The notes under the pieces were generated by a model, which saw nothing but the letters and a program-made list of their open reading frames with translations, made no database searches and was not told where the DNA came from. Below, one piece after another: positions 1 to 64,000 of a DNA stretch of 64,000 nucleotides (position 1 is its first letter; each line of letters starts with the position of its first letter). Source of the DNA: Chloroflexus aggregans DSM 9485 (GTDB lineage: Bacteria; Chloroflexota; Chloroflexia; Chloroflexales; Chloroflexaceae); assembly GCF_000021945.1 (NCBI RefSeq), contig NC_011831.1, forward strand, positions 1,997,353 to 2,061,352, written 5' to 3'. Made by a program: the position numbers and the translations under genes.

Positions 1-1
1 T

Positions 2-550
2 ATCTATACTCGCGCGAAGGCGCTCGGTATTAAGCCCTATCTGGCTTACGGCTTCACCGGCGCAATTGCGCTCTACCTGGTGATCTATATTATCCGTCCG
101 ATCTGGATGGGTGATTGGTCGGAGGCTCCGGCCCACGGGATTAAGGCGCTGCTCGACTGGACGAACAACGTGAGCGTGCGTTACGGTAACTTCTACTACA
201 ATCCGTTCCACATGCTCTCGATCTTCTTCCTGCTCGGCTCAACCTTACTGTTGGCGATGCACGCCGGCACAATCTGGGCATTGGAGAAGTATGCGGCCCA
301 CGAGGAGTGGAATGAGATTCAAGCTCCCGGTACCGGTACCGAGCGCGCTCAGCTCTTCTGGCGCTGGTGCATAGGCTTCAATGCTAATGCGTACTCGATC
401 CACCTGTGGGCGTTCTGGTTTGCGTGGCTATGCGGAATTACCGGCGCACTCGGTGTCTTCTTCTCGATGCCTGATTTCGTCAATAACTGGTTCCAGTGGG
501 GTGTCGAGGCCGGGATTGCGTATCCACAAGGACCGACACCGCTACCGTAG
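2..550 (+). CDS. pufM: Photosynthetic reaction centre M subunit, 3' part (5' end outside window)
   Basis: The frame is open from base 2, so the gene starts before the window; the visible part is about 182 residues. It is the C-terminal half of the type-II reaction-centre M chain, a membrane protein that holds the special pair, quinone and non-haem iron. Seen directly: AMHAGT carries the His matching iron ligand M219 of purple bacteria, RAQLFWRW carries the quinone-pocket Trp (M252 equivalent), and SIHLWAFW carries the second iron-ligand His (M266 equivalent). Several hydrophobic helices are present. The residue equivalences are from family knowledge. A strong hairpin follows 31 bases after the stop, so this is probably the last gene of its transcript. 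Chloroflexus reaction centres lack the H subunit, and none is seen here. Confidence 0.95.
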   Translation: MYTRAKALGIKPYLAYGFTGAIALYLVIYIIRPIWMGDWSEAPAHGIKALLDWTNNVSVRYGNFYYNPFHMLSIFFLLGSTLLLAMHAGTIWALEKYAAHEEWNEIQAPGTGTERAQLFWRWCIGFNANAYSIHLWAFWFAWLCGITGALGVFFSMPDFVNNWFQWGVEAGIAYPQGPTPLP

Positions 551-581
551 TGGTTCATTGAATACCCTTCCTTCCTCCCGC

Positions 582-620
582 CCCCTCGTCCACCATCTGG
601 TGGGCGAGGGGTGTGTTTTG
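582..620 (+). terminator. Rho-independent terminator of pufM
   Basis: A 13-bp stem (582-594 with 599-611, one G-T wobble) around the 4-base loop ATCT is followed by the T-rich run TGTGTTTTG. It lies between pufM and the convergent gene at 640-1257. There is no T run on the minus-strand side, so it should act mainly on pufM. Confidence 0.8.
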
Positions 621-639
621 TAGCAGAAGGGAGAGCCAC

Positions 640-1257
640 TTAACGTGGGGGGAACTCGTTCACCCGCTCGACCGACACGCTCAAGGCGAGCGCCATAGCA
701 TTCACCAGCGGTTGTAGGGCTGCCGGCACGACGGCACTATCAATGATCCATACTTCGTCGCCTACGATCATTTCGAGTGCCAATACCGGCTGTAAGCGAC
801 GAATAAACCCACCGGTCACTATCCGGTAAGGACGTAGCCGCAACCCTTGAATACTGGCCCGGTCAATCCGCTGCTCGCGTGGCCGTCCAACCCGGCTGGT
901 CTGACGGATGGTGAAGGTTTCGGCATCGAGTATGATTTCGTTGGTCGTCGTTGCAATTGCATACCCACCAACGAGACGTTGAATGGCTAACCCGCCAAAC
1001 AGCCCACCAACGGCGGCACTCAGACCGGCAGTCGCAAACCCTAGCTCTTGCACGGCGGCCAGGACACCGGCAATGAGCGTAACCGCAGCGATGATCATCA
1101 GTACACCACCACTCACCAACAAAGGAATTGCTGCACTGCGATTGGCCTGCGGGTACGATAGTAGATGGAGTCGCTCCGGTTCGGCATGGATCACCTGATA
1201 GTAAGGAACTGGGCCAAGACGGCGACCAAGACGCTGGCGGAACGGTGAAGCGGTCAT
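640..1257 (-). CDS. Hypothetical two-helix membrane protein
   Basis: A 205-residue protein that I do not recognise. The N-terminal 40 residues are basic and soluble. Two hydrophobic segments follow at about 43-68 and 72-92 (LLVSGGVLMIIAAVTLIAGV and a Gly/Ala-rich one). The rest (about 95-205) is a soluble domain with alternating beta-like segments, resembling in outline the small PH-like or DUF domains seen in bacterial membrane proteins; this resemblance is weak. It stands alone on the minus strand, convergent with pufM. Codon use looks like that of its neighbours. Its upstream region runs directly into repeat array A, where a TTGACA (minus strand, 1322-1327) could be a -35 element, though no good -10 follows at the right spacing. 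The start is the first ATG of a long open frame. Confidence 0.65.
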   Translation of the reverse strand: MTASPFRQRLGRRLGPVPYYQVIHAEPERLHLLSYPQANRSAAIPLLVSGGVLMIIAAVTLIAGVLAAVQELGFATAGLSAAVGGLFGGLAIQRLVGGYAIATTTNEIILDAETFTIRQTSRVGRPREQRIDRASIQGLRLRPYRIVTGGFIRRLQPVLALEMIVGDEVWIIDSAVVPAALQPLVNAMALALSVSVERVNEFPPR

Positions 1258-1331
1258 TGCTACAATCCGTCTCTCTAGCTTGTCGGGCGAAGCTGCCGCA
1301 CTACCGGCGGCAACGCTGCTATGTCAATCCT

Positions 1332-2890
1332 ACCACACTTGCACAAGAACAACGAAGGTGCGGACAGTCCGTTCAAGCGCAGCACAGGCCTCCTGTCATG
1401 TCAAGCGCAGCACAGGTCTCCTGTCATTTCGAGCGCAGCACCGGCCTCCTGTCATGTCAAGCGCAGCACAGGTCTCCTGTCATTTCGAGCGCAGCACCGG
1501 CCTCCTGTCATTTCGAGCGCAGCGAGAAATCGCCAGATTGCGCGGGTGCCGGTGCGCCCGCACAAGAACAACGGAGGTGCGGACAGTCCGTTCAAGCGCA
1601 GCACAGGTCTCCTGTCATTTCGAGCGCAGCACCGGCCTCTGTCATTTCGAGCGCAGCACCGGCCTCCTGTCATTTCGAGCGCAGCGAGAAATCGCCAGAT
1701 TGCGCGGGTGCCGGTGCGCCCGCACAAGAACAACGGAGGTGCGGACAGTCCGTTCAAGCGCAGCACCGGCCTCCTGGCATTTCGAGCGCAGCACCGGCCT
1801 CCTGTCATGTCAAGCGCAGCACCGGCCTCCTGTCATGTCAAGCGCAGCACAGGTCTCCTGTCATTTCGAGCGCAGCACCGGCCTCCTGTCATTTCGAGCG
1901 CAGCACCGGCCTCCTGTCATTTCGAGCGCAGCGAGAAATCGCCAGATTGCGCGGGCGCAGGTGCGCCCGCACAAGAACAACGGAGGTGCGGACAGTCCGT
2001 TCAAGCGCAGCACCGGCCTCCTGTCATTTTGAGCGCAGCACCGGCCTCCTGTCATTTCGAGCGCAGCACAGGTCTCCTGTCATTTCGAGCGCAGCACCGG
2101 CCTCCTGGCATTTCGAGCGCAGCGAGAAATCGCCAGATTGCGCGGGCGCCGATGCGCCCGCACAAGGACAACGAAGGTGCGGACAGTCCGTTCAAGCGCA
2201 GCACCGGCCTCCTGTCATTTTGAGCGCAGCACAGGCCTCTGTCATTTCGAGCGCAGCACAGGTCTCCTGTCATTTCGAGCGCAGCACCGGCCTCCTGTCA
2301 TTTCGAGCGCAGCGAGAAATCGCCAGATTGCGCGGGCGCCGATGCGCCCGCACAAGGACAACGAAGGTGCGGACAGTTCGTTCAAGCGCAGCACAGGCCT
2401 CCTGTCATGTCAAGCGCAGCACAGGCCTCCTGGCATTTCAAGTGCAGTACAAGCCTCCTGTCATGTCAAGTGCAGTACAGGCCTTCTGTCATTTCGAGCG
2501 CAGCGAGAAATCACCAGTTTGCGCGGGCGCCGGTGCGCCCGCACAAGAACAACGAAGGTGCGGACAGTTCGTTCAAGCGCAGCACAGGCCTCCTGTCATG
2601 TCAAGCGCAGCACAGGCCTCCTGGCATTTCAAGTGCAGTACAAGCCTCCTGTCATGTCAAGTGCAGTACAGGCCTTCTGTCATTTCGAGCGCAGCGAGAA
2701 ATCACCAGTTTGCGCGGGTGCCGGTGCGCCCGCACAAGAACAACGGAGGTGCGGACAGTCCGTTCAAGCGCAGTACAGGCCTCCTGGCATTTCAAGCGCA
2801 GTACAGGCCTCCTGGCATTTCAAGCGCAGTACAGGCCTTCTGTCATTTCGAGCGCAGCGAGAAATCGCCAGATTGCGCGGGCACCGGTGT
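1332..2890. repeat. Nested repeat array A (28-bp unit inside 162-247-bp higher-order unit)
   Basis: This 1.5-kb stretch is made of short GC-rich repeats and is read as non-coding. The basic unit is about 28 bp: CTCCTGTCATTTCGAGCGCA followed by GCACCGGC, with TCATGTCAAG, TGGCATTTC and AGTGCAGTAC variants. A longer spacer with AGCGAGAAATCGCCAGATTG, the hairpin GCGGGCGCCGGTGCGCCCGC and CAAGAACAACGGAGGTGCGG recurs eight times, starting at 1521, 1683, 1930, 2121, 2311, 2502, 2693 and 2857. The spacings (162, 247, 191, 190, 191, 191, 164) equal about 162 plus whole multiples of 28. Long open frames on both strands (up to 619 codons) come from the absence of stops in the unit, not from coding. Copies toward the right end have diverged (AGTGCAGTAC, ATCACCAGTTTG). 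Confidence 0.9.
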
Positions 2891-2925
2891 TTGTCTCTGT
2901 TCTAACTCATTTTTAAGAACCACAC

Positions 2926-2954
2926 TTGCACAAATTCAGAGATCGTGCTATACT
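2926..2954 (+). promoter_or_regulatory. Sigma-70-type promoter of tRNA-Gly
   Basis: TTGCAC at 2926-2931, a 17-bp spacer and TATACT at 2949-2954, with the tRNA 5' end 12 bases further on. The -35 lies within the 15-base sequence ACCACACTTGCACAA (2919-2933), which is repeated exactly at the left edge of array A (1332-1346). Confidence 0.75.
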
Positions 2955-2965
2955 CTATGCGCGAT

Positions 2966-3041
2966 GCGGGAGTGGCTCAGTTGGTAGAGCGACACCTTGC
3001 CAAGGTGTAGGTCGCGGGTTCGAATCCCGTCTCCCGCTCCA
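2966..3041 (+). tRNA. tRNA-Gly (GCC anticodon)
   Basis: A 76-nt cloverleaf with encoded CCA. Acceptor arm GCGGGAG (2966-2972) pairs with CTCCCGC (3031-3037), followed by discriminator T and CCA. The anticodon stem-loop ACACC-TTGCCAA-GGTGT gives anticodon GCC, which reads GGC/GGT glycine codons. The T arm is GCGGG-TTCGAAT-CCCGT. It has its own promoter and terminator, so it is a single-gene transcript. Confidence 0.96.
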
Positions 3042-3045
3042 ATGT

Positions 3046-3074
3046 GCCGGCGCAAAAGCGCCGGCTTTTCGTTT
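3046..3074 (+). terminator. Terminator of tRNA-Gly
   Basis: Perfect 8-bp GC stem GCCGGCGC/GCGCCGGC (3046-3053 with 3058-3065), AAAA loop, then TTTTCGTTT. It starts four bases after the tRNA CCA end. Confidence 0.88.
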
Positions 3075-3197
3075 CTCTGCCAGAAAAGGAGCGCAGTTGA
3101 CAAACCCGTGATTTGCGTTGATCATAATCAACGGCACCATCAGCAAAGAAGGTTGCCCCGTACAACGAGATTGGCAACCTGCCCGATGTAAACGTCT

Positions 3198-5096
3198 ATG
3201 ACTCTCCTGAACGCGAACAACCTCAGTAAATATTACGGCGCTGAACTTATTTTTCACGAGGTAAGCTTCCAGATTGCGCGCGGTGAAAAGGTTGCGATTG
3301 TCGGGATGAACGGAGCCGGCAAAAGTACCTTGTTACGGATCATTGCCGGGCACGAAACACCCGATAGTGGCAGCTTGAGCCTGGCCCGTGGCACGCGCGT
3401 GGCCTATCTGGCCCAAGAAACCCGCTTTCTTAACGAAGACACCCTCTGGCAAGCCATGGAAGCCGCTTTAGCCGAGATTCAACAGTGGCGGCGCGAATTG
3501 GCAGCGCTCGAAACGCGGTTGGCCGATACCAACGCACCCGACTGGGAAGCGGTGATGGAACGCTACGGCGAACTGAGTGCCCGTTTTGAACACGCCGGTG
3601 GTTATGAGATCGAGCAGCGCATCGAGCGCGTGTTGTACGGTCTCGGTTTCCAACCCGATCAGTTTCACCGCCAGATGGGTCAGTTTTCCGGTGGACAAAA
3701 GACGCGGGCTGCGTTGGCAGCCGCTCTGCTCAGCGACCCTGACTTGTTGCTGCTCGACGAACCGACCAACCATCTCGATATGCAAGCACTCGAATGGTTG
3801 GAACAGTTTTTGCGCACGTGGGATGGGACGCTGATTGTAGTCTCGCACGACCGCTACTTTCTTGAGCGTGTCACCAAACGAACCCTCGAACTGAGCTTCA
3901 ATCGTCTCGAAGATTATCCGGGAAGTTATGAAAAGTATCTGGCGCTGAAGGCCGAGCGCATGGAACGCCGGCTGAAAGAGTATAAAGCGCAGCAGGAATT
4001 CATTGCGCGTACCGAAGAATTCATCCGGCGGTATAAGGCCGGTCAACGGGCGCGCGAGGCCAAAGGGCGCGAAAAACGGTTAGAACGGCTCAAGCGGGAA
4101 CAGATGATCGAGCGACCGAAAGAGGCGGCCAAACTACGGGTGGCGCTCGATAGTCAGCTCCGCTCCGGTGAACTCGTCTTACGCCTTGACGGGGTGGTCG
4201 TTGGGTACCAGGTACCCCACGGCAGAAGCAACGCATTATTGCAGGCCGATGATCTGACGATCCGGCGCGGTGAACGGGTTGGTTTGCTGGGGCCAAACGG
4301 TGCCGGGAAGACGACCTTGCTGCGCACGCTTATCGGCCAACTACCACCATTGCAAGGCATCGTTCGCTTTGGTCACGAGGTGCGCGTCAGTTACTACGCG
4401 CAAGGCCATGATGTGTTGCAATGGGACAACACGGTTCTCGCGGAAGTGTTGCGCGTCGCACCGAGTCTTGGCGAGGGTGCAGCACGTAACCTGCTGGCCC
4501 GCTTTCTCTTTACCGGCGATGATGTGTTTAAGCGAATTGCCGATCTAAGTGGTGGTGAACGGTCACGAGTAGCGCTGGCCCAACTGACACTGCTACCCGG
4601 CAATATGCTGCTCCTCGATGAACCGACGAACCATCTTGACATTGACGCCCGCGAAGCCTTGGAGGCGGTTTTGAAAGAGTATACGGGTACGATTCTATTC
4701 GTTTCCCACGACCGATACTTTATCGACGCGCTGGCCGATAAGCTCTGGATTATCGAGCAGGGGCGTATCCGCCAGTTTGTGGGCAATTACAGCGATTACA
4801 TAGCCAGCCAGCAGGCCGTAGAACCAGAACCGACCACCAAGCCGGTTGCAGCCAAAGCGACACCGGCCAAACCACCACGTCCCGACCAGGCCGAACGAGC
4901 CAAGCAGCGCCGATTGGCCGCCTTAGAAGCGGAAGTCACCGCCCTTGAGCAAGACCTGGCCCGGCTGAGCAGTGAGCTTGATGCAGCCAGCCAAGCGCGT
5001 GATATTGCCCGTCTGACGGCACTTGGCGCACAATACGCCGAACTCGAACGACTGTTGGCCGACAAATACGCGCAATGGGAACAACTAGCGGCGTAA
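3198..5096 (+). CDS. ABC-F family ATPase (Uup/EttA-like, ribosome-associated)
   Basis: A 632-residue protein with two fused ABC nucleotide-binding domains and no membrane segments, the layout of ABC-F translation factors that act on the ribosome. Domain 1 has Walker A GMNGAGKST (36-44), signature FSGGQKTR and Walker B LLLLDEPTNHLD. Domain 2 has GPNGAGKTT (about 365), LSGGERSR and LLLDEPTNHLD. Between them lies the basic, helical P-site tRNA interaction linker (about 240-310, rich in Lys/Arg/Glu). The last 80 residues, after a Pro/Ala-rich linker, form a predicted coiled coil like the Uup C-terminal domain. The exact subfamily cannot be fixed by eye. The methyltransferase gene follows after only 8 bases, so the two are probably cotranscribed. 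Confidence 0.93.
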   Translation: MTLLNANNLSKYYGAELIFHEVSFQIARGEKVAIVGMNGAGKSTLLRIIAGHETPDSGSLSLARGTRVAYLAQETRFLNEDTLWQAMEAALAEIQQWRRELAALETRLADTNAPDWEAVMERYGELSARFEHAGGYEIEQRIERVLYGLGFQPDQFHRQMGQFSGGQKTRAALAAALLSDPDLLLLDEPTNHLDMQALEWLEQFLRTWDGTLIVVSHDRYFLERVTKRTLELSFNRLEDYPGSYEKYLALKAERMERRLKEYKAQQEFIARTEEFIRRYKAGQRAREAKGREKRLERLKREQMIERPKEAAKLRVALDSQLRSGELVLRLDGVVVGYQVPHGRSNALLQADDLTIRRGERVGLLGPNGAGKTTLLRTLIGQLPPLQGIVRFGHEVRVSYYAQGHDVLQWDNTVLAEVLRVAPSLGEGAARNLLARFLFTGDDVFKRIADLSGGERSRVALAQLTLLPGNMLLLDEPTNHLDIDAREALEAVLKEYTGTILFVSHDRYFIDALADKLWIIEQGRIRQFVGNYSDYIASQQAVEPEPTTKPVAAKATPAKPPRPDQAERAKQRRLAALEAEVTALEQDLARLSSELDAASQARDIARLTALGAQYAELERLLADKYAQWEQLAA

Positions 5097-5104
5097 CGGG
5101 AACG

Positions 5105-5845
5105 ATGATCTACCTCGATTACGCACCGATTTATCATGCTGCCGGGCAAGCAGCGTTCGGCACTGCACTGGCCCACATTATTCTCGCCCACCAGCCAACG
5201 ACGCCACGGCGTGTCCTCGATCTGGCCTGTGGTACCGGCGCCGCGGCTCTTGTCTTTGCCGCTGCCGGAGCGACGGTTGTTGGCGTTGATGCCTCGGCGG
5301 CGATGCTGGCAATCGCCCGTGATCAAGCGTACCAACGTGGGCTTACCGTCGAATGGATCGAGGCCGACATCCGTGCCTTACCCGATGACCCACACCTACA
5401 ACCGGGCAGTTTTGACCTCTGCACCTGCCTCTTCGATAGCCTCAACCATCTCACCGAAGATGGCGATCTTGCCAACGTCTGCCGGTCGGTGGGCAAATTG
5501 CTGCGCCCCGGCGGGCAGTTTATCTTCGATCTTAACACGCTCGCCGGCTTCAAAACATGGCACGAGTACGATCAGGTCATTTTCGATAGCCCTCATCTGC
5601 TGGTCGTCAACCGTCTCCACTTCGACCACGATCGGCAACGGGCGTATGGCCGTTTCGTCTGGTTCCGGCGCGAGGGGGAACGCTGGTGGCGTGGTGAAGA
5701 AACCCACTGCGAGCGTGCGTGGAGTGATGATGAGATCGTGGCAGCGTTGAATGCCGGTGAGATGCAACTGAAAGCCTGCCGCACGCCGCAATGGACGCCG
5801 CCGACCGTCGATGAACCGCGGGTCGTGTATGTGGCCGAGCGATGA
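5105..5845 (+). CDS. Class I SAM-dependent methyltransferase
   Basis: A 246-residue soluble protein with a Rossmann-type methyltransferase fold. Motif I is VLDLACGTGAAALVFAAAGA (about 35-55), followed by VVGVDAS, the acidic end of strand 2. SFDLCTCLFDSLNHL and LLRPGGQFIFDLNTL are the post-I and post-motif strands typical of ubiquinone/methyltransferase-11-like enzymes. The substrate is unknown. The frame is open from 5075, inside the ABC-F gene, but the ATG at 5105 (MIYLDYAPIY) is preferred because it avoids overlap and begins with the conserved N-terminal Tyr-rich segment; the upstream GGGAA is a weak ribosome site. It probably forms a two-gene unit with the ABC-F gene. The gene ends at the edge of decayed transposon DNA. 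Confidence 0.85.
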   Translation: MIYLDYAPIYHAAGQAAFGTALAHIILAHQPTTPRRVLDLACGTGAAALVFAAAGATVVGVDASAAMLAIARDQAYQRGLTVEWIEADIRALPDDPHLQPGSFDLCTCLFDSLNHLTEDGDLANVCRSVGKLLRPGGQFIFDLNTLAGFKTWHEYDQVIFDSPHLLVVNRLHFDHDRQRAYGRFVWFRREGERWWRGEETHCERAWSDDEIVAALNAGEMQLKACRTPQWTPPTVDEPRVVYVAER

Positions 5846-5849
5846 TCAT

Positions 5850-5960
5850 TCCTGCGCACACAACATTCCCAACCACGGCGTCATCATCATTGTCCGCAAT
5901 CCACATGATTCCAGGCACGTGATTGGGCATCATCACGAACTTCTCCTCGGACAACTGCAC
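5850..5960 (-). pseudogene. Fragment of a REP-associated Y1 transposase (RAYT), middle part
   Basis: The minus strand reads VQLSEEKFVMMPNHVPGIMW followed by IADNDDDAVVGNVVCAG. This matches the hallmark block of TnpA-REP/IS200-like Y1 transposases, where the usual form is ELDEFVVMPNHVHGIIWIVDN. The HUH metal motif His-Val-His has become His-Val-Pro, so the enzyme would be dead even if complete. Only about 37 residues remain; no C-terminal Tyr helix is present and the piece runs into the 3' end of the methyltransferase gene. The N-terminal part of apparently the same gene lies 1.7 kb away at 7700-7935, on the other side of repeat array B. Recognition is by eye from the family signature. Confidence 0.7.
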
Positions 5961-5980
5961 ATGTATTACATGTATTACCA

Positions 5981-7553
5981 CCTGTCATTGCGAGTGCAGC
6001 GAGCAATCTTGTCAAGATTGCTCGGGCGCTGACGCGCCCTCGCAATGACAAAGGAACTGCGAACACAACCCCCTGTCATTGCGAGCGCAGCGAGCAAGCT
6101 GCCCACCTCACGATGGCGCTGGCCCGCCTGTGAAATGACCGGAGGGGTTAGGGCAAGCGTAGTCCCACCTGTCATTGCGAGCGCAGCCTGTCATTGCGAG
6201 CGCAGCGAGCAATCTTGTCAAGATTGCTCGGGCGCTGACGCGCCCTCGCAATGACAAAGGAACTGCGAACACAACCCCCTGTCATTGCGAGCGCAGCGAG
6301 CAAGCTGCCCACCTCACGATGGCGCTGGCCCGCCCGTGAAATGACCGGAGGGGTTAGGGCAAGCGTAGTCCCACCTGTCATTGCGAGCGCAGCCTGTCAT
6401 TGCGAGTGTAGCGAGCAAGCTTCGTCAAGATTGCTCGGGCGCTGACGCGCCCTCGCAATGACAAAGGAACTGCGAACACAACCCCCTGTCATTGCGAGCG
6501 CAGCGAGCAAGCTTCGTCAAGATTGCTCGGGCGCTGACGCGCCCTCGCAATGACAAAGGAACTGCGAACACAACCCCCTGTCATTGCGAGCGCAGCCTGT
6601 CATTGCGAGTGTAGCGAGCAAGCTTCGTCAAGATTGCTCGGGCGCTGACGCGCCCTCGCAATGACAAAGGAACTGCGAACACAACCCCCTGTCATTGCGA
6701 GCGCAGCGAGCAAGCTGCCCACCTCACGATGGCGCTGGCCCGCCCGTGAAATGACCGGAGGGGTTAGGGCAAGCGTAGTCCCACCTGTCATTGCGAGCGC
6801 AGCCTGTCATTGCGAGTGTAGCGAGCAAGCTTCGTCAAGATTGCTCGGGCGCTGACGCGCCCTCGCAATGACAAAGGAACTGCGAACACAACCCCCTGTC
6901 ATTGCGAGCGCAGCGAGCAAGCTGCCCACCTCACGATGGCGCTGGCCCGCCCGTGAAATGACCGGAGGGGTTAGGGCAAGCGTAGTCCCACCTGTCATTG
7001 CGAGTGTAGCGAGCAATCTTCGTCAAGATTGCTTGGGCGCTGACGCGCCCTCGCAATGACAAAGGAACTGCGAACACAACCCCCTGTCATTGCGAGCGCA
7101 GCGAGCAAGCTGCCCACCTCACGATGGCGCTGGCCCGCCCGTGAAATGACCGGAGGGGTTAGGGCAAGCGTAGTCCCACCTGTCATTGCGAGCGCAGCGA
7201 GCAATCTTCGTCAAGATTGCTCGGGCGCTGACGCGCCCTCGCAATGACAAAGGAACTGCGAACACAACCCCCTGTCATTGCGAGCGCAGCGAGCAAGCTG
7301 CCCACCTCACGATGGCGCTGGCCCGCCTGTGAAATGACCGGAGGGGTTAGGGCAAGCGTAGTCCCACCTGTCATTGCGAGCGCAGCCTGTCATTGCGAGC
7401 GCAGCCTGTCATTGCGAGCGCAGCGAGCAATCTTGTCAAGATTGCTCGGGCGCTGACGCGCCCTCGCAATGACAAAGGAACTGCGAACACAACCCCCTGT
7501 CATTGCGAGTGCAGCGAGCAAGCTGCCCACCTCACGATGGCGCTGGCCCGCCC
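5981..7553. repeat. Nested palindromic repeat array B (REP-like, nine higher-order copies)
   Basis: About 1.57 kb of near-identical repeats. The core element is GTCATTGCGAGCGCAGCGAG, then CAATCTT-GTC-AAGATTG, CTCGGGCGCTGACGCGCC and CTCGCAATGAC; its outer ends are complementary (GTCATTGCGAG/CTCGCAATGAC) and two internal hairpins are present. Each unit continues with AAAGGAACTGCGAACACAAC, a second half-element and CTCACGATGGCGCTGGCCCG. The marker ATGACAAAGG occurs at 6045, 6251, 6458, 6550, 6661, 6868, 7056, 7244 and 7469. Spacings are 206, 207, 92, 111, 207, 188, 188 and 225, which fit 188 plus 0, 1 or 2 copies of the 19-bp unit CCTGTCATTGCGAGCGCAG, with one base of difference where CTTCGTC is CTTGTC. 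Short ORFs across it are not genes. RAYT fragments lie on both flanks. Confidence 0.92.
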
Positions 7554-7564
7554 GCGCGATAACA

Positions 7565-7700
7565 ATGGGGGTCGCGCAATTTGTTAACGAAGCAGCGGAT
7601 GGGCGAGCTACTGTGGCTTGGATCGCCGAACAGCCGTGGTTTGAAGGGAACCTTGGCTTGTGGGGACCAAGTTACGTATGGTATATTCAGTGGTGGCCGT
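7565..7700 (+). pseudogene. Fragment of an S15/CocE-type X-Pro dipeptidyl-peptidase or acyl-hydrolase
   Basis: The plus strand reads FVNEAADGRATVAWIAEQPW then FEGNLGLWGPSYVWYIQW. This matches the nucleophile region of CocE/NonD and S15 hydrolases, whose usual form is DGxDTVEWLAxQPWxxGKVGMxGxSYxGxxQW. The catalytic Ser (in G-P-S-Y) is still visible but the next Gly is Trp. Nothing of the rest of the roughly 550-residue enzyme is present. The fragment abuts array B on its left and RAYT sequence of the opposite strand on its right, so it is a leftover of rearrangement and not a short gene. Confidence 0.65.
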
Positions 7701-7935
7701 CCATCGATGGCCCTTCTCGCGGATAATGTCCCCCAGGTGTTCAATAGTATCTCCCCATCCACCACGTGACCGAAGCGGGACGCACATTCGTGGGTACAGA
7801 TGGTGATGAAATACACCCGCGGTTGGGTGTACTCGTACCCCTTGCAGGCGAATAGCACTTCGCATCTTTGTGTTATCGGTTATACCCCTTGCAGACGAAT
7901 GAAACGTCGATGGTGAAGGGTTGGGTCGTATCGCG
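7700..7935 (-). pseudogene. Decayed N-terminal part of a REP-associated Y1 transposase (RAYT)
   Basis: Read on the minus strand, three pieces in different frames line up with the start of RAYT transposases: RYDPTLHHRRFIRLQG (about 7885-7932), then CKGYEYTQPRVYFITICTHE and ASRFGHVVDGEILLNTWG (about 7730-7843), then GDIIREKG (about 7710-7733). The usual family form is YDPxxHHRRSIRLxGYDYSQ, then GAYFVTICTQNRxxLFGEIV and xGEMxLNxxGxIVxxEW. An 18-bp segment (7836-7853 and 7883-7900, one mismatch, 47 bp apart) is duplicated and causes a stop (QGV*) plus frameshift. The remainder of the gene is missing here; its middle part appears at 5850-5960. Confidence 0.7.
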
Positions 7936-8082
7936 TTGTGGCGGTTGAACCTCGTGTGCTGGTTCCACCGGAGCAATCCGACGCAATTTACCGGCAGTCA
8001 TCTGCGTGAGCGGTGCAATGAAAACCCGAAAAAGATTCGTTATAATTGAAAGAACTTCAGCAGGTTTGTAAAGGAGTTCGCC
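7936..8082. promoter_or_regulatory. Leader and candidate promoter of the DICT-STAS gene
   Basis: A consensus TATAAT lies at 8041-8046, 37 bases before the GTG start at 8083. No strong -35 is seen at 17 bp (ATGAAA at 8018-8023 is the nearest candidate). AAAGGAG (about 8069-8075) is a good ribosome site 7-8 bases before GTG and decides that start. Confidence 0.45.
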
Positions 8083-9159
8083 GTGGGTACACTCCCCCGC
8101 GTTCCCTCACTCTTCCACCTAATGCGTGAGAAGCTGGCGCCAGATGTAATTCCATTCATGGCAACCAAAGCCACGTTGGTTGATCTAAGTCACACCCTCG
8201 AAGATTGCATCTTACACAACCGGTTACCGAGTGTTATCTTTACCGGCTTTCAAGAGAGCAGCCACTGGCGCAAAGAGACACAACGGTATCTAGAGTTAGC
8301 CAACATCGCCAGCGCGGTTTGTATCTTTGCCGGTGGCCTGCCTGCCTTCCCCGACGAGCAACATATCGCCGTCACATTAGAAGCCGGTGATCCGCTGCGG
8401 CAAGAGTGGTTTTTGTTGGTGCTTACCGAGTGGTTTTGTGCCCTCTTGTGCGGACTAGACCAACAACTACCGGCTGAGCGTGAAGCCGAGCGGCGCTTTG
8501 AAACCCTCCTCACCTTCCAGCCTGAAGCAATTACACAAGCGCTCGCTGTCCTGATACCGGTGGTTGAGCGGTATCGCCCGGATCGAGCCGCCGAACTGGT
8601 GCAGGCCCACACACGCTTTCCTCCGCGTCCACCGAGCGGGCCGTATATCACCCAGATCGTCAGCGAAATTGTTTCCCATCTACAACGCCGCTACGATCAA
8701 GAGCACCGGCTTGTGATGGAAATCCAAGCCCTTTCGGCGCAACAGCAGGTACTCGAAACCATGATTGCCGATCTCGGAGCGCCGGTAATTCCGCTCCTTG
8801 AAGGGGTAATCCTTATGCCCATTATCGGCAATGTAGACTCGCGTCGTGCCCAACTCATTATGGAACACCTCTTAACCGGCATTGCCGAACGGATGAGCGA
8901 TGTTGCAATCATTGACATCACCGGGATGCCGATTGTTGACACTGCCGTTGCTAATTACCTCTTACAAACTATCCGGGCAACCCGCTTACTCGGCGCACAA
9001 GTCATCATCACAGGTATTCGGCCCTCGGTCGCGCAGGCAATGATCAATCTCGGGATCGATTTTAGTCAAATCATCACCCGTAGTACCCTGCGAGAAGGAA
9101 TTGAAGCAGCCCTTGGAGTATTGGGGTATGAAATCCGCCGCAAAGGAACGGCGGACTAA
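8083..9159 (+). CDS. DICT sensory domain + STAS domain regulator
   Basis: A 358-residue cytoplasmic protein. The N-terminal part (about 1-180; HTLEDCILHN, FQESSHWRKETQRYLELANI, VCIFAG) resembles the DICT domain, a sensor module found with diguanylate cyclases and two-component proteins. A helical linker follows (about 190-225). The C-terminal part (about 228-345) is a STAS domain: PVIPLLEGVILMPIIGNVDS, then DVAIIDITGMPIVDTAVANY, where the conserved Ser/Thr phosphorylation position of RsbR-type proteins is the Thr of ITGM, and GAQVIITGIRPSVAQAMINL. This is the RsbR-like arrangement of an N-terminal sensor controlling STAS-based partner switching. No kinase (RsbT/RsbW) or sigma gene is next to it. 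The GTG start is supported by an upstream AAAGGAG. The DICT call is less certain than the STAS call. Confidence 0.82.
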   Translation: MGTLPRVPSLFHLMREKLAPDVIPFMATKATLVDLSHTLEDCILHNRLPSVIFTGFQESSHWRKETQRYLELANIASAVCIFAGGLPAFPDEQHIAVTLEAGDPLRQEWFLLVLTEWFCALLCGLDQQLPAEREAERRFETLLTFQPEAITQALAVLIPVVERYRPDRAAELVQAHTRFPPRPPSGPYITQIVSEIVSHLQRRYDQEHRLVMEIQALSAQQQVLETMIADLGAPVIPLLEGVILMPIIGNVDSRRAQLIMEHLLTGIAERMSDVAIIDITGMPIVDTAVANYLLQTIRATRLLGAQVIITGIRPSVAQAMINLGIDFSQIITRSTLREGIEAALGVLGYEIRRKGTAD

Positions 9160-9216
9160 AGAGACAGGTCTTGCAGAGGACGACACCTGCAAGACCTGTG
9201 TATGCCTCCCAACCGA

Positions 9217-11529
9217 CTACTCGCCATACAGTTGGAGCAACTCTCGCCACTCACCGGTCAATTCATCACGCCGGGCAGCGTAGTAGATGTGAGTCATGCC
9301 GTACTCATCAACATAGACCAAATCGACCTGCGATCGCATTGGGCGCAAATAGCCAATATTTCCCCACCAGCGCACCTTCGCTTGATCGAGCGGAATATCT
9401 TGGTGGTACATACGCGCCGCATACTCACGCACCGTACCGGGTTCGATATCTTGCAACCGCCATGGCGCACTACTAATCTCGCCGGTACGCAGATTACGGA
9501 AGACGTAGAGCCAATCGCCATCTTCGCTACGACTAGCACTTACCACCTCGATACCGGTACGCGGACGGGCAACGCGGATCAACGCCAGCCATGCCTCGGA
9601 AAGCTTCTCGCGCGGCACATTGTTGTATTCTTGCACGACACCGGTTTCTTTATCCTTCATCACCAGATCAAACCGCGGTTGCCCATCGTCACCGAGGAAA
9701 ATGCGTACTAAACCACCACGACCACGCCAGCGGATCCGCCGTTCCCCCCATGGTTCAATATCTGGTGGCGGCGGCACCTCCATCTCATCTTCCTGATCGA
9801 AATCGGCTGTCTCCGTCTCAATGCGCGCACCGGCTTCATTCAAAAGGCTCATCCACGCTTCACCGAGACCCCAATCGCTCACACCGTAGAAAATATGGTC
9901 AATCACACCATTCGGGTCACGATGGACCAGATCGTACTTCACACGCGAACCTTGGCGATACGCCCGCCAGAGACCGAGCCGGCCGCGCCAACGCACTTGA
10001 CTCTGGAGATCGAGCCGACCATCACGCAAATCTTCGTGGCGATCGATTGCGTAAGCCCACAACCCTTGGGCACGATCACGGGTCACACCGGCGGTAGTAC
10101 GCAGATCACGCACTTCATACACCCACGTACCACCACGACGCTGGCTACTGACAATCTCGACGCCCGAACGCGGTAGTTCCAACGTCTCGCCGTTATCGAG
10201 TGATGAAGGTTCACCGGATGCAATCGCCTGGCGACACAATTGGATAATTTCACTGCGGTTCGCAGGAAACGTCTTGTTATCGCGCCGGATGTAGATCGTA
10301 CCGTTACTCCCTACGTAAGGTGGCGGATCCTGCGCTTTGACCTCAACGCGGATCACGTCTTGCCCTTCGTAGTGCATCAACTCAAACGACAAGTAGGGCA
10401 GCGGCGTAATATGCTCTTGCACACTTTGCCGTAACGACTCGGTAAGCTGATCGGGCCGTTCAACACCGATCACCTTACCCCCAGGCTCACAGCCGATCAC
10501 GAGCACCCCACCACCGATATTTGCCAACGCCGCCACATCAGGCCAGAGCGCGGCTGCCGTTGTCGGATCGGGAACAGCGCGCAAGATTTGGCGGTCGGTA
10601 CTCCCACTAAAGCGCACGACATCGAGTGACCACTGCTTCTGATCACGCTTCGGCACCCGCACTCGATCAAAATCCTGACCGGTAAAGAGCATCTTCAGGG
10701 CTTCAAAACTACGGTCGGGCAACAGCGCCTCAAAATAGCGGTCACCAATGCCGTGGCGGTGGGTCGCTTGGGCATCAGACTCAGCAGAGCGACGCAGCCG
10801 ATGTGCATCGCTACCCTGAATACAGAACATCCGCCGCTCGTAATGCTCGGTCTTACCGTTGTAAAAACCGGGTGAGGTAAACTTCTCGTGATCGGTATAG
10901 AAATTGATAAACTCCAGTGCGTGGAGATAGGGGCTTTGGGTCACCGCCACACGAGCCTGGCCACTTGTCCCCATACGGAGGGTTTCGGTAATCACTCCGT
11001 TTGGCCCGTTGGCATGCGCCGCGATCACAAGACCGCCAGCGCGATGAATAATCTCGTATGCCTCGGTCACGTGCCGGGTATTAGCGACACTACACACCCC
11101 ACCCTTCAGAACTTCGGCGGGAATACCGAGCTGCAACAACGTAGCCTCGATCAAGCTAAGCGGGCGGTTCGGCGGAAAGATACCGAGGATATGGGCACCG
11201 AAGTGCGACGTAAACTCAAAGCCGGGCAAGACGGTGATCTTATCGAGCAACCGACGATACTCAGCCAAACGAGCTTCTTCATCATCGGTCAACCGTCCGG
11301 CCTTTTCCAGGGTCGTCAGAAACTCAATCTCGCGCTGAAACTGCTCGTAGCCGGCAACCGTATTGTGGTCGGTAAAGGCGATAATCTCAAGACCGCGACG
11401 CTCAGCTTCTTGAAGAATGTCAAGGTAAGAAACGTTTGGTTCGGCGTAATCCTCAGATGCAGGCGTGTGCAGGTGCAAATCAATCCGAATCCAGCGCATC
11501 CCGTTGCGCTCTTCTCTTACTGTACTCAT
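9217..11529 (-). CDS. PHP-domain phosphoesterase fused to AlbA_2 (Schlafen-type) domain with repeat tail
   Basis: A 770-residue soluble protein. Residues 11-290 are a PHP metal-dependent phosphoesterase domain: DLHLHTPAS (17-25), FTDHNT (52-57), AAHANGPNG (170-178) and QGSDAHRL (238-245) give the metal-binding His/Asp set. Residues 303-435 match the AlbA_2/AAA_4 (divergent Schlafen-like ATP-binding) domain: ALANIGGGVLVIGCEPGGKV, the GVERPD turn and IYIRRDNKTFPANRSEI. The tail (456-768) contains two kinds of repeat in the order A-B-B-A-B: A at 456-480 and 659-684 (GVEIVSS...VYEVRDLRT), B at 511-565, 598-652 and 718-768 (VRWRGRLGLWR...). PHP domains act on phosphoesters; the partner and role are unknown. 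Start at residue 1 or Met11 is possible. It is a single gene with AT-rich DNA upstream. Confidence 0.88.
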   Translation of the reverse strand: MSTVREERNGMRWIRIDLHLHTPASEDYAEPNVSYLDILQEAERRGLEIIAFTDHNTVAGYEQFQREIEFLTTLEKAGRLTDDEEARLAEYRRLLDKITVLPGFEFTSHFGAHILGIFPPNRPLSLIEATLLQLGIPAEVLKGGVCSVANTRHVTEAYEIIHRAGGLVIAAHANGPNGVITETLRMGTSGQARVAVTQSPYLHALEFINFYTDHEKFTSPGFYNGKTEHYERRMFCIQGSDAHRLRRSAESDAQATHRHGIGDRYFEALLPDRSFEALKMLFTGQDFDRVRVPKRDQKQWSLDVVRFSGSTDRQILRAVPDPTTAAALWPDVAALANIGGGVLVIGCEPGGKVIGVERPDQLTESLRQSVQEHITPLPYLSFELMHYEGQDVIRVEVKAQDPPPYVGSNGTIYIRRDNKTFPANRSEIIQLCRQAIASGEPSSLDNGETLELPRSGVEIVSSQRRGGTWVYEVRDLRTTAGVTRDRAQGLWAYAIDRHEDLRDGRLDLQSQVRWRGRLGLWRAYRQGSRVKYDLVHRDPNGVIDHIFYGVSDWGLGEAWMSLLNEAGARIETETADFDQEDEMEVPPPPDIEPWGERRIRWRGRGGLVRIFLGDDGQPRFDLVMKDKETGVVQEYNNVPREKLSEAWLALIRVARPRTGIEVVSASRSEDGDWLYVFRNLRTGEISSAPWRLQDIEPGTVREYAARMYHQDIPLDQAKVRWWGNIGYLRPMRSQVDLVYVDEYGMTHIYYAARRDELTGEWRELLQLYGE

Positions 11530-12320
11530 ATTGTCAAAACCTTAGATATTCAGATCTTTTTACCGTATTTTGTTTTGAATTTCTTTTTTAACGATCTTTC
11601 TATATCCGTCTTTTCGTGCGAAATGCCTCCTTTCCTATTTCATGCAGACACAACACAGCAGTCAGATGATCTGAACAACTTCGTAGTGATAGTATACCAG
11701 ATTCGCATCAAATAGCATACAACGGGTGAACAACGGCACCAAGCGCACACGGGGTGACACGTGCAAGGCACGGGCATCCCACCGACTACAGCGATAGCGT
11801 GAACAACGGTACCGAGCGCACACGGGGTGACACGTGCAAGGCACGGGCATCCCACCGACTACAGCGATAGCGTGAACAACGGTACCGAGCGCACACGGGG
11901 TGACACGTGCAAGGCACGGGCATCCCACCGACTACAGCGATAGCGTGAACAACGGTACTGAGCACACACGGGGTGACACGTGCAAGACGCAGGCATCCCA
12001 CCGACCACGGCGATGGCGTGAACAACGGTACCGAGCGCACACGGGGTGACACGAACGCGCAATGTTGCACACGTCTAATCAATCCTCTTCACAGCAATTG
12101 CCCAACAATAGTTTTACACCGAATTACTGCTCTCTCCCATAATCAGACAGTTCAAATTTTTACTTAGGTGACGAACAACCATCGGTAGAAGGACGATCCT
12201 TCCCAACATCTTTATGCTACCATTAATATGGCTTTAATCATTCTGAGATAAGGGCATCTGCGTTTTAATTCACAACAAAAATTTTCATTTTTAGAACTAG
12301 CATAACTTCAAATCATTTGC
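11530..12320. other. Gene-free, partly AT-rich region holding a 73-bp tandem repeat
   Basis: No convincing gene is seen between the PHP gene and the extended -10 at 12318. The flanks (11530-11720 and 12065-12320) are clearly richer in A/T than the surrounding genes. The centre is the 73-bp tandem repeat listed separately. A GGAGG-containing stretch (minus strand near 11625) has no reading frame behind it. The AT-rich character next to a recombinase gene suggests imported DNA; this is inference. Confidence 0.6.
11726..12053. repeat. 73-bp tandem repeat, about 4.5 copies
   Basis: Units start at 11726, 11799, 11872, 11945 and 12018, each exactly 73 bp apart. The unit begins GTGAACAACGGTACCGAGCG and includes CACACGGGGTGACACGTGCA, AGGCACGGGCATCCCACCG and ACTACAGCGATAGC. 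It contains the palindromes GGTACC and CACGTG. Because 73 is not a multiple of three, the reading frame shifts each copy and the apparent ORFs are artefacts. The fourth copy is the most diverged and the fifth is cut after GGGGTGACACG. Confidence 0.93.
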
Positions 12321-12326
12321 TATAAT
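12318..12326 (+). promoter_or_regulatory. Extended -10 promoter upstream of recombinase region
   Basis: TGCTATAAT (12318-12326) is a full extended -10 (TGN-TATAAT) at the right edge of the AT-rich region. No good -35 is seen at 17 bp. It would start transcripts near 12333 that run through a small ORF and into the recombinase gene. Confidence 0.5.
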
Positions 12327-12345
12327 GCAATCAACGCCGGCCACG

Positions 12346-12546
12346 ATGATGATGTACATGCAGCGTACATTGGACTGGTGTGTTGAGCATGCCACCGGTA
12401 CATTGCCTTGCCAACAGACAGTTCTGGTGTACCGGCAATGTTCGCATTACAATGACCTGGATGCGCACGGCAACGCGATCGGAGGTTGGATCAAGCGCGT
12501 GTACGCACAGCATGAGCGAGACCTTGGCAACCACGAGCACTTCTAA
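12346..12546 (+). CDS. Possible small protein upstream of recombinase
   Basis: An open frame of 66 residues (MMMYMQRTLDWCVEHATGTL...) that ends 65 bases before the recombinase start and is downstream of the extended -10. It has two Cys and several His but no motif I recognise, and no ribosome site before the ATG cluster. It may be a leader ORF or chance. Confidence 0.25.
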   Translation: MMMYMQRTLDWCVEHATGTLPCQQTVLVYRQCSHYNDLDAHGNAIGGWIKRVYAQHERDLGNHEHF

Positions 12547-12611
12547 GACAGGAGGTGCTACGTCTCTGCGTAAATGCAGTGCATCGTCAGCGCGGCAGAG
12601 AGGAGAGTCCT

Positions 12612-13565
12612 ATGTCTGATGCGAATGGATTTGGTCAGCAGCCTGCGCGAACCATTTTAGGTGAACTAGAGAATTTTCTGGCCGAGTTACGACAAGAAGA
12701 TAGGCTTAGCGAAAACACTATTACTTCGTACCGATGCGATTTGCGTACCGCAGGATTGGCATTGTGTCAGGAACTGAGCACCATTACGGCGCATGATATT
12801 CAGCAATTTCTTGCCGGCCGGAAGGAGCAACCCGGCACGACAAACCGTCGCATTGCGAGCCTCAACCGCTTTTTTCGGTGGGCCAAAGAGCGTGGTTATG
12901 TCACGCACAATCCGGTAGAACAGATCGGTGGTCGCCTCCCCACCGAGCACCGGCCCCAACCCATCGCCAACGAGCACGAACTTCGCGCCCTCGACCAGGC
13001 AATTGCTGCGGCACCGCAACCGTACCGCTTGATCTTCACTCTGCTGCGGGAAATCGGTATTCGCACCGATGAGGTGTTAAACTTGAACCTTGGCGATGTC
13101 ATCCTTGAACCGGGACGCGAGATGTTGCTGGTACGCGACAGCAAGAGCGGTAGTAAGCGAATGATTGCTTTGACGCCCGATGCTATGCCCCGGTCGCTAC
13201 GAGGGCTGCGGCACTGGGTGCGTGAGATGGACCATTTGCCACCCGATACACCATTGTTCCGTTCGTCGCGCGGTACACGGGCATCATACGATACGCTCCA
13301 CCGCCGTTGGGTCGCCGTGTGTAGGGCAGCTCGCCTGATTGATGTGGTCGATGGTCGGGAACAACCGCGCTATACGTTGCACCATCTGCGCCATACAGCG
13401 GCCACTAAGTTGGTGGCGTTTTATCCCGAACAAGTGGTTCGGCGTATTCTCGGTCATCGTGACCCACGCTCAACCCGCCGCTATACCGAATTGGTACGGA
13501 ACCGGCATCATGCTGCCGAACGACCGGCCAGCCTCCAAGTGCCATCACAGCGCGAGGCAATGTAG
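12612..13565 (+). CDS. Tyrosine recombinase (phage integrase/Xer-like family)
   Basis: A 317-residue site-specific recombinase. The N-terminal SAM-like core-binding domain (about 20-100) contains LSENTITSYRCDLRTAGLAL and RRIASLNRFFRWAKERGYV. The catalytic domain (about 115-300) has the full set: Arg151 in GIRTDEVL, a Lys near 180 (SKSGSKR), His257-X-X-Arg260 in HHLRHTAATKL, His282 in GHRDPRS and the nucleophile Tyr291 in RRYTEL. The enzyme therefore looks active. Length and layout match XerC/XerD and small integrases. The start at 12612 is chosen over the upstream GTG at 12555 because GAGAGGAG lies 6-10 bases ahead. It borders AT-rich DNA and a 73-bp tandem repeat, and no other phage gene is present, so whether it is an orphan integrase or a housekeeping Xer is open. 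Confidence 0.9.
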   Translation: MSDANGFGQQPARTILGELENFLAELRQEDRLSENTITSYRCDLRTAGLALCQELSTITAHDIQQFLAGRKEQPGTTNRRIASLNRFFRWAKERGYVTHNPVEQIGGRLPTEHRPQPIANEHELRALDQAIAAAPQPYRLIFTLLREIGIRTDEVLNLNLGDVILEPGREMLLVRDSKSGSKRMIALTPDAMPRSLRGLRHWVREMDHLPPDTPLFRSSRGTRASYDTLHRRWVAVCRAARLIDVVDGREQPRYTLHHLRHTAATKLVAFYPEQVVRRILGHRDPRSTRRYTELVRNRHHAAERPASLQVPSQREAM

Positions 13566-13601
13566 CGCCCTGTCTGCGCCCGGGTATGTTCGGTGTCAAC
13601 C

Positions 13602-13626
13602 GGCGGCGTTTGCACGCCGCCTTTTT
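13602..13626 (+). terminator. Terminator of the recombinase gene
   Basis: Stem GGCGGCGT/ACGCCGCC (13602-13609 with 13614-13621), loop TTGC, then TTTTT. It lies 36 bases after the recombinase stop and before the convergent hydrolase gene. Confidence 0.85.
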
Positions 13627-13675
13627 GTTGGATTGGGTCGATCAATTAGTCAGGACTTCTACATATCTTCCGGCC

Positions 13676-14506
13676 CTACCCGGCAGATGCGTCGAGAAAT
13701 GCACGTAGCGCGCGATACGTCGGCTCATACCCCGGCCCACGCAGCATATTATGGTTTGTACCGGGAATAAGCTGCATCTGCACCAACGTGGGTGGTGCAG
13801 CGGCACGCAACGCCTGTTGGACATCAGGCGGTACGATGGTATATTCCGGTTCGGCCAACAGAATCAACACCGGAACTTGCACCCGTGCGATGCGAGGCAC
13901 AAGCGTCCAATCTTCCGGGATGAGGAAGAGACCGGCGACCTGCTCGTAACGGCACTCGACGAGTGCCTGCGCTTTCCAATGGTAATCACACGGGTGCCAA
14001 TCGGGATTGACTTCGCGCAGCATCGGGAGGGTTTCGCTCGGTGGCTGACCTACCCCACGGCTAAATTGCGGCAACCACGAGGGGGCAACAGCCGCCTCCT
14101 GGCGCACCAACGGATCGACAAGCACCGCCTGCTGTATCGCAGTGCGTGCCGGATGCGTGCCACTCAGCAGGGCTAAGGTCGTCGCCCCACCCCATGAATG
14201 ACCGATCAGCGCAATCTCCGCCAGCCCAAGCGATTGGATCACATCACCGACGATGTTGGCCACGGTATCAATATCATACGCCGGACTGAGATCGCTCTGT
14301 CCGTGGCCGGGCATATCGAGTGCAATCACCCGCCAGTCTTCAGCAGCCAGATCGCGCCCCAACCGCCACATCGTCGCTGCACTACTGGTAATCCCGTGAC
14401 ACAGCACGACCGTTCGACCGGTACCGGGCCACTCAAGCAGACTGATCCGCCCGTGGGCCAGTTGAACCGTCGTGCGACGAGCAGTGATCTGGCATGGATC
14501 GGTCAT
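13676..14506 (-). CDS. Alpha/beta-hydrolase
   Basis: A 276-residue soluble alpha/beta-hydrolase. Seen: oxyanion-hole motif LCHGITSS (35-42), nucleophile elbow GHSWGG with Ser104, and a C-terminal catalytic His at 252 in PGTNHNMLRGPGYE. The acid residue is probably in LAEPEYTIVPPD (about 218-228), where the usual Asp is not obvious. The nearest families are small-molecule esterases and 2-hydroxymuconate-type hydrolases; the substrate cannot be told. Its ATG overlaps the stop of the S10 peptidase gene by four bases (ATGA), so it is the third gene of an obg-S10-hydrolase operon with translational coupling. Confidence 0.88.
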   Translation of the reverse strand: MTDPCQITARRTTVQLAHGRISLLEWPGTGRTVVLCHGITSSAATMWRLGRDLAAEDWRVIALDMPGHGQSDLSPAYDIDTVANIVGDVIQSLGLAEIALIGHSWGGATTLALLSGTHPARTAIQQAVLVDPLVRQEAAVAPSWLPQFSRGVGQPPSETLPMLREVNPDWHPCDYHWKAQALVECRYEQVAGLFLIPEDWTLVPRIARVQVPVLILLAEPEYTIVPPDVQQALRAAAPPTLVQMQLIPGTNHNMLRGPGYEPTYRALRAFLDASAG

Positions 14507-15987
14507 ACATGATCTCCTGTAGCTTCAGCAGCGGTAACAAACTCGGCTAACACCGCTTTGAGCGCGGCGAGTGATGGTTCGTGAATGTACATCATATGAC
14601 CGGCGGGGTAAAAACTCTCACTGATCTGGCCACGCAGTGCCGGGTCAAGACCAAGATGAGACAACGTGTAGCGGGTCGCAAAGTACGGAGTTGCCAAATC
14701 GTAGTAGCCACTCGCGACGTGTACCCGTAACGCCGGATTGCGATGCATCGCGCGGCGTAGCGTCTCGGCCACATCCACATAGCGATTCTGGTGGTCGTTA
14801 AAGCTCCATGGCCACACCCGTTCGGTGAGGATTTCGTAGGGCAAATCGCTATGAAACCCTAACTGGGTGCGGACGTAGTCATTCAGAGCAGCCGTGTATG
14901 GCCCGGTAATCGCCGCTAAACTCGGATCGTATTCCGCCGTCTCGCCAACTGCATCGCGGTCATACCCGGTAAAGCGGCTATCAAGTCGCCCTACGGTCCG
15001 TTGCCGATCGCGCAGCAGCTCTTTCACAAACCGGTCATCACGGATGCGCAAGTGCGAGCGAATGATGTAATCGCGGCTGAGGCCGGTGTAGCGGGCCAAC
15101 TGGGTCGCGATCCGCTCGATACCGCTGTCATCTAACCGATCGCCTTGCAACAGAGCAAGTGCATAATCACCGAGCGCAAAAGCTTCGGCAGCGCGCAAGG
15201 TAGCCACTAGATCGCGTTGCAGTTCTGGTTCGAGACGGCGATGGTAAAACGCGGTAGCGGTATAGGCCGGCAGAAAGAGCATGTACGGCAAATCATTACC
15301 GTGGTCGAATGCGAGGGTTTGAAAATGGAGAACTGCCGAAATAAGGATCAGACCATTGAGATAAAGCCCATGCCGTTCTTGCAGATAGCCGGTTAAACCG
15401 GCGGCCCGCGTCGTGCCGTAGCTCTCACCGGCCAAATATTTCGGTGACAACCATCGCCCATAACGGCCGGTGTACAGCCGGATGAAATCACCCACCGACT
15501 CAATATCTTTACGAAAATCGTGAAACTGTTTGGCCGACTCACCGGCGACCACACGACTATAGCCGGTACTGACCGGGTCGATGAACACCAGATCGCTCAC
15601 ATCCAGTAGCGAATACTGATTGGGCACAAACCGACCGGGCGGCGGTAGCGGCCACCCTTCGTCACTCATCAATACCCGTTGGGGACCAAACAGGCCAAGG
15701 TGGAGCCACACCGATGACGATCCGGGGCCGCCGTTGAATGCAAACGTGATCGGACGCCGACTGAGGTCGGTAACCCCATCGCGGGTATAGGCGACAAAGA
15801 AGATGCCGGCGCGTGCCTGTTCACCGGAGCTGACACCATCTTTCTCCACCTCCTCCTTCATAATGATCACACCGGCGGTGGCGGTATAGCCGATCTCAAC
15901 TCCGTTAATCGTTACCGTATGCTTCGTCTCGACGATCCGGTCTGCCGGCGGTGCCGGCGGGGTAGCAGGAGGAGTAGTTGTTGTCAT
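14503..15987 (-). CDS. S10 serine carboxypeptidase-like protein
   Basis: A 494-residue protein of the serine carboxypeptidase (S10) family. Seen: [13 protein letters not shown] (83-94), the family oxyanion motif; GESYGT with nucleophile Ser189; Asp430 in SGYYDLATP; and His464 in AGHMMYIHE. The triad is complete. No clear signal peptide is present: the N-terminus is a Thr/Pro-rich stretch, so a cytoplasmic location is likely unless the start is wrong. The family removes C-terminal residues at acid pH in eukaryotes, but the physiological role of bacterial members is not settled. It overlaps obg upstream and the hydrolase gene downstream by ATGA in each case. Confidence 0.9.
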
Positions 15988-17303
15988 AATGCATGCTGTC
16001 CACTGTCATCCCAAACCAATTCGGCACGGCCAATGCGTACCACATCACCGTCTTGCACACCGGCAGCCATCAGGGCCTCGTTAATCCCGCTCGCCTCGAG
16101 CACTCGCTGAATGCGGTCGATGGCCTCGTCTTGTTCGAGATTACTCATCGCAATCAAGCGTTCGATCTTAACCCCTCGTACTCGGAACGCATCACCTTCG
16201 CGTTCGACGGTAAAGGCATTCTCATCGACCGGCGGCAGCGGCCACTCAAGGGGCGGCTCATCAGGATCGACGGGATCGCGCTGGGGCGGTGGATCGGCCC
16301 GCAGCAACTCGGCCACCCGCTGCAAGAGTGGTTCAATACCGGCGCGGGTAGCAGCGGAGATGACAAACAAATCCTCCGGCGCTACCGGTAGGCGTTCACG
16401 CAAGATAGGTAGATTAGCCTGGGCAGCCGGTAAATCAGCCTTATTGAGCGCTACTACCTGCTTACGCTGCGCTAATTCAGGCTGATACAGGCGTAGCTCG
16501 GTATTAATCTGCTCGTAGTCATCCCACGGGGTACGACCATCAACACCGGCCGCGTCGATAATATGGATAAGCAAGCGCGTCCGCTCGATATGGCGAAGAA
16601 AATCGTGACCGAGACCGACGCCGGCGTGGGCACCTTCGATAAGACCGGGAATGTCGGCCACCACAAATCGCTGCACCCCCACCTCAACAATGCCAAGGTT
16701 AGGCGTCAGCGTGGTAAAGGGGTAGGCTGCGATTTTGGGGCGAGCAGCACTAATCACGGACAACAGCGTTGATTTACCGGCGTTAGGAAAACCTACCAGA
16801 CCGACATCGGCCAGCATCTTCAATTCTAGTTCAAGGGTCAATTCCTGGCCGGGTTCACCCAATTCGGCCAAACGTGGGGCTTGGCGGGTCGGGGTAGTAA
16901 AATGGATATTCCCCAGCCCACCGCGTCCACCCCGAGCAGCAAGCAGGCGTTGACCGGGGCGGGCCAGATCGACCGTGTAAGTCACTCCGTTGATCGTCGC
17001 GCGCACGACGGTGCCGGGCGGTACCGGCACGTAAACATCGGCCCCATTGCGGCCATGCATGGCATTCTTACCGCCATGGCCACCATTTTCGGCAACAAAC
17101 TTGCGCTGGTAGCGAAAATGGAGCAGCGTATTATACTCGGGGTCGGCGATGAGATAGACGTGCCCGCCACGGCCACCATCGCCACCATTGGGGCCACCGC
17201 GTGGCACATATTTTTCACGCCGAAACGTTGCGGCACCGTTACCACCATTACCGGCGCGCACCACAATTGTTGCCTGATCGAAAAAGTCAGTTCCCGTTGC
17301 CAT
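15984..17303 (-). CDS. obg: Obg-family GTPase
   Basis: A 439-residue GTPase needed for late assembly of the large ribosomal subunit. The Gly-rich Obg fold is at 1-160 ([37 protein letters not shown]). The G domain follows with GFPNAGKST (G1), the [13 protein letters not shown]3 loop and NKAD (G4). The C-terminal OCT domain found in many but not all Obg proteins is present (about 355-430: [20 protein letters not shown]). It leads an operon whose next two genes start inside the previous stop. A candidate promoter is at 17416-17443 and a GC hairpin at 17317-17337 lies in its leader. Confidence 0.96.
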
Positions 17304-17613
17304 AGCAAACAGTCGAGGGGCGCAACTTACGCGCCCCGCTCCTTTACACGTCTCATCTTACTGGTGAAGTAAAACCTTACCGGTGTCGGCTCATGTTGCC
17401 AAATCACCGTGATATAGTATCGCTTTACAAAAGTTGCCGTCAACGGTAGATGATGCACCCTCGCGACACGAAAACAACGCCCCTGTTGGGTAAAGCGAAC
17501 GAGGGTTGTTGATACAACCGAGTAAGGATGCTGTTCAACCGCACCAATGGTTACCTAAGGAACCAATACCAACATTCCATAGCATTGGCGAGGATTGAAG
17601 ATACCGTCGAGCG
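17304..17613. other. Gene-free spacer between tatA and obg
   Basis: No gene is seen. It holds, for the minus strand, a candidate obg promoter (17416-17443), a GC hairpin GGGGCGC/GCGCCCC at 17317-17323 with 17331-17337 just before obg, and a short inverted repeat GGTTGT-TGAT-ACAACC at 17504-17519 that could help end tatA transcripts. Confidence 0.5.
17416..17443 (-). promoter_or_regulatory. Candidate promoter of obg operon
   Basis: On the minus strand TTGACG (17438-17443) and GATACT (17416-17421) are separated by 16 bp. The obg start codon is about 113 bases downstream. Confidence 0.4.
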
Positions 17614-17802
17614 TTACGCCTTTGTTTCACCCTCAGTCTTGGTATCACTCCGCGGCTCGTCCTCACCCTTCACCGCCTTGCGGAACTCACGAATGCTACT
17701 GCCAAGCGCGCCACCCAAACCGGCCAGCTTTCCGGCGCCAAAAATCGCGATCACAATGATCAGAATAATTAACAGTTCGCCCCAGCCAAGACCGCCAATC
17801 AT
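17614..17802 (-). CDS. tatA: Sec-independent protein translocase subunit TatA/E
   Basis: A 62-residue protein with the TatA layout: one N-terminal transmembrane helix (about 6-22, [20 protein letters not shown]), the conserved FGAGKL hinge, an amphipathic helix ([19 protein letters not shown]) and a short charged tail. TatA forms the variable pore that moves folded proteins with twin-arginine signals across the membrane. AGGAG lies at a good distance before the ATG. No tatC is in this window. It follows the glycosyltransferase gene on the same strand after 121 bases. Confidence 0.93.
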
Positions 17803-17923
17803 AACTGCACTCCTTCCGCATGCTACCCATGCGCAACAGCGTTACGCATTCCGAATCATTATACCCCAGTGCAAGGGGGTGTCAACGCGAAGCGACCAAC
17901 AACGCAGAACAGGGACAGGTATC

Positions 17924-19072
17924 TCAGCGTGGATACGCCATTTCGGCACTCACTTCCCGATACACCGCCAACGTCTTGGCAGCAGTTTCGGTCCACGAGA
18001 AGCGACGAGCACGTTCCAAGCCACGTTGGCGTAATGCGGCATGCAGATCGGCATCGGTAAGCAACTGCATCATCGCATCGGCGAGCGCGGTAGGAGCGGC
18101 GGGATCTACCATCAAACCGGCATCGCCGACCACTTCCGGCAGGCTTGACGTATTGGAGGTAATCACCGGCGTTCCACATGCCATTGCCTCAAGTGGTGGC
18201 ATACCAAAGCCTTCGTAAATCGACGGAAAAACGAAGATAGTAGCAGCGGCATACCACAGCGGCAATTCCTCTTCGGGAATATAGCCAACAAACTTCACTC
18301 GGTCTTGCAGGTTCAATTGCTCGAGACGGGCAAAGATCGGTTGATACATCCACCCCTTCCCGCCACCGATCAGCAACGGGACTGAGGGAACACGACGGCT
18401 GACCAGGGCAAACGCTTCGAGCAGCGTCGTCAAATTTTTGCGTGGTTCAAGGGTACCGACGTACAAGATAAAGCGAGCGGGTAACCCCTTACGAGCACGA
18501 AATTGGTCGATGATGTCCGCTGCGAATGGACGAAAATGGCTGCGCGTCGCATTTGGTGTCACGACAATACGTTCTGGTGGGATACCGAACAAGCCGGCTA
18601 CTTCGCGTTTGGTATGTTCAGACACGGCTAAAATCCGACTGGCCCGTCGTGCGCTCAGCCGGGTCGCCAGATCAAGATAGATCCGGTTGTAGGCACGAAA
18701 GGTTTGGGGAAAGCGAATAAAGGCCAGGTCGTGAATCGTGATAACGGTAGGTACCGGACTCAGCAACGGAGCTACGTTAAGACACCCGTGATAGAGATCG
18801 ACTTTGCCGCGCAAGAGGAACGGCGCGATACCCTGTTCCCATGGAATACGGATCCGCGGGTTGATCGTCGGCAACCGTGATGGTTTGACAACAAAGTTGG
18901 GTGGCAAGCCCAATGCCGCTTGATCGAGACCGCGCGTCGTGTAGATCGTATACCGATTCTCGTGGTCGATCTGGGCAAGATGGAGCAGAACTTGCTCGAT
19001 ATAATGCGAGACACCAGCACGACGAAACGAGGTAGTATGAGCCAAGAGATGAGCATTAATTGCAACATGCAT
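17924..19072 (-). CDS. Glycosyltransferase family 4 (GT-B)
   Basis: A 382-residue GT-B glycosyltransferase. The N-terminal acceptor domain starts MHVAINAHLLAH and contains AGVSHYIEQVL. The C-terminal donor-binding domain has YVGTLEPRKNLTTLLEAF, LIGGGKGW, VKFVGYIPEEELPLWYAAA and the nucleotide-sugar signature FPSIYEGFGMPPLEAMACGT, followed by SLPEVVGDAGLMVDP. It probably adds a hexose to a cell-surface polymer or lipid; donor and acceptor are unknown. The ATG at 19072 is preferred over a TTG at 19102 that would overlap lepB and has no family counterpart before the first strand. It lies 16 bases after lepB on the same strand. Confidence 0.92.
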   Translation of the reverse strand: MHVAINAHLLAHTTSFRRAGVSHYIEQVLLHLAQIDHENRYTIYTTRGLDQAALGLPPNFVVKPSRLPTINPRIRIPWEQGIAPFLLRGKVDLYHGCLNVAPLLSPVPTVITIHDLAFIRFPQTFRAYNRIYLDLATRLSARRASRILAVSEHTKREVAGLFGIPPERIVVTPNATRSHFRPFAADIIDQFRARKGLPARFILYVGTLEPRKNLTTLLEAFALVSRRVPSVPLLIGGGKGWMYQPIFARLEQLNLQDRVKFVGYIPEEELPLWYAAATIFVFPSIYEGFGMPPLEAMACGTPVITSNTSSLPEVVGDAGLMVDPAAPTALADAMMQLLTDADLHAALRQRGLERARRFSWTETAAKTLAVYREVSAEMAYPR

Positions 19073-19088
19073 ACCGAATCGAACCGTT

Positions 19089-19799
19089 TCAAGGGGTGGC
19101 AACCGTCGTTGTATCGTAACGATGGTGCGGCACCAACCCCCAATCGCTAAAGGGGTAGTAGATCAACCACGCCTGTCCAATAACCCGATCAAGAGGCAGG
19201 GCATCCCATTCACGTGAGTCGGAGCTATTCCCCCGATTATCACCCATCACAAAGATCGAGTTAGGAGGTACCGTCACCGGCCCTTGAGCGCACGGATACC
19301 CACCAAGGCAGTAGGTAAATGCGCCGCGTAAGTATGGTTCATCGAGCAAGACGCCATTGACGTAGACTTTGCCCTCAAGAATCTCGATCACATCACCTGG
19401 TAGCCCGATCACCCGCTTGATATAATCACGGCGCACATCACGGGGATACTCAAACACAACAATATCGCCACGTTGGGGTGGACGGAAGGGATAGACAATC
19501 CGTGGCGGGAGATCGGACTGACCGGGGAGGAGCCGCAACGGGGCATTGAGATCAAAGTGAAAATAGATCAATTTATTGACCAAAATATATTGACCGGTGT
19601 GAAGCGTCGGCTCCATACTTGAGCCTTCGATCTTGAAATTTTGCACCACACTACGCACTATCAGAAATACCAACAGAATAAAAATCGCCGTTTCAAGTAA
19701 CTCGCGCACAACGTACCGCAATGGGGCACGTGGATGGCGCACTGTCTCGGTTTCTGGCAGTGTGGGAGCTGGTTCAGATGGTGAATGTAGATCGTTCAT
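19089..19799 (-). CDS. lepB: Signal peptidase I
   Basis: A 236-residue membrane-bound serine protease that removes signal peptides from exported proteins. One N-terminal transmembrane segment (36-52, ETAIFILLVFLIVRSVVQ) is followed by the catalytic SMEPTLHTGQ (Ser61) and RRDYIKRVIGLPGD (Lys128), the Ser-Lys dyad. Box E is MGDNRGNSSDSREWD. A Pro/Glu-rich N-terminal tail precedes the helix. It is probably cotranscribed with the glycosyltransferase gene. Confidence 0.96.
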   Translation of the reverse strand: MNDLHSPSEPAPTLPETETVRHPRAPLRYVVRELLETAIFILLVFLIVRSVVQNFKIEGSSMEPTLHTGQYILVNKLIYFHFDLNAPLRLLPGQSDLPPRIVYPFRPPQRGDIVVFEYPRDVRRDYIKRVIGLPGDVIEILEGKVYVNGVLLDEPYLRGAFTYCLGGYPCAQGPVTVPPNSIFVMGDNRGNSSDSREWDALPLDRVIGQAWLIYYPFSDWGLVPHHRYDTTTVATP

Positions 19800-19953
19800 A
19801 GCACCGTTTTGCGCGCTCTATGCTACACTACAGGGTAGGGCGCAATCCAGGATCACCGGCAGAGGGAAGGTTTCCCTCCACAATCTCTGGCATTATACTC
19901 GAACGAACTGTAAATTGCCAGTACCTGAAACCATTTAAGGATTATTTAAACCT

Positions 19954-20964
19954 ATGTCATCGTTGGCCACTTTAGCACAACCGCTCGCCGACGGCCGCTT
20001 CCAGTGTCTCGCTTGTCAATGGCAATGCAGCCTAGCCGCAGATGAGCCAGGACGCTGCCGGATGCGCGTCGGACGAACTGACGGCATTGAGCTGCTCAAT
20101 TATGGAATGATCAGCGGTGCGGCAATTGGCCCTATCGAAGACCATCGGCTCTGGCACTTTTTTCCCGACACCACCGTCCTCGCAATTGGCGGCTGGGGAT
20201 ACGCCTTACCGCTCGATCAACAACGTGGGCAATACGGTTCTTTACCGGTCGAACCGGCCAAGCGGCGGCGTCTCGATCCACAACGAGCAGCCGATTTCGC
20301 GCTTGAACGGCTCTGCCGAGGCGTGGTGTGGGCTTTTGGTGAACCGGCGGTCAACTTTGAATACGTCCTGGCACTCATGCAACTCAGTCGGGCGGCGAGT
20401 CGTTATACAGCGATTGTCACCAGTGGGCTTCTGAGTAGCGAAGCCCTCGCCGAACTTGGCCCGTATCTCAACGGTATTAGTCTTGATCTGCGTGGTTTTT
20501 CCGACAATGCCTATCAACGGCTCGGCGGGATCAGCAATTGGCGTCCGATCTTGCGCTTTGCCGAAGAGGCCCAGCAGCGTTGGAAGTGTCATATCGAGAT
20601 AACCACCCGCATCCACCACGGTGTGAACGATCACCCGGATGAACTTCGTGAGTTGGTGCATTGGATCAAAACGACGCTCGGTGAGGAGACGCCGTGGCAT
20701 GTCTTACCGGGTGATGCCGGGAGCGAAACGGCGGCTGCCACGATGCGCGCACGCCGTATCGGTCACGAGGGCGGATTACAGTTCATTTACGGTGCTGAAC
20801 CAAACCAGCCTACCCGCTGCCCGCTGTGTCACGCAACGTTAATCAGCCGGCAACAGGGGATGAGTCGTCGGGTTGGGCTTGACGGCAATCGTTGTACGAA
20901 CTGTGGATACGCGGCGAATTTCTATCTATCGATCTTTAAACACCATCGAGAGAGCGAGACGTGA
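19954..20964 (+). CDS. AmrS-like protein (AmmeMemoRadiSam radical-SAM homologue) lacking the Fe-S cysteines
   Basis: A 336-residue protein colinear with the AmmeMemoRadiSam radical-SAM enzyme family. The N-terminal Cys cluster is kept (C18, C21, C25, C35 in CLACQWQC...GRC), as are LLNYGMISGAAIGPIEDHRL and WHFFP, where relatives have DPIEKKPLYHF, and the barrel strands ISLDLRGFSD and IEITTRIHHGVNDHPDELRE. The C-terminal zinc-ribbon-like CPLCH...CTNCGY is also present. The CxxxCxxC loop that binds the 4Fe-4S cluster (GCNFRCRFCQN in relatives) is replaced by GGWGYALPLDQQ (79-90), with no Cys. It therefore cannot do standard radical-SAM chemistry. The U32/RlhA gene follows after 48 bases on the same strand. 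Confidence 0.85.
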   Translation: MSSLATLAQPLADGRFQCLACQWQCSLAADEPGRCRMRVGRTDGIELLNYGMISGAAIGPIEDHRLWHFFPDTTVLAIGGWGYALPLDQQRGQYGSLPVEPAKRRRLDPQRAADFALERLCRGVVWAFGEPAVNFEYVLALMQLSRAASRYTAIVTSGLLSSEALAELGPYLNGISLDLRGFSDNAYQRLGGISNWRPILRFAEEAQQRWKCHIEITTRIHHGVNDHPDELRELVHWIKTTLGEETPWHVLPGDAGSETAAATMRARRIGHEGGLQFIYGAEPNQPTRCPLCHATLISRQQGMSRRVGLDGNRCTNCGYAANFYLSIFKHHRESET

Positions 20965-21012
20965 GCACGACGACCGACGGTTGCCACCTCCCTCGATGTT
21001 CTTCGGTAACGT

Positions 21013-23541
21013 ATGACCACCAACCAATCGGTACACACCATGCATAAACCCGAAATTATGAGTCCGGCCGGCTACTGGCCGCAACTCCATGCCGCGATTG
21101 AGGCCGGCGCCGATGCCGTCTATTTTGGTTTGACGCATTTCACGGCACGCGCGAAGGTCGGTTTTACGCTCGATGAGTTGCCGGAGGTGATGAGGACACT
21201 CCATCGCCGCGGCGTTAAAGGGTACGTTACGTTCAATACCTTAGTGTTCGACCACGAGCTACGCACGGCGGCGAGGACACTTGCAGCGATCGCCGCAGCC
21301 GGCGCCGATGCGATCATCGTGCAAGATCTCGGTATTGCAGCACTGGCCCATCAGATTGTGCCCGATCTCCCTATTCACGGGAGCACGCAGATGAGCATCA
21401 CCAGTGCGGAAGGAGTAGCTTTTGCCGCCCGCTACGGCGTCTCGCGGGTGGTCTTGGCCCGCGAGTTGTCGCTGGCCGAGGTTGCCGCCATTCGTTCACG
21501 TAGCCCTATCGAACTCGAAATCTTTGTCCATGGCGCCCTCTGCGTCTCATATTCGGGACAGTGTTTTTCGTCAGAGGCATGGGGCGGACGCAGTGCGAAC
21601 CGTGGTCAATGCGCTCAAGCATGTCGCTTACCCTACGAGTTGATCGTCGACGGAAAACCACGACCCCTCGGCGCGGCGCGCTATTTGCTCTCACCCGGCG
21701 ATCTGGCCGCTATTGATGATATGACAACTATCGCTCGCCTGGGCGTGAGTGCGCTCAAGATCGAAGGGCGGTATAAAGATGCTGAATACGTTGCGATCAC
21801 AACCAACGCATATCGCCGCGCACTCGATGCGGTATGGGCCGGGCTTCCTTCCGATTTGACCGTTGCCGACCGGCTGTACCTCGAACAAGTGTACTCTCGT
21901 GGGCTGGGACCGCACTTTTTGCGCGGCACGAATCATCAGGCTGTCGTCGAAGGGCGCGCCCCTCGCCACCGCGGTTTGTTGATGGGACGGGTGGTGCGGG
22001 TGCGTGCAGACGCGATCATTATCATACCTGAACGGGGCCGCGAGGCGGCACCGCTCAAGCCTGGCGATGGTGTTGTCTTTGATGCCGCCGATTGGCGCAG
22101 CCCGGAAGAGCCAGAAGAGGGTGGTCGCATCTTTACGGTTGAACCGGTCGGTGATGGATTGCTGGCAATTCGTTTCGCAAAGGGGGCAATTAATCCACGC
22201 CGTATTCGCGCCGGAGATCTGCTGTGGCGCACAAGTGATCCGCAAACCGAGCGAATAGCCCGCCCCTTCGTGCAAGCGGCTGCACCGGCACGCCGCCAAC
22301 CGGTGCGCGTCACAGCGCTGGTACGCGCCGGTGCGCCGCTTGAACTACACTGGTCGCTTATTGCCCAACCGAGCTTGACCGTAACGGTACAGAGTCCGAC
22401 ACCTCTGACCACAGCCCAGAATCGGCCACTCGATGAAACGACGCTGCGTGAGCAATTGGGGCGGTTAGGCGATACTCCTTACCAACTGACCGAACTCAAC
22501 GCGGTCATTGAAGGCAACCCGTTTGTGCCGGTATCGCTGCTCAACCAATTGCGCCGGCAAGCCACCGCTGCGCTCGCCGAGTTGCAAGGACGGCCACCGG
22601 CAATGAACATCCTCGATCCGGAGCAGGTGTTAGATACCATGCTCGCTGCCGTTGCCCCATCCGCACCACCTGACACTGCTCAGATTCACCTCCTGATCCG
22701 TTCACCCGATCAACTCGAAGCGGCGATTGCGCTACAGCCGGCCAGTATTACGCTCGATTATCTCGACCTTGAAGGATTGAAGCCGGCCGTGACCCGCGTG
22801 CGCGCTGCCGGGATCGCAGTCCGTGTTGCCGCACCGCGGGTGCTCAAACCGGAAGATGAGCGAGTAGCCCGCTTTTTACGTAAACTCAATGTACCGCTGC
22901 TCGTGCGCTCGACCGGCTTGCTCGACAGGCTGCGCGACGATCCGACGGTTGAGTTGACCGGTGATTTTAGCCTCAACGCAGCCAATATCCTCACCGCCGA
23001 TCTGCTGCTGCGGTCGGGATTACAACGGCTCACGCTGACCCACGATCTCAACGCCGAGCAGATCGCGCACTTAGCCGAACGGATCGGCGGTAGTCGGCTA
23101 GAAGCCATCGTCTATCACCATCTCCCTGTCTTTCATACCGAGCACTGTGTCTTTTGTCGTTTCTTATCAACTGGAACCAGTTACAAAGACTGCGGTCGCC
23201 CGTGTGAACGTCACCACGTTGCGCTGCGCGACACTCACGGTCGGGCACACCCGGTCATTGCTGATGTTGGTTGCCGCAACACGGTCTTTGGGGCTGAGGC
23301 GCAAGAAGCGAGCAAATATCTCGACCGCTGGCGCGCTGCCGGGATTGCTCACTACCGGCTTGAATTTGTCCATGAAACAGCAGCGCAGATTACTGCGGTG
23401 ACAGAAGCCTTCCGTGCGTATTTGCAGGAAGAGATTGATGCTGCTGAGCTAGGGCGACGTTGGCGACAAAGCGCACCACAAGGCGTCACCGAAGGTAGTT
23501 TCTTCGTACCGGCAAATTATCAGTACATTCCACTGATGTGA
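21013..23541 (+). CDS. rlhA: U32-family protein, RlhA-like (23S rRNA C2501 hydroxylation)
   Basis: An 842-residue member of peptidase family U32, the longer type with a DUF3656 middle region, as in E. coli RlhA (YdcP). Seen: EIMSPAGYWPQLHAAIEAGA (barrel start), FVHGALCVSYSGQCFSSEAW followed by GQCAQACRLPY with the family's four conserved Cys, and a C-terminal second Cys set (HTEHCVFCRFL, DCGRPCERH). U32 proteins were long thought to be peptidases; the studied ones with these Cys act in hydroxylation of rRNA, tRNA or ubiquinone using prephenate and Fe-S clusters. RlhA is the best match by length and domains, but the exact substrate here is inferred. The next gene begins 11 bases after its stop. 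Confidence 0.85.
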   Translation: MTTNQSVHTMHKPEIMSPAGYWPQLHAAIEAGADAVYFGLTHFTARAKVGFTLDELPEVMRTLHRRGVKGYVTFNTLVFDHELRTAARTLAAIAAAGADAIIVQDLGIAALAHQIVPDLPIHGSTQMSITSAEGVAFAARYGVSRVVLARELSLAEVAAIRSRSPIELEIFVHGALCVSYSGQCFSSEAWGGRSANRGQCAQACRLPYELIVDGKPRPLGAARYLLSPGDLAAIDDMTTIARLGVSALKIEGRYKDAEYVAITTNAYRRALDAVWAGLPSDLTVADRLYLEQVYSRGLGPHFLRGTNHQAVVEGRAPRHRGLLMGRVVRVRADAIIIIPERGREAAPLKPGDGVVFDAADWRSPEEPEEGGRIFTVEPVGDGLLAIRFAKGAINPRRIRAGDLLWRTSDPQTERIARPFVQAAAPARRQPVRVTALVRAGAPLELHWSLIAQPSLTVTVQSPTPLTTAQNRPLDETTLREQLGRLGDTPYQLTELNAVIEGNPFVPVSLLNQLRRQATAALAELQGRPPAMNILDPEQVLDTMLAAVAPSAPPDTAQIHLLIRSPDQLEAAIALQPASITLDYLDLEGLKPAVTRVRAAGIAVRVAAPRVLKPEDERVARFLRKLNVPLLVRSTGLLDRLRDDPTVELTGDFSLNAANILTADLLLRSGLQRLTLTHDLNAEQIAHLAERIGGSRLEAIVYHHLPVFHTEHCVFCRFLSTGTSYKDCGRPCERHHVALRDTHGRAHPVIADVGCRNTVFGAEAQEASKYLDRWRAAGIAHYRLEFVHETAAQITAVTEAFRAYLQEEIDAAELGRRWRQSAPQGVTEGSFFVPANYQYIPLM

Positions 23542-23552
23542 GGAGATGGACT

Positions 23553-24611
23553 ATGGTTACCAGCTTATGGGATCAACTGGCACGAAGACTGGTTGACGCG
23601 CTTGGTGCGCAGCGCGGTGAGTTGATCGAAGTACGCGATGAGGCGGGTAATCAACGTCTTCTGCATGCCATCTTATGGGCGATTGAGAGCGTTGGCGCCG
23701 AACCACTGGTGCAAATATTGCCACCCAACAACGTCGAACGGTTATTGACGACCGTACCGGCAGCAATTTTAGCCGAACGTGATCGGCGACGGGCCGAGTG
23801 GCTATGTCAGGTTGAACGTTCACTCACGTTGATCGGCGCCCAACCGGATGTACAAACTGCACCGGTGGAAGCCCGTCGCATGTTTACCGAGGTATCCGAT
23901 CGGCTCGCAGCAATCAGAGCAGAACGGCGGATTCCACAGGTCATTGCGGCCATTCCCACTATCGGCAAAGCGGCTCAACTCGGCATCAGCCACGAGGAGC
24001 TAGAGCTGCGGGTGATGCCGGCATTGCTGGTTGAACCAACCGATCTGGCCGTACAGGGCAAGCGCATAGCAAGCATGGTAGAAACGGCAACTGCTATTAC
24101 CATCACGAGTGGGGCAGATTGCGAGCTACGGATGCGGCGCAGTGCGCAACCATGGTTGCGCAATGTTGGACGACTGGAAACAGTTTCTGACCGACCCGGC
24201 CAGCCGGTGATTAACGTACCGGCCGGCGCATTAACCACCACGGTTGATGAAGAGAGTGTTGAGGGAACGCTCTTCTTGCCGGTAGCCGGACCGGCCCGCG
24301 CTGTCCGGCTTACGTTCGCTCAAGGGCAGTTGATCCAGATCGAGGCGGCAAGTGGTGGAGAACAGCTCGCGGATCTACTCAACCGCACATCACGTCGGAT
24401 GAGCCTGATCGGCATTGGTTTGAACCCACATCTATGCCAACCGCTCGGCTGGTCAATCGTTGATAAGCACATTCAGGGCGCAATCTTCACGACCTTCACT
24501 GCCGGTAACGCATACCACTCGTGGCTGAACATCGATGTTGCCACAACGTCGGCTAGTTTGCGCGCCGATGATCGGGTGATTGTGGATAGGGGCAAATTGG
24601 TAGTTGGATAA
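23553..24611 (+). CDS. M29 aminopeptidase-like protein with eroded metal ligands
   Basis: A 352-residue protein with the fold signature of thermophilic M29 aminopeptidases: N-terminal alpha/beta domain, then NVPAGALTTTVDEESVEGTL, IGIGLNPHL and VDKHIQGAIFTTFTAGNAYH. In active enzymes these read xxPxGEVFTAPxxxxxxG, GExxxGxNP, and EKxxGTxHxAxG followed by xHxDxM. The Glu of the first motif is Ala-Leu, the Glu of the second is Ile, and His ligands are Thr/Asn, so the dimetal site looks lost. It may have become a binding or regulatory protein. The ATG at 23553 is chosen because AGGAG sits 7 bases before it; a GTG at 23538 would overlap the U32 gene. It is cotranscribed with the U32 gene. Confidence 0.78.
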   Translation: MVTSLWDQLARRLVDALGAQRGELIEVRDEAGNQRLLHAILWAIESVGAEPLVQILPPNNVERLLTTVPAAILAERDRRRAEWLCQVERSLTLIGAQPDVQTAPVEARRMFTEVSDRLAAIRAERRIPQVIAAIPTIGKAAQLGISHEELELRVMPALLVEPTDLAVQGKRIASMVETATAITITSGADCELRMRRSAQPWLRNVGRLETVSDRPGQPVINVPAGALTTTVDEESVEGTLFLPVAGPARAVRLTFAQGQLIQIEAASGGEQLADLLNRTSRRMSLIGIGLNPHLCQPLGWSIVDKHIQGAIFTTFTAGNAYHSWLNIDVATTSASLRADDRVIVDRGKLVVG

Positions 24612-24811
24612 CAACGCAAATGCCGCAAAGAGCGTCGTCGTAGGGGCGCACTGCCATCCCCCCACGGCAGAGCGCATCCCACAGCCGTGCTCCACAACAC
24701 GACACCCACACAACATATTCCATCAAAATGGTAAGATAGCCAGCGACCTACCGGTAGGTGTACCGGACGGTTTCACCTCATCGGTGGGGAAACATCAACA
24801 AAGGAGAACAT

Positions 24812-25348
24812 ATGCGACCACAAGTGGAGTTTTGGCTGATCACCGGGCTTGTCATTCTTAGTCGGATCGGCGATGGTCTGAGCACCTATTGGGTCACTCC
24901 CGATCTCTCACGCGAGCTAAACCCTTTAGCAGCCGGAGGATGGCCAGCTTTGATTATTGCTGCTGCCGCAATGCTTACACTCTCGACGATATTGCACTAC
25001 TGTTACCTGTTCCGGCCTATCGGTAATTTCCCGCCAACCCCCGGGTATGACCTCAGTGCATTTAAACGATATTACTTCGACCCGTATACCAACCGCACTC
25101 TCGCAACACAGACCATTCGTGTACTCGCTTACGTCTTCGGGTACATTATGCCACGTACCATCATCATATGGAGTCTGCTGTTGATTACGAACAATCTCCT
25201 CACCGCATTCGCGGTCGAACCGTACATTGCACTCAAGCAAGCTTACCCGGTCTGGCTTGCTTTTTACGTGATGTTACTGATACTGGCACTCGTATTTCTT
25301 GAACGCCTACAACGGCGCGACTTCTCGTGGTATCAAGCGAAAGTATAA
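24812..25348 (+). CDS. Hypothetical integral membrane protein
   Basis: A 178-residue protein with about four hydrophobic segments: WLITGLVILSRIGDGLSTYW, GWPALIIAAAAMLTLSTILH, a central one near VLAYVFGYIMPRTIIIWSLL, and WLAFYVMLLILALVFLERL at the C-terminus. The N-terminal RIGDGLSTYWVTPDLSRELN resembles the start of small DUF5658-like membrane proteins. No function can be assigned. AAAGGAG eight bases before the ATG fixes the start; an upstream in-frame ATG at 24758 has none. It is convergent with hutH. Confidence 0.75.
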   Translation: MRPQVEFWLITGLVILSRIGDGLSTYWVTPDLSRELNPLAAGGWPALIIAAAAMLTLSTILHYCYLFRPIGNFPPTPGYDLSAFKRYYFDPYTNRTLATQTIRVLAYVFGYIMPRTIIIWSLLLITNNLLTAFAVEPYIALKQAYPVWLAFYVMLLILALVFLERLQRRDFSWYQAKV

Positions 25349-25506
25349 CAACAATGCAGCACACGCAATGGTGAATCGACAACCGGAAACACGCTAATCA
25401 CCGCTTACCGTAGAGCCACACTCACGATAGGGCGGTAATCACTGAGCTTCACGTGTCTCGTGGGCAAGTAGTACCACTCCAAACAGTATTGGTCTCGATT
25501 GTCTTC

Positions 25507-27096
25507 TTAACATCCACCACCAGCCCTCATTCCATACATCTGTGCTGCTGCGACGATCTTACCCTTCGCTACCAATTCGCTCATTGTGATGATGTAGGGA
25601 TGCAGTAGCGTATCTTCGGCGATAAACGGGATGTGTTGACGGATCAACTCATACACCGGGCCGGTGCCGCGACCAAGTCGTGCTGCTGCGCCCAAGGCTT
25701 GGCGGCGAAAATCGATGCCTTGTGCGGCGGCAAATAGCTCCAGCGCCAAGATCTGAGCGACATTATCGAGGATCGAACGTAATTTAAGGCCGGCGGTTAG
25801 ACCCATACTCACGTGATCCTCGACGTTAGCCGAGGTCGGAATACTATCAACGCTGGCCGGATGGGCGAGCACCTTATTTTCGGTGGCTAAGGCAGCAGCG
25901 GTATATTGGACAATCATAAATCCTGAGTTGAGACCACCGTCATGGGTGAGAAACGCCGGTAAGACGTGCGTGTTGGAAGCTTCGTCAGTTAGGCGCATTA
26001 AACGTCGCTCAGCGATGTTACCCAATTCGGCAACGGCTAAACCGAGGTAATCTAATGCAATCGCGAGTGGTTCACCGTGAAAGTTTCCACCGGAGATTAC
26101 CTCAACCCTACCATCATCATCGACAAAAATCAGTGGATTATCGGTCACGGCATTGAGTTCGATGGAGAATACCCATCGTGCATACGCAATCGCGTCACGG
26201 ACAGCACCATGGACTTGGGGAATACAGCGTAACGTGTACGCATCTTGGACGTGACGAGGATCGTTCGTGCGCACAAACTCACTACCGGCCAGTAAGTCGC
26301 GCAGATGAGCGGCGCACTCGATCTGCCGCGGAAAGGGACGTAGCTCATGGAGTCGCGGATCGAACGCTGCCGGTGTACCGTGAAGAGCCTCAAGGCTCAG
26401 ACAACCGGCTATATCGGCGGTCGCACTCAACAACTCGGCGCGTGCTGTTTCGAGCACGCCCAGCGCACACATGACTGCCGTTCCGTTCGTGAGTGCCAAA
26501 CCCTCTTTTGCCGCCAAGTGGAGCGGTTGCCAGCCTAACCGTTGCAATACGACGGTTGCCGGCATCACCTCTCCATGCCATTCGACCTCTCCCAAGCCGA
26601 GCATCGGTAACGCCATATGGGCGAGTGGCGCGAGATCACCGCTCGCCCCCAGCGAACCTTTACTAGGGATGCGCGGATGAATACCGTAGTTGAGCATATC
26701 GATCAGCCGTTCGAGCGTTTCCAGGCGCACACCCGAATGACCACGGGCAAGAGTATTGGCACGGATGAGCATAATGGCCCGCGTCGTAGGCAGATCGAAG
26801 ACCGGCCCCACGCCTACAGCATGGCTGACCAGAATGTTGTACTGCAATTGTTCGACTTGTTCGGACGCAATCACCCGATCTTTGAATGCCCCAAAACCGG
26901 TAGTAATCCCGTAGGCGACCACGCCACGAGCGAGTAAATCTTGAATAGCTTGGGCTGCGCGGGTTACCCGCTCGCGCGCTACCGGGGTCAGGCGTACCGC
27001 CGGGTTACCGGGTTGACCATAGGCTACGGCCAAAACCTGCTCGATAGTAAGGCTTGCCCCATCAAGAAGCACTTCGTCACCAGACATAGATCTCAA
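25507..27096 (-). CDS. hutH: Histidine ammonia-lyase
   Basis: A 529-residue enzyme that removes ammonia from L-histidine to give urocanate, the first step of histidine breakdown. The Ala151-Ser152-Gly153 triad in GSLGASGDLAPLAH forms the MIO electrophile. YGITTGFGAFKD and the active-site NGTAVM and SNxHVLP-like segments are also present. It ends in a Gly/Cys tail (GGGC). It is the last gene of hutU-hutI-hutH on the minus strand, 36 bases after hutI. Met4 is an alternative start. Confidence 0.96.
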   Translation of the reverse strand: MRSMSGDEVLLDGASLTIEQVLAVAYGQPGNPAVRLTPVARERVTRAAQAIQDLLARGVVAYGITTGFGAFKDRVIASEQVEQLQYNILVSHAVGVGPVFDLPTTRAIMLIRANTLARGHSGVRLETLERLIDMLNYGIHPRIPSKGSLGASGDLAPLAHMALPMLGLGEVEWHGEVMPATVVLQRLGWQPLHLAAKEGLALTNGTAVMCALGVLETARAELLSATADIAGCLSLEALHGTPAAFDPRLHELRPFPRQIECAAHLRDLLAGSEFVRTNDPRHVQDAYTLRCIPQVHGAVRDAIAYARWVFSIELNAVTDNPLIFVDDDGRVEVISGGNFHGEPLAIALDYLGLAVAELGNIAERRLMRLTDEASNTHVLPAFLTHDGGLNSGFMIVQYTAAALATENKVLAHPASVDSIPTSANVEDHVSMGLTAGLKLRSILDNVAQILALELFAAAQGIDFRRQALGAAARLGRGTGPVYELIRQHIPFIAEDTLLHPYIITMSELVAKGKIVAAAQMYGMRAGGGC

Positions 27097-27132
27097 CCAT
27101 CGTAAACGTTACAATACGCTCGGTACCATATC

Positions 27133-28419
27133 TTACTCATTGGTAACTACGACCTGCCCTCGTTTGATCACCTGTGCCACCGGCATTCCACCTAACTCAT
27201 ACATCAGCCAGCGATAATCATCGGCGGCCAAGATGAGCAGATCGGCCTGCATACCAGGCATTAATGCTCCAACATGCCCACCGCGACCGATCGCATAGGC
27301 AGCGTTGACCGTCGTTGCAATCAATGTCTCGGCAGGAAGCATGCGCAGGTAGCGACAGGCGATTGCCATTGTCAACGGTAATGACAGCGATGGCGCCGAA
27401 CCGGGGTTGGCATCGGTGCTGAGCGCAACGGCAACGCCGGCATCGATCATTGCCCGTGCAGCAGCAAAATGGCTCAGACCGAGATTGAGCGAGACGAGCG
27501 GTAACAAGACGGCGACGGTCGAGCTGGCTGCCAGTGCTGTAAAGGCCGACGGGCCGGTAACATCGAGGTGATCGACTGACGTGGCACCCAGTTCAAGCGC
27601 CATTGCCAGCCCACCCAGCTCGACAAACTCATCGACGTGGGCTTTGCGCGGTAGGCCCAAACTGCGTGCTGCGTCCAACACTCGCCGACTCTGCGCCACA
27701 TCGAACGCACCTCGCTCACAGAAGACATCAACGAAGAGCGGAATCGCGCGCGCAGCGAATGATGAGACAGCATACCAGTCGCGAGCGAGCGGCAACATCG
27801 ACTCGACTACCAGATCAATGTAGTCATCGGCTCGACCGGTAAACTCTGGTGGCACCGCATGCGCTGCGAGAAAGGTAGGGACAAGCTCAATCGGTTGTGC
27901 CGCATCAAGCAGCGCAATAGCTGCCAATTGACGTAATTCTGCGTCGCGTTCAAGACCGTAACCGGTCTTCACTTCGGCGGTAGTCGTCCCGAACGACAAC
28001 ATCTGCCGCAAGCGAGGTAGTGCCGCATGAACCAGTTCGGTAGTTGTCGCCGCACGGGTGAGCCGCATGGTGCGTAAAATACCACCACCGGCGGCCATAA
28101 TCTCTTGATACGTAGCGCCGGCACAGCGCTGTTCAAATTCCTCAACCCGATCACCGGCGTACACGATATGGGTATGACAATCGACCAAACCGGGACACAC
28201 GGCCCGTCCGCGGGCATCAATCTCGTGGGACGCACGGAAGCGACGGCGGACATCGGTGCCAGGACCAACGGCCACAATGGTCGATCCACGAATAGCGACT
28301 GCTCCGTCGCGGATGACTCCCAATTCGCGCATCGCCGGGCCACGACGCAAACCGGGCGGCCCAGCACACGTTACGAGTTGTGTGGCCGAGTGGATCAGCA
28401 GGTCACAGGGTTCCATCAT
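27133..28419 (-). CDS. hutI: Imidazolonepropionase
   Basis: A 428-residue amidohydrolase that opens imidazolone-propionate to N-formimino-L-glutamate, the third step of histidine breakdown. Metal ligands are visible in VDCHTHIVYAG, AHAVPPEF and the KAHVDEF strand, and STDANPGSAPSLSL is the conserved C-terminal Asp-bearing segment. The start lies 3 bases after the hutU stop, so translation is probably coupled. Confidence 0.95.
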   Translation of the reverse strand: MMEPCDLLIHSATQLVTCAGPPGLRRGPAMRELGVIRDGAVAIRGSTIVAVGPGTDVRRRFRASHEIDARGRAVCPGLVDCHTHIVYAGDRVEEFEQRCAGATYQEIMAAGGGILRTMRLTRAATTTELVHAALPRLRQMLSFGTTTAEVKTGYGLERDAELRQLAAIALLDAAQPIELVPTFLAAHAVPPEFTGRADDYIDLVVESMLPLARDWYAVSSFAARAIPLFVDVFCERGAFDVAQSRRVLDAARSLGLPRKAHVDEFVELGGLAMALELGATSVDHLDVTGPSAFTALAASSTVAVLLPLVSLNLGLSHFAAARAMIDAGVAVALSTDANPGSAPSLSLPLTMAIACRYLRMLPAETLIATTVNAAYAIGRGGHVGALMPGMQADLLILAADDYRWLMYELGGMPVAQVIKRGQVVVTNE

Positions 28420-28422
28420 ACG

Positions 28423-30075
28423 CTACTGCCCCAACATCGGCATATCGATCCCGTGCCGGCGGGCAAACGCAATCGCCTCTGGGTAACCGGCATCGGCGTG
28501 GCGCACAACGCCCATACCGGGATCGGTGGTGAGCACCCGCTCGATCCGGCGCGCGGCTTCGGGGGTACCATCGGCAACGATCACTTGCCCGGCGTGGATG
28601 CTGTAGCCGATACCGACGCCACCACCGTGATGAATGCTGACCCACGTCGCGCCGCCAACCGCATTGAGCAGGGCATTGAGCAATGGCCAATCGGCGATGG
28701 CATCAGAACCATCACGCATACCTTCCGTTTCCCGGTTGGGACTCGCCACCGAGCCGGCATCGAGATGGTCGCGCCCGATGACAATCGGTGCTTTCACCGC
28801 TCCACGGGCGACAAGATCGTTTAACAGAAGACCGGCCTTTGCTCGTTCACCATAGCCAAGCCAACAGATGCGAGCCGGTAAGCCTTGAAACGTGACGTAT
28901 TCACGGGCCAGCCGTAGCCAACGACCAAGATGCTCATTGTCGGGGAACAACTCGCTGATTGCACCATCGGTAACGTAAATATCTTCGGGGTCGCCGGAGA
29001 GCGCCACCCAGCGGAACGGGCCTTTACCTTCGCAAAACAAAGGGCGGATATAGGCCGGCACGAAACCGGGGTAGCTAAAAGCATCCTTAACGCCGGCATC
29101 GAACGCACGCTGACGCAGATTATTGCCATAATCGAACACGATGCAGCCACGCCGTTGCCATTCAAGCAATACGCGTACATGCTCAGCCATCGACTCCAAT
29201 ACCCGGCGATCGTATTCGTCAGGATCACGCTCGCGCAACGCAGCCGCTTCTGCCAATGACAGACCGGCCGGAATATAACCGTAGCGCACATCGTGGGCAC
29301 TTGTCTGATCGGTGGCGACATCGGGCGTTACACCACGACGAAGCATTTCGGGTAACACCTCACTCGCATTCCCGATCAGCGCGATTGAGAGGGGAGTACC
29401 GGCTGCCCGCGCCTCTTCGGCCCACGTCATCGCTTCTTCGAGATCATCGCTCAGGCGATCAACCTGGCGGAGACGTAGACGCCGTTCAGCCCGCCAACGA
29501 TCAACCTCTACGGCAATAATCACGCCCTCGTTCAAGGTCACGGCCAACGGCTGCGCACCACCCATCTCACCAAGACCGGCTGTCACCACCAGTTTGCCAC
29601 GCAGCGTCCCCCAACCGGCCGAGCGGGCCAGCGCGCCGAACGTCTCATACGTACCTTGCAAAATCCCTTGCGTGCCGATATAAATCCAACTCCCTGCCGT
29701 CATCTGCCCATACATCGTCAGCCCGGCCGCTTCCCAACGGTCAAAATTGGCCTGCGTAGCCCATGCCGGCACGAGATGAGCGTTGGCAATCAAGACCCGT
29801 GGTGCATCGAGGTGGGTACGAAAGACGGCAACCGGCTTACCCGATTGCACGATCAGGGTTTCGTCAGGCTGAAGACGGCGCAGCGTAGCCAGAATCGCGT
29901 CGAAGCACGCCCAATTGCGGGCGGCACGCCCCCGCCCACCGTAGACGATCAAATGCTCTGGATCGAAGGCGACATCGGGATCAAGGTTATTTTGGATCAT
30001 ACGGTATGCCGCTTCGATCTGCCAATTTGCACACGTGAGGGTAGTGCCGCGCGGCGCACGAATAATCCGAGACAT
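28423..30075 (-). CDS. hutU: Urocanate hydratase
   Basis: A 550-residue NAD-dependent enzyme that converts urocanate to imidazolone-propionate. Seen: [17 protein letters not shown] near the N-terminus, [36 protein letters not shown]-type segments, [14 protein letters not shown] and, near the C-terminus, [17 protein letters not shown]. The start at 30075 ([10 protein letters not shown]) is chosen over an ATG nine codons upstream because AAGGAGGT lies immediately before it. It is the first gene of the hut operon. HutG/HutF for the last step are not in the window. A candidate promoter is at 30127-30155. Confidence 0.95.
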
Positions 30076-30126
30076 AGTACCTCCTTGTACAACGTCAGGC
30101 ATCCATTGCCTTGTGATGCGTATAGT

Positions 30127-30155
30127 ATAGTACTGTTACATGCTCATCTCGACAA
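30127..30155 (-). promoter_or_regulatory. Candidate promoter of the hut operon
   Basis: Minus strand: TTGTCG (30150-30155), 17-bp spacer, TACTAT (30127-30132), 52 bases before hutU. The match is moderate. A repeated TATAGTATAGTACTG lies across the -10 region. Confidence 0.35.
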
Positions 30156-30215
30156 CTTCGTATCTGGCACCCATTGGTGTGCCCCAACCTTTCATTTCAC
30201 CCATACCTGTACGCT

Positions 30216-30941
30216 TCAAGGCCCTACATTCGTAGCATAGCGCCGGAGAGCAACAGCAGCATTTTCGGTCAGCGCCGGGCCGTGTCCGAAACAGAGGGTT
30301 GCAAACTGACGTTGGGCTAGCCGGTGTACACTGTGGGCCAACGCAGTGGCATCTTCGAGCACGATGGGTTGCTGTAAACTTTTTCCTCGATGCATAACTG
30401 CATCGGCGGCAAAAAGCACCTGTTGGCTCGACCAATACAACCCGATCTGACCGGCACTGTGGCCGGGTAGATGAATGACTTCGAGACCACCGGCCACAGG
30501 GATCGTTTCGCCATCGGTGACCAAGCGGTCGACACGCGCCGGCGAAAACGTTGACGGCATGAACCGCTTGGCGACACCAAACGCAACCCGATTAAACCAG
30601 CCGGGGGAACTGACGGTTGTTGGGCGTACCGCTTGGCCGGCTGCCACCAGTTCGGCATCGAGCGGATGCATCCAGACCGTCGCGCCGGTTTGTGCTTGCA
30701 GCGCAGCCACATTACCGGCGTGATCAATATGGTGATGCGTCACAATGATGTGTTGTACTTGTTTGGGAGAACGCCCAAGGAAGTTCAGTGCAGCCAATAC
30801 TCCGGCGCCTTGATCGGGGTAGCCGGTGTCAATAATGGTGACGTGACCGGCCATCAGAATAAAGAAGACGTTGACTGAAGAGAGGGGAATCGGTAGGGTG
30901 AGTTCGTACAATCCGGGAACCAGCAGACGCGGCTTTGGCAT
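30216..30941 (-). CDS. Metallo-beta-lactamase-fold hydrolase
   Basis: A 241-residue MBL-fold enzyme. The zinc motif HxHxDH is THHHIDHAGN (His69, His71, Asp73, His74); further ligands are His in HLPGHSAGQIG (about 160), Asp in LFAADAVMHRG and His in CFGHGPAL. The N-terminus VPGLYELTLPIPLSSVNVFF and IIDTGYPDQG are typical of glyoxalase-II-like or small-thioester hydrolases; the substrate is unknown. It is separated from the lipoprotein gene upstream by a spacer with a hairpin, and from hutU downstream by divergent orientation in the sense that both lie on minus with a promoter between. Confidence 0.88.
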   Translation of the reverse strand: MPKPRLLVPGLYELTLPIPLSSVNVFFILMAGHVTIIDTGYPDQGAGVLAALNFLGRSPKQVQHIIVTHHHIDHAGNVAALQAQTGATVWMHPLDAELVAAGQAVRPTTVSSPGWFNRVAFGVAKRFMPSTFSPARVDRLVTDGETIPVAGGLEVIHLPGHSAGQIGLYWSSQQVLFAADAVMHRGKSLQQPIVLEDATALAHSVHRLAQRQFATLCFGHGPALTENAAVALRRYATNVGP

Positions 30942-30978
30942 ACGGGTCTATACCCTTTCCATTATTAGGCGCAGGGTC

Positions 30979-31001
30979 GGGGCAACCCTTGTGGTTGCCC
31001 C
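30979..31001. repeat. GC-rich hairpin element between lipoprotein and MBL genes
   Basis: GGGGCAACC/GGTTGCCCC, a perfect 9-bp stem (30979-30987 with 30993-31001) with loop CTTGT. There is no T run after it on either side. The same kind of GGGGCAACCCTTGTGGTTGC element is common as an interspersed repeat in bacterial genomes; it may also stabilise or end the lipoprotein mRNA. Confidence 0.6.
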
Positions 31002-31046
31002 AACGGGTTGCTCCAACAGGACGACCCTCGTGGCTACCATCTCTGC

Positions 31047-32297
31047 TCAGTAATTCTCTTTCAGCCACTGCCGCCAACCAGCATCAAATTCGGCGTAGGT
31101 TATGCCAAACGCTTTTTGCAACGCCTTATCGTAAAACTCGATCCCAGTACCCGGCGTATCACGTACCGCAGCCGCAAAACGCCAGAACCCATCCAGCCCA
31201 CCTTGCGTCTCAACGATATACGCGACCAGCGAGTACGCAAACCCGTAGGCAAGGCTCCGATCAACCTCCAACGTCGTCATATGATCCATATCCTGCGGAC
31301 GAACACCGCCGTTAGGGTCAACCAATGGGATAATGCGGCCCCGGCGTACTGCGGCACTCACTGCATTCCGCCGTGGATTGTTTGAGACATACTCGGCTAA
31401 ACCTTCACTCATCCAGTCGGTGATTCGATACTCTTGGGCGAACGCACGGGTATATGCCCAGTGGGTCAGTTCATGCACAATCGTGCTATACAGCTCCGCT
31501 TCCCAGCCCACATTCGGGTCGTAGAAGCCAAAGGCATACGAGAAAGGAGCAAAGATATCGACGCGGTCGTTGCGGGGACGTGAACCTGCCGAGTACCAAG
31601 CTAGTGAGTTGGGATTGACCGGTGGCGTAATGCCGAAGATTGGGCGGAGATAGACGTTGAACTTGTTCTCAGGCGTGCGACCAAGAGTGTCGATTACTTG
31701 CTGGCGGGCGCGCAGGACCATATCTTCAATGATGGTATTGACTTCTGCCGACCATTCGTAGGTGTTGAGTGTGAAATACTCATTGTCGATCTTGATCTTT
31801 GCACCCAACTGCTCCTCGGTTGGCTCGCTCATCACCCAACGTCCATCTTCCATCTGGCGGAAGAGCAGATCGCGCCGGTAGCCACCGTCATCAATTGCAG
31901 CCTGCCAAAAGCCATGCTCACGCGGTTTGACCTCGAGCACACGCATACGGCTAAACCGTGAACCGCTGAACGATGACTCCTGAAACGTGTTGAACCGCTC
32001 TTCCACCAACCGACGGAAAGGTGCATTGGTCTGATCAACGACCGAGCGGAGTAATTCAACGTTGTTGGTATTGTACGCTTCAACATAATCATCGAGTACT
32101 TGCTGAATACCGGCTGCCACCGCTTCCGGCGTCAACGTGTCGGCAGTCGGTGCAACCGTTGGTGGTACAGATGTGACAACAGCGGTCGGTGCTGCTGTTG
32201 GTTCAGCAACGGTACTGGCCGGCGTTTGCACTGTTTGGGGTGTACATGCCGTCAAGATAACGAGCAACAGAATCAACCAACGTCCGATGCGTATCAT
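31047..32297 (-). CDS. Lipoprotein with peptidase-MA-type (gluzincin) metalloprotease domain
   Basis: A 416-residue exported lipoprotein. The signal peptide (LILLLVILTAC) ends in a lipobox with Cys at about 18, followed by a Thr/Pro/Ala/Val-rich linker to about residue 55. Residues 60-180 form an NTF2-like or other alpha/beta domain (VLDDYVEAYNTNNVELLRSV). The C-terminal half carries HELTHWAYTRA and, 20 residues later, SEGLAEYVS, the HExxH...E zinc set of gluzincins (peptidase MA-like). It is probably a membrane-anchored extracellular protease; the target is unknown. It is divergent from the methyltransferase gene at 32430. Confidence 0.86.
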   Translation of the reverse strand: MIRIGRWLILLLVILTACTPQTVQTPASTVAEPTAAPTAVVTSVPPTVAPTADTLTPEAVAAGIQQVLDDYVEAYNTNNVELLRSVVDQTNAPFRRLVEERFNTFQESSFSGSRFSRMRVLEVKPREHGFWQAAIDDGGYRRDLLFRQMEDGRWVMSEPTEEQLGAKIKIDNEYFTLNTYEWSAEVNTIIEDMVLRARQQVIDTLGRTPENKFNVYLRPIFGITPPVNPNSLAWYSAGSRPRNDRVDIFAPFSYAFGFYDPNVGWEAELYSTIVHELTHWAYTRAFAQEYRITDWMSEGLAEYVSNNPRRNAVSAAVRRGRIIPLVDPNGGVRPQDMDHMTTLEVDRSLAYGFAYSLVAYIVETQGGLDGFWRFAAAVRDTPGTGIEFYDKALQKAFGITYAEFDAGWRQWLKENY

Positions 32298-32429
32298 ATA
32301 ACCTCCAAGGGAAACTATGTAGGTATCTCACGATATTGTACCGCGTTCAGGATACTTATGGGATATACTACGGCGAGAGAAATGGTCGTGATAGGGAACT
32401 GAGAATCTATCCATCTATCTTTGCTTCGC

Positions 32430-33620
32430 ATGGATCTTACGCTCATCGAATGGCTACACTCGGCAGAAGGTCAGGCGATCTTGGCCGAACTTGCTACGCG
32501 CGAGCTACGCGAAACCGACCTCTTGACCGAACTAAACCGGCTTCGTCGCCACCTACCTGCCGAACGAGCGCGAGCGGCGATTGAACAAGCATTGCTACGG
32601 CGCAAAGCCATCGCGAAGTTTCCGTATGCCGACCGAATGCTGTTTACCCGCGACGCCCTCGAACAGGCATCGGCGGCTCCGGTAGCCGCACACCGTGCTG
32701 CGCGATTAGCCTGCCAACGCAGAGTGGCCGATCTAGGTTGTGGGATCGGCGGTGATACGATTGCAATGGCCCTTGCCGGCATACAGGTGATCGCGGTGGA
32801 ACGCGATCCGATTCGGTTGGCACTGGCGCAAGCAAATCTCGCCGCATTAGGGCTGGGTGAGCGGGTGCTGTGGCTCAAACGCGACCTGTTGCACGAACCG
32901 CCACCGCACGCCGATGCGCTCTTCTGTGACCCGGCCCGTCGCGTCGGCGACCAACGGATCTTTGATCCGGCTGCGTTTCAGCCACCGCTGACTCACGTGC
33001 TAGGCTGGCAGCGATACAATCCGGCACTCGTGGTCAAGTTGGCGCCCGGCATTGACCGCAACCGCATACCGGCAGAGGCAGAATTGGAGTTTGTCTCGTT
33101 CGACGGTGAATTGAAGGAGGCAGTGCTCTGGTGCGGCTCCTTAGCGACGACCGAACGGCGAGCAACGGTATTGAACGGTGCAGGCAACGCGGTATCGCTG
33201 ACCGCCGGCGCAGCATCACCACCACCCCTGAGTACACCGCAGATCGTGCTCTACGAACCTGACCCCACCATCATCCGGGCCGGGCTAATTGCCGAACTGG
33301 CCGCTCAACTCGGCGCTGCCCAACTTTCACCCGATATTGCCTACCTCACTGCCACGACCTATCACCCCACACCATTCGCCCGCACATGGCCGATTATTAC
33401 GTGGCTGCCCTTTCAACTGAAGCGGCTCCGGGCACTACTGCGCGACCTTAACGCCGGCCCGGTCACCGTCAAGAAGCGAGGTTCACCGCTCGATACAACG
33501 ACACTGGCCCATCAGCTCAGCGGCAATGGCAATCGCCGGCTCGTGGTCGTGCTAACCCGACTCCCCTCTGGCCCTATTGCAGTGATATGTGATGAAATGA
33601 TCGCAAACGATAATCGGTAA
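32430..33620 (+). CDS. Class I SAM methyltransferase with THUMP-like C-terminal domain
   Basis: A 396-residue protein. The N-terminal 95 residues are helical (LIEWLHSAEGQAILAEL...). Residues about 95-200 form the methyltransferase core: VADLGCGIGGDTIAMALAGI (motif I), VIAVERDPIRLALAQANLAA and ADALFCDPARR. The last 100 residues contain TATTYHPTPFARTWPIITWL and VTVKKRGSPLD, the THUMP-like domain seen in this uncharacterised family. Such architecture suggests an RNA substrate, but none is proven. The ATG at 32430 (MDLTLIEWL) is used; a TTG three codons earlier is possible. Confidence 0.83.
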   Translation: MDLTLIEWLHSAEGQAILAELATRELRETDLLTELNRLRRHLPAERARAAIEQALLRRKAIAKFPYADRMLFTRDALEQASAAPVAAHRAARLACQRRVADLGCGIGGDTIAMALAGIQVIAVERDPIRLALAQANLAALGLGERVLWLKRDLLHEPPPHADALFCDPARRVGDQRIFDPAAFQPPLTHVLGWQRYNPALVVKLAPGIDRNRIPAEAELEFVSFDGELKEAVLWCGSLATTERRATVLNGAGNAVSLTAGAASPPPLSTPQIVLYEPDPTIIRAGLIAELAAQLGAAQLSPDIAYLTATTYHPTPFARTWPIITWLPFQLKRLRALLRDLNAGPVTVKKRGSPLDTTTLAHQLSGNGNRRLVVVLTRLPSGPIAVICDEMIANDNR

Positions 33621-33748
33621 GAGAAACCCAGCAACTCGATCGATAAGGAACCCACTCCTGCACAGTCCACCTTGCGATTGATGGCAACCCAAGGCAAGCA
33701 TGCTACCTTATGCAAAGGAATTGTTGACTCAGCAAAAGGTTTGCCACA

Positions 33749-34969
33749 ATGACCCTCACCCAGCACGCTCGCTATCGGGGCTTAAGCATCCTCATCGTGA
33801 TTAACTTCATGATGTACGCCGGCTTTTTCATGGTCATCCCGCTCGTATCAGTCCACTATGTCCAAACGATGGGTTTTGCCGCAGTGACGGTCGGGATGGC
33901 GCTCGCGTTGCGCCAACTCGTTCAGCAAGGGGTGAGTGTCGGCGGTGGGGTGCTCTCAGATCGCTTCGGCGGACGTAACCTGATTACCGCCGGCGTCTTG
34001 ATCCGCGCTCTTGGATTCGTCAGCCTTGCCTTTGCCAACACACCATTGCTGCTCTTCGCCGCGATGCTACTCTCGGCGCTTGGTGGAGCACTCTTTGAAG
34101 CACCGAGTCGAGCCGGGATTGCTGTGTTGACAACCCCTGACGAACGCGCCCGTGCCTTTTCGATCAACGGGGTGGGCGGTGGTTTAGGGATGGTAGTCGG
34201 GCCTTTCGTCGGTTCGCTCTTACTCGATTTTGGCTTTACTACGGTAGCCCTGGCAGCCGCCATCTGTTTTGCGCTGATCGGCGTGCTCAGCTTACTCTTA
34301 CCGCCGCTGGAGACGGCAAGTGATCGGACACGGCTAGGGTTTGGTTTGAGGTTGGCATTGCGCGACCGTCCGTTTCTGATCTTTACCGCCTTACTGATGG
34401 GCTACTGGTTTATGTGGGTACAATTGACGATCAGCCTACCACTGGCCGGCGAGCGATTGACCAATGCCGCCGATGCGGTGCGGTGGATCTATGGTATCAA
34501 TGCGGGGATGACCGTCCTCTTGCAAATCCCGATCATGGGGCTGGTTGAACGACGCCTCCGACCACCCACCATCCTGATCCTCGGTATCGCGTTGATGGCC
34601 GGTGGCCTGGGAATGGTTGCCATCGCCGAGACGTTTACATTGCTCATCGGTTGTATCGTTATCTTTACCATCGGCACCTTGCTTGCCACCCCATCCCAAC
34701 AGAGCGTCACTGCCGCACTCGCCGACCCACGCGCGCTTGGCTCATACTTCGGGGTTAATGCCCTAGCACTCGCATTTGGTGGCGGATTAGGGAACCTAAG
34801 CGGTGGTCTGTTGATCGATCTCGCTACCGTTCTCCATCTCCCGGCATTACCATGGATTGTTTTTGCAACGATTGGTCTTATCAGCGCTACCGGCCTCGTC
34901 ATCCTCGATCGTCGGTTGCAACGACAATCAAATATCGCCGTCAACGCTCAACAGCAACCATCGCCGTAA
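33749..34969 (+). CDS. MFS transporter
   Basis: A 406-residue integral membrane protein with about 12 helices and the major facilitator signature between helices 2 and 3 (GGGVLSDRFGGRNLITAGVL). The N-terminal helix is LSILIVINFMMYAGFFMVIP. The protein resembles drug/proton antiporters of the DHA1/MdtG-like type by length and motif, but the substrate cannot be told. TTGACT (33724) lies upstream; AAAGG is 7-10 bases before the ATG. The aminotransferase gene follows after 53 bases and may be cotranscribed. Confidence 0.88.
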   Translation: MTLTQHARYRGLSILIVINFMMYAGFFMVIPLVSVHYVQTMGFAAVTVGMALALRQLVQQGVSVGGGVLSDRFGGRNLITAGVLIRALGFVSLAFANTPLLLFAAMLLSALGGALFEAPSRAGIAVLTTPDERARAFSINGVGGGLGMVVGPFVGSLLLDFGFTTVALAAAICFALIGVLSLLLPPLETASDRTRLGFGLRLALRDRPFLIFTALLMGYWFMWVQLTISLPLAGERLTNAADAVRWIYGINAGMTVLLQIPIMGLVERRLRPPTILILGIALMAGGLGMVAIAETFTLLIGCIVIFTIGTLLATPSQQSVTAALADPRALGSYFGVNALALAFGGGLGNLSGGLLIDLATVLHLPALPWIVFATIGLISATGLVILDRRLQRQSNIAVNAQQQPSP

Positions 34970-35022
34970 TCTGGTTTAGAATAGACGCACTGCCCCTGAT
35001 TTGGCTAGAAAGGACGAGCATT

Positions 35023-35946
35023 ATGCCCAACAACCGTTTCGCATTCTTTAACGGCGAAATCGTTCCTATCGAGCAAGCGCAAGTCAGTGTGATGACCAAT
35101 GCGCTCAACTACGGTACCGGCTGCTTTGAGGGTATTCGTGGGTATTGGAATCCCGATCATCAACAGCTCTACGTCTTTTGTCTACGTGAACATATGGAGC
35201 GTATGCACCGCTCGGCCCGCATCTTGATGATGAAGATGCCTTACAGTGTTGACGAATTGTGCCAGATTACCATCGATCTGTTGCGGCGCGAAGAGTTCCG
35301 CGAAGATGTCTACATTCGTCCACTGCTGTACAAGAGTGATCCGGCCATCGCGGTACAAATGCACGGTCTCACCGACAGTCTCACCATGTTTGCGCTTGGC
35401 TTTGGGCAATATCTCAGCGGTTCGTCCATTCGCGTGTGCGTTTCCTCATGGCGACGAATCGATGACAACATCATCCCATCGCGGGCGAAGGCCTGTGGTG
35501 CATACCTTAACTCAGCGCTGGCGAAGAGTGAAGCCTTGCTCAACGGGTACGATGAGGCGATTGTGCTGAGTAGCGACGGCCATGTCTCAGAGGCATCGGC
35601 AGCGAATCTGTTTATCGTGCGCAACGGCGTGTTGATTACTCCGCCAACCAGCGGCGATATTCTGGAAGGGATCACGCGACAGGTCGTAATCGAGCTGGCA
35701 CACAAGCAGTTAGGCCTGCCGGTGAAAGAAGCGCCGATCGATCGAACCGAGCTATACGTCGCCGACGAAGCCTTCTTCTGCGGCACCGGCGTTGAGATCA
35801 AACCGATTGTTGAGATTGACCGCCGTCCTATTGGGAACGGTACCATCGGCCCAATCGGTACGATGCTGGTCAATTTGTACGCGGACGTGGTGCGGGGACG
35901 GATCGCGGCCTACCGACACTGGTGTACGCCGGTGTATGCCAACTAA
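35023..35946 (+). CDS. ilvE: Branched-chain amino acid aminotransferase
   Basis: A 307-residue fold-type IV PLP aminotransferase that interconverts Leu, Ile and Val with their keto acids. Seen: FFNGEIVPIEQAQVSVMTNA, LNYGTGCFEGIRGYW, the PLP Lys in SRAKACGAYLNSALAKSEAL (about 156), and SEASAANLFIVRNGVLITPP, EGITRQVVIELA and ADEAFFCGTGVEI in order. The N-terminal start at 35023 (MPNNRFAFFNGE) matches the family; the frame extends upstream into the MFS gene without reason. D-amino-acid aminotransferase is the main alternative but GxGCFEGIR favours IlvE. Confidence 0.92.
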   Translation: MPNNRFAFFNGEIVPIEQAQVSVMTNALNYGTGCFEGIRGYWNPDHQQLYVFCLREHMERMHRSARILMMKMPYSVDELCQITIDLLRREEFREDVYIRPLLYKSDPAIAVQMHGLTDSLTMFALGFGQYLSGSSIRVCVSSWRRIDDNIIPSRAKACGAYLNSALAKSEALLNGYDEAIVLSSDGHVSEASAANLFIVRNGVLITPPTSGDILEGITRQVVIELAHKQLGLPVKEAPIDRTELYVADEAFFCGTGVEIKPIVEIDRRPIGNGTIGPIGTMLVNLYADVVRGRIAAYRHWCTPVYAN

Positions 35947-35955
35947 AAGGCGTTA

Positions 35956-35981
35956 TTGCCCTTCTCTGTCGAGGAGGGCAA
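35956..35981 (+). terminator. Hairpin after ilvE, possible terminator
   Basis: An 11-bp stem TTGCCCTTCTC/GAGGAGGGCAA (one G-T pair) with loop TGTC, 9 bases after the ilvE stop. There is no T run after it, so it may act as an mRNA stabiliser instead. Confidence 0.5.
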
Positions 35982-36018
35982 CCAACTCATTCCGCATCTC
36001 GACGTGACACAAAGCACA

Positions 36019-36027
36019 TGGTATAAT
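36019..36027 (+). promoter_or_regulatory. Extended -10 promoter of the CBM48 gene
   Basis: TGGTATAAT, a consensus extended -10, 57 bases before the ATG at 36084. No clear -35. Confidence 0.5.
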
Positions 36028-36083
36028 AAATAACAATCTCTGACAGTGTTGTCAGCATAACGGCCCGACAAAGGAGTTTGGCC

Positions 36084-36479
36084 ATGATTACGAAACGTCT
36101 CGGTCCTGCTGGCAAAGTGCGAGTGACCTTCTCACTACCCGCCGCACTCTGGGCCGACACTATCTACCTCGTCGGTGATTTCAACGGTTGGAATCGTCAT
36201 GCAACTCCCCTCCGCGCCACCGAACACGGTTGGATGGTGACGCTCGACCTTGAAGCTGGGCGCACCTACCAATACCGCTATCTCGTCAACGACAACGAAT
36301 GGCATAACGACTGGAACGCCGACGGTTATGTACCAAACCCTTACGGTGGTGACAACTCAGTGGTCGATACAACTATCTTTGCCCACCTTCCCCCCGACGA
36401 AGAACGGGCTGTCGGAGAACCGATCTTGACACCATTGCCCAAACACACCCCTCGCCTACGGCACGTCTCAACTGGATGA
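36084..36479 (+). CDS. Stand-alone CBM48/isoamylase-N glycogen-binding-type domain protein
   Basis: A 131-residue soluble protein consisting almost only of one early-set beta-sandwich domain of the CBM48/AMPK-beta type. Seen: [40 protein letters not shown] and the [20 protein letters not shown] stretch, where the W/N/Y residues are those that contact starch or glycogen in relatives. A 30-residue tail follows. No catalytic domain is attached. It may bind glycogen or target a partner protein to it. AAGGAG lies 8 bases before the ATG. Confidence 0.85.
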
Positions 36480-36488
36480 AGCAAAGTT

Positions 36489-36497
36489 TGTTATAAT
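36489..36497 (+). promoter_or_regulatory. Extended -10 promoter of guaA
   Basis: TGTTATAAT at 36489-36497, 83 bases before the guaA ATG. The transcript would start near 36504, just before the leader hairpin. Confidence 0.55.
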
Positions 36498-36511
36498 GCC
36501 GGTAGCGACGC

Positions 36512-36539
36512 GAAAGGGCGCAGCAACCTGCGCCCTTTC
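36512..36539 (+). promoter_or_regulatory. Leader hairpin of guaA
   Basis: A perfect 12-bp stem GAAAGGGCGCAG/CTGCGCCCTTTC with loop CAAC, about 8 bases into the predicted transcript and 40 bases before the guaA start. The right arm ends TTTCGTCTATC, not a strong T run. It could be an attenuator, a 5' stabiliser or a protein site. It does not resemble a purine riboswitch. Confidence 0.55.
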
Positions 36540-36579
36540 GTCTATCGGTACTCACAAGGTAGATAGATATAGGTACACA

Positions 36580-38121
36580 ATGACGACTCACAGTATTCCG
36601 GTGCTCGATTTTGGTTCCCAGACGGCGCAGTTGATCGTGCGGCGGCTGCGCGAATTGGGCTATTATAGCGAGTTGCTTGCACACGATGCGCCGGAAGCGC
36701 AGATCCGTGCGCTGAACCCGGTTGGAATTGTCCTTAGTGGTGGTCCGGCCAGTGTGTATGAGCCGGAGGCGCCAACTTTACCGCCATGGCTCATCGAAAG
36801 CAAGCTGCCCGTACTTGGAATTTGCTACGGTATGCAACTAATCAGCCACACCCTCGGTGGTGTGGTGCGTCGTCCATCTGGGCGTGAGTACGGCCCGGCG
36901 ATGATCACCGTCACCCAACCCCACCCACTTTTTGCCGATACCCCCACCGAACAGCCGGTCTGGATGAGTCATGGCGACCGAATCGAGCAGTTGCCCACCG
37001 GCTTTACGGCAATCGCCGCCAGCCAGGCCACGCCGTTTGCCGCCATTGCCGACGACCACCGACGCTGGTACGGTGTCCAGTTTCACCCGGAAGTGGTGCA
37101 TACCGTGTATGGGCGAGCACTTTTGACCAACTTTGCCAAACTATGCGGGGCAAAACCCGAATGGCAGCCGAGCAGTTTTGTCACCGAAGCGATTGAACGG
37201 GTTCGAGCACAGGTCGGCCCACACGGGCGCGTCATCTGCGCCCTCTCCGGCGGGGTTGATTCGGCAGTGGCGGCTCTGATCATCCATCACGCTATCGGTG
37301 ACCGGTTGACCTGCGTGTTCGTTGATAACGGCCTCTTGCGCGCCGGCGAAGCTGAACAGGTCATCAACACCTTTCGTGAACATTTTCACGTACCGCTGAT
37401 CGCAGTCGATGCGCGTGAAGAGTTTCTCGCTGCCTTAGAGGGTGTGGTTGATCCTGAGCAGAAGCGCAAGATTATCGGCGAGAAGTTTATTCGGATTTTC
37501 GAGCGCGAAGCGCGTTCGTTAGCAGACGTAGAGTTCCTCGCCCAAGGGACGCTCTACCCCGATGTAATCGAATCGACTGCACCGGACCGACCGAAGGCAG
37601 CAAAGATCAAAACGCATCACAACGTTGGCGGGCTACCCGCCGACATGCAACTGAAGCTGGTTGAGCCGCTCCGCTACCTATTCAAAGATGAAGTACGCGC
37701 AGCAGGGCTGCAACTCGGCTTGCCCGAAGAGTGGGTATGGCGACATCCTTTCCCCGGACCCGGTCTCGCCGTGCGGATCATCGGTACGGTAACGTGGGAA
37801 CGGCTAGAGACATTGCGCAAAGCCGACAGCATCTTCCTTGAAGAGCTGCGGGCAAGCGGCTACTACCGTGCAACCCAACAGGCATTCGCCGTTCTCCTGC
37901 CGGTGCAAAGCGTCGGTGTGATGGGGGACGGGCGTAGTTATGGTTTCACTATCGCACTGCGCGCGATTACCACCGAAGACTACATGACAGCCGACTGGGC
38001 GCGCTTACCCTACGAATTACTGGCACACGTCAGTAGCCGAATTGTGAATGAGGTCGAAGGCGTCAATCGCGTCGTATACGATATTTCGTCGAAGCCACCG
38101 GCCACTATCGAGTGGGAGTAG
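36580..38121 (+). CDS. guaA: GMP synthase (glutamine-hydrolysing)
   Basis: A 513-residue enzyme that makes GMP from XMP, ATP and glutamine. The N-terminal glutaminase domain has [21 protein letters not shown] (Cys nucleophile) and the C-terminal His-Pro-Glu in VQFHPEV. The ATP-pyrophosphatase domain has [20 protein letters not shown] (P-loop), [11 protein letters not shown] and [13 protein letters not shown]. The dimerisation domain ends [12 protein letters not shown]...PPATIEWE. The ATG at 36580 ([15 protein letters not shown]) is chosen because the upstream open frame covers the leader hairpin. Confidence 0.97.
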
Positions 38122-38139
38122 CGATCATCGCTGCCGGTA

Positions 38140-38148
38140 TGCTACAAT
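38140..38148 (+). promoter_or_regulatory. Extended -10 element just before cmk
   Basis: TGCTACAAT at 38140-38148. The usual start point would be about 38155, which is the A of the cmk ATG, so the message may be leaderless. Confidence 0.45.
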
Positions 38149-38154
38149 AAAGCC

Positions 38155-38847
38155 ATGCGCGTACCACAAACCATCGCAATCGACGGTCAATCGGCAGCAG
38201 GGAAAAGTACACTCGGCGCTTTATTGGCCGAGGCGCTAGGCTATCTCTATTTCGATACCGGAGTGATGTACCGCGCACTAGCACTGGCCGCATTACGGGC
38301 GGGTATCGATCCCGACGATGAAGCAGCCCTGAGCGAATTGGCCCATCAGTTAGTCATTGATGTCACCCAACCGACAGTCGCCGATGGACGGCAATACACA
38401 GTTTTGGTCAACGGTGAAGATGTAACGTGGGCAATCCGCAGCCCCGAAGTCGAGCGGATCGTCTCACGCGCCGCTCGTTTCCCTTCGGTGCGACGCGAAA
38501 TGGTTCGTCAACAACAACTTATCGGTCAGCGCGGACGAGTGGTGATGGTAGGGCGCGATATTGGTACCGTGGTCATGCCCAACGCCGATCTGAAAATCTA
38601 TTTGCAAGCGTCATTGGCCGAACGTGCCCGCCGGCGGGCTGCCGAGTTGCGCAGCCGGAATATTGACATGCCCCTCGAACAGATTGCCGCTGCCCTGGCC
38701 GAACGCGATGCGCTCGATGCCCACGTTTCACAACCGGCTGCCGATGCGATCATTCTCGTTAACGATGGGTTGACCCCGGCAGAAGAGGTGGCATTGGTGC
38801 TCAACCGTTTTGTGTATAGCGAACAGGCGCTGGAGAATGGCCATTAA
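38155..38847 (+). CDS. cmk: Cytidylate kinase
   Basis: A 230-residue nucleoside-monophosphate kinase that phosphorylates CMP and dCMP. Seen: P-loop IDGQSAAGKST (8-18), FDTGVMYRALALAALRAGI (CMP-binding), VMVGRDIGTVVMPNADLKIY (with the conserved GRDIGT) and the LID region RARRRAAELRSRNID. No Shine-Dalgarno sequence is seen before the ATG, and the nearest -10 is only 6 bases away. Confidence 0.95.
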   Translation: MRVPQTIAIDGQSAAGKSTLGALLAEALGYLYFDTGVMYRALALAALRAGIDPDDEAALSELAHQLVIDVTQPTVADGRQYTVLVNGEDVTWAIRSPEVERIVSRAARFPSVRREMVRQQQLIGQRGRVVMVGRDIGTVVMPNADLKIYLQASLAERARRRAAELRSRNIDMPLEQIAAALAERDALDAHVSQPAADAIILVNDGLTPAEEVALVLNRFVYSEQALENGH

Positions 38848-38939
38848 GTAGATTGACCTATGCCTCACACGTTTAGCCAGTCATACGCTGGGGAACGCTA
38901 GTCTTCCTGCCCGTTGACCGATACGAGAGGGGCTGTACG

Positions 38940-40664
38940 GTGAAAATCGGTAAAGCCATCGATAAGCTACTCTACGAAGACGCTGACGCAGCGCTTGATC
39001 TGGCACCGAATGAGGAGATCCTCTACGTTACCGGGCGCCATTGGATCATCTTGATGGCGCGGCTGATCGTTCCATTAATCGGGATCGGTTTCTTCGGTGG
39101 CATTGCTTTTTATCGTGCGATTGGTGGTGGCTTTCTGGTAACCGATACCGGCGAACCAACCGGTTTTGATTTGTTCAATATCCTGTTGGTCCTGATTGAA
39201 GCGGTTTTGCTGCTCTTCTGGGTCGCACTATGGGTACGCGGTGGCAAAGACCCAAATCCGGGGCGAGTGTTGTTGGCTGCGAATCTGGCTGTGCTCGCTC
39301 TGATCTATTTTCGCTATAACGGTGGACGTATTTTCTACATCGATCCCGGACGGTTCTTCGGGCAAGCGTTCGATCCGATCAATCTGGTGTTCATCAGTCT
39401 AGCTATCGTCAGTCTCTTCTCCATCTTCCTTATCGTCTACGATTGGCTCAACGACGAATTGATCCTCACCAACCGCCGGGTCGTGTACGATAATGATCAG
39501 GTCTTTATTCCGCGCTTGATTGAACGGCGGGTACAGGAGCAAATCTTTATCGAAGAGATTCAAGACGTGGTTGCAGCCACGAAAACCTACTTGCAACACT
39601 GGTTCCAATACGGCACTATCACGATTAAGTCGGCACGGATCGGCGGCAATATCGTCTTCCACGGCGCACGTAATCCGAAAGAGATGCAGCGCCGTATTAT
39701 GGCACAGGTGAACGAAAACCGACGCAAGCGTACCGAGACCGATCTCGAAAAGATGGTCGAAGCGCGGGTCTATAATGAACCACCACCGAAAGTCAAACGA
39801 CCGTTACCGCCGGTCAAACCTCGGTGGGATTGGTTGAGTTGGCTGCTCCCCGCCAACCCTGAAGTCAATGCGGAAAAAGAGACGGTCATTTGGCGCAAGC
39901 ACTGGGTTTTTCTCTTGCGCGGATTATTCCCGCCTTTCGCCATGCTCTTTGTCGGATGGATAATCGTGGTGCTTCTTGGTAGTTGGGGGCTTCTACCGAC
40001 GGTATGGATGACGGTGCTGATCGGTGCGCTACTGATCGCCTTTGTGCTGTGGTCGCTGTGGGAAGTAGAAGATTATCGCAACGATATTTACATCTTGACA
40101 CCAACGAACATTATTGATGTTGAAAAGAAGCCGCTTGGTCCTGAAGATCGGCGTACCGCCAGTCTTGGGGCAATTACCAATGTCTCATTTGAGACGACAT
40201 TTATCAGTAACTTGCTGGGTTATGGCAATGTGGTAGTCGAAACGGCGGGCGGCGGTGGCAAGTTCACCTTCAACCACGTGCCAAACCCACGTGACGTAGT
40301 GGCGATGGTCAATGAATACTACGTGATGTTTAAGCGCTCTGAGAAAGAACGTTCACTCAACGATATGCTTGAATTGCTCCGCCATTACCATTTGGCTCAG
40401 CAACGGCACCACGAACTCCTCCCGGTGAATGGCACTGGGGCGAACGAACCTACACCGGCTACGCAACCTCTTGCCGGGGCACCACCCACAACGGCAACAA
40501 CGGTATTGGCACCCGCCGTTTCTCCCATGCAAACTGCGGCAACGATGCCGGTTTCCACCGAACAGCAGTTACACCCGGCAACAGACCCCGCTCTGGCCGT
40601 GACCCAGACGGCAACCGACTCTGCACATTCTGTTCGTCCTGGAAAAGAGCAGTCATCAGCATGA
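38940..40664 (+). CDS. Membrane protein with two bacterial PH (bPH_2-type) domains
   Basis: A 574-residue protein. The first half has four hydrophobic segments (about 34-58, HWIILMARLIVPLIGIGFF; 75-100; 110-127; 143-165) followed by a PH-like domain starting NDELILTNRRVVYDNDQVFI. The second half has two further helices (about 320-365) followed by a second PH-like domain (EDYRNDIYILTPTNIIDVEK... FETTFISNLLGYGNVVVETA). The C-terminal 90 residues are a Pro/Thr/Ala-rich, probably disordered tail. The duplication (helices plus PH) is clear. The start is GTG at 38940 with GAGGGGC weakly upstream. The next gene overlaps its stop by ATGA. Function is unknown. Confidence 0.82.
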   Translation: MKIGKAIDKLLYEDADAALDLAPNEEILYVTGRHWIILMARLIVPLIGIGFFGGIAFYRAIGGGFLVTDTGEPTGFDLFNILLVLIEAVLLLFWVALWVRGGKDPNPGRVLLAANLAVLALIYFRYNGGRIFYIDPGRFFGQAFDPINLVFISLAIVSLFSIFLIVYDWLNDELILTNRRVVYDNDQVFIPRLIERRVQEQIFIEEIQDVVAATKTYLQHWFQYGTITIKSARIGGNIVFHGARNPKEMQRRIMAQVNENRRKRTETDLEKMVEARVYNEPPPKVKRPLPPVKPRWDWLSWLLPANPEVNAEKETVIWRKHWVFLLRGLFPPFAMLFVGWIIVVLLGSWGLLPTVWMTVLIGALLIAFVLWSLWEVEDYRNDIYILTPTNIIDVEKKPLGPEDRRTASLGAITNVSFETTFISNLLGYGNVVVETAGGGGKFTFNHVPNPRDVVAMVNEYYVMFKRSEKERSLNDMLELLRHYHLAQQRHHELLPVNGTGANEPTPATQPLAGAPPTTATTVLAPAVSPMQTAATMPVSTEQQLHPATDPALAVTQTATDSAHSVRPGKEQSSA

Positions 40665-42547
40665 GAGCACGCCTTTACCTCATAGTTATACTGGTACTCA
40701 CGTTGGTACCAATCAGCGCGGCTGCCCAACAACCATCGCCAATCAGCATCACCGTACAGGTAGGACTTGACGGCGAGGGAAGTTTTCGGCCCAAATACTG
40801 GGTACCGGTCTTCGTCACACTTGCCAATGACGGGCCAGACCAGCAGATCAAGCTCGAATGGCGCGACCAGAACACAGGGTCTTTCACCCAAAGCTATGTG
40901 CTTGATCTACCCGGCGGTGCGCGCAAGCAGATCGTGTTACCGGTTATCCAAACCTCTCGTAGCGCAATCTTGACTGCGACGGCAAACGGCGTACAGGTGT
41001 TTCGCGAACGGATTTTCCTCAAGCAACTGCCTGATGATCAGATAGCAATCGGCTTGCTAAGTACCGATCCCACTGTGTTGAGTAGCTTGACGATTGCCGA
41101 TTTCGGAGCGACTCGCGGCGCCACGATTATCCCACTGACACCGGCGTTGCTGGTCGATAACCCGCTGCTGCTGACGGCAATTGATGTGATCGCCGTGCGC
41201 GAACTCACCGCCGAACTACGTCCAGAACAGCGGGAGGCTCTGATCACATGGGTGCAACAGGGCGGCACCTTGCTGATCGGCGGTGGAGCAGTCGGCGAAA
41301 CGGCCATCCGCACCTTTGCCGATATGCTCCCGGTCACCGTTGGGCCGCTCCAAGGGAATTGGCCGGTCAACACTTTAGCACAGCTTATCGGTTTGAGTGG
41401 GTTAAGCAACAGCGTCCCCCAACTTACGGCACATACCGTCACGTTACGGGCAAATGCCCATGCACTGACCAATGATACGCTGATTAGCCAGATGGAGCTA
41501 GGAGCGGGAAAAATCATCTTCGCCGCGTTCGATCTTGCCACATTGCGGGCCTGGCCGGGTGAGGCCAAACTGTGGGCGAAGGTTCTCGCGCTTCAACCCC
41601 GGATTGACATCGGGGCAACGTTCCGTTTTAGTTTTAACGATCTGCTACAAAGTAGTTTGAATCAACCACTGTTTGAGCTACCATCAACGATGGTGATGCT
41701 CGGCCTTATCAGCTTGTACATTATCGTGATCGGGCCGCTTCACTTCTTCATTTTACGTCAACTACGTCGGCTCGAATGGGCATGGCTGACCACACCACTG
41801 CTGATCGTTATCTTTCTGCTCGGCACTTATGGCATGAGCTTCGCCCTTCGTGGTACCCAAACGCAGATCGTTCAACTCACCATTGTACAAACCACGGCTA
41901 AAAGTGAGACGGCCATCACAACAACGTTTGCCGGCATATTTTCCCCACAGCGGAGCCGTTATACGCTGACTGTCACCGATACGGCCTTCGTTACCCCAAT
42001 GCGTACCGATGTCGGGCCGGTTGAGACACAACGCGACGACAACGCAGTGACCATCCCCGACCTTCAACTCGATGCGTCAGCATTTCAGACATGGATCGCC
42101 GAGGAAGGAGGACCCAATCCGGTACAGATCGGTGCGCAAATCACGCGCGAGGGCCAGGCTTGGAATGGAAGTGTAACCAATATCGGCGAATTCCCACTCC
42201 GCGATGTCATGGTGGTCTGGCAGAACAATATGCAATGGATCGGTGACTTGCCAGCCGGCGCTGAGGCAACGATCACCCTCAACCCTAATCAAGGTAATTT
42301 CCTACGCGAATTCATCCCCAACGATCAGAATAGTTTACTGAACCACACGTTTGTGCTAGAGAACTTGTTTTGGTATAGTCAGACAACGAACCGATTTACA
42401 CCACCTAACGAACCACCTAGCATGCCCGATACCAGGATGTACCTGATCGGCTGGAGTGAGCAAGTGACGCCGGTATTCCAGATCGACGGTGTCGCGACCC
42501 GGACCCGTGGTGAGACGTTGTATATCGTGGCCCTACAGCAACCGTGA
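40661..42547 (+). CDS. Exported membrane protein with GATase1-like domain (GldG-like outline)
   Basis: A 628-residue protein. A signal peptide (LYLIVILVLTLVPISAAAQ) leads into a beta-rich extracellular domain (30-115). Residues about 125-290 (IAIGLLSTDPTVLSSLTIAD, LRPEQREALITWVQQGGTLL, IGGGAVGE) resemble the glutamine-amidotransferase-like domain of GldG and DUF4350 proteins, without a catalytic Cys. Two helices (about 345-400, MVMLGLISLYIIVIGPLHFF and LLIVIFLLGTYGMSF) anchor it, and a C-terminal beta domain follows. Its start overlaps the PH gene by four bases and the ABC ATPase gene is 35 bases downstream, suggesting one surface-related complex. Confidence 0.78.
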   Translation: MRARLYLIVILVLTLVPISAAAQQPSPISITVQVGLDGEGSFRPKYWVPVFVTLANDGPDQQIKLEWRDQNTGSFTQSYVLDLPGGARKQIVLPVIQTSRSAILTATANGVQVFRERIFLKQLPDDQIAIGLLSTDPTVLSSLTIADFGATRGATIIPLTPALLVDNPLLLTAIDVIAVRELTAELRPEQREALITWVQQGGTLLIGGGAVGETAIRTFADMLPVTVGPLQGNWPVNTLAQLIGLSGLSNSVPQLTAHTVTLRANAHALTNDTLISQMELGAGKIIFAAFDLATLRAWPGEAKLWAKVLALQPRIDIGATFRFSFNDLLQSSLNQPLFELPSTMVMLGLISLYIIVIGPLHFFILRQLRRLEWAWLTTPLLIVIFLLGTYGMSFALRGTQTQIVQLTIVQTTAKSETAITTTFAGIFSPQRSRYTLTVTDTAFVTPMRTDVGPVETQRDDNAVTIPDLQLDASAFQTWIAEEGGPNPVQIGAQITREGQAWNGSVTNIGEFPLRDVMVVWQNNMQWIGDLPAGAEATITLNPNQGNFLREFIPNDQNSLLNHTFVLENLFWYSQTTNRFTPPNEPPSMPDTRMYLIGWSEQVTPVFQIDGVATRTRGETLYIVALQQP

Positions 42548-42582
42548 TACTGTCTCTACTTTAGCGGTTGGTGGACGAACGT

Positions 42583-43533
42583 ATGACGGCGATTGTCGAA
42601 ACCAAAAATCTTACCCGCTACTACGGCGAACAACTAGCGCTTAACCATCTCAATCTCCAAATACCGGTCGGGGCGGTGTACGGCTTTATCGGGCCTAACG
42701 GCGCCGGCAAGACCACCACGATGCGGATTCTCACGACTCTCTTGCAGCCATCGGGAGGGGAAGCGTGGGTAGCCGGACTATCGGTAACTCAGCAACGGGC
42801 CGAGGTACGACGTGTCGTTGGGTTCATGCCTGACTCGTTTGGCTTCTATAACAACATGACCGCTGCCGAATATCTCGACTTTTTTGCCGCCGCCTATCAC
42901 GTACCACCGGCACGACGGCGAGCCTTGATCGATGATCTATTGGCGCTGGTCGATCTCGCCCATAAACGCGATAGCGATGTTATGTCACTTTCACGGGGGA
43001 TGAAGCAGCGTCTCAGCCTTGCCCGTACCCTCATCCACGATCCACAACTCCTGATCCTCGATGAACCGGCCAGTGGTCTTGACCCACGCGCACGGGTGGA
43101 GTTGCGCGAATTGCTCCGCGAACTACGCCGGCTCGGCAAAACGATTATGATCAGCTCGCACATTCTCACCGAGCTGGCCGAGATGTGTACGCACATCGGT
43201 ATTATCGAACGAGGCACATTATTGGCATCGGGCGATGTCGAAACGATCATGCGCTCATTGCGTCCGCATCGTACTTTTGCGATCCACGTCATTAGCGACA
43301 TCGCAACCGCTGCCGAGATTGCCAGCACCGCCGATCATGTGCTGGCAGTACGTACTATCAATGACGACGGCCCACCCCGGATCGAAGTTGACATTGACGG
43401 CGATGATCATGCGGTGAGTGCGTTGCTGGCACGCTTGGTGAGCAATGGCACTGCGATCATTCATTTCGCTGCCCAAACCGGCAATTTGGAAGAAATCTTC
43501 CTCAAGGTGACCGAGGGCATCGTAGGCTCATAG
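42583..43533 (+). CDS. ABC-2-type transporter ATP-binding protein
   Basis: A 316-residue ABC ATPase. Seen: Walker A GPNGAGKTTTMR, Q-loop region GFMPDSFGFYNNMT, signature LSRGMKQRLSLA (the SRGM variant common in ABC-2 exporters), Walker B LLILDEPASGLDPRAR and H-loop ISSHILTEL. The last 90 residues are a small regulatory domain (HRTFAIHVISDIATAAEIAS...). It is the third gene of the PH-GldG-like-ABC unit. No permease gene is adjacent. The ATG at 42583 is preferred to a GTG five codons upstream. Confidence 0.9.
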   Translation: MTAIVETKNLTRYYGEQLALNHLNLQIPVGAVYGFIGPNGAGKTTTMRILTTLLQPSGGEAWVAGLSVTQQRAEVRRVVGFMPDSFGFYNNMTAAEYLDFFAAAYHVPPARRRALIDDLLALVDLAHKRDSDVMSLSRGMKQRLSLARTLIHDPQLLILDEPASGLDPRARVELRELLRELRRLGKTIMISSHILTELAEMCTHIGIIERGTLLASGDVETIMRSLRPHRTFAIHVISDIATAAEIASTADHVLAVRTINDDGPPRIEVDIDGDDHAVSALLARLVSNGTAIIHFAAQTGNLEEIFLKVTEGIVGS

Positions 43534-43613
43534 GCAGGCGTAGGATGAGCGGATCAACGTAGTACCTGCCTACTCCAACGCGCCGCAGCGCCGTCGTCGC
43601 ATACACGACCGGT

Positions 43614-43856
43614 CTACTCAACCTTTACCTCGCGCAACCTGCTCTGCACCAACTCGATCAGTTGTTGGGGAGTGACCCGCGGAAAATAATCGAAGTCGAT
43701 CATAACCGCAGGCACATCATCGCACGCAGCCATACAATCTAGCTCAACAACCCGCAGTTCGCCGGGATGATTAGCGCGCAGGCGGGCTAGCGTTTGCCAC
43801 AGATCAGGTCGGCTGCGGGCACAAAGCCGGCAGACGGTTAGTTCAATAGCGGCCAT
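43614..43856 (-). CDS. Thioredoxin-like [2Fe-2S] ferredoxin-type protein
   Basis: An 80-residue protein with four Cys in the pattern C9-x2-C12 and C41-x3-C45 (TVCRLCARS, LDCMAACDDVP). This fits the thioredoxin-fold ferredoxins related to NuoE and to (2Fe-2S) ferredoxin-domain proteins with a MAACDxVP-type loop. The usual first pair in that family is C-x(7-12)-C or C-x2-C; a redox role is likely, but the partner is unknown. It is a single gene, convergent with the ABC ATPase. Confidence 0.75.
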   Translation of the reverse strand: MAAIELTVCRLCARSRPDLWQTLARLRANHPGELRVVELDCMAACDDVPAVMIDFDYFPRVTPQQLIELVQSRLREVKVE

Positions 43857-44426
43857 CGCCTGCCTTCCTTTCTTGATTCAGGCAGTGGCTCGAAGGTGAG
43901 CACGGACAGCAACGACTCAGCGAGGCCCCGATTGAGTAAACGAGAACGTTCTGCATCGAATTGATCACGTAGCGTACCATCTAGCGATTACTGTCGGTTA
44001 CTGCCGGTATCGCTCTTGGAGGGGAACGGGGAACACCGAGGGCAGCTTACCGAGATGTCATGAACCTCTCAACATACATACTGTGGAATGCGACCGTCTT
44101 ACTGCCGCAAGCCATACGCAGACCATACTGCCGCAGGCCATAGTCCACATACTCCGCCAACATACTGCCGTTCACAGATACTTTGTCGGGACATCATCAG
44201 ACATTGCTGGACAAACCGGCATAATGTATGTTCCTAGTGTACAACCTTTGTCAATAGATTGCAAATACAAAATTATGCATACAGCGGAAGACAGCCGAGC
44301 ACCCCGTTCAGACGAAACCCTCAGCACAATGGAATTATCTGGCAAAACTACCGAAGGGATATGAGAGCAGAGGTAAACAACAGCTCACCTCCACTCTCCA
44401 TATCACCAGGCTGCACCGATAAGGAA
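43857..44426. other. Gene-free region with short repeats
   Basis: No gene is supported. The stretch holds TACTGCCGCAAGCCATACGC at 44100 and TACTGCCGCAGGCCATAG 26 bases later (44126), with a third shorter copy (TACTGCCG at 44164). The region to the right of 44200 is AT-rich. No promoter of good quality is seen. Confidence 0.5.
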
Positions 44427-45824
44427 CTACAGCCAGTTACCGACGGTCGCCTCATCGCGAAGTTGGGCAAGCTTTACAGCCAACCCGATATACGCGACAG
44501 GAGAGAGTGCCTGCAACTCAGCACGCACAGCATCACTCACCGGCAAGCTCGCGATAAAGCGAGCCAATTCTTCGGCAGTTAGTGCTCGTCCGCGCGTAAA
44601 ATCCTTCAGCAACTCATAGGGTTGCGCAAACCCTTCACGGCGGAGAATGGTCTGGATCGCTTCGGCCAACACTTCAGGATGGGCCTCGAGGTCGCGACGT
44701 AGCCGAGATCGGTCTACCGCTACCTTCGTCAGACCGCGCAGCAACCGTTGATAGGCGAGGAGACAATAGCCGAAGGCCAACCCAAGGTTACGCAAGACAG
44801 TGCTATCGGACAAATCGCGTTGCAAGCGCGACACCGGCAACTTACGGCTAAACAGTTCGAGCAATGTGCCGGCGACAGCGAGATTCCCCTCGGCATTTTC
44901 AAAGTCAATCGGGTTTACCTTGTGCGGCATAGTGGAAGAACCGACTTCACCGGCATCGGCCGCCTGCACCAGATAGCCATCACTAATATAACGCCAGCAA
45001 TCCTGGCTCAGGTCGGTCAGAATCGCACCAATCCGCTTGAACGCATCACACAGGGCGGCGAGCGTATCGTGTGGCTCAATCTGGGTGGTCAGCAAGATCG
45101 GCTCAAGTTCAAGCGAGCGAACAAAGGCACGCGAAAACTTCAACCAGTCAACTTGCGGCAACGCCGCATAATGAGCGGCAAAGACACCACTGGCGCCGTT
45201 CAACTTACCGGTGATTCGGATAGCCATCAGATCGGCGATGGCCCGTCGTAACCGCATGAAAAACACATTCATCTCTTTGCCGAACGTGGTTGGGGTGGCG
45301 GGCTGCCCATGGGTACGCGCCAGCATTGGCGTCGCTGCTTCTTCATCGGCCAATTGGCGTAACCGTTCGAGAATCGCTTCAAGTGCGGGCAACATCACCA
45401 GCTCACGCGCCTCCTTGACCATCAGCGCGTAGGCTAAATTATTGACATCTTCGGAGGTAATTGCGAAATGGATCGCTTCCAGATGGGATGTTAGACCAAG
45501 TGCTGTTAGACGCTCGCGCAACCAATACTCAACCGCCTTGACATCGTGATTTACTCGCCGGTCCCATTCGGCAATCGCTAACGCATCATCGTCGCCGAAC
45601 TGACGATACAACGCACGCAGGGCAGCCTGTTGTGAGGTAGTCAGCGGGGGCACAAAACTGATCCCGCGAGCACGCGACAAAAAAATAAGATACTCAACCT
45701 CGACCCGGACCCGATACCGAAAGAGTGCTGCCTCGCTAAAAAAGCCGGCCAGTGCCGCCACATCAGGACGGTAACGGCCATCGAGCGGGCCGAGCGCAGC
45801 CAAGCGAGCCATATCGTTCGTCAT
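44427..45824 (-). CDS. purB: Adenylosuccinate lyase
   Basis: A 465-residue member of the fumarase/aspartase superfamily. Seen: PLDGRYRPDVAALAGFFSEA at the N-terminus, TSEDVNNLAYALM, MLARTHGQPATPTTFGKEM and the signature GSSTMPHKVNPIDFENAEGN. PLDGRY plus TSEDVNN is typical of the E. coli-type PurB, which acts on SAICAR and adenylosuccinate in purine synthesis. The ATG at 45824 is chosen because GGAGG lies 6 bases before it; a start four codons earlier would include that site. It is divergent from the MarR gene. Confidence 0.95.
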   Translation of the reverse strand: MTNDMARLAALGPLDGRYRPDVAALAGFFSEAALFRYRVRVEVEYLIFLSRARGISFVPPLTTSQQAALRALYRQFGDDDALAIAEWDRRVNHDVKAVEYWLRERLTALGLTSHLEAIHFAITSEDVNNLAYALMVKEARELVMLPALEAILERLRQLADEEAATPMLARTHGQPATPTTFGKEMNVFFMRLRRAIADLMAIRITGKLNGASGVFAAHYAALPQVDWLKFSRAFVRSLELEPILLTTQIEPHDTLAALCDAFKRIGAILTDLSQDCWRYISDGYLVQAADAGEVGSSTMPHKVNPIDFENAEGNLAVAGTLLELFSRKLPVSRLQRDLSDSTVLRNLGLAFGYCLLAYQRLLRGLTKVAVDRSRLRRDLEAHPEVLAEAIQTILRREGFAQPYELLKDFTRGRALTAEELARFIASLPVSDAVRAELQALSPVAYIGLAVKLAQLRDEATVGNWL

Positions 45825-45973
45825 GAAAGCCTCCACCGTATGCTTACATCACCGCTACGCAGCGTACCACAAAAGCTGCCCACCGATTGCGGCACGCAAA
45901 AAACGGGATATCTTCTGTGCAAGTCATTGACATTCCATGCTGAATCGGGTACGATGGTAATAAGAAGTCTAAA

Positions 45974-45990
45974 TATTTGTTAAACGAATA
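45974..45990. promoter_or_regulatory. Candidate MarR operator upstream of marR
   Basis: Imperfect palindrome TATTTG-TTAAA-CGAATA (arms match at 5 of 6 positions) 39 bases before the MarR start, in AT-rich DNA between divergent purB and marR. It shares TTTGTTAA with the palindrome at 46654-46674. Confidence 0.45.
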
Positions 45991-46028
45991 ATTCATATCT
46001 CGACAATCCCTTTCCAACAAGGCAGCGT

Positions 46029-46550
46029 ATGCACGAGCACGATCCGCGCACTCATTATACCGGTGCAATTGATGACATCGTTCGCCAAATCACGTGGCAG
46101 AGCCAGAAGCAGTTATTGCAAACCCTCAGCCGGCCTGAGATCAACCTTACGTTACCGCAGATGGTAACGCTCTTTGCCATTCGTGAAGCAGGGGTCTGCC
46201 GTATGAGTGATTTAGCCGAGATCACACAACAATCGGCGGGAACGCTCACCGGTATCGTGGATCGCCTGATTGCCGAACGTCTCGTTGGGCGAGTGCGCGA
46301 TGTTGAAGATCGGCGGGTCGTGCAAGTGATGTTGACACGGCAAGGCGAACAACGGCTAGCACTCGTCGAAGCCGCGCGTCGTGCCGATATGGAACGGATT
46401 CTGTCGCGCTTTAGCATTGATCAGTTGCATCACCTCGAACAACTCCTCCAACTTCTGCTCGACGGAATTAATGAGTTAATCGGCGAGCGTGAACTCACCC
46501 GGCATACCAACGGTCAGATCGACGTATCTTCAATCAGCCGCAACGCCTAG
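46029..46550 (+). CDS. MarR-family transcriptional regulator
   Basis: A 173-residue winged-helix regulator. The wing-helix region is visible: LPQMVTLFAIREAGVCRMSD, LAEITQQSAGTLTGIVDRLI (recognition helix) and RVRDVEDRRVVQVMLTRQGE (wing with the DxRxxxxxLT motif). Helices at both ends form the dimer domain. MarR proteins usually repress neighbouring efflux or stress genes and release DNA on ligand binding. Here the MacA-type adaptor and FtsX-type permease genes follow on the same strand, and similar palindromes precede both marR and the adaptor gene. Confidence 0.93.
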   Translation: MHEHDPRTHYTGAIDDIVRQITWQSQKQLLQTLSRPEINLTLPQMVTLFAIREAGVCRMSDLAEITQQSAGTLTGIVDRLIAERLVGRVRDVEDRRVVQVMLTRQGEQRLALVEAARRADMERILSRFSIDQLHHLEQLLQLLLDGINELIGERELTRHTNGQIDVSSISRNA

Positions 46551-46653
46551 GCAACGCCGGCGCTATATCTCCAACGTGGTGATTTGAGACACACCTGTGG
46601 AACTTCACAACCATCCCTTGTGGCTGGTACTTGTTGTGCAGCCGTCGCTGATA

Positions 46654-46674
46654 ATAGTTTGTTAATGAAACTAT
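46654..46674. promoter_or_regulatory. Candidate MarR operator upstream of efflux genes
   Basis: Perfect inverted repeat ATAGTTT-GTTAATG-AAACTAT (7-bp arms, 7-bp centre), 74 bases before the adaptor gene. Confidence 0.55.
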
Positions 46675-46747
46675 TTGAAGTATCATATCGTCATATCGAC
46701 GCCTTACCGATCAGATCACTTAACCATCGTGCATCAGAGAGGGTTCT

Positions 46748-48574
46748 ATGAGTGAATCGTTACGTCCACGTCGCCGGCCAAACCGTCTTGGTTGGGGCAT
46801 TGGTATCCTGCTTGTCATCGGTGGATTGGTCGCCGGCTTTTTTTGGTTTAACCGCAATCCATCGTCAACCAACCCACGACTGAACTATGCACTCACCCGC
46901 CCACAGCGAGGCCCGATTAGTGCGGTCGTCAACGCAAGCGGTACCATCCAGCCGCAACAAGTACTTGATTTGACATTTACCAGCAGTGGCCTGATCAGCG
47001 AGGTGCTGGTCAAGATTGGTGATACTGTCAGTGCCGGCCAGCCGTTAGCACGACTCGACACCCGCGATCTGGAATTACGGGTTGAGCAATCGGCTGCCCA
47101 ACTAGCGCAGGCGCAAGCCAACCTCGACCGGCTACGTGCCGGCCCGACCGAAGCCGACATCGCTGCCGCCGATGCCCAACTGGCTCAGGCGCAAGCGCAG
47201 CTCCGGCAGACGATGGGGAATGTTACCGAACAAGATCTGGCCGCTGCGCGCGCCCAAGTTGAACAGGCCAGGGCAAACCTTGAACGGCTCCTCGGTGGGC
47301 CAAAAGCCAGTGAGGTCATCCAAGCACAAGCGCAAGTCGATCAAGCGATCGCCGCACTGCAATCACAACGCGATTCGTTGTCGGCGGCCAAGACGCGCGC
47401 CGAATCGCAGTTATTCCAGGCTGCCAATACCCTCCGCGACCGGCAAGCGGAGTATAGCCGCATCTACAACGACAACCGCGAACGCGAGCAACAATTGGCG
47501 CGATTTGGGCAATCGTTACCCCAATCGGCACTGGATAACGAGGCAGCAGCGCTGCGTGCTGTGCAGAATGCTGAGGAGCAAATGCGTCAAGCGCAGGTCG
47601 CCTACGAGCAGGCAAAGCAAGCCGAGATCACCGGTATTGCTCAAGCCGAGGCACAGGTGCGCAGTGCGCAGGCTAATCTTGATCGAGTATTGGCCGGAGC
47701 TGACCGCGATCAAATCGCGGCAGCACGAGCGCAGTTGGCGCAAGCCGAAGCGAATCTGAACAAATTACTCGGTGATCAACGGGCGGGAAGTTTGGCTGCC
47801 GCCCAAGCGGCTGTAGCGAGTGCTCAAGCCAATTTGCAACGGGTCAAAGCACCACCGAGCGATGCCGATCTGGCAAGTGCTGAAGCTCAAGTTGCCAACG
47901 CGCGGGCCAGTCTGGCCCAAGCCCAATTGGCCCTGGAACGAGCTACTCTGGTAGCACCGATCAATGGGGTGGTTGCCGAAGTAAATCTTGAAGTCGGTGA
48001 ACTGTATAACGCCGCACGCCCGGCTATTGTCTTGGCCGATCTGAGCGGCTACTACGTCGATGTGACGGTTGATGAGATTGATGTCGCGCAGATTGCAGTC
48101 GGTCAACAGGTGATCTTGACCCTCGACGCACTTCCCAATCTTGAGTTGCGGGGAACGGTTGCCCGGATTAATCCACTCTCAACCGTTCAATCGGGGGTGA
48201 CAGCATATATCGTCCGCATCGTGACCAACGATCCACCAGCAGCAGTGCGACCGGGTATGTCGGCCAGTGCCGATATTATTGTGGCGGAGAAGAGTGAGGC
48301 ATTGGTTGTGCCGCGTCGCGCAATCCGTGCAGAACGCGGTCAATTCTTCGTCGATGTGACGGCCGATCCGGGGTTGTGCGAGGTCGATATTGCTCAACGG
48401 CCGTTGCAACCGGTCACGCAAGCGATTGCTGTGCAGCTTGGCCTTAGCAACGAGCAGATTATCGAGATCACTTCTGGGAATCTTGATGAAAATAGTTGTA
48501 TCTATGTACCCGGCATCGATGCTCGCTTTAACTTCTTTGGGGGTGGGCCACCTCCCGGAGTACGGAATCGCTGA
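46748..48574 (+). CDS. MacA/HlyD-type membrane fusion (adaptor) protein
   Basis: A 608-residue efflux adaptor. One N-terminal helix (about 15-35, WGIGILLVIGGLVAGFFWF) anchors it. A lipoyl-type half-motif follows (GTIQPQQVLDLTFTSSGLIS, VKIGDTVSAGQPLARLDTRD). Residues about 100-410 are a very long Ala/Gln/Arg-rich coiled coil with heptad-like repeats (AQAQANLDRLRAGP recurs). The second lipoyl half (LERATLVAPINGVVAEVNLE VGE) and a beta-barrel domain end the protein. It is longer than E. coli MacA (about 370 residues) because of the coiled coil. It works with the permease at 48689. Confidence 0.9.
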   Translation: MSESLRPRRRPNRLGWGIGILLVIGGLVAGFFWFNRNPSSTNPRLNYALTRPQRGPISAVVNASGTIQPQQVLDLTFTSSGLISEVLVKIGDTVSAGQPLARLDTRDLELRVEQSAAQLAQAQANLDRLRAGPTEADIAAADAQLAQAQAQLRQTMGNVTEQDLAAARAQVEQARANLERLLGGPKASEVIQAQAQVDQAIAALQSQRDSLSAAKTRAESQLFQAANTLRDRQAEYSRIYNDNREREQQLARFGQSLPQSALDNEAAALRAVQNAEEQMRQAQVAYEQAKQAEITGIAQAEAQVRSAQANLDRVLAGADRDQIAAARAQLAQAEANLNKLLGDQRAGSLAAAQAAVASAQANLQRVKAPPSDADLASAEAQVANARASLAQAQLALERATLVAPINGVVAEVNLEVGELYNAARPAIVLADLSGYYVDVTVDEIDVAQIAVGQQVILTLDALPNLELRGTVARINPLSTVQSGVTAYIVRIVTNDPPAAVRPGMSASADIIVAEKSEALVVPRRAIRAERGQFFVDVTADPGLCEVDIAQRPLQPVTQAIAVQLGLSNEQIIEITSGNLDENSCIYVPGIDARFNFFGGGPPPGVRNR

Positions 48575-48688
48575 CAAGCCTATGGTTCTGGTCAGCGCAG
48601 AGGAGATGGGTGGTTTCACGCGAACTGTGACAGAGCAGGAGCTATCTGTATCTCCTGGCCTTGGCATAAGAATGCGAAAGTTTGAGCT

Positions 48689-49936
48689 ATGAACATCTTT
48701 GAAGCGATCCGGATCGCCTTAAATAGCTTGCTGGCGAACAAACTGCGGGCCATTTTGACGATGCTCGGCATCATCATCGGAGTTGGTGCAGTTATCGCAC
48801 TGCTCGCGTTGGGCGGTGCAATCCAAACGCTCGTCACCAGTGAGCTACAAGGTTTGGGAAGCAACCTGGTTTTCCTGTTTCCCGGTACCAATGATCCCGA
48901 AAACGACCGTCGCGTCCCGCCACGCCTGACGAACGAGGATGTGGCAGCGATTGCCGATCCACTCAACGTACCGGCAGTTGCCGCCGTCTGCGCTGAATAT
49001 AGCCGACGAGCATTGACAACTTACGGTGGCCTGAGCTACAACGCTCTGATTGCCGGAGTAAGCCCGACCTATCCCCAAGTCCGTAATGCTCAAGTAGCGC
49101 AAGGTATTTTCTTCGACACACGGGCGGTCGAGCTACGATCACGGGAAGCGGTCCTCGGTCATCGGGTTGCCCAAAGACTCTTTCCCAACGGTGAAGACCC
49201 GCTTGGAAAACGGATTCGTATCAACGGGATCGGCTTTCAGGTGATCGGGGTGATGGCCGAGCGCGGTGGTAGTTTTGCCTCGAATGAAGACGATCAGATT
49301 TTTGTCCCGATTACGACCGCCCAAGAACGACTCTTCCCACCCGGTCAAAATACTACCCGCCGCGTTGAGGTATCGGTCGTTTATCTTCAAGCTCGCGATG
49401 AGAACAGCATCGAGTCGCTGATCGATCAAGTGACGGCGGTTCTCCGTCAACGCAACGGTCTGACGTACCAGGACAACAATTTCACGATCATCACCCAACA
49501 AGATCTGGTCAGTTCATTTGCCACAATCACCGGTGCCATTACCATCTTTCTCGGGGCAATTGCCGCGATCTCGTTGGTGGTGGGGGGGATCGGGATCATG
49601 AACATTATGTTGGTGAGTGTCACCGAGCGCACCCGTGAAATCGGGTTACGCAAAGCGGTTGGCGCACGGCGCAACGACATCCGCTTACAATTTCTCGTGG
49701 AGGCAACGGTGCTCAGTCTCCTGGGTGGGCTGCTCGGCATTGGGCTTGGTTATGTAGTCTCGGCTATCGGTACGGCTCTGCTCGCCAATTTTTCGCCCAA
49801 TGCCCGCGCCGAGGTCAGCCTCAACGCCATTCTGCTTGCAACACTCACCTCAATTGCCGTCGGCATCTTCTTCGGCCTCTACCCGGCGGATCGGGCAGCG
49901 CGGCTTGATCCGATTGCAGCGTTGCGATACGAGTAG
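48689..49936 (+). CDS. MacB/FtsX-type ABC transporter permease (no ATPase domain)
   Basis: A 415-residue permease. N-terminal helix (NSLLANKLRAILTMLGIIIG VGAVIALLAL region), a MacB-type periplasmic core domain (about 45-280), then three C-terminal helices (TGAITIFLGAIAAISLVVGG, with GIGIMNIMLVSVTERTREIG LRKAVGARRNDI). The GIMNIMLVSVTERTREIGLR block is the FtsX/MacB signature. The usual ATP-binding subunit is not fused and not encoded next to it, although adaptor-ATPase-permease is the common order. A 36-codon frame (48582-48692) fills the gap and overlaps the start, but is not an ATPase. Confidence 0.92.
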   Translation: MNIFEAIRIALNSLLANKLRAILTMLGIIIGVGAVIALLALGGAIQTLVTSELQGLGSNLVFLFPGTNDPENDRRVPPRLTNEDVAAIADPLNVPAVAAVCAEYSRRALTTYGGLSYNALIAGVSPTYPQVRNAQVAQGIFFDTRAVELRSREAVLGHRVAQRLFPNGEDPLGKRIRINGIGFQVIGVMAERGGSFASNEDDQIFVPITTAQERLFPPGQNTTRRVEVSVVYLQARDENSIESLIDQVTAVLRQRNGLTYQDNNFTIITQQDLVSSFATITGAITIFLGAIAAISLVVGGIGIMNIMLVSVTERTREIGLRKAVGARRNDIRLQFLVEATVLSLLGGLLGIGLGYVVSAIGTALLANFSPNARAEVSLNAILLATLTSIAVGIFFGLYPADRAARLDPIAALRYE

Positions 49937-49950
49937 TGACGCACATGCTA

Positions 49951-50032
49951 TACTGGTAGCGTAGATAATGACCGCCTAGTTCATAAGACTGGGTCATGTG
50001 GTGCGCATTCGGTCGTTATCTACGCGCCAGTA
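49951..50032. repeat. Long inverted repeat between permease and epimerase genes
   Basis: TACTGGTAGCGTAGATAATG-ACCG (49951-49974) is complementary to CGGTCGTTATCTACGCGCCA-GTA (50010-50032) apart from two or three positions, with a 35-base centre. It ends 30 bases before the epimerase start. It may act as a transcription end of the efflux unit or as a regulatory stem in the epimerase leader. Confidence 0.65.
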
Positions 50033-50062
50033 TCCGTGTTGCACCCACCAATACTACGAGCC

Positions 50063-51010
50063 ATGCGTATCCTCATTACCGGCTCATCAGGCATGATCGG
50101 CACTAATCTCGGCCTACGCTTGATCGAGGTCGGTCATCAGGTGTTTGGCATTGACAGGCGTGTGAACCCATGGACCGATCGCATCCCCACCCTGTTACAA
50201 GATCTTTCCATACCACAGCGTGATTTTCGGTCCGGTATTGGCGGCGCACCATACCCCCCATCCGATTTGGTTGTCCATCTCGCCGCCAACGCTAAAGTGC
50301 ATGATTTGGTCAACGAACCGTACCGCGCCCTGGAAAATATCAATATCACGTATAACGTCCTCGAATATTGTCGCACCCACGATCTCCCGCTCATCTTTGC
50401 CTCATCGCGTGAGGTTTACGGTGATATTCACCGTTACATCACCGAAGAGACGCGGGCCGATTTTAGCTTCACCGAAAGCCCGTATTCGGCCTCGAAGATT
50501 GCCGGTGAGGCGTTGATCTATGCGTATGCCCGTTGCTATGGGTTGCGCTACATCATTTTTCGCTTCTCAAACGTCTACGGTCGCTATGACAATGACCTAT
50601 CGCGCATGGAGCGGGTTATTCCACTGTTTATTCACCGTATCAGACGGGGTGAACCGGTAACCGTCTATGGTGGCGATAAAGTGCTCGATTTTACCTACAT
50701 CGACGATTGCATTGATGGAATTATGCGGGGAATCGTCCGTTTAATTCATGGTGAGGTGGTCAACCGCACGATTAATTTGGCCTACGGTGAGGGGAATACG
50801 CTGATCCGGGCCGCCGAACTGATCGGCGTTGCCCTGGGGCGTCACCCTGATATTATCGTCCAACCGACCAAACGGGTCGGCGAAGTGAGTCATTACGTTG
50901 CCGACATCCGGCGTGCGCGCGAGTTACTGGGGTATGAGCCGCAAGTACCTTTGGCCGAAGGTATCCGGCGCGCCGTTGCTTGGTCCACGGAGTACACACG
51001 GAATGACTGA
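50063..51010 (+). CDS. NAD-dependent epimerase/dehydratase (extended SDR)
   Basis: A 315-residue sugar-nucleotide epimerase/dehydratase. Seen: NAD motif ITGSSGMIGTNLGLRL, VVHLAANAKVHDLV, the catalytic SREVYGD loop and Tyr-x3-Lys in SPYSASKIAGE, RFSNVYGRYDNDLSR and VLDFTYIDDCIDGI. It probably acts on a UDP- or GDP-sugar for surface glycans. The ATG at 50063 (MRILITGSS) is chosen; the upstream GTG frame has no family match. The histidine kinase gene starts inside its last codons. Confidence 0.9.
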   Translation: MRILITGSSGMIGTNLGLRLIEVGHQVFGIDRRVNPWTDRIPTLLQDLSIPQRDFRSGIGGAPYPPSDLVVHLAANAKVHDLVNEPYRALENINITYNVLEYCRTHDLPLIFASSREVYGDIHRYITEETRADFSFTESPYSASKIAGEALIYAYARCYGLRYIIFRFSNVYGRYDNDLSRMERVIPLFIHRIRRGEPVTVYGGDKVLDFTYIDDCIDGIMRGIVRLIHGEVVNRTINLAYGEGNTLIRAAELIGVALGRHPDIIVQPTKRVGEVSHYVADIRRARELLGYEPQVPLAEGIRRAVAWSTEYTRND

Positions 51011-53183
51011 ACCACAGCGTGAATTGAGTGTTGGTGAACAGGTAAATATGCGCGTCATTCCTGCCGAGCGGGTGCGACGTTGGATGCGAGCGAGCGCGGC
51101 ATGGCTGTCGTTACAAGAGCCGGAGCGACTGTTTCCGGCATTGACCCAGAGTTTCATCGAAGTACTGCCGGAGATACGAGCGGCAATTCTCTGGTTGGTG
51201 CGTGCAAGCAGTTTACAACCGGTTGCCCAAGCAGGTTTGACCATGCCGGCTGCCTTGACCGAGCAGTGGCTAAAGATCAAACTGCGGCCCGGTGAGGGGG
51301 TGGCCGGTCTGGCGTGGCAGCGCGAGACTACCGTCCAACAACACGGCGAGCATGGCTATCGTGAATTACAAGGATTGGCCCCGCCACACGTGCAGGCTAT
51401 TTTTCAAGCAATGAGCGACCTGTTGCCGCGAAGTCTGACCGTCACTGCGACGCCATTGCGTGCCGGTCACGTGCTGGTTGGGGTCTTGGAGTTGATCGGT
51501 TGCGATGCGAAAGCGCTCGATGTTGAGCCGGACGATCTCGATATGATCGCCAGCATCGTGGCCGCAGCGATCCGCAATGCCCAGTTGTACGATGAGATTC
51601 GACGGAGCAACCAGCGGCTCAAGGCGTTCGATGCGGTCGTGACTTCGATTAGTACGGCTGCCGACCTGCCCGATCTCGTGCAAAGTGTGCTGACGGTGGT
51701 GCTCGAACTCACTCCGGCGCGCAGCGGCGCGCTCTTGATTTTCGATCCGGCCCAAGAGTGCCTCCAGCTTAGTGCGTGGCGTAACCTTGATCGAGCGGTC
51801 TTGAGCAGTTTCGATCAAGTGCCGGTCGATACTAGCCCGTGCGCCGAGGTGGTACGTTACGGACAACCGGCGTTCCGTCCGCTGCTGATTGAGCGCGGCG
51901 AAGAGGCGTTGCTCGCAGCCGGAATGGTGGAGGCCGCCTATTTACCACTCTTGGCGGGTGGTACGGTTACCGGAGTGCTGGCCCTGTTTGGCGAAGTCAA
52001 TCTCAACCGTTCGCTCGATAAAGATATGCTGATGCCGATCTGTAATCAGGTTGGTTTTGCCATTGCGAACGTGCGTCTGTACGAAGACAGCCAGCGCGAA
52101 CGACGTAAGTTGCATACTGTCGTGGAATCGATCGCCGAAGGCGTCTTGCTCTGTGATCGGCATGGACGGTTGACGCTCGCCAATCAGGCAGCGCAAGAAC
52201 TGCTCGATGAGGCAGTGCTGAGTTTCGAGACACCATTAGCTTCAATCCCTGAGCTATACGATCTCCGCGATCTCGACGGCAATCCGCTCACGCCGGACGA
52301 TCTGCCGTTTACGCGCGCGCTTCGCGGCGATACCTTCTACGACTACCGGCTGATGCGGCGGAAGCCCGATGGGAGCGAACGATTTTTAAGCTTTACCGGC
52401 GCCCCGGCCATTAACGAGCAAGGTGAAGTTGAAGGGGCAGTAATCACGTTACGTGATATTACGGCCAACCAGAAGGTACAACGAGCCAAAGACGAATTTC
52501 TGGCCGTGGCTGCCCACGAACTCCGTAGTCCGCTGGCGGCAGTTCGGAGTTATGCCGATCTGTTGTTACGGCGTGAACAGCAACGCGAAGGCGATGCCCG
52601 TGATCTTCACGGCTTGACGATTCTGACCCAGCAAGTGTCCCATATGTTACGACTGGTTGATAACTTGCTCGATGTCTCTCGTCTGGATGCCGGCCAATTC
52701 GATCTGCAATATCAGACGGTGAACCTCGTTACGCTTGCGCAGCAAGTCATCGATCAGCAACGACCAAGCGCCGGCAACCGAGAATTGTTGCTCGAGACTG
52801 AGGCGCCAGAATTGTGGATCTCGTGCGATGCAGTGCGCATCCGACAAGTGTTGACCAATCTCCTGAACAATGCGCTTAAGTACAGTCCAGCCGGTAGCGT
52901 GGTCAGTGTACGTGTCCGCAGTGCATCATTACCCGCTAACAATGCTCCGGCGGCGCTGATCAGTGTGAGCGATCAGGGACCGGGAATTCCGGCGAGTGAG
53001 CAAGAACGAGTCTTCCAACGCTATTATCGGTCGCCGGGTCGGCGCGGTGAAGGGCTGGGACTAGGGTTGTATCTTAGTCGGGAGATTGTGCAGTTGCACG
53101 GCGGGCAGATTTGGATCGAGAGTCGTGAAGGACAGGGAAGTACGTTTATGGTGCTCTTACCGAGTGAGCGTCCGCAAGGGTAA
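51003..53183 (+). CDS. Sensor histidine kinase (GAF-GAF-PAS-HisKA-HATPase)
   Basis: A 726-residue soluble kinase. Two GAF-like domains (about 30-200 and 220-380), a PAS domain (about 385-500, containing ESIAEGVLLCDRHGRLTLAN), a HisKA domain with the phospho-acceptor His in DEFLAVAAHELRSPLAAVRS (about 510-575) and a HATPase domain with N box QVLTNLLNNALKYSP, G1 DQGPGIP and G2 GEGLGLGLYL. No transmembrane segment is present, so it probably senses a cytoplasmic signal. No response-regulator gene is adjacent. The ATG at 51003 overlaps the epimerase stop by 8 bases. Confidence 0.93.
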   Translation: MTEPQRELSVGEQVNMRVIPAERVRRWMRASAAWLSLQEPERLFPALTQSFIEVLPEIRAAILWLVRASSLQPVAQAGLTMPAALTEQWLKIKLRPGEGVAGLAWQRETTVQQHGEHGYRELQGLAPPHVQAIFQAMSDLLPRSLTVTATPLRAGHVLVGVLELIGCDAKALDVEPDDLDMIASIVAAAIRNAQLYDEIRRSNQRLKAFDAVVTSISTAADLPDLVQSVLTVVLELTPARSGALLIFDPAQECLQLSAWRNLDRAVLSSFDQVPVDTSPCAEVVRYGQPAFRPLLIERGEEALLAAGMVEAAYLPLLAGGTVTGVLALFGEVNLNRSLDKDMLMPICNQVGFAIANVRLYEDSQRERRKLHTVVESIAEGVLLCDRHGRLTLANQAAQELLDEAVLSFETPLASIPELYDLRDLDGNPLTPDDLPFTRALRGDTFYDYRLMRRKPDGSERFLSFTGAPAINEQGEVEGAVITLRDITANQKVQRAKDEFLAVAAHELRSPLAAVRSYADLLLRREQQREGDARDLHGLTILTQQVSHMLRLVDNLLDVSRLDAGQFDLQYQTVNLVTLAQQVIDQQRPSAGNRELLLETEAPELWISCDAVRIRQVLTNLLNNALKYSPAGSVVSVRVRSASLPANNAPAALISVSDQGPGIPASEQERVFQRYYRSPGRRGEGLGLGLYLSREIVQLHGGQIWIESREGQGSTFMVLLPSERPQG

Positions 53184-53270
53184 CACGTTAGCGGGTAACG
53201 TGGAGAGCACCGTGAAGCGTCGAAGATTGCAACTTTAGTAAGATTCATTGCGTTTCTTTACCAGATACAT

Positions 53271-54395
53271 ATGGAAGCCGATTGTACAGAACGGGGAGAA
53301 TCACCTGTGCCGATCCACAAAAAGCCGTTTCTCGCCGCGTTACCACCGGCCCCACCGCCGCGCCTGGCTGCCGACGGTCCACCACCGATCCGCATGGCAG
53401 CCAACGAAAACCCATTGGGTCCATCGCCACGCGCGGTCGCAGCAGTACAAGCCGCTATCAATGAAATTCACCGCTATCCCGATGCCGGCGGTGCCGCTCT
53501 GCGCTATGCCCTGGCAACACGTAACGCCTTGTCGCCCGAACATGTGATGCTGGGGAACGGCTCTGATGAACTCATTATGTTGATTTGCCACGCGATGCTG
53601 GGTGAGGGCGATGAAGCGGTATTGGCGCAGGGTTCATTTGTCAGCTATGCACGACGCATTCAGGCGCAAGGTGCCATTGCCCGCCAAATCCCGTTACGTG
53701 AGATGACCCATGATCTACCGGCGATGGCCGCAGCAATAACTGCACGCACCCGCCTGATGTTCGTCTGTAATCCCAACAACCCGACCGGCACAACCATCGG
53801 TGCGGCTGAGATGGCAGCGTTTCTCGCCCACGTGCCGGATGATGTGCTCGTGGTTGTTGATGAAGCCTACATTGAGTTTGTCACCCGCCCTGATTTTCCC
53901 GATCTGCTGCCCCTGATCCGCAACGGACGCGATAATCTGCTGCTATTGCGCACCTTTGCCAAGATTCACGGCCTGGCCGGGTTACGTCTCGGCTATGCGT
54001 TTGGTGCGCCCGATCTGATTGCCTACCTCGAACGAGCACGCCCGGTGTTCAATGTGAACGCATTGGCCCAGATTGCCGGCCTGGCTGCTCTCGACGATAC
54101 CGACCATCTCGCTCGCTCGTTAGCCCACGCCAATGCGAGCCGCACACGGTTGACGAACGCCTTGCGCGCACTCGGTTTGACGGTCATTCCCGGTGAGACG
54201 AACTTCATCGCTGTCGCCGTCCACGACGATCAGGCAATTGTGGCAACACTGGCCCGACGTGGTGTACTGGTGACACCCTTAACCGGTTGGGGGTTGCCGG
54301 GCTGGATCCGCATATCATTTGGGACAGAGGAAGAAAACGACGCCTGTATTGCCGCACTGCAAGCTGCTGTATCGGCCAGCCAGGCTTGTAGTTGA
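53271..54395 (+). CDS. hisC: Histidinol-phosphate aminotransferase
   Basis: A 374-residue PLP fold-type I aminotransferase. Seen: MAANENPLGPSPRAVAAVQA, LGNGSDELIMLICHAM, VCNPNNPTGTTIG, VVVDEAYIEF and RTFAKIHGLAGLRLGYAFG with the PLP Lys. MAANENPLGPSP, NPNNPTGT and DEAYIEF together point to HisC, though some HisC-like enzymes act on other aromatic substrates. The first ATG is used; a GTG at 53308 with GGGGAG ahead would remove 12 residues. Other his genes are not in the window. Confidence 0.9.
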   Translation: MEADCTERGESPVPIHKKPFLAALPPAPPPRLAADGPPPIRMAANENPLGPSPRAVAAVQAAINEIHRYPDAGGAALRYALATRNALSPEHVMLGNGSDELIMLICHAMLGEGDEAVLAQGSFVSYARRIQAQGAIARQIPLREMTHDLPAMAAAITARTRLMFVCNPNNPTGTTIGAAEMAAFLAHVPDDVLVVVDEAYIEFVTRPDFPDLLPLIRNGRDNLLLLRTFAKIHGLAGLRLGYAFGAPDLIAYLERARPVFNVNALAQIAGLAALDDTDHLARSLAHANASRTRLTNALRALGLTVIPGETNFIAVAVHDDQAIVATLARRGVLVTPLTGWGLPGWIRISFGTEEENDACIAALQAAVSASQACS

Positions 54396-54421
54396 CTGCT
54401 CGCGCAACAAAGGAGAAAATA

Positions 54422-55576
54422 ATGAGTGAGTCGCAACAGCCAAAGGTATGTTCTAACTGCGGACATCCACTCGCACCAACCGACCGTTTCTGCCCGAACT
54501 GCGGTACTCGTGTACCAGAAAAAGCTGCGCCACCGACGGTGGTGATTCCACCCGACCAGCCACCTGCCGCGCCGCCGACCGTCGTACTCCCGCCCAACCA
54601 GCCACCTGCTGCACCACCCACAACGGTTCTTCCGCCAAGTCGTCCGTCGACTGCGCCACCAACCGGTCTACCGCCTACACAGCCATCAGCGATCCCGACA
54701 CCAACACCGCCCGTTGTTCCACCGGTACAAAGTGCCGGCACCCCACCTGATCCCTTTATGCCAACACCGACGTACCATCCACCGGTCAGCCAGCAACCGC
54801 CGTTCCAGATACCTGCTTCGCCAAATGTTGCCACTACAAAGCCGAACAGGGGCATAGCCTGGTTACTGGTAGGCGGGATTGGGTGTCTTTTGCTGATCTT
54901 TGTCGGAGCGTGTATCTTTGCGTTGGTAGCGTTCTCCACAATTGCGACAGACACGACAAGCGTCAGCACCACACCTGTGGCGGGAAGCAGTCCGCCAACC
55001 GGTGGGAGTGGAACCGGCGGTTCGGTGGTCGAGGGGCGGATTCTGTTCCAAGACAAGTTTGACAATCCGGCGTCGAGTGCGTTGCTCACAAATGAAGACA
55101 ACGACGTGCGTTATGCTTACGAACAGGGCCGCTATGTCATTGAGGTCAAACAACCAGAGCTGCTCGTATGGTCACTGATTGATGGGACATACCGCAACGT
55201 CACGATTGAAGCGAGCTACATCATGCCAGGCAACATGCCAAACGTTGCCGCAGGTCTCATCTTTCATTACCAAGATGAAGACAACTTCTACCTGTTTAGC
55301 GTCTCGAACGATGGCTATTATGCCCTCGAGCTACTCCAAAATAACCAATGGACAACGCTGATTGACTGGACCAAGCATCAAGCCATCAATCCCGAACGTA
55401 ACCGCATCCGAGTTGAATTGCGTAACGATGAGATTGTGCTCTACGTCAATGATAAACAGATCGATAAGACGCGCGATCCGACGTTTACCGACGGTAACGT
55501 AGCGCTGGCGGTCACCAGTTTTGATAAAGGTGGGGGGACTGTCGAGTTTGAAGAGATAACGATCAGTCAGCGGTAA
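54422..55576 (+). CDS. Zinc-ribbon membrane protein with extracellular lectin-like domain
   Basis: A 384-residue protein with three parts. The N-terminal zinc ribbon is CSNCGHPLAPTDRFCPNCGTR (cytoplasmic). Then comes a long Pro/Thr-rich linker (about 32-140) with repeats of PPNQPPAAPPT, one helix (about 148-175, WLLVGGIGCLLLIFVGACIF), a Thr/Ser/Gly spacer, and a C-terminal beta domain (about 215-384; ILFQDKFDNPASSALL, FHYQDEDNFYLFSVSNDGYY, NRIRVELRNDEIVLYVNDKQ) of the concanavalin/LamG or DUF1080 type. Similar zinc-ribbon-linker-TM proteins are common in Chloroflexi. AAAGGAG precedes the ATG. The hisC stop lies 27 bases upstream. Confidence 0.82.
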   Translation: MSESQQPKVCSNCGHPLAPTDRFCPNCGTRVPEKAAPPTVVIPPDQPPAAPPTVVLPPNQPPAAPPTTVLPPSRPSTAPPTGLPPTQPSAIPTPTPPVVPPVQSAGTPPDPFMPTPTYHPPVSQQPPFQIPASPNVATTKPNRGIAWLLVGGIGCLLLIFVGACIFALVAFSTIATDTTSVSTTPVAGSSPPTGGSGTGGSVVEGRILFQDKFDNPASSALLTNEDNDVRYAYEQGRYVIEVKQPELLVWSLIDGTYRNVTIEASYIMPGNMPNVAAGLIFHYQDEDNFYLFSVSNDGYYALELLQNNQWTTLIDWTKHQAINPERNRIRVELRNDEIVLYVNDKQIDKTRDPTFTDGNVALAVTSFDKGGGTVEFEEITISQR

Positions 55577-55662
55577 GTAACCGGTTGCCGATCCCCTTCC
55601 TCGTCCAACGGGCAAGGAGGGGGATCATTTTGTTCTGTTCACGATGATTGTTACAGAAACAC

Positions 55663-55694
55663 TTGACAAACGGCGGGTGATGTTAGATACTAAC
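55663..55694 (+). promoter_or_regulatory. Promoter with overlapping operator for the ABC-2 exporter operon
   Basis: TTGACA (55663-55668), 17-bp spacer, GATACT (55686-55691). The palindrome GTTAG-ATA-CTAAC (55682-55694) covers the -10. A second palindrome, AAACTAGTTT, lies at 55711-55720 in the early leader. The promoter sets the first gene start at 55737. Confidence 0.65.
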
Positions 55695-55736
55695 AACAGG
55701 TTTACGATACAAACTAGTTTGCAGCGAAACAAAACA

Positions 55737-56342
55737 ATGTTACCTCAGCTTGACATGCACCAACGTATCCGGCGCTATTGGATGATCGATGGACTACCGG
55801 AATTGCTGATCGGCAGCATTTTCCTGCTCAACGGTCTCTTCCAGCTCGCCCCACTCGTTATGCCGGCCGGCAGCGCCGGCTGGGCCAATCTGCTGCTCCC
55901 ATGCACGATGATCCCGGCAATGCTGTGGGGACGGCAGTTACTTCACGCCCTCAAAGTGCGCATCACCTACCCGCGTACCGGCTATGTCTCCTACCGCCAA
56001 CCAAAACGATGGCAGTACGCATTAGGTGGGCTGGTGGGCATAGGAATAGGGATCGCACTGGCGCCCCCGGTGCAAAACCAGATCGCAGCGACGTGGGTGC
56101 CGGTACTTACCGGTATGACCCTGGCTGCCGGTATCGGCTATTACGGAGTCTACCTCGGTATGCGACGTTTCTACGTTCTCGCGGTGTTCGTCGCCGTTAT
56201 CGGTATGCTGATGCACTGGCTCCCAATCGACTCCTTCCTCGGTACGAGTCTGGAGATCGCGGTGGTGGGCGTCTGGATGCTCTTGTCCGGCAGTATCACG
56301 CTCTACCGTTATCTTCAGCACACGCAGACAGAGCCATTATGA
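55737..56342 (+). CDS. Hypothetical membrane protein of exporter operon
   Basis: A 201-residue protein with about six hydrophobic segments (LPELLIGSIFLLNGLFQLAP; ANLLLPCTMIPAMLWG; YALGGLVGIGIGIALAP; PVLTGMTLAAGIGYYGVYLG; YVLAVFVAVIGMLMHWL; IAVVGVWMLLSGSITLYRYL). The N-terminus MLPQLDMHQRIRRYWMIDGL is amphipathic. I do not recognise a family. The start at 55737 is dictated by the promoter position. The next gene (regulator) begins in its stop (ATGA), so the two are cotranslated. Confidence 0.78.
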   Translation: MLPQLDMHQRIRRYWMIDGLPELLIGSIFLLNGLFQLAPLVMPAGSAGWANLLLPCTMIPAMLWGRQLLHALKVRITYPRTGYVSYRQPKRWQYALGGLVGIGIGIALAPPVQNQIAATWVPVLTGMTLAAGIGYYGVYLGMRRFYVLAVFVAVIGMLMHWLPIDSFLGTSLEIAVVGVWMLLSGSITLYRYLQHTQTEPL

Positions 56343-56692
56343 AGAAACTCGAAATACATCAACTGACCACGCTTGATCGGCTCATTCACGAACCGGCACG
56401 ACTGATGATAGTAGCCTTACTGTATACCGTTGAGAACGCCGATTTTCTCTTTTTGCAGCGTGAAACCGGTCTCAGCAAAGGGAATTTGTCGATACATCTG
56501 AGTAAGCTTGAACAGGCCGGCTATGTGCAGATCGAGAAGACCTATCGCGGTAAGTTGCCGTTAACACTCTGCACATTGACCGAAACCGGACGGGAAGCGT
56601 TTCAAAACTACCGACAGCGTCTGCTTTATCTGGTGAGTGCCACCGGCAACAACGATGTACCACCTGCTCTGAACCTCGCCCCGGCAGAGTAG
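56339..56692 (+). CDS. Winged-helix transcriptional regulator
   Basis: A 117-residue DNA-binding protein of the PadR/ArsR/MarR-like winged-helix group (HTH_34 type). Seen: LDRLIHEPARLMIVALLYTV, FLQRETGLSKGNLSIHLSKL (recognition helix) and EQAGYVQIEKTYRGKLPLTL with the wing. Such regulators often sit with a membrane protein and an ABC-2 exporter and repress that operon. The palindrome over the promoter is the likely target. ATPase and permease genes follow. Confidence 0.85.
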   Translation: MKKLEIHQLTTLDRLIHEPARLMIVALLYTVENADFLFLQRETGLSKGNLSIHLSKLEQAGYVQIEKTYRGKLPLTLCTLTETGREAFQNYRQRLLYLVSATGNNDVPPALNLAPAE

Positions 56693-56727
56693 GAAAGCGA
56701 GTGTCAGATCGTTGCTTGGAGATTATT

Positions 56728-57672
56728 ATGAGTAGCGTTGCGATTCGTACCCACAACCTGACCCGTACTTTTGGCGCGATACGGGCCGTCGATCAATTGA
56801 CGTTGGAGGTTCGGCAGGGTGAAATCTTCGGCTTTTTGGGACCGAACGGATCGGGCAAGACGACGACAATTCGGCTTTTACTCGGTCTATTGCAACCCGA
56901 TGCCGGCCAAATTGAAGTATTGGGCTTTGCCGTACCACAGCAAGCGTCCGAGGTACGTATGCATACCGGCACGCTGCTCGAACACTCTGGCCTGTACGAA
57001 CGCCTGAGCGCCGCCGACAATCTTGATTACTACGGACGCATCTGGCGCATACCGGCCGCCCAACGCCGCGAACGCATCCGCGAATTGTTGGAACAAGTGG
57101 GACTATGGGAGCGGCGCCACGAACCGGTGAAGACGTGGAGCCGCGGTATGAAGCAGAAGTTGGCAATTGCACGCGCCCTCTTGCACCGTCCCCAACTCAT
57201 CTTCCTCGATGAACCAACCGCCGGTCTTGACCCCATTGCTGCTGCTGCGTTCCGTGATGATCTGCGTGCGCTCGCCGAACGTGAAGGTGTGACCGTCTTC
57301 CTCACGACGCACAATCTGGATGAAGCCGAGAAGCTATGTCATCGGGTCGGCATTATCCGACATGGCCGACTACTGGCGCAAGGCAGTCTGGCCGAGATCC
57401 AACGTCACGATACGCTACACCTCGAAATCATCGGGCGTAACTTTATACCCTCGGTCGAAGCAGCACTTCGGTCACAACCGACTGTGAGGCGGGTGGAAGC
57501 CAGCGATACGCACTTGATGATCGAACTTGCTTCGTCGAGCGATCCGGCTCCACTGATAAAACTGGTGATCGAGCATGGTGGGCAGATTGAAGAGGTATAC
57601 CGCAAACAAAACGCAAGCCTTGAAGAGGTATTCTTGACCTTGATGGCAGAGGAGACAACGTATGCTCACTGA
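56728..57672 (+). CDS. ABC-2-type exporter ATP-binding protein
   Basis: A 314-residue ABC ATPase. Seen: Walker A GPNGSGKTTTIR, signature WSRGMKQKLAIARALLH, Walker B LIFLDEPTAGLDPIAA and the H-loop TTHNLDEAEKLCHRVGIIRH. The C-terminal extension (about 220-314) is typical of drug/Na+ exporter subunits of the NatA/CcmA type. The ATG at 56728 has GGAG 6-9 bases ahead. Its end overlaps the permease start by 11 bases. Confidence 0.93.
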   Translation: MSSVAIRTHNLTRTFGAIRAVDQLTLEVRQGEIFGFLGPNGSGKTTTIRLLLGLLQPDAGQIEVLGFAVPQQASEVRMHTGTLLEHSGLYERLSAADNLDYYGRIWRIPAAQRRERIRELLEQVGLWERRHEPVKTWSRGMKQKLAIARALLHRPQLIFLDEPTAGLDPIAAAAFRDDLRALAEREGVTVFLTTHNLDEAEKLCHRVGIIRHGRLLAQGSLAEIQRHDTLHLEIIGRNFIPSVEAALRSQPTVRRVEASDTHLMIELASSSDPAPLIKLVIEHGGQIEEVYRKQNASLEEVFLTLMAEETTYAH

Positions 57673-58393
57673 CATCTGGACGGTCATGCGCAAAGAGCTG
57701 AAGGAAATCTCAAACATTCGCGAACGGATTGGGCTAATCAGTATACTCTTCCTGATCGCCTCTTTCGGCATACTATTGCCATGGCAGATGGGCAGATCGT
57801 GGATCGAGTCGCCGATCACGCTCATCTACTGGGCCTGGTTACCTCTCTTTCTGGTCATTACCGTCGTGGCCGATTCATTTGCCGGCGAGCGCGAACGGCA
57901 TACGCTCGAAACGTTGCTTGCGAGCCGGCTGCCCGATCAGGCCATTTTATTCGGCAAACTGCTGGCCGCGCTGACGTATGGTGTCGGACTGACGTGGATA
58001 AGTCTGCTGGTAGGGTTGATCACGATCAATCTTGGGCATAGCCCAGGAAGCTTGATCTTCTATCCGCCGGATGTGGCATTCGCCGTGCTCAGCATCTCGC
58101 TCCTCAGCGGCGGCCTCGCTGCGGGTGCGGGAGTATTGGTGTCGTTGCGGGTCAAGACGGTGCAGCAAGCCACGCAACTGCTTAGTATTGCCGTGATGGT
58201 ACTGATCTTCCTGCCTACGTTTGGGTTGCAGATGCTGCCGGCAGCCTGGCAAGAACGGCTGTTGAAGAGTGTCGCCAATTGGGATGTGACGCAAACGGTG
58301 TTGACGGTGATTGTGATACTGATCATCATCGACAGCATCCTGATCGGCGCGGCAATGCGTCGCTTCCAGCGGACACGGCTGATCTCCGAATGA
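57662..58393 (+). CDS. ABC-2-type exporter permease
   Basis: A 243-residue permease with about six helices (ISILFLIASFGILLPWQMG; YWAWLPLFLVITVVADSFAG; LAALTYGVGLTWISLLVGL; DVAFAVLSISLLSGGLAAGA; QLLSIAVMVLIFLPTFGLQM; VTQTVLTVIVILIIIDSIL). ERERHTLETLLASRLPDQAI is the conserved cytoplasmic loop of ABC-2 permeases. It overlaps the ATPase gene and is the last gene of the operon; the substrate is unknown. Confidence 0.92.
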   Translation: MLTDIWTVMRKELKEISNIRERIGLISILFLIASFGILLPWQMGRSWIESPITLIYWAWLPLFLVITVVADSFAGERERHTLETLLASRLPDQAILFGKLLAALTYGVGLTWISLLVGLITINLGHSPGSLIFYPPDVAFAVLSISLLSGGLAAGAGVLVSLRVKTVQQATQLLSIAVMVLIFLPTFGLQMLPAAWQERLLKSVANWDVTQTVLTVIVILIIIDSILIGAAMRRFQRTRLISE

Positions 58394-59067
58394 GGCACTT
58401 CCGCAACAGCCGGGCATACGGATGTTACCGGTTGTCATTGTCACATGGGCAGGGTTGAACTCTATTCCCGGAGAAATGCACCAAACCTCACCAACCGGTA
58501 TGGGGCAACTTACGCGCGCATGTACGGTCGCTACTTGCCACGCTCAATACCCGGTACAACTCGGTGGTCAAAGCTTCACCGATTCGACCTAGGTTGTACC
58601 GGCGAAGCTCATATCACTTTACAACGCCCATACTGCCAAACACCCACGCCGCGCGGCAGCCAGCAATTGAGAGAGGCAGCCAATCCGTCTAAGGCATTTG
58701 CCTTTTGCGGCAGCCAGACAATTCAGCGCAATGTCAAACAAACGAGCGCAACCATTGTGATACATTGCCGCTTACCATCCCCGGTATCGGCAGATACAAC
58801 AGGATAGCCGGCGGGCACGTGGGCAACGATTCGGGCATACGTCCTCCAATATCTGCCGATTCACTACCGCTTCGATCAACCGGTGGTTGCCGTTTACGGT
58901 CACATCCACCGGCAGGCGGTCGGCTGCCACGCCGGACGTATGATCAAACCCAAGACACAATGCACCGGCTTGTTTGTCCTTGATCCACGCGACCGAATCC
59001 GCAGCATACGCGGTTTTCAGCCCCTGTTCTGCCTTGCCCCTCGCATAACGCCACAGAACCGCAACCC

Positions 59068-59081
59068 TGGAAGCGCTTTCA
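59068..59081. promoter_or_regulatory. LacI-family operator 1
   Basis: TGGAAGCGCTTTCA, which fits the LacI/GalR consensus TGAAAGCGCTTTCA except at one position. It is 103 bases before the regulator start. Confidence 0.65.
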
Positions 59082-59152
59082 CGGTTTTGTGCAAGTGTTT
59101 CGCGCTTTTTGAAAAGCCAGCCATCGCCCCGGGCGAGTACTATAGGCGCAGT

Positions 59153-59166
59153 TGGAAGCGTTCCCA
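59153..59166. promoter_or_regulatory. LacI-family operator 2
   Basis: TGGAAGCGTTCCCA, with the central GGAAGCGTTCC palindrome, 18 bases before the regulator ATG; 85 bp centre to centre from operator 1, about eight helical turns. Confidence 0.6.
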
Positions 59167-59183
59167 GTCAGTGGCGGTAGGCT

Positions 59184-60197
59184 ATGCATATCACACTCGA
59201 TGAAATTGCTCGGCGGGCCGGAGTCTCACGCTCGACCGCCTCACGGGTCATCAACAACCACCCGCACGTCAATCCGGCGGTACGCGAACGGGTGTGGCAG
59301 GCCATCCGCGAAACCAATTACCAGCCCAACCTACCGGCGCGTTCACTGGCCAGCCGCCGCTCGCAGGTGATTGGGATCATTATTCCGCAGCCGATCCATA
59401 CCCTCTTTGCCGATCCCTACTTCCCATTGTTGATCGAAGGCATTGCCCAAGTCTGCAACGAACGGCAATTTTCGATTATGCTGGAACTGGCCACTAATCC
59501 AACCGGCGATCCATACCGGCACATTGGCCGGCAAGGTTTTCTCGAGGGTGCCATCGTGGCCTCAGCCATCGAAGATCACTTTCTCAGTCAATGGTTAGCC
59601 CAAGAGAGCATCCCGGTGGTCTCGATTGGCCGGATTAGCACCCATCCGGCAATTCCCTACGTTGATGTAGATAACCGCCAAGGTGCGCGGATGATGATCG
59701 AGCACTTGCTGCGGTGCGGTTATCGCCGGATTGCGACGATTACCGGCCCGATGAATATCGTGGCCGGGCGCGATCGCTTTGCCGGGTACTGTGATGCCCT
59801 CGACGCTGCCGGCTTGCCGCTGTTGCCCGAACTCATCGTTGAAGGCAACTTTAGCGAGCAGAGTGGATTTAGCGCGATGCAGAGCCTCTTGCAACGAGAA
59901 CCACGACCCGATGCGGTCTTTGCTGCGAGCGACATGATGGCACTGGGCGCATTCAAAGCGCTGCGCGCTGTCGGACTAAGCGTACCCGACGACATCGGCT
60001 TAGGCGGATTTGACGACATTCCACTAGCGGCAGCGATGACACCGACTCTTACCACCGTGCGCCAACCGATCAACGAACTTGGTCAAACGGCGGCACGATT
60101 GTTACTCGACCGCATCACTACCGCAGCTCGCGACCTCGCCGTCGAGCGGGTGATATTGCCGACCACATTAGTGATTCGCGAGAGCTGCGTTCGGTAA
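59184..60197 (+). CDS. LacI-family transcriptional regulator
   Basis: A 337-residue regulator. The LacI helix-turn-helix and hinge are at the N-terminus: ITLDEIARRAGVSRSTASRV, INNHPHVNPAVRERVWQAIR and NYQPNLPARSLASRRSQ. The rest is a periplasmic-binding-protein-like sugar sensor (VIGIIIPQPIHTLFADPYFP, GLSVPDDIGLGGFDDIPLAA, TTVRQPINELGQTAARLLLD). It probably controls the sugar ABC genes downstream and itself, through the two operators. Confidence 0.94.
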   Translation: MHITLDEIARRAGVSRSTASRVINNHPHVNPAVRERVWQAIRETNYQPNLPARSLASRRSQVIGIIIPQPIHTLFADPYFPLLIEGIAQVCNERQFSIMLELATNPTGDPYRHIGRQGFLEGAIVASAIEDHFLSQWLAQESIPVVSIGRISTHPAIPYVDVDNRQGARMMIEHLLRCGYRRIATITGPMNIVAGRDRFAGYCDALDAAGLPLLPELIVEGNFSEQSGFSAMQSLLQREPRPDAVFAASDMMALGAFKALRAVGLSVPDDIGLGGFDDIPLAAAMTPTLTTVRQPINELGQTAARLLLDRITTAARDLAVERVILPTTLVIRESCVR

Positions 60198-60290
60198 TGT
60201 TGAAAGGAGGTGATACAACACGGTCATATAGTCTACGCTCGATTGATATTTGAATGACGATGGCGTATCTATTCCAGAGGAGGAGAACCA

Positions 60291-61772
<1,482 letters not shown>

Positions 61773-61796
61773 AAGGTATTGGTTATCAGGACAAGT

Positions 61797-61816
61797 GGGC
61801 GGCTTGACAGCCGCCC
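61797..61816 (+). terminator. Intercistronic hairpin after the substrate-binding gene
   Basis: Perfect GGGCGGC-TTGACA-GCCGCCC hairpin, followed by CCTTCTC (not a strong T run). Such hairpins are often between binding-protein and permease genes and give partial termination or mRNA protection. Confidence 0.6.
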
Positions 61817-61881
61817 CTTCTCACAAACACTAAGCGCGGTAGCCGCAGAGAGGGCGGTATCGCCAGCAAGGAGGCAACGCT

Positions 61882-62883
61882 ATGGCCCCCTTACCAGAAT
61901 TGAGCAGTGTGTGGCGTAACTTGTGGCGTGGTCGGGTCAAACAGGCGCAGCGACGAAAGTTGAGCAGGCTGGAAAAGAAAGAGATGGCATGGGGGTTGTT
62001 CTTCATCAGCCCATGGATGATCGGGTTCTTACTCTTTTACTTCTTGCCCATGATAGCTTCGTTCGGCTTCTCACTCTACGATTTCAACCCAGCCGTGCCT
62101 GATCAAGCTCGCTTTGTTGGCTTTGCCAACTGGCAACGGGCCTTATTTCAGGATGAGGAGGTCTGGTTATCGTTAGGGCGGACCCTGCACTTCGCTGCTA
62201 TTTCCCTACCGATCTCGCTACTTTTTGCGCTGTTTCTCGCTATCTTGTTGAATTCAGAACACGTACTCGGCAAGAGTGTCTACCGCACCCTATTTTACAT
62301 GCCGACCATGATCCCGCTGGTCGCGACGGTGTTGATCTGGAACGGCGTTCTCAACGAGCAGGCCGGTTGGATCAACGTGATCATTGAACGATTGACCGGT
62401 ATCACAGCGACCGGCACGCAAGGCTTGCGCTGGCTGGCCGACCCCAAGCTGGTCTATTACGCTTATACAATGTTTGGTCTGTGGGGTGTTGGCAATGCCA
62501 TGATCATCTTTCTGGCCGGTCTACAGGGTGTACCGACTGAACTCTACGAAGCAGCTCAGATCGACGGCGCCAACTGGTTTCACCGTCTGATCTTCATTAC
62601 CATTCCGCTCATCACCCCGGTAATCTTCTACCAACTCGTGCTGGGAGTGATCGGCTCGCTGCAATACTTCCTCGCCCCCTTTGTCCTCAACGGCGGCACC
62701 GGCTTCCCCGAAGGAATGACCCGTTTCTTCATGGTCTACTTCTACAAGCAGTCATTTAGCTTCTTTAGTATGGGCTACGGCGCAACCCTGGCATGGCTGA
62801 TGCTCATCATCGCCATGATTATTACGGTTGTTCTTTTTGGCACCTCTCGATTCTGGGTCTTCTATGCAGGGGAGGAACGCTAA
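61882..62883 (+). CDS. Sugar ABC transporter permease (MalF-type)
   Basis: A 333-residue permease with six helices after a basic cytoplasmic N-terminus (RVKQAQRRKLSRLEKKEM). The EAA loop is EAAQIDGANWFHRLIFITIP, the CUT1 form. Helices include GLFFISPWMIGFLLFYFLPM and ISLPISLLFALFLAILLNSE. AAGGAGG is 7 bases before the ATG. The next permease gene starts at its stop codon (one-base overlap). A shared ATPase from elsewhere (MsmK/UgpC type) is expected. Confidence 0.93.
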   Translation: MAPLPELSSVWRNLWRGRVKQAQRRKLSRLEKKEMAWGLFFISPWMIGFLLFYFLPMIASFGFSLYDFNPAVPDQARFVGFANWQRALFQDEEVWLSLGRTLHFAAISLPISLLFALFLAILLNSEHVLGKSVYRTLFYMPTMIPLVATVLIWNGVLNEQAGWINVIIERLTGITATGTQGLRWLADPKLVYYAYTMFGLWGVGNAMIIFLAGLQGVPTELYEAAQIDGANWFHRLIFITIPLITPVIFYQLVLGVIGSLQYFLAPFVLNGGTGFPEGMTRFFMVYFYKQSFSFFSMGYGATLAWLMLIIAMIITVVLFGTSRFWVFYAGEER

Positions 62884-63947
62884 TGATACTCTCACAACGT
62901 GCTCACGGTAATCCGCTGTCTAAATCAACCCGTGAGGCTATTGCGCGGATCACGCTCACCAGCCTTACCCTCGCTGTGCTCGCGCTGTTCTTGATCCCGA
63001 TGGTTTACGGCATTACGACCGCGGTCAAGACCGACAGCCAAATCGCCAAGACCGGCGCCCCATGGTGGCCGGCTAGCGAGCGCACGTTTGAATATGAGGG
63101 AAAATTGTACGATGTCTATCTGGTGCCAATTGATGGTGAAATCCGTGAACTGGCCCTGTACCGCCCCGGACGCCAAAGCAGTTTGTTCGTAGACCCGGAA
63201 AATCCGGCAGCGGGGCCGTTTGAGTGGCAGGGTCAGTGGCGGCAACTCGAACGGGTGTGGCAGCTCGATATCCAGTGGGGCAATTTCACCCGTGCCTGGA
63301 ATACGATCAACTTTCCCAATCTGCTGCGCAATACGCTGATGTATGCCGGCATCACCACATTCGGCGCAGTATTATCGGCAGCGCTGGTGGCTTACGGTTT
63401 CGCCCGCTTCCGCATTCCCGGAAAGAACATGCTCTTTATGATTATGCTCTCGACTGTGATCTTACCCGGTGCGGTAACGCTTATTCCAACCTACTTCGTC
63501 TTCTTGCAGATCGGATGGGTGGGGACGTGGCTGCCGCTGATCGTGCCGGCGTTCTTCTCGTGGGGCACTAACGTTTTCTTGTTGCGTCAGTTCTTCCTCG
63601 GCATTCCGCGAGATCTCGAAGAGGCGGCCCAGATCGACGGTGCTAGCCCGTTGCGCATCTTCTTCTCGATCATTTTGCCGATGTCGCGCCCGGCCCTGAC
63701 CGCCGTCGCCCTCTTTCACTTTTTCTGGGCGTGGAATGACTTCTTCGGCCCGTTGATCTATCTGGCCGGCCATCCCGATAAGTTCCCGATTACGGTGGGT
63801 CTAACCGCGTTCAACAATCTCTACTCGCAATCGACGAATCTGATCCAGGCAGCATCACTGATCTCGGCCATTATTCCGATTGTAGTCTTTTTCTTCGCCC
63901 AACGTATCTTTCTTGAAGGCGTGGTGATCACTAACATCGAGAAATAG
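62883..63947 (+). CDS. Sugar ABC transporter permease (MalG-type) with extracytoplasmic insertion
   Basis: A 354-residue permease; the usual MalG-type length is about 275-300. The EAA loop EEAAQIDGASPLRIFFSIIL and helices TLTSLTLAVLALFLIPMVYG, FGAVLSAALVAYGFARFRIP and IMLSTVILPGAVTLIPTYFV are present. The extra length is a soluble segment of about 85 residues after helix 1 (WPASERTFEYEGKLYDVYLV ... QWRQLERVWQLDIQWGNFTR), which would face outward. Such insertions occur in some Chloroflexi and actinobacterial permeases; the role is unknown. GGGGAGG is upstream of the ATG at 62883. Confidence 0.92.
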   Translation: MILSQRAHGNPLSKSTREAIARITLTSLTLAVLALFLIPMVYGITTAVKTDSQIAKTGAPWWPASERTFEYEGKLYDVYLVPIDGEIRELALYRPGRQSSLFVDPENPAAGPFEWQGQWRQLERVWQLDIQWGNFTRAWNTINFPNLLRNTLMYAGITTFGAVLSAALVAYGFARFRIPGKNMLFMIMLSTVILPGAVTLIPTYFVFLQIGWVGTWLPLIVPAFFSWGTNVFLLRQFFLGIPRDLEEAAQIDGASPLRIFFSIILPMSRPALTAVALFHFFWAWNDFFGPLIYLAGHPDKFPITVGLTAFNNLYSQSTNLIQAASLISAIIPIVVFFFAQRIFLEGVVITNIEK

Positions 63948-63956
63948 AGTGCGCGC

Positions 63957-64000
63957 ATGCGTCTGCAATATCTGCTTTGTCTTGTGATGTTGGTCGGCGT
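63957..64000 (+). CDS. Start of an exported protein (3' end outside window)
   Basis: ATG at 63957, 9 bases after the permease stop, then MRLQYLLCLVMLVGV. This is a signal-peptide-like start and the frame is open to the window edge. Only 14 residues are visible, so no family can be given; its place suggests a secreted enzyme or lipoprotein of the same sugar cluster. Confidence 0.5.
   Translation, partial: MRLQYLLCLVMLVG

Follow-up and report, generated by a model that had tools for sequence, protein, structure and literature searches.

What does a radical-SAM protein do once the cysteines of its catalytic cluster have gone? The question is raised by a gene at 19954..20964 (+ strand) of the window, the 64,000-nucleotide stretch of Chloroflexus aggregans DSM 9485 that was analysed, within a genome of 4,684,931 bases on a single contig. 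The gene has an ATG start and a single open frame and encodes a protein of 336 aa, here called AmrS-d, a cluster-less homologue of AmrS, the radical SAM enzyme of the AmmeMemoRadiSam system (TIGR04337). The TIGR04337 profile, whose curated cut-off is 220 bits, gives AmrS-d a score of only 144.6 (E 3.2e-42) and has no other match in the genome (E <= 0.001). The match aligns residues 9–321 of 336 with profile positions 5–329 of 349, and this alignment bears out the descent from AmrS and the full colinearity claimed by the first-pass annotation. Measured against TIGR04337, AmrS-d thus has full-length homology and both outer Cys4 groups, and it lacks the required bit score and the CxxxCxxC motif. 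PF04055 (Radical_SAM) matches with 35.8 bits and passes its gathering cut-off of 29.5; this match starts at profile position 32, which is AmrS-d residue 111, past the Cys loop. All eight cluster-less proteins that were scanned score below 220 with TIGR04337 (120.4–195.2 bits), and the three canonical AmrS scanned pass it (303.4, 308.9 and 600.5 bits). With PF04055, three of seven further cluster-less proteins pass (34.7, 35.5 and 49.1), three are under the cut-off (29.2, 29.2 and 18.4) and one has no match (E <= 0.01). The counterpart of Chloroflexus islandicus is 88% identical to AmrS-d.

The CxxxCxxC loop reads GGWGYALPLDQQ in AmrS-d. On alignment with canonical proteins, the former [4Fe-4S]/SAM loop, residues 79–92 (20188..20229, + strand), has the sequence GGWGYALPLDQQRG and pairs gap-free with GxWGCNFHCxxCQN(W) of the nearest canonical relatives. 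Tyr83, Leu87 and Gln90 occupy the three canonical Cys positions with no gaps, and all three cluster cysteines are indeed gone. The triad is absent from 61/61 aligned relatives of the class and present in 52/52 canonical AmrS, among which are second, canonical copies from the same genomes; the two groups were sorted by the loop itself, and trees without the loop columns (see below) provide the independent check. The observation of an AmrS relative without the radical-SAM Cys motif is therefore real. Position by position, Cys83 and Cys90 are each found in 0/61 cluster-less versus 52/52 canonical proteins and Cys87 in 1/61 (L071) versus 52/52. Asn92 is kept in 1/61 versus 52/52 and Lys at position 180 in 0/61 versus 52/52; in AmrS-d the latter is replaced by Arg180 (20491..20493, + strand). 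A pattern search found CxxxCxxC nowhere in any of the 61 cluster-less sequences, and residues 60–112 hold no cysteine in 59/61 and a single one in L070 and L071, never three. The search rules out a displaced triad elsewhere in the chain, and the objection that another Cys triad might fill the cluster position fails with it. L071 is a case of its own: this locus (5439–7477) carries one leftover loop cysteine (Cys87) together with Asn84 and then a Memo gene (198.6 bits), and no other of the eight scanned cluster-less proteins reaches its TIGR04337 score of 195.2. It has the appearance of an intermediate and comes from a MAG listed with 6% contamination.

AmrS-d has matches in 70/158 genomes of the class (E <= 0.001), and in a search of the phylum 151/400 genomes matched (E <= 1e-20). 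From the class and phylum matches 113 distinct sequences were aligned, 61 without the triad and 52 with it; the 61 stand for 61 genomes, one row each, with identical rows counted once and a second L090 fragment excluded. These are 61 of the 70 matching class genomes. Among the other nine, five read later (G017, G044, G046, G063 and a G066 fragment) likewise lack the triad, G025 and G037 yielded fragments in which the loop is unreadable, and G054 and G068 have a canonical match only. A scan of named genomes with patterns of the cluster-less clade returned 41 loci, all with Chloroflexota-type titles save one 'bacterium'. In a maximum-likelihood tree of 41 rows, from which residues 79–104 were removed and which was rooted on other canonical rows, all 19 cluster-less rows form one clade with support of 100/100, recovered in 100% of 200 bootstrap trees. 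It arises from within canonical rows that come from other parts of the phylum, and the branch uniting it with its canonical sisters has support of 92/79, under the starred level. An 82-row quick tree likewise gave a single cluster-less clade (SH-aLRT 99, stem 0.55). Within the clade, families f1+f4, f2 and f3 each group together, where f1 apparently comprises Chloroflexus, Oscillochloris, Viridilinea and Chloroploca, f4 is Roseiflexus and f2 includes Herpetosiphonaceae. Among the canonical sisters are some from small genomes (f21, 1.4–2.1 Mb). The single clade nested in canonical AmrS, obtained with the loop columns removed, argues that the triad was lost once, long ago, and that the cluster-less form was then inherited vertically. 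Judged by these trees, cluster-less AmrS is a class-wide clade with one origin and not a local oddity; a survey of the Chloroflexi for the same Cys loss, as the first-pass annotation had proposed, thus finds it across the class. The canonical copies L038–L049 come from 10 class genomes, nine of which also hold a cluster-less copy (G066 as two fragments; in G054 none was seen beside the canonical copy), so the cluster-less protein is not a mere stand-in.

Since the triad is missing from 61/61 distinct sequences from 61 genomes, its loss is no base error, and the suggestion that a sequencing error might restore the Cys codons can be dropped. Within the genus, dN/dS is 0.021–0.061 in the 12 of 15 pairs for which it was computable, rough figures as dS is near saturation in most; at the level of sequence comparison, AmrS-d is thus shown to be under purifying selection within the genus. 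Sequencing error, pseudogene formation and decay are ruled out by the recurrence, the dN/dS values and a high-confidence fold.

The AlphaFold2 model of AmrS-d (30 rows) has a pLDDT of 94.6 and a pTM of 0.92. Its best solved structural match is the PFL activase 3c8f, with a Z of 19.6 and an rmsd of 2.8 Å over 216 residues; PFL activase also gives the best Foldseek match (E 1.2e-10), and the next family listed, NifB, lies below it with a Z of 15.6. The predicted partial barrel superposes on PFL activase. In the alignment with that enzyme, Arg180 corresponds to Lys131 and Asp178 to Asp129, two residues that we take to have a role at the SAM ribose. Other residues of the SAM region are retained in the cluster-less proteins, namely Glu/Asp130 in 61/61, Pro131 in 60/61 and Asp178 in 42/61, and with these in place AmrS-d may bind SAM without a cluster. 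His249 is retained in 54/61.

Both outer cysteine groups are kept, as had been claimed. The N-terminal Cys4 (Cys 18, 21, 25 and 35; residues 18–35, 20005..20058, + strand) is found in 61/61 cluster-less and 52/52 canonical proteins, and the C-terminal Cys4 (Cys 289, 292, 314 and 317; residues 289–317, 20818..20904, + strand), with zinc-ribbon-like spacing, in 60/61 cluster-less proteins, the exception being L090, a frame-broken MAG copy. Their near invariance, together with Glu/Asp130 and the part of the SAM region that is kept, is what speaks for AmrS-d still being a radical-SAM or Fe-S enzyme whose cluster near SAM is held by other residues, such as the N-terminal Cys4. We consider this very improbable indeed: the SAM-site lysine and Asn92 have gone, as have all cysteines of residues 60–112 in 59/61, and canonical AmrS keeps the same outer cysteines beside its triad, so that there they serve another job. 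With the cluster ligands lost, AmrS-d would carry out no radical-SAM chemistry in the known way, and its Cys4 modules may be structural zinc sites or auxiliary cluster sites.

In f1+f4 the surroundings of the former cofactor carry a residue set of their own. Tyr83, Asp88, Gln89, Arg91, Arg180, Arg219, His221 and Asp254 are near-invariant there, meaning that each is fixed in at least 95% of 21 f1+f4 rows and absent or nearly so in the sister group; Asp88, for example, occurs in 3% of canonical sisters. The new Arg219-x-His221 pair lies at 20608..20616 and Asp254, which is invariant in f1+f4 and replaced by Tyr in 16/29 canonical sisters, at 20713..20715 (both + strand). Taking as pocket segments the stretches that follow the barrel strands, picked from the strand ends of the predicted model, we obtained a conservation (JSD) of 0.741 versus 0.659 for the remaining barrel in f1+f4 (21 non-redundant rows; 0/5000 permutations). 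In canonical sisters the values are 0.777 versus 0.644 (0/5000), and across all cluster-less proteins (34 rows) the rise is modest, 0.611 versus 0.564, with 156/5000 permutations as high. New polar residues fall in the pocket in 8/15 cases (p 0.009), or in 4/11 with the loop excluded (p 0.11), for a pocket and residue list chosen post hoc with the alignment already seen. This set is specific to f1+f4, since f2, f3 and the other families do not as a rule have Arg180, Arg219 and His221. Arg122, Arg146, Ser149 and Arg150 are fixed in f1+f4 as well, and few or none of the sisters have them; they precede strands in the model and hence probably lie away from the pocket.

The explanation that we favour, and regard as fairly likely, is that AmrS-d is a non-radical pseudo-radical-SAM protein, inherited vertically, whose rebuilt pocket binds a ligand or a partner. 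As sequences and tree show, one AmrS copy in an ancestor within the class lost the [4Fe-4S] triad and the SAM-site lysine, keeping the two terminal Cys4 modules and the predicted PFL-activase-like partial barrel. In f1+f4 the pocket would then have been rebuilt with Tyr83/Asp88/Gln89/Arg91, Arg180, Arg219-x-His221 and Asp254 around Glu/Asp130 and His249, residues read from the sequences and placed at the barrel mouth by the strand ends of the predicted model. Such a pocket could take up a small anionic compound or bind a macromolecular partner, and AmrS-d may act as a binding protein, adaptor or chaperone. The acid, His and Arg residues newly fixed near the predicted strand ends would also suit a new non-radical enzyme with a catalytic pocket (Asp88, His221, His249, Asp254 and Arg clamps), possibly metal-dependent. 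However, the residue set differs between families and we recognised no known catalytic arrangement in it, and we think such an enzyme quite improbable.

A further alternative is that nothing is bound in the old pocket and that AmrS-d is a pure scaffold or pseudoenzyme, acting through its Cys4 modules and the surface by which AmrS meets its partners, for example by holding AMMECR1 in f2. Besides the Cys4 groups, Arg105, Arg122, Tyr171, His213, Glu215, Asn225 and Trp237 are invariant in the 30-row cluster-less alignment, as this alternative would have it, and the pocket varies between families. The old partners are indeed still found at some loci. AMMECR1 lies directly 3' of the cluster-less gene in 7/7 f2 loci (two confirmed by Pfam) and is present in 9/9 listed f2 genomes, and Memo directly follows the cluster-less gene at one f6 locus, that of the MAG L071. 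Yet PF01871 and PF01875 each occur in just 11 of the 158 class genomes surveyed, either one in 19, and the AmrS-d genome has no match to PF01871, PF02900 or PF01875 (E <= 0.001). Missing from that genome, the old partners are not what maintains AmrS-d there. The pocket segments of f1+f4, moreover, are better conserved than the other barrel parts, and altogether we rate a pure scaffold as rather unlikely. PF02900 (LigB) is found in 50/158 class genomes, some of them bearing AmrS-d; since this family also covers ring-opening dioxygenases, these counts speak neither for nor against a Memo-like partner encoded at another place in such genomes.

On the rebuilt-pocket reading, the cluster-less protein would function in most lineages with neither Memo nor AMMECR1. 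Of the canonical sister loci, 26/29 have matches to Memo/LigB and AMMECR1 downstream, fused to each other in L112. With AMMECR1 kept in f2, Memo in one MAG and neither in the AmrS-d genome, the cluster-less gene probably comes from an AmmeMemoRadiSam operon that has since been dismantled, with the loss of its partners. The first-pass annotation was right that no AMMECR1 or Memo gene is near AmrS-d, none being found genome-wide, and the f2 loci and the MAG show that this does not extend to all of its relatives. Downstream of other cluster-less genes, on their strand and no more than 6.5 kb away, LplA (lipoate ligase-like) occurs in 6/7 f2 and 3/3 f3 loci (L063–L070, L088, L089) and GcvH in 6/7 f2 loci, with glycine-cleavage genes in most f2. 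In the f5/f6/f8 loci (L032–L037, L071) a Ser/Thr kinase with a PQQ propeller and a PP2C phosphatase lie downstream in 7/7 and a VWA protein in 6/7. These downstream gene names rest on one or two cluster members each.

The other neighbours of AmrS-d differ in how widely they are shared. Upstream and divergent lies lepB (signal peptidase I, PF10502; 19089..19799, − strand), a neighbour conserved across families: it is found at 52/61 cluster-less loci, at 51 of these less than 700 bases away, and is missing from nine (L026, four of f2 and four of f5). At canonical sister loci it was found in 0/29, within up to about 9 kb per side and less in some. We rejected this adjacency as proof of a common function, as conserved gene order is by itself insufficient. 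Between lepB and the AmrS-d gene, at 19861..19879, is a genus-conserved palindrome, GGAGGGAA-NN-TTTCCCTCC, with one mismatch here and exact in eight other genus loci (L002–L007, L072 and L073, from six genomes); no other site in the genome matches it with one mismatch or fewer, and a shared operator or a leader hairpin is possible. Downstream, a U32-family gene (PF01136 + DUF3656; 21013..23541, + strand) had been taken as the partner of AmrS-d. This pairing holds in the genus, where U32 adjoins the cluster-less gene in 7/7 Chloroflexus loci, and breaks down elsewhere, with 0/54 other loci (L017, L050 and L091 with less than 500 bases downstream, seven more with about 1.2–1.5 kb). U32 matches occur in 57/82 genomes of the order (E <= 1e-60); outside the genus within the order, the U32 gene of AmrS-d-bearing genomes is apart or not found, and no match at this threshold was found in the near-complete AmrS-d-bearing genomes G064, G065, G060 and G030. 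U32 was thus rejected as a general functional partner, and a pairing confined to the genus says little on function. The gene at 23538–24611 overlaps the U32 stop and has no family match over cut-off (M29 metallopeptidase, 13.1 bits, sub-threshold); in L072 and L073, too, U32 is followed by a homologue of this gene. The ORF at 24758–25348 (196 aa) has no Pfam match (E <= 1) and an NCBIfam score of 16.2 bits, far under cut-off, and has, judged by eye, the look of a membrane protein.

Taken as a whole, the earlier interpretation is partly supported. Its choice of a scaffold or a non-radical activity over decay agrees with the conservation, the dN/dS values and the conserved new pocket residues. 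As the parts for the chemistry are lost and the protein is nonetheless tightly guarded by evolution, AmrS-d and its counterparts have probably been put to new use. A broader statement is possible, and we offer it tentatively: the class may have converted a radical-SAM enzyme, in a single origin, into a cluster-free and SAM-free protein with a new active or ligand site at the place of the cofactor, and both the canonical parent and the cluster-less daughter would survive, along with intermediate operons (with AMMECR1, with Memo or with neither). The cluster-less proteins, a set provided by nature, have dropped the radical step and are nonetheless conserved, so that a binding role of AmrS becomes separable from its chemistry, and they offer an example of a cofactor enzyme turned into something else, with parent and daughter coexisting in the same genomes.

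Memo and AMMECR1 have human counterparts, and Memo systems are reportedly the subject of a study by Burroughs et al. in 2019. In a search of the open-access literature, we recognised no paper on cluster-less AmrS by its title or the start of its abstract. AMMECR1 has been placed among the uncharacterised top-priority archaeal proteins (PMC6393860), and peptide-processing conflict systems contain radical-SAM domains akin to the ones in Memo-Ammecr1 systems, according to a passage that describes no cluster-less form (PMC7159879). Among known systems, AmrS (TIGR04337) is like AmrS-d in its full-length colinearity and its N- and C-terminal Cys4, whereas AmrS-d has no CxxxCxxC and no SAM-site lysine, scores under the cut-off and has no Memo or AMMECR1 in its genome. 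The PFL activating enzyme (3c8f, 3cb8) shares the partial-barrel fold of the AmrS-d model over 216 residues, but AmrS-d is only 16% identical to it in the aligned part, has lost the loop and the Lys131 equivalent and carries a Cys4 at both ends. HemW-type heme chaperones, of which 29.4% of sequences have the full motif LYxHxPFCxxxCxxCxF by the figure that PMC10320005 cites from Wilkens et al. 2021, belong to another subfamily (HemN-like) and are a precedent only in that a protein of radical-SAM fold can serve as a chaperone.
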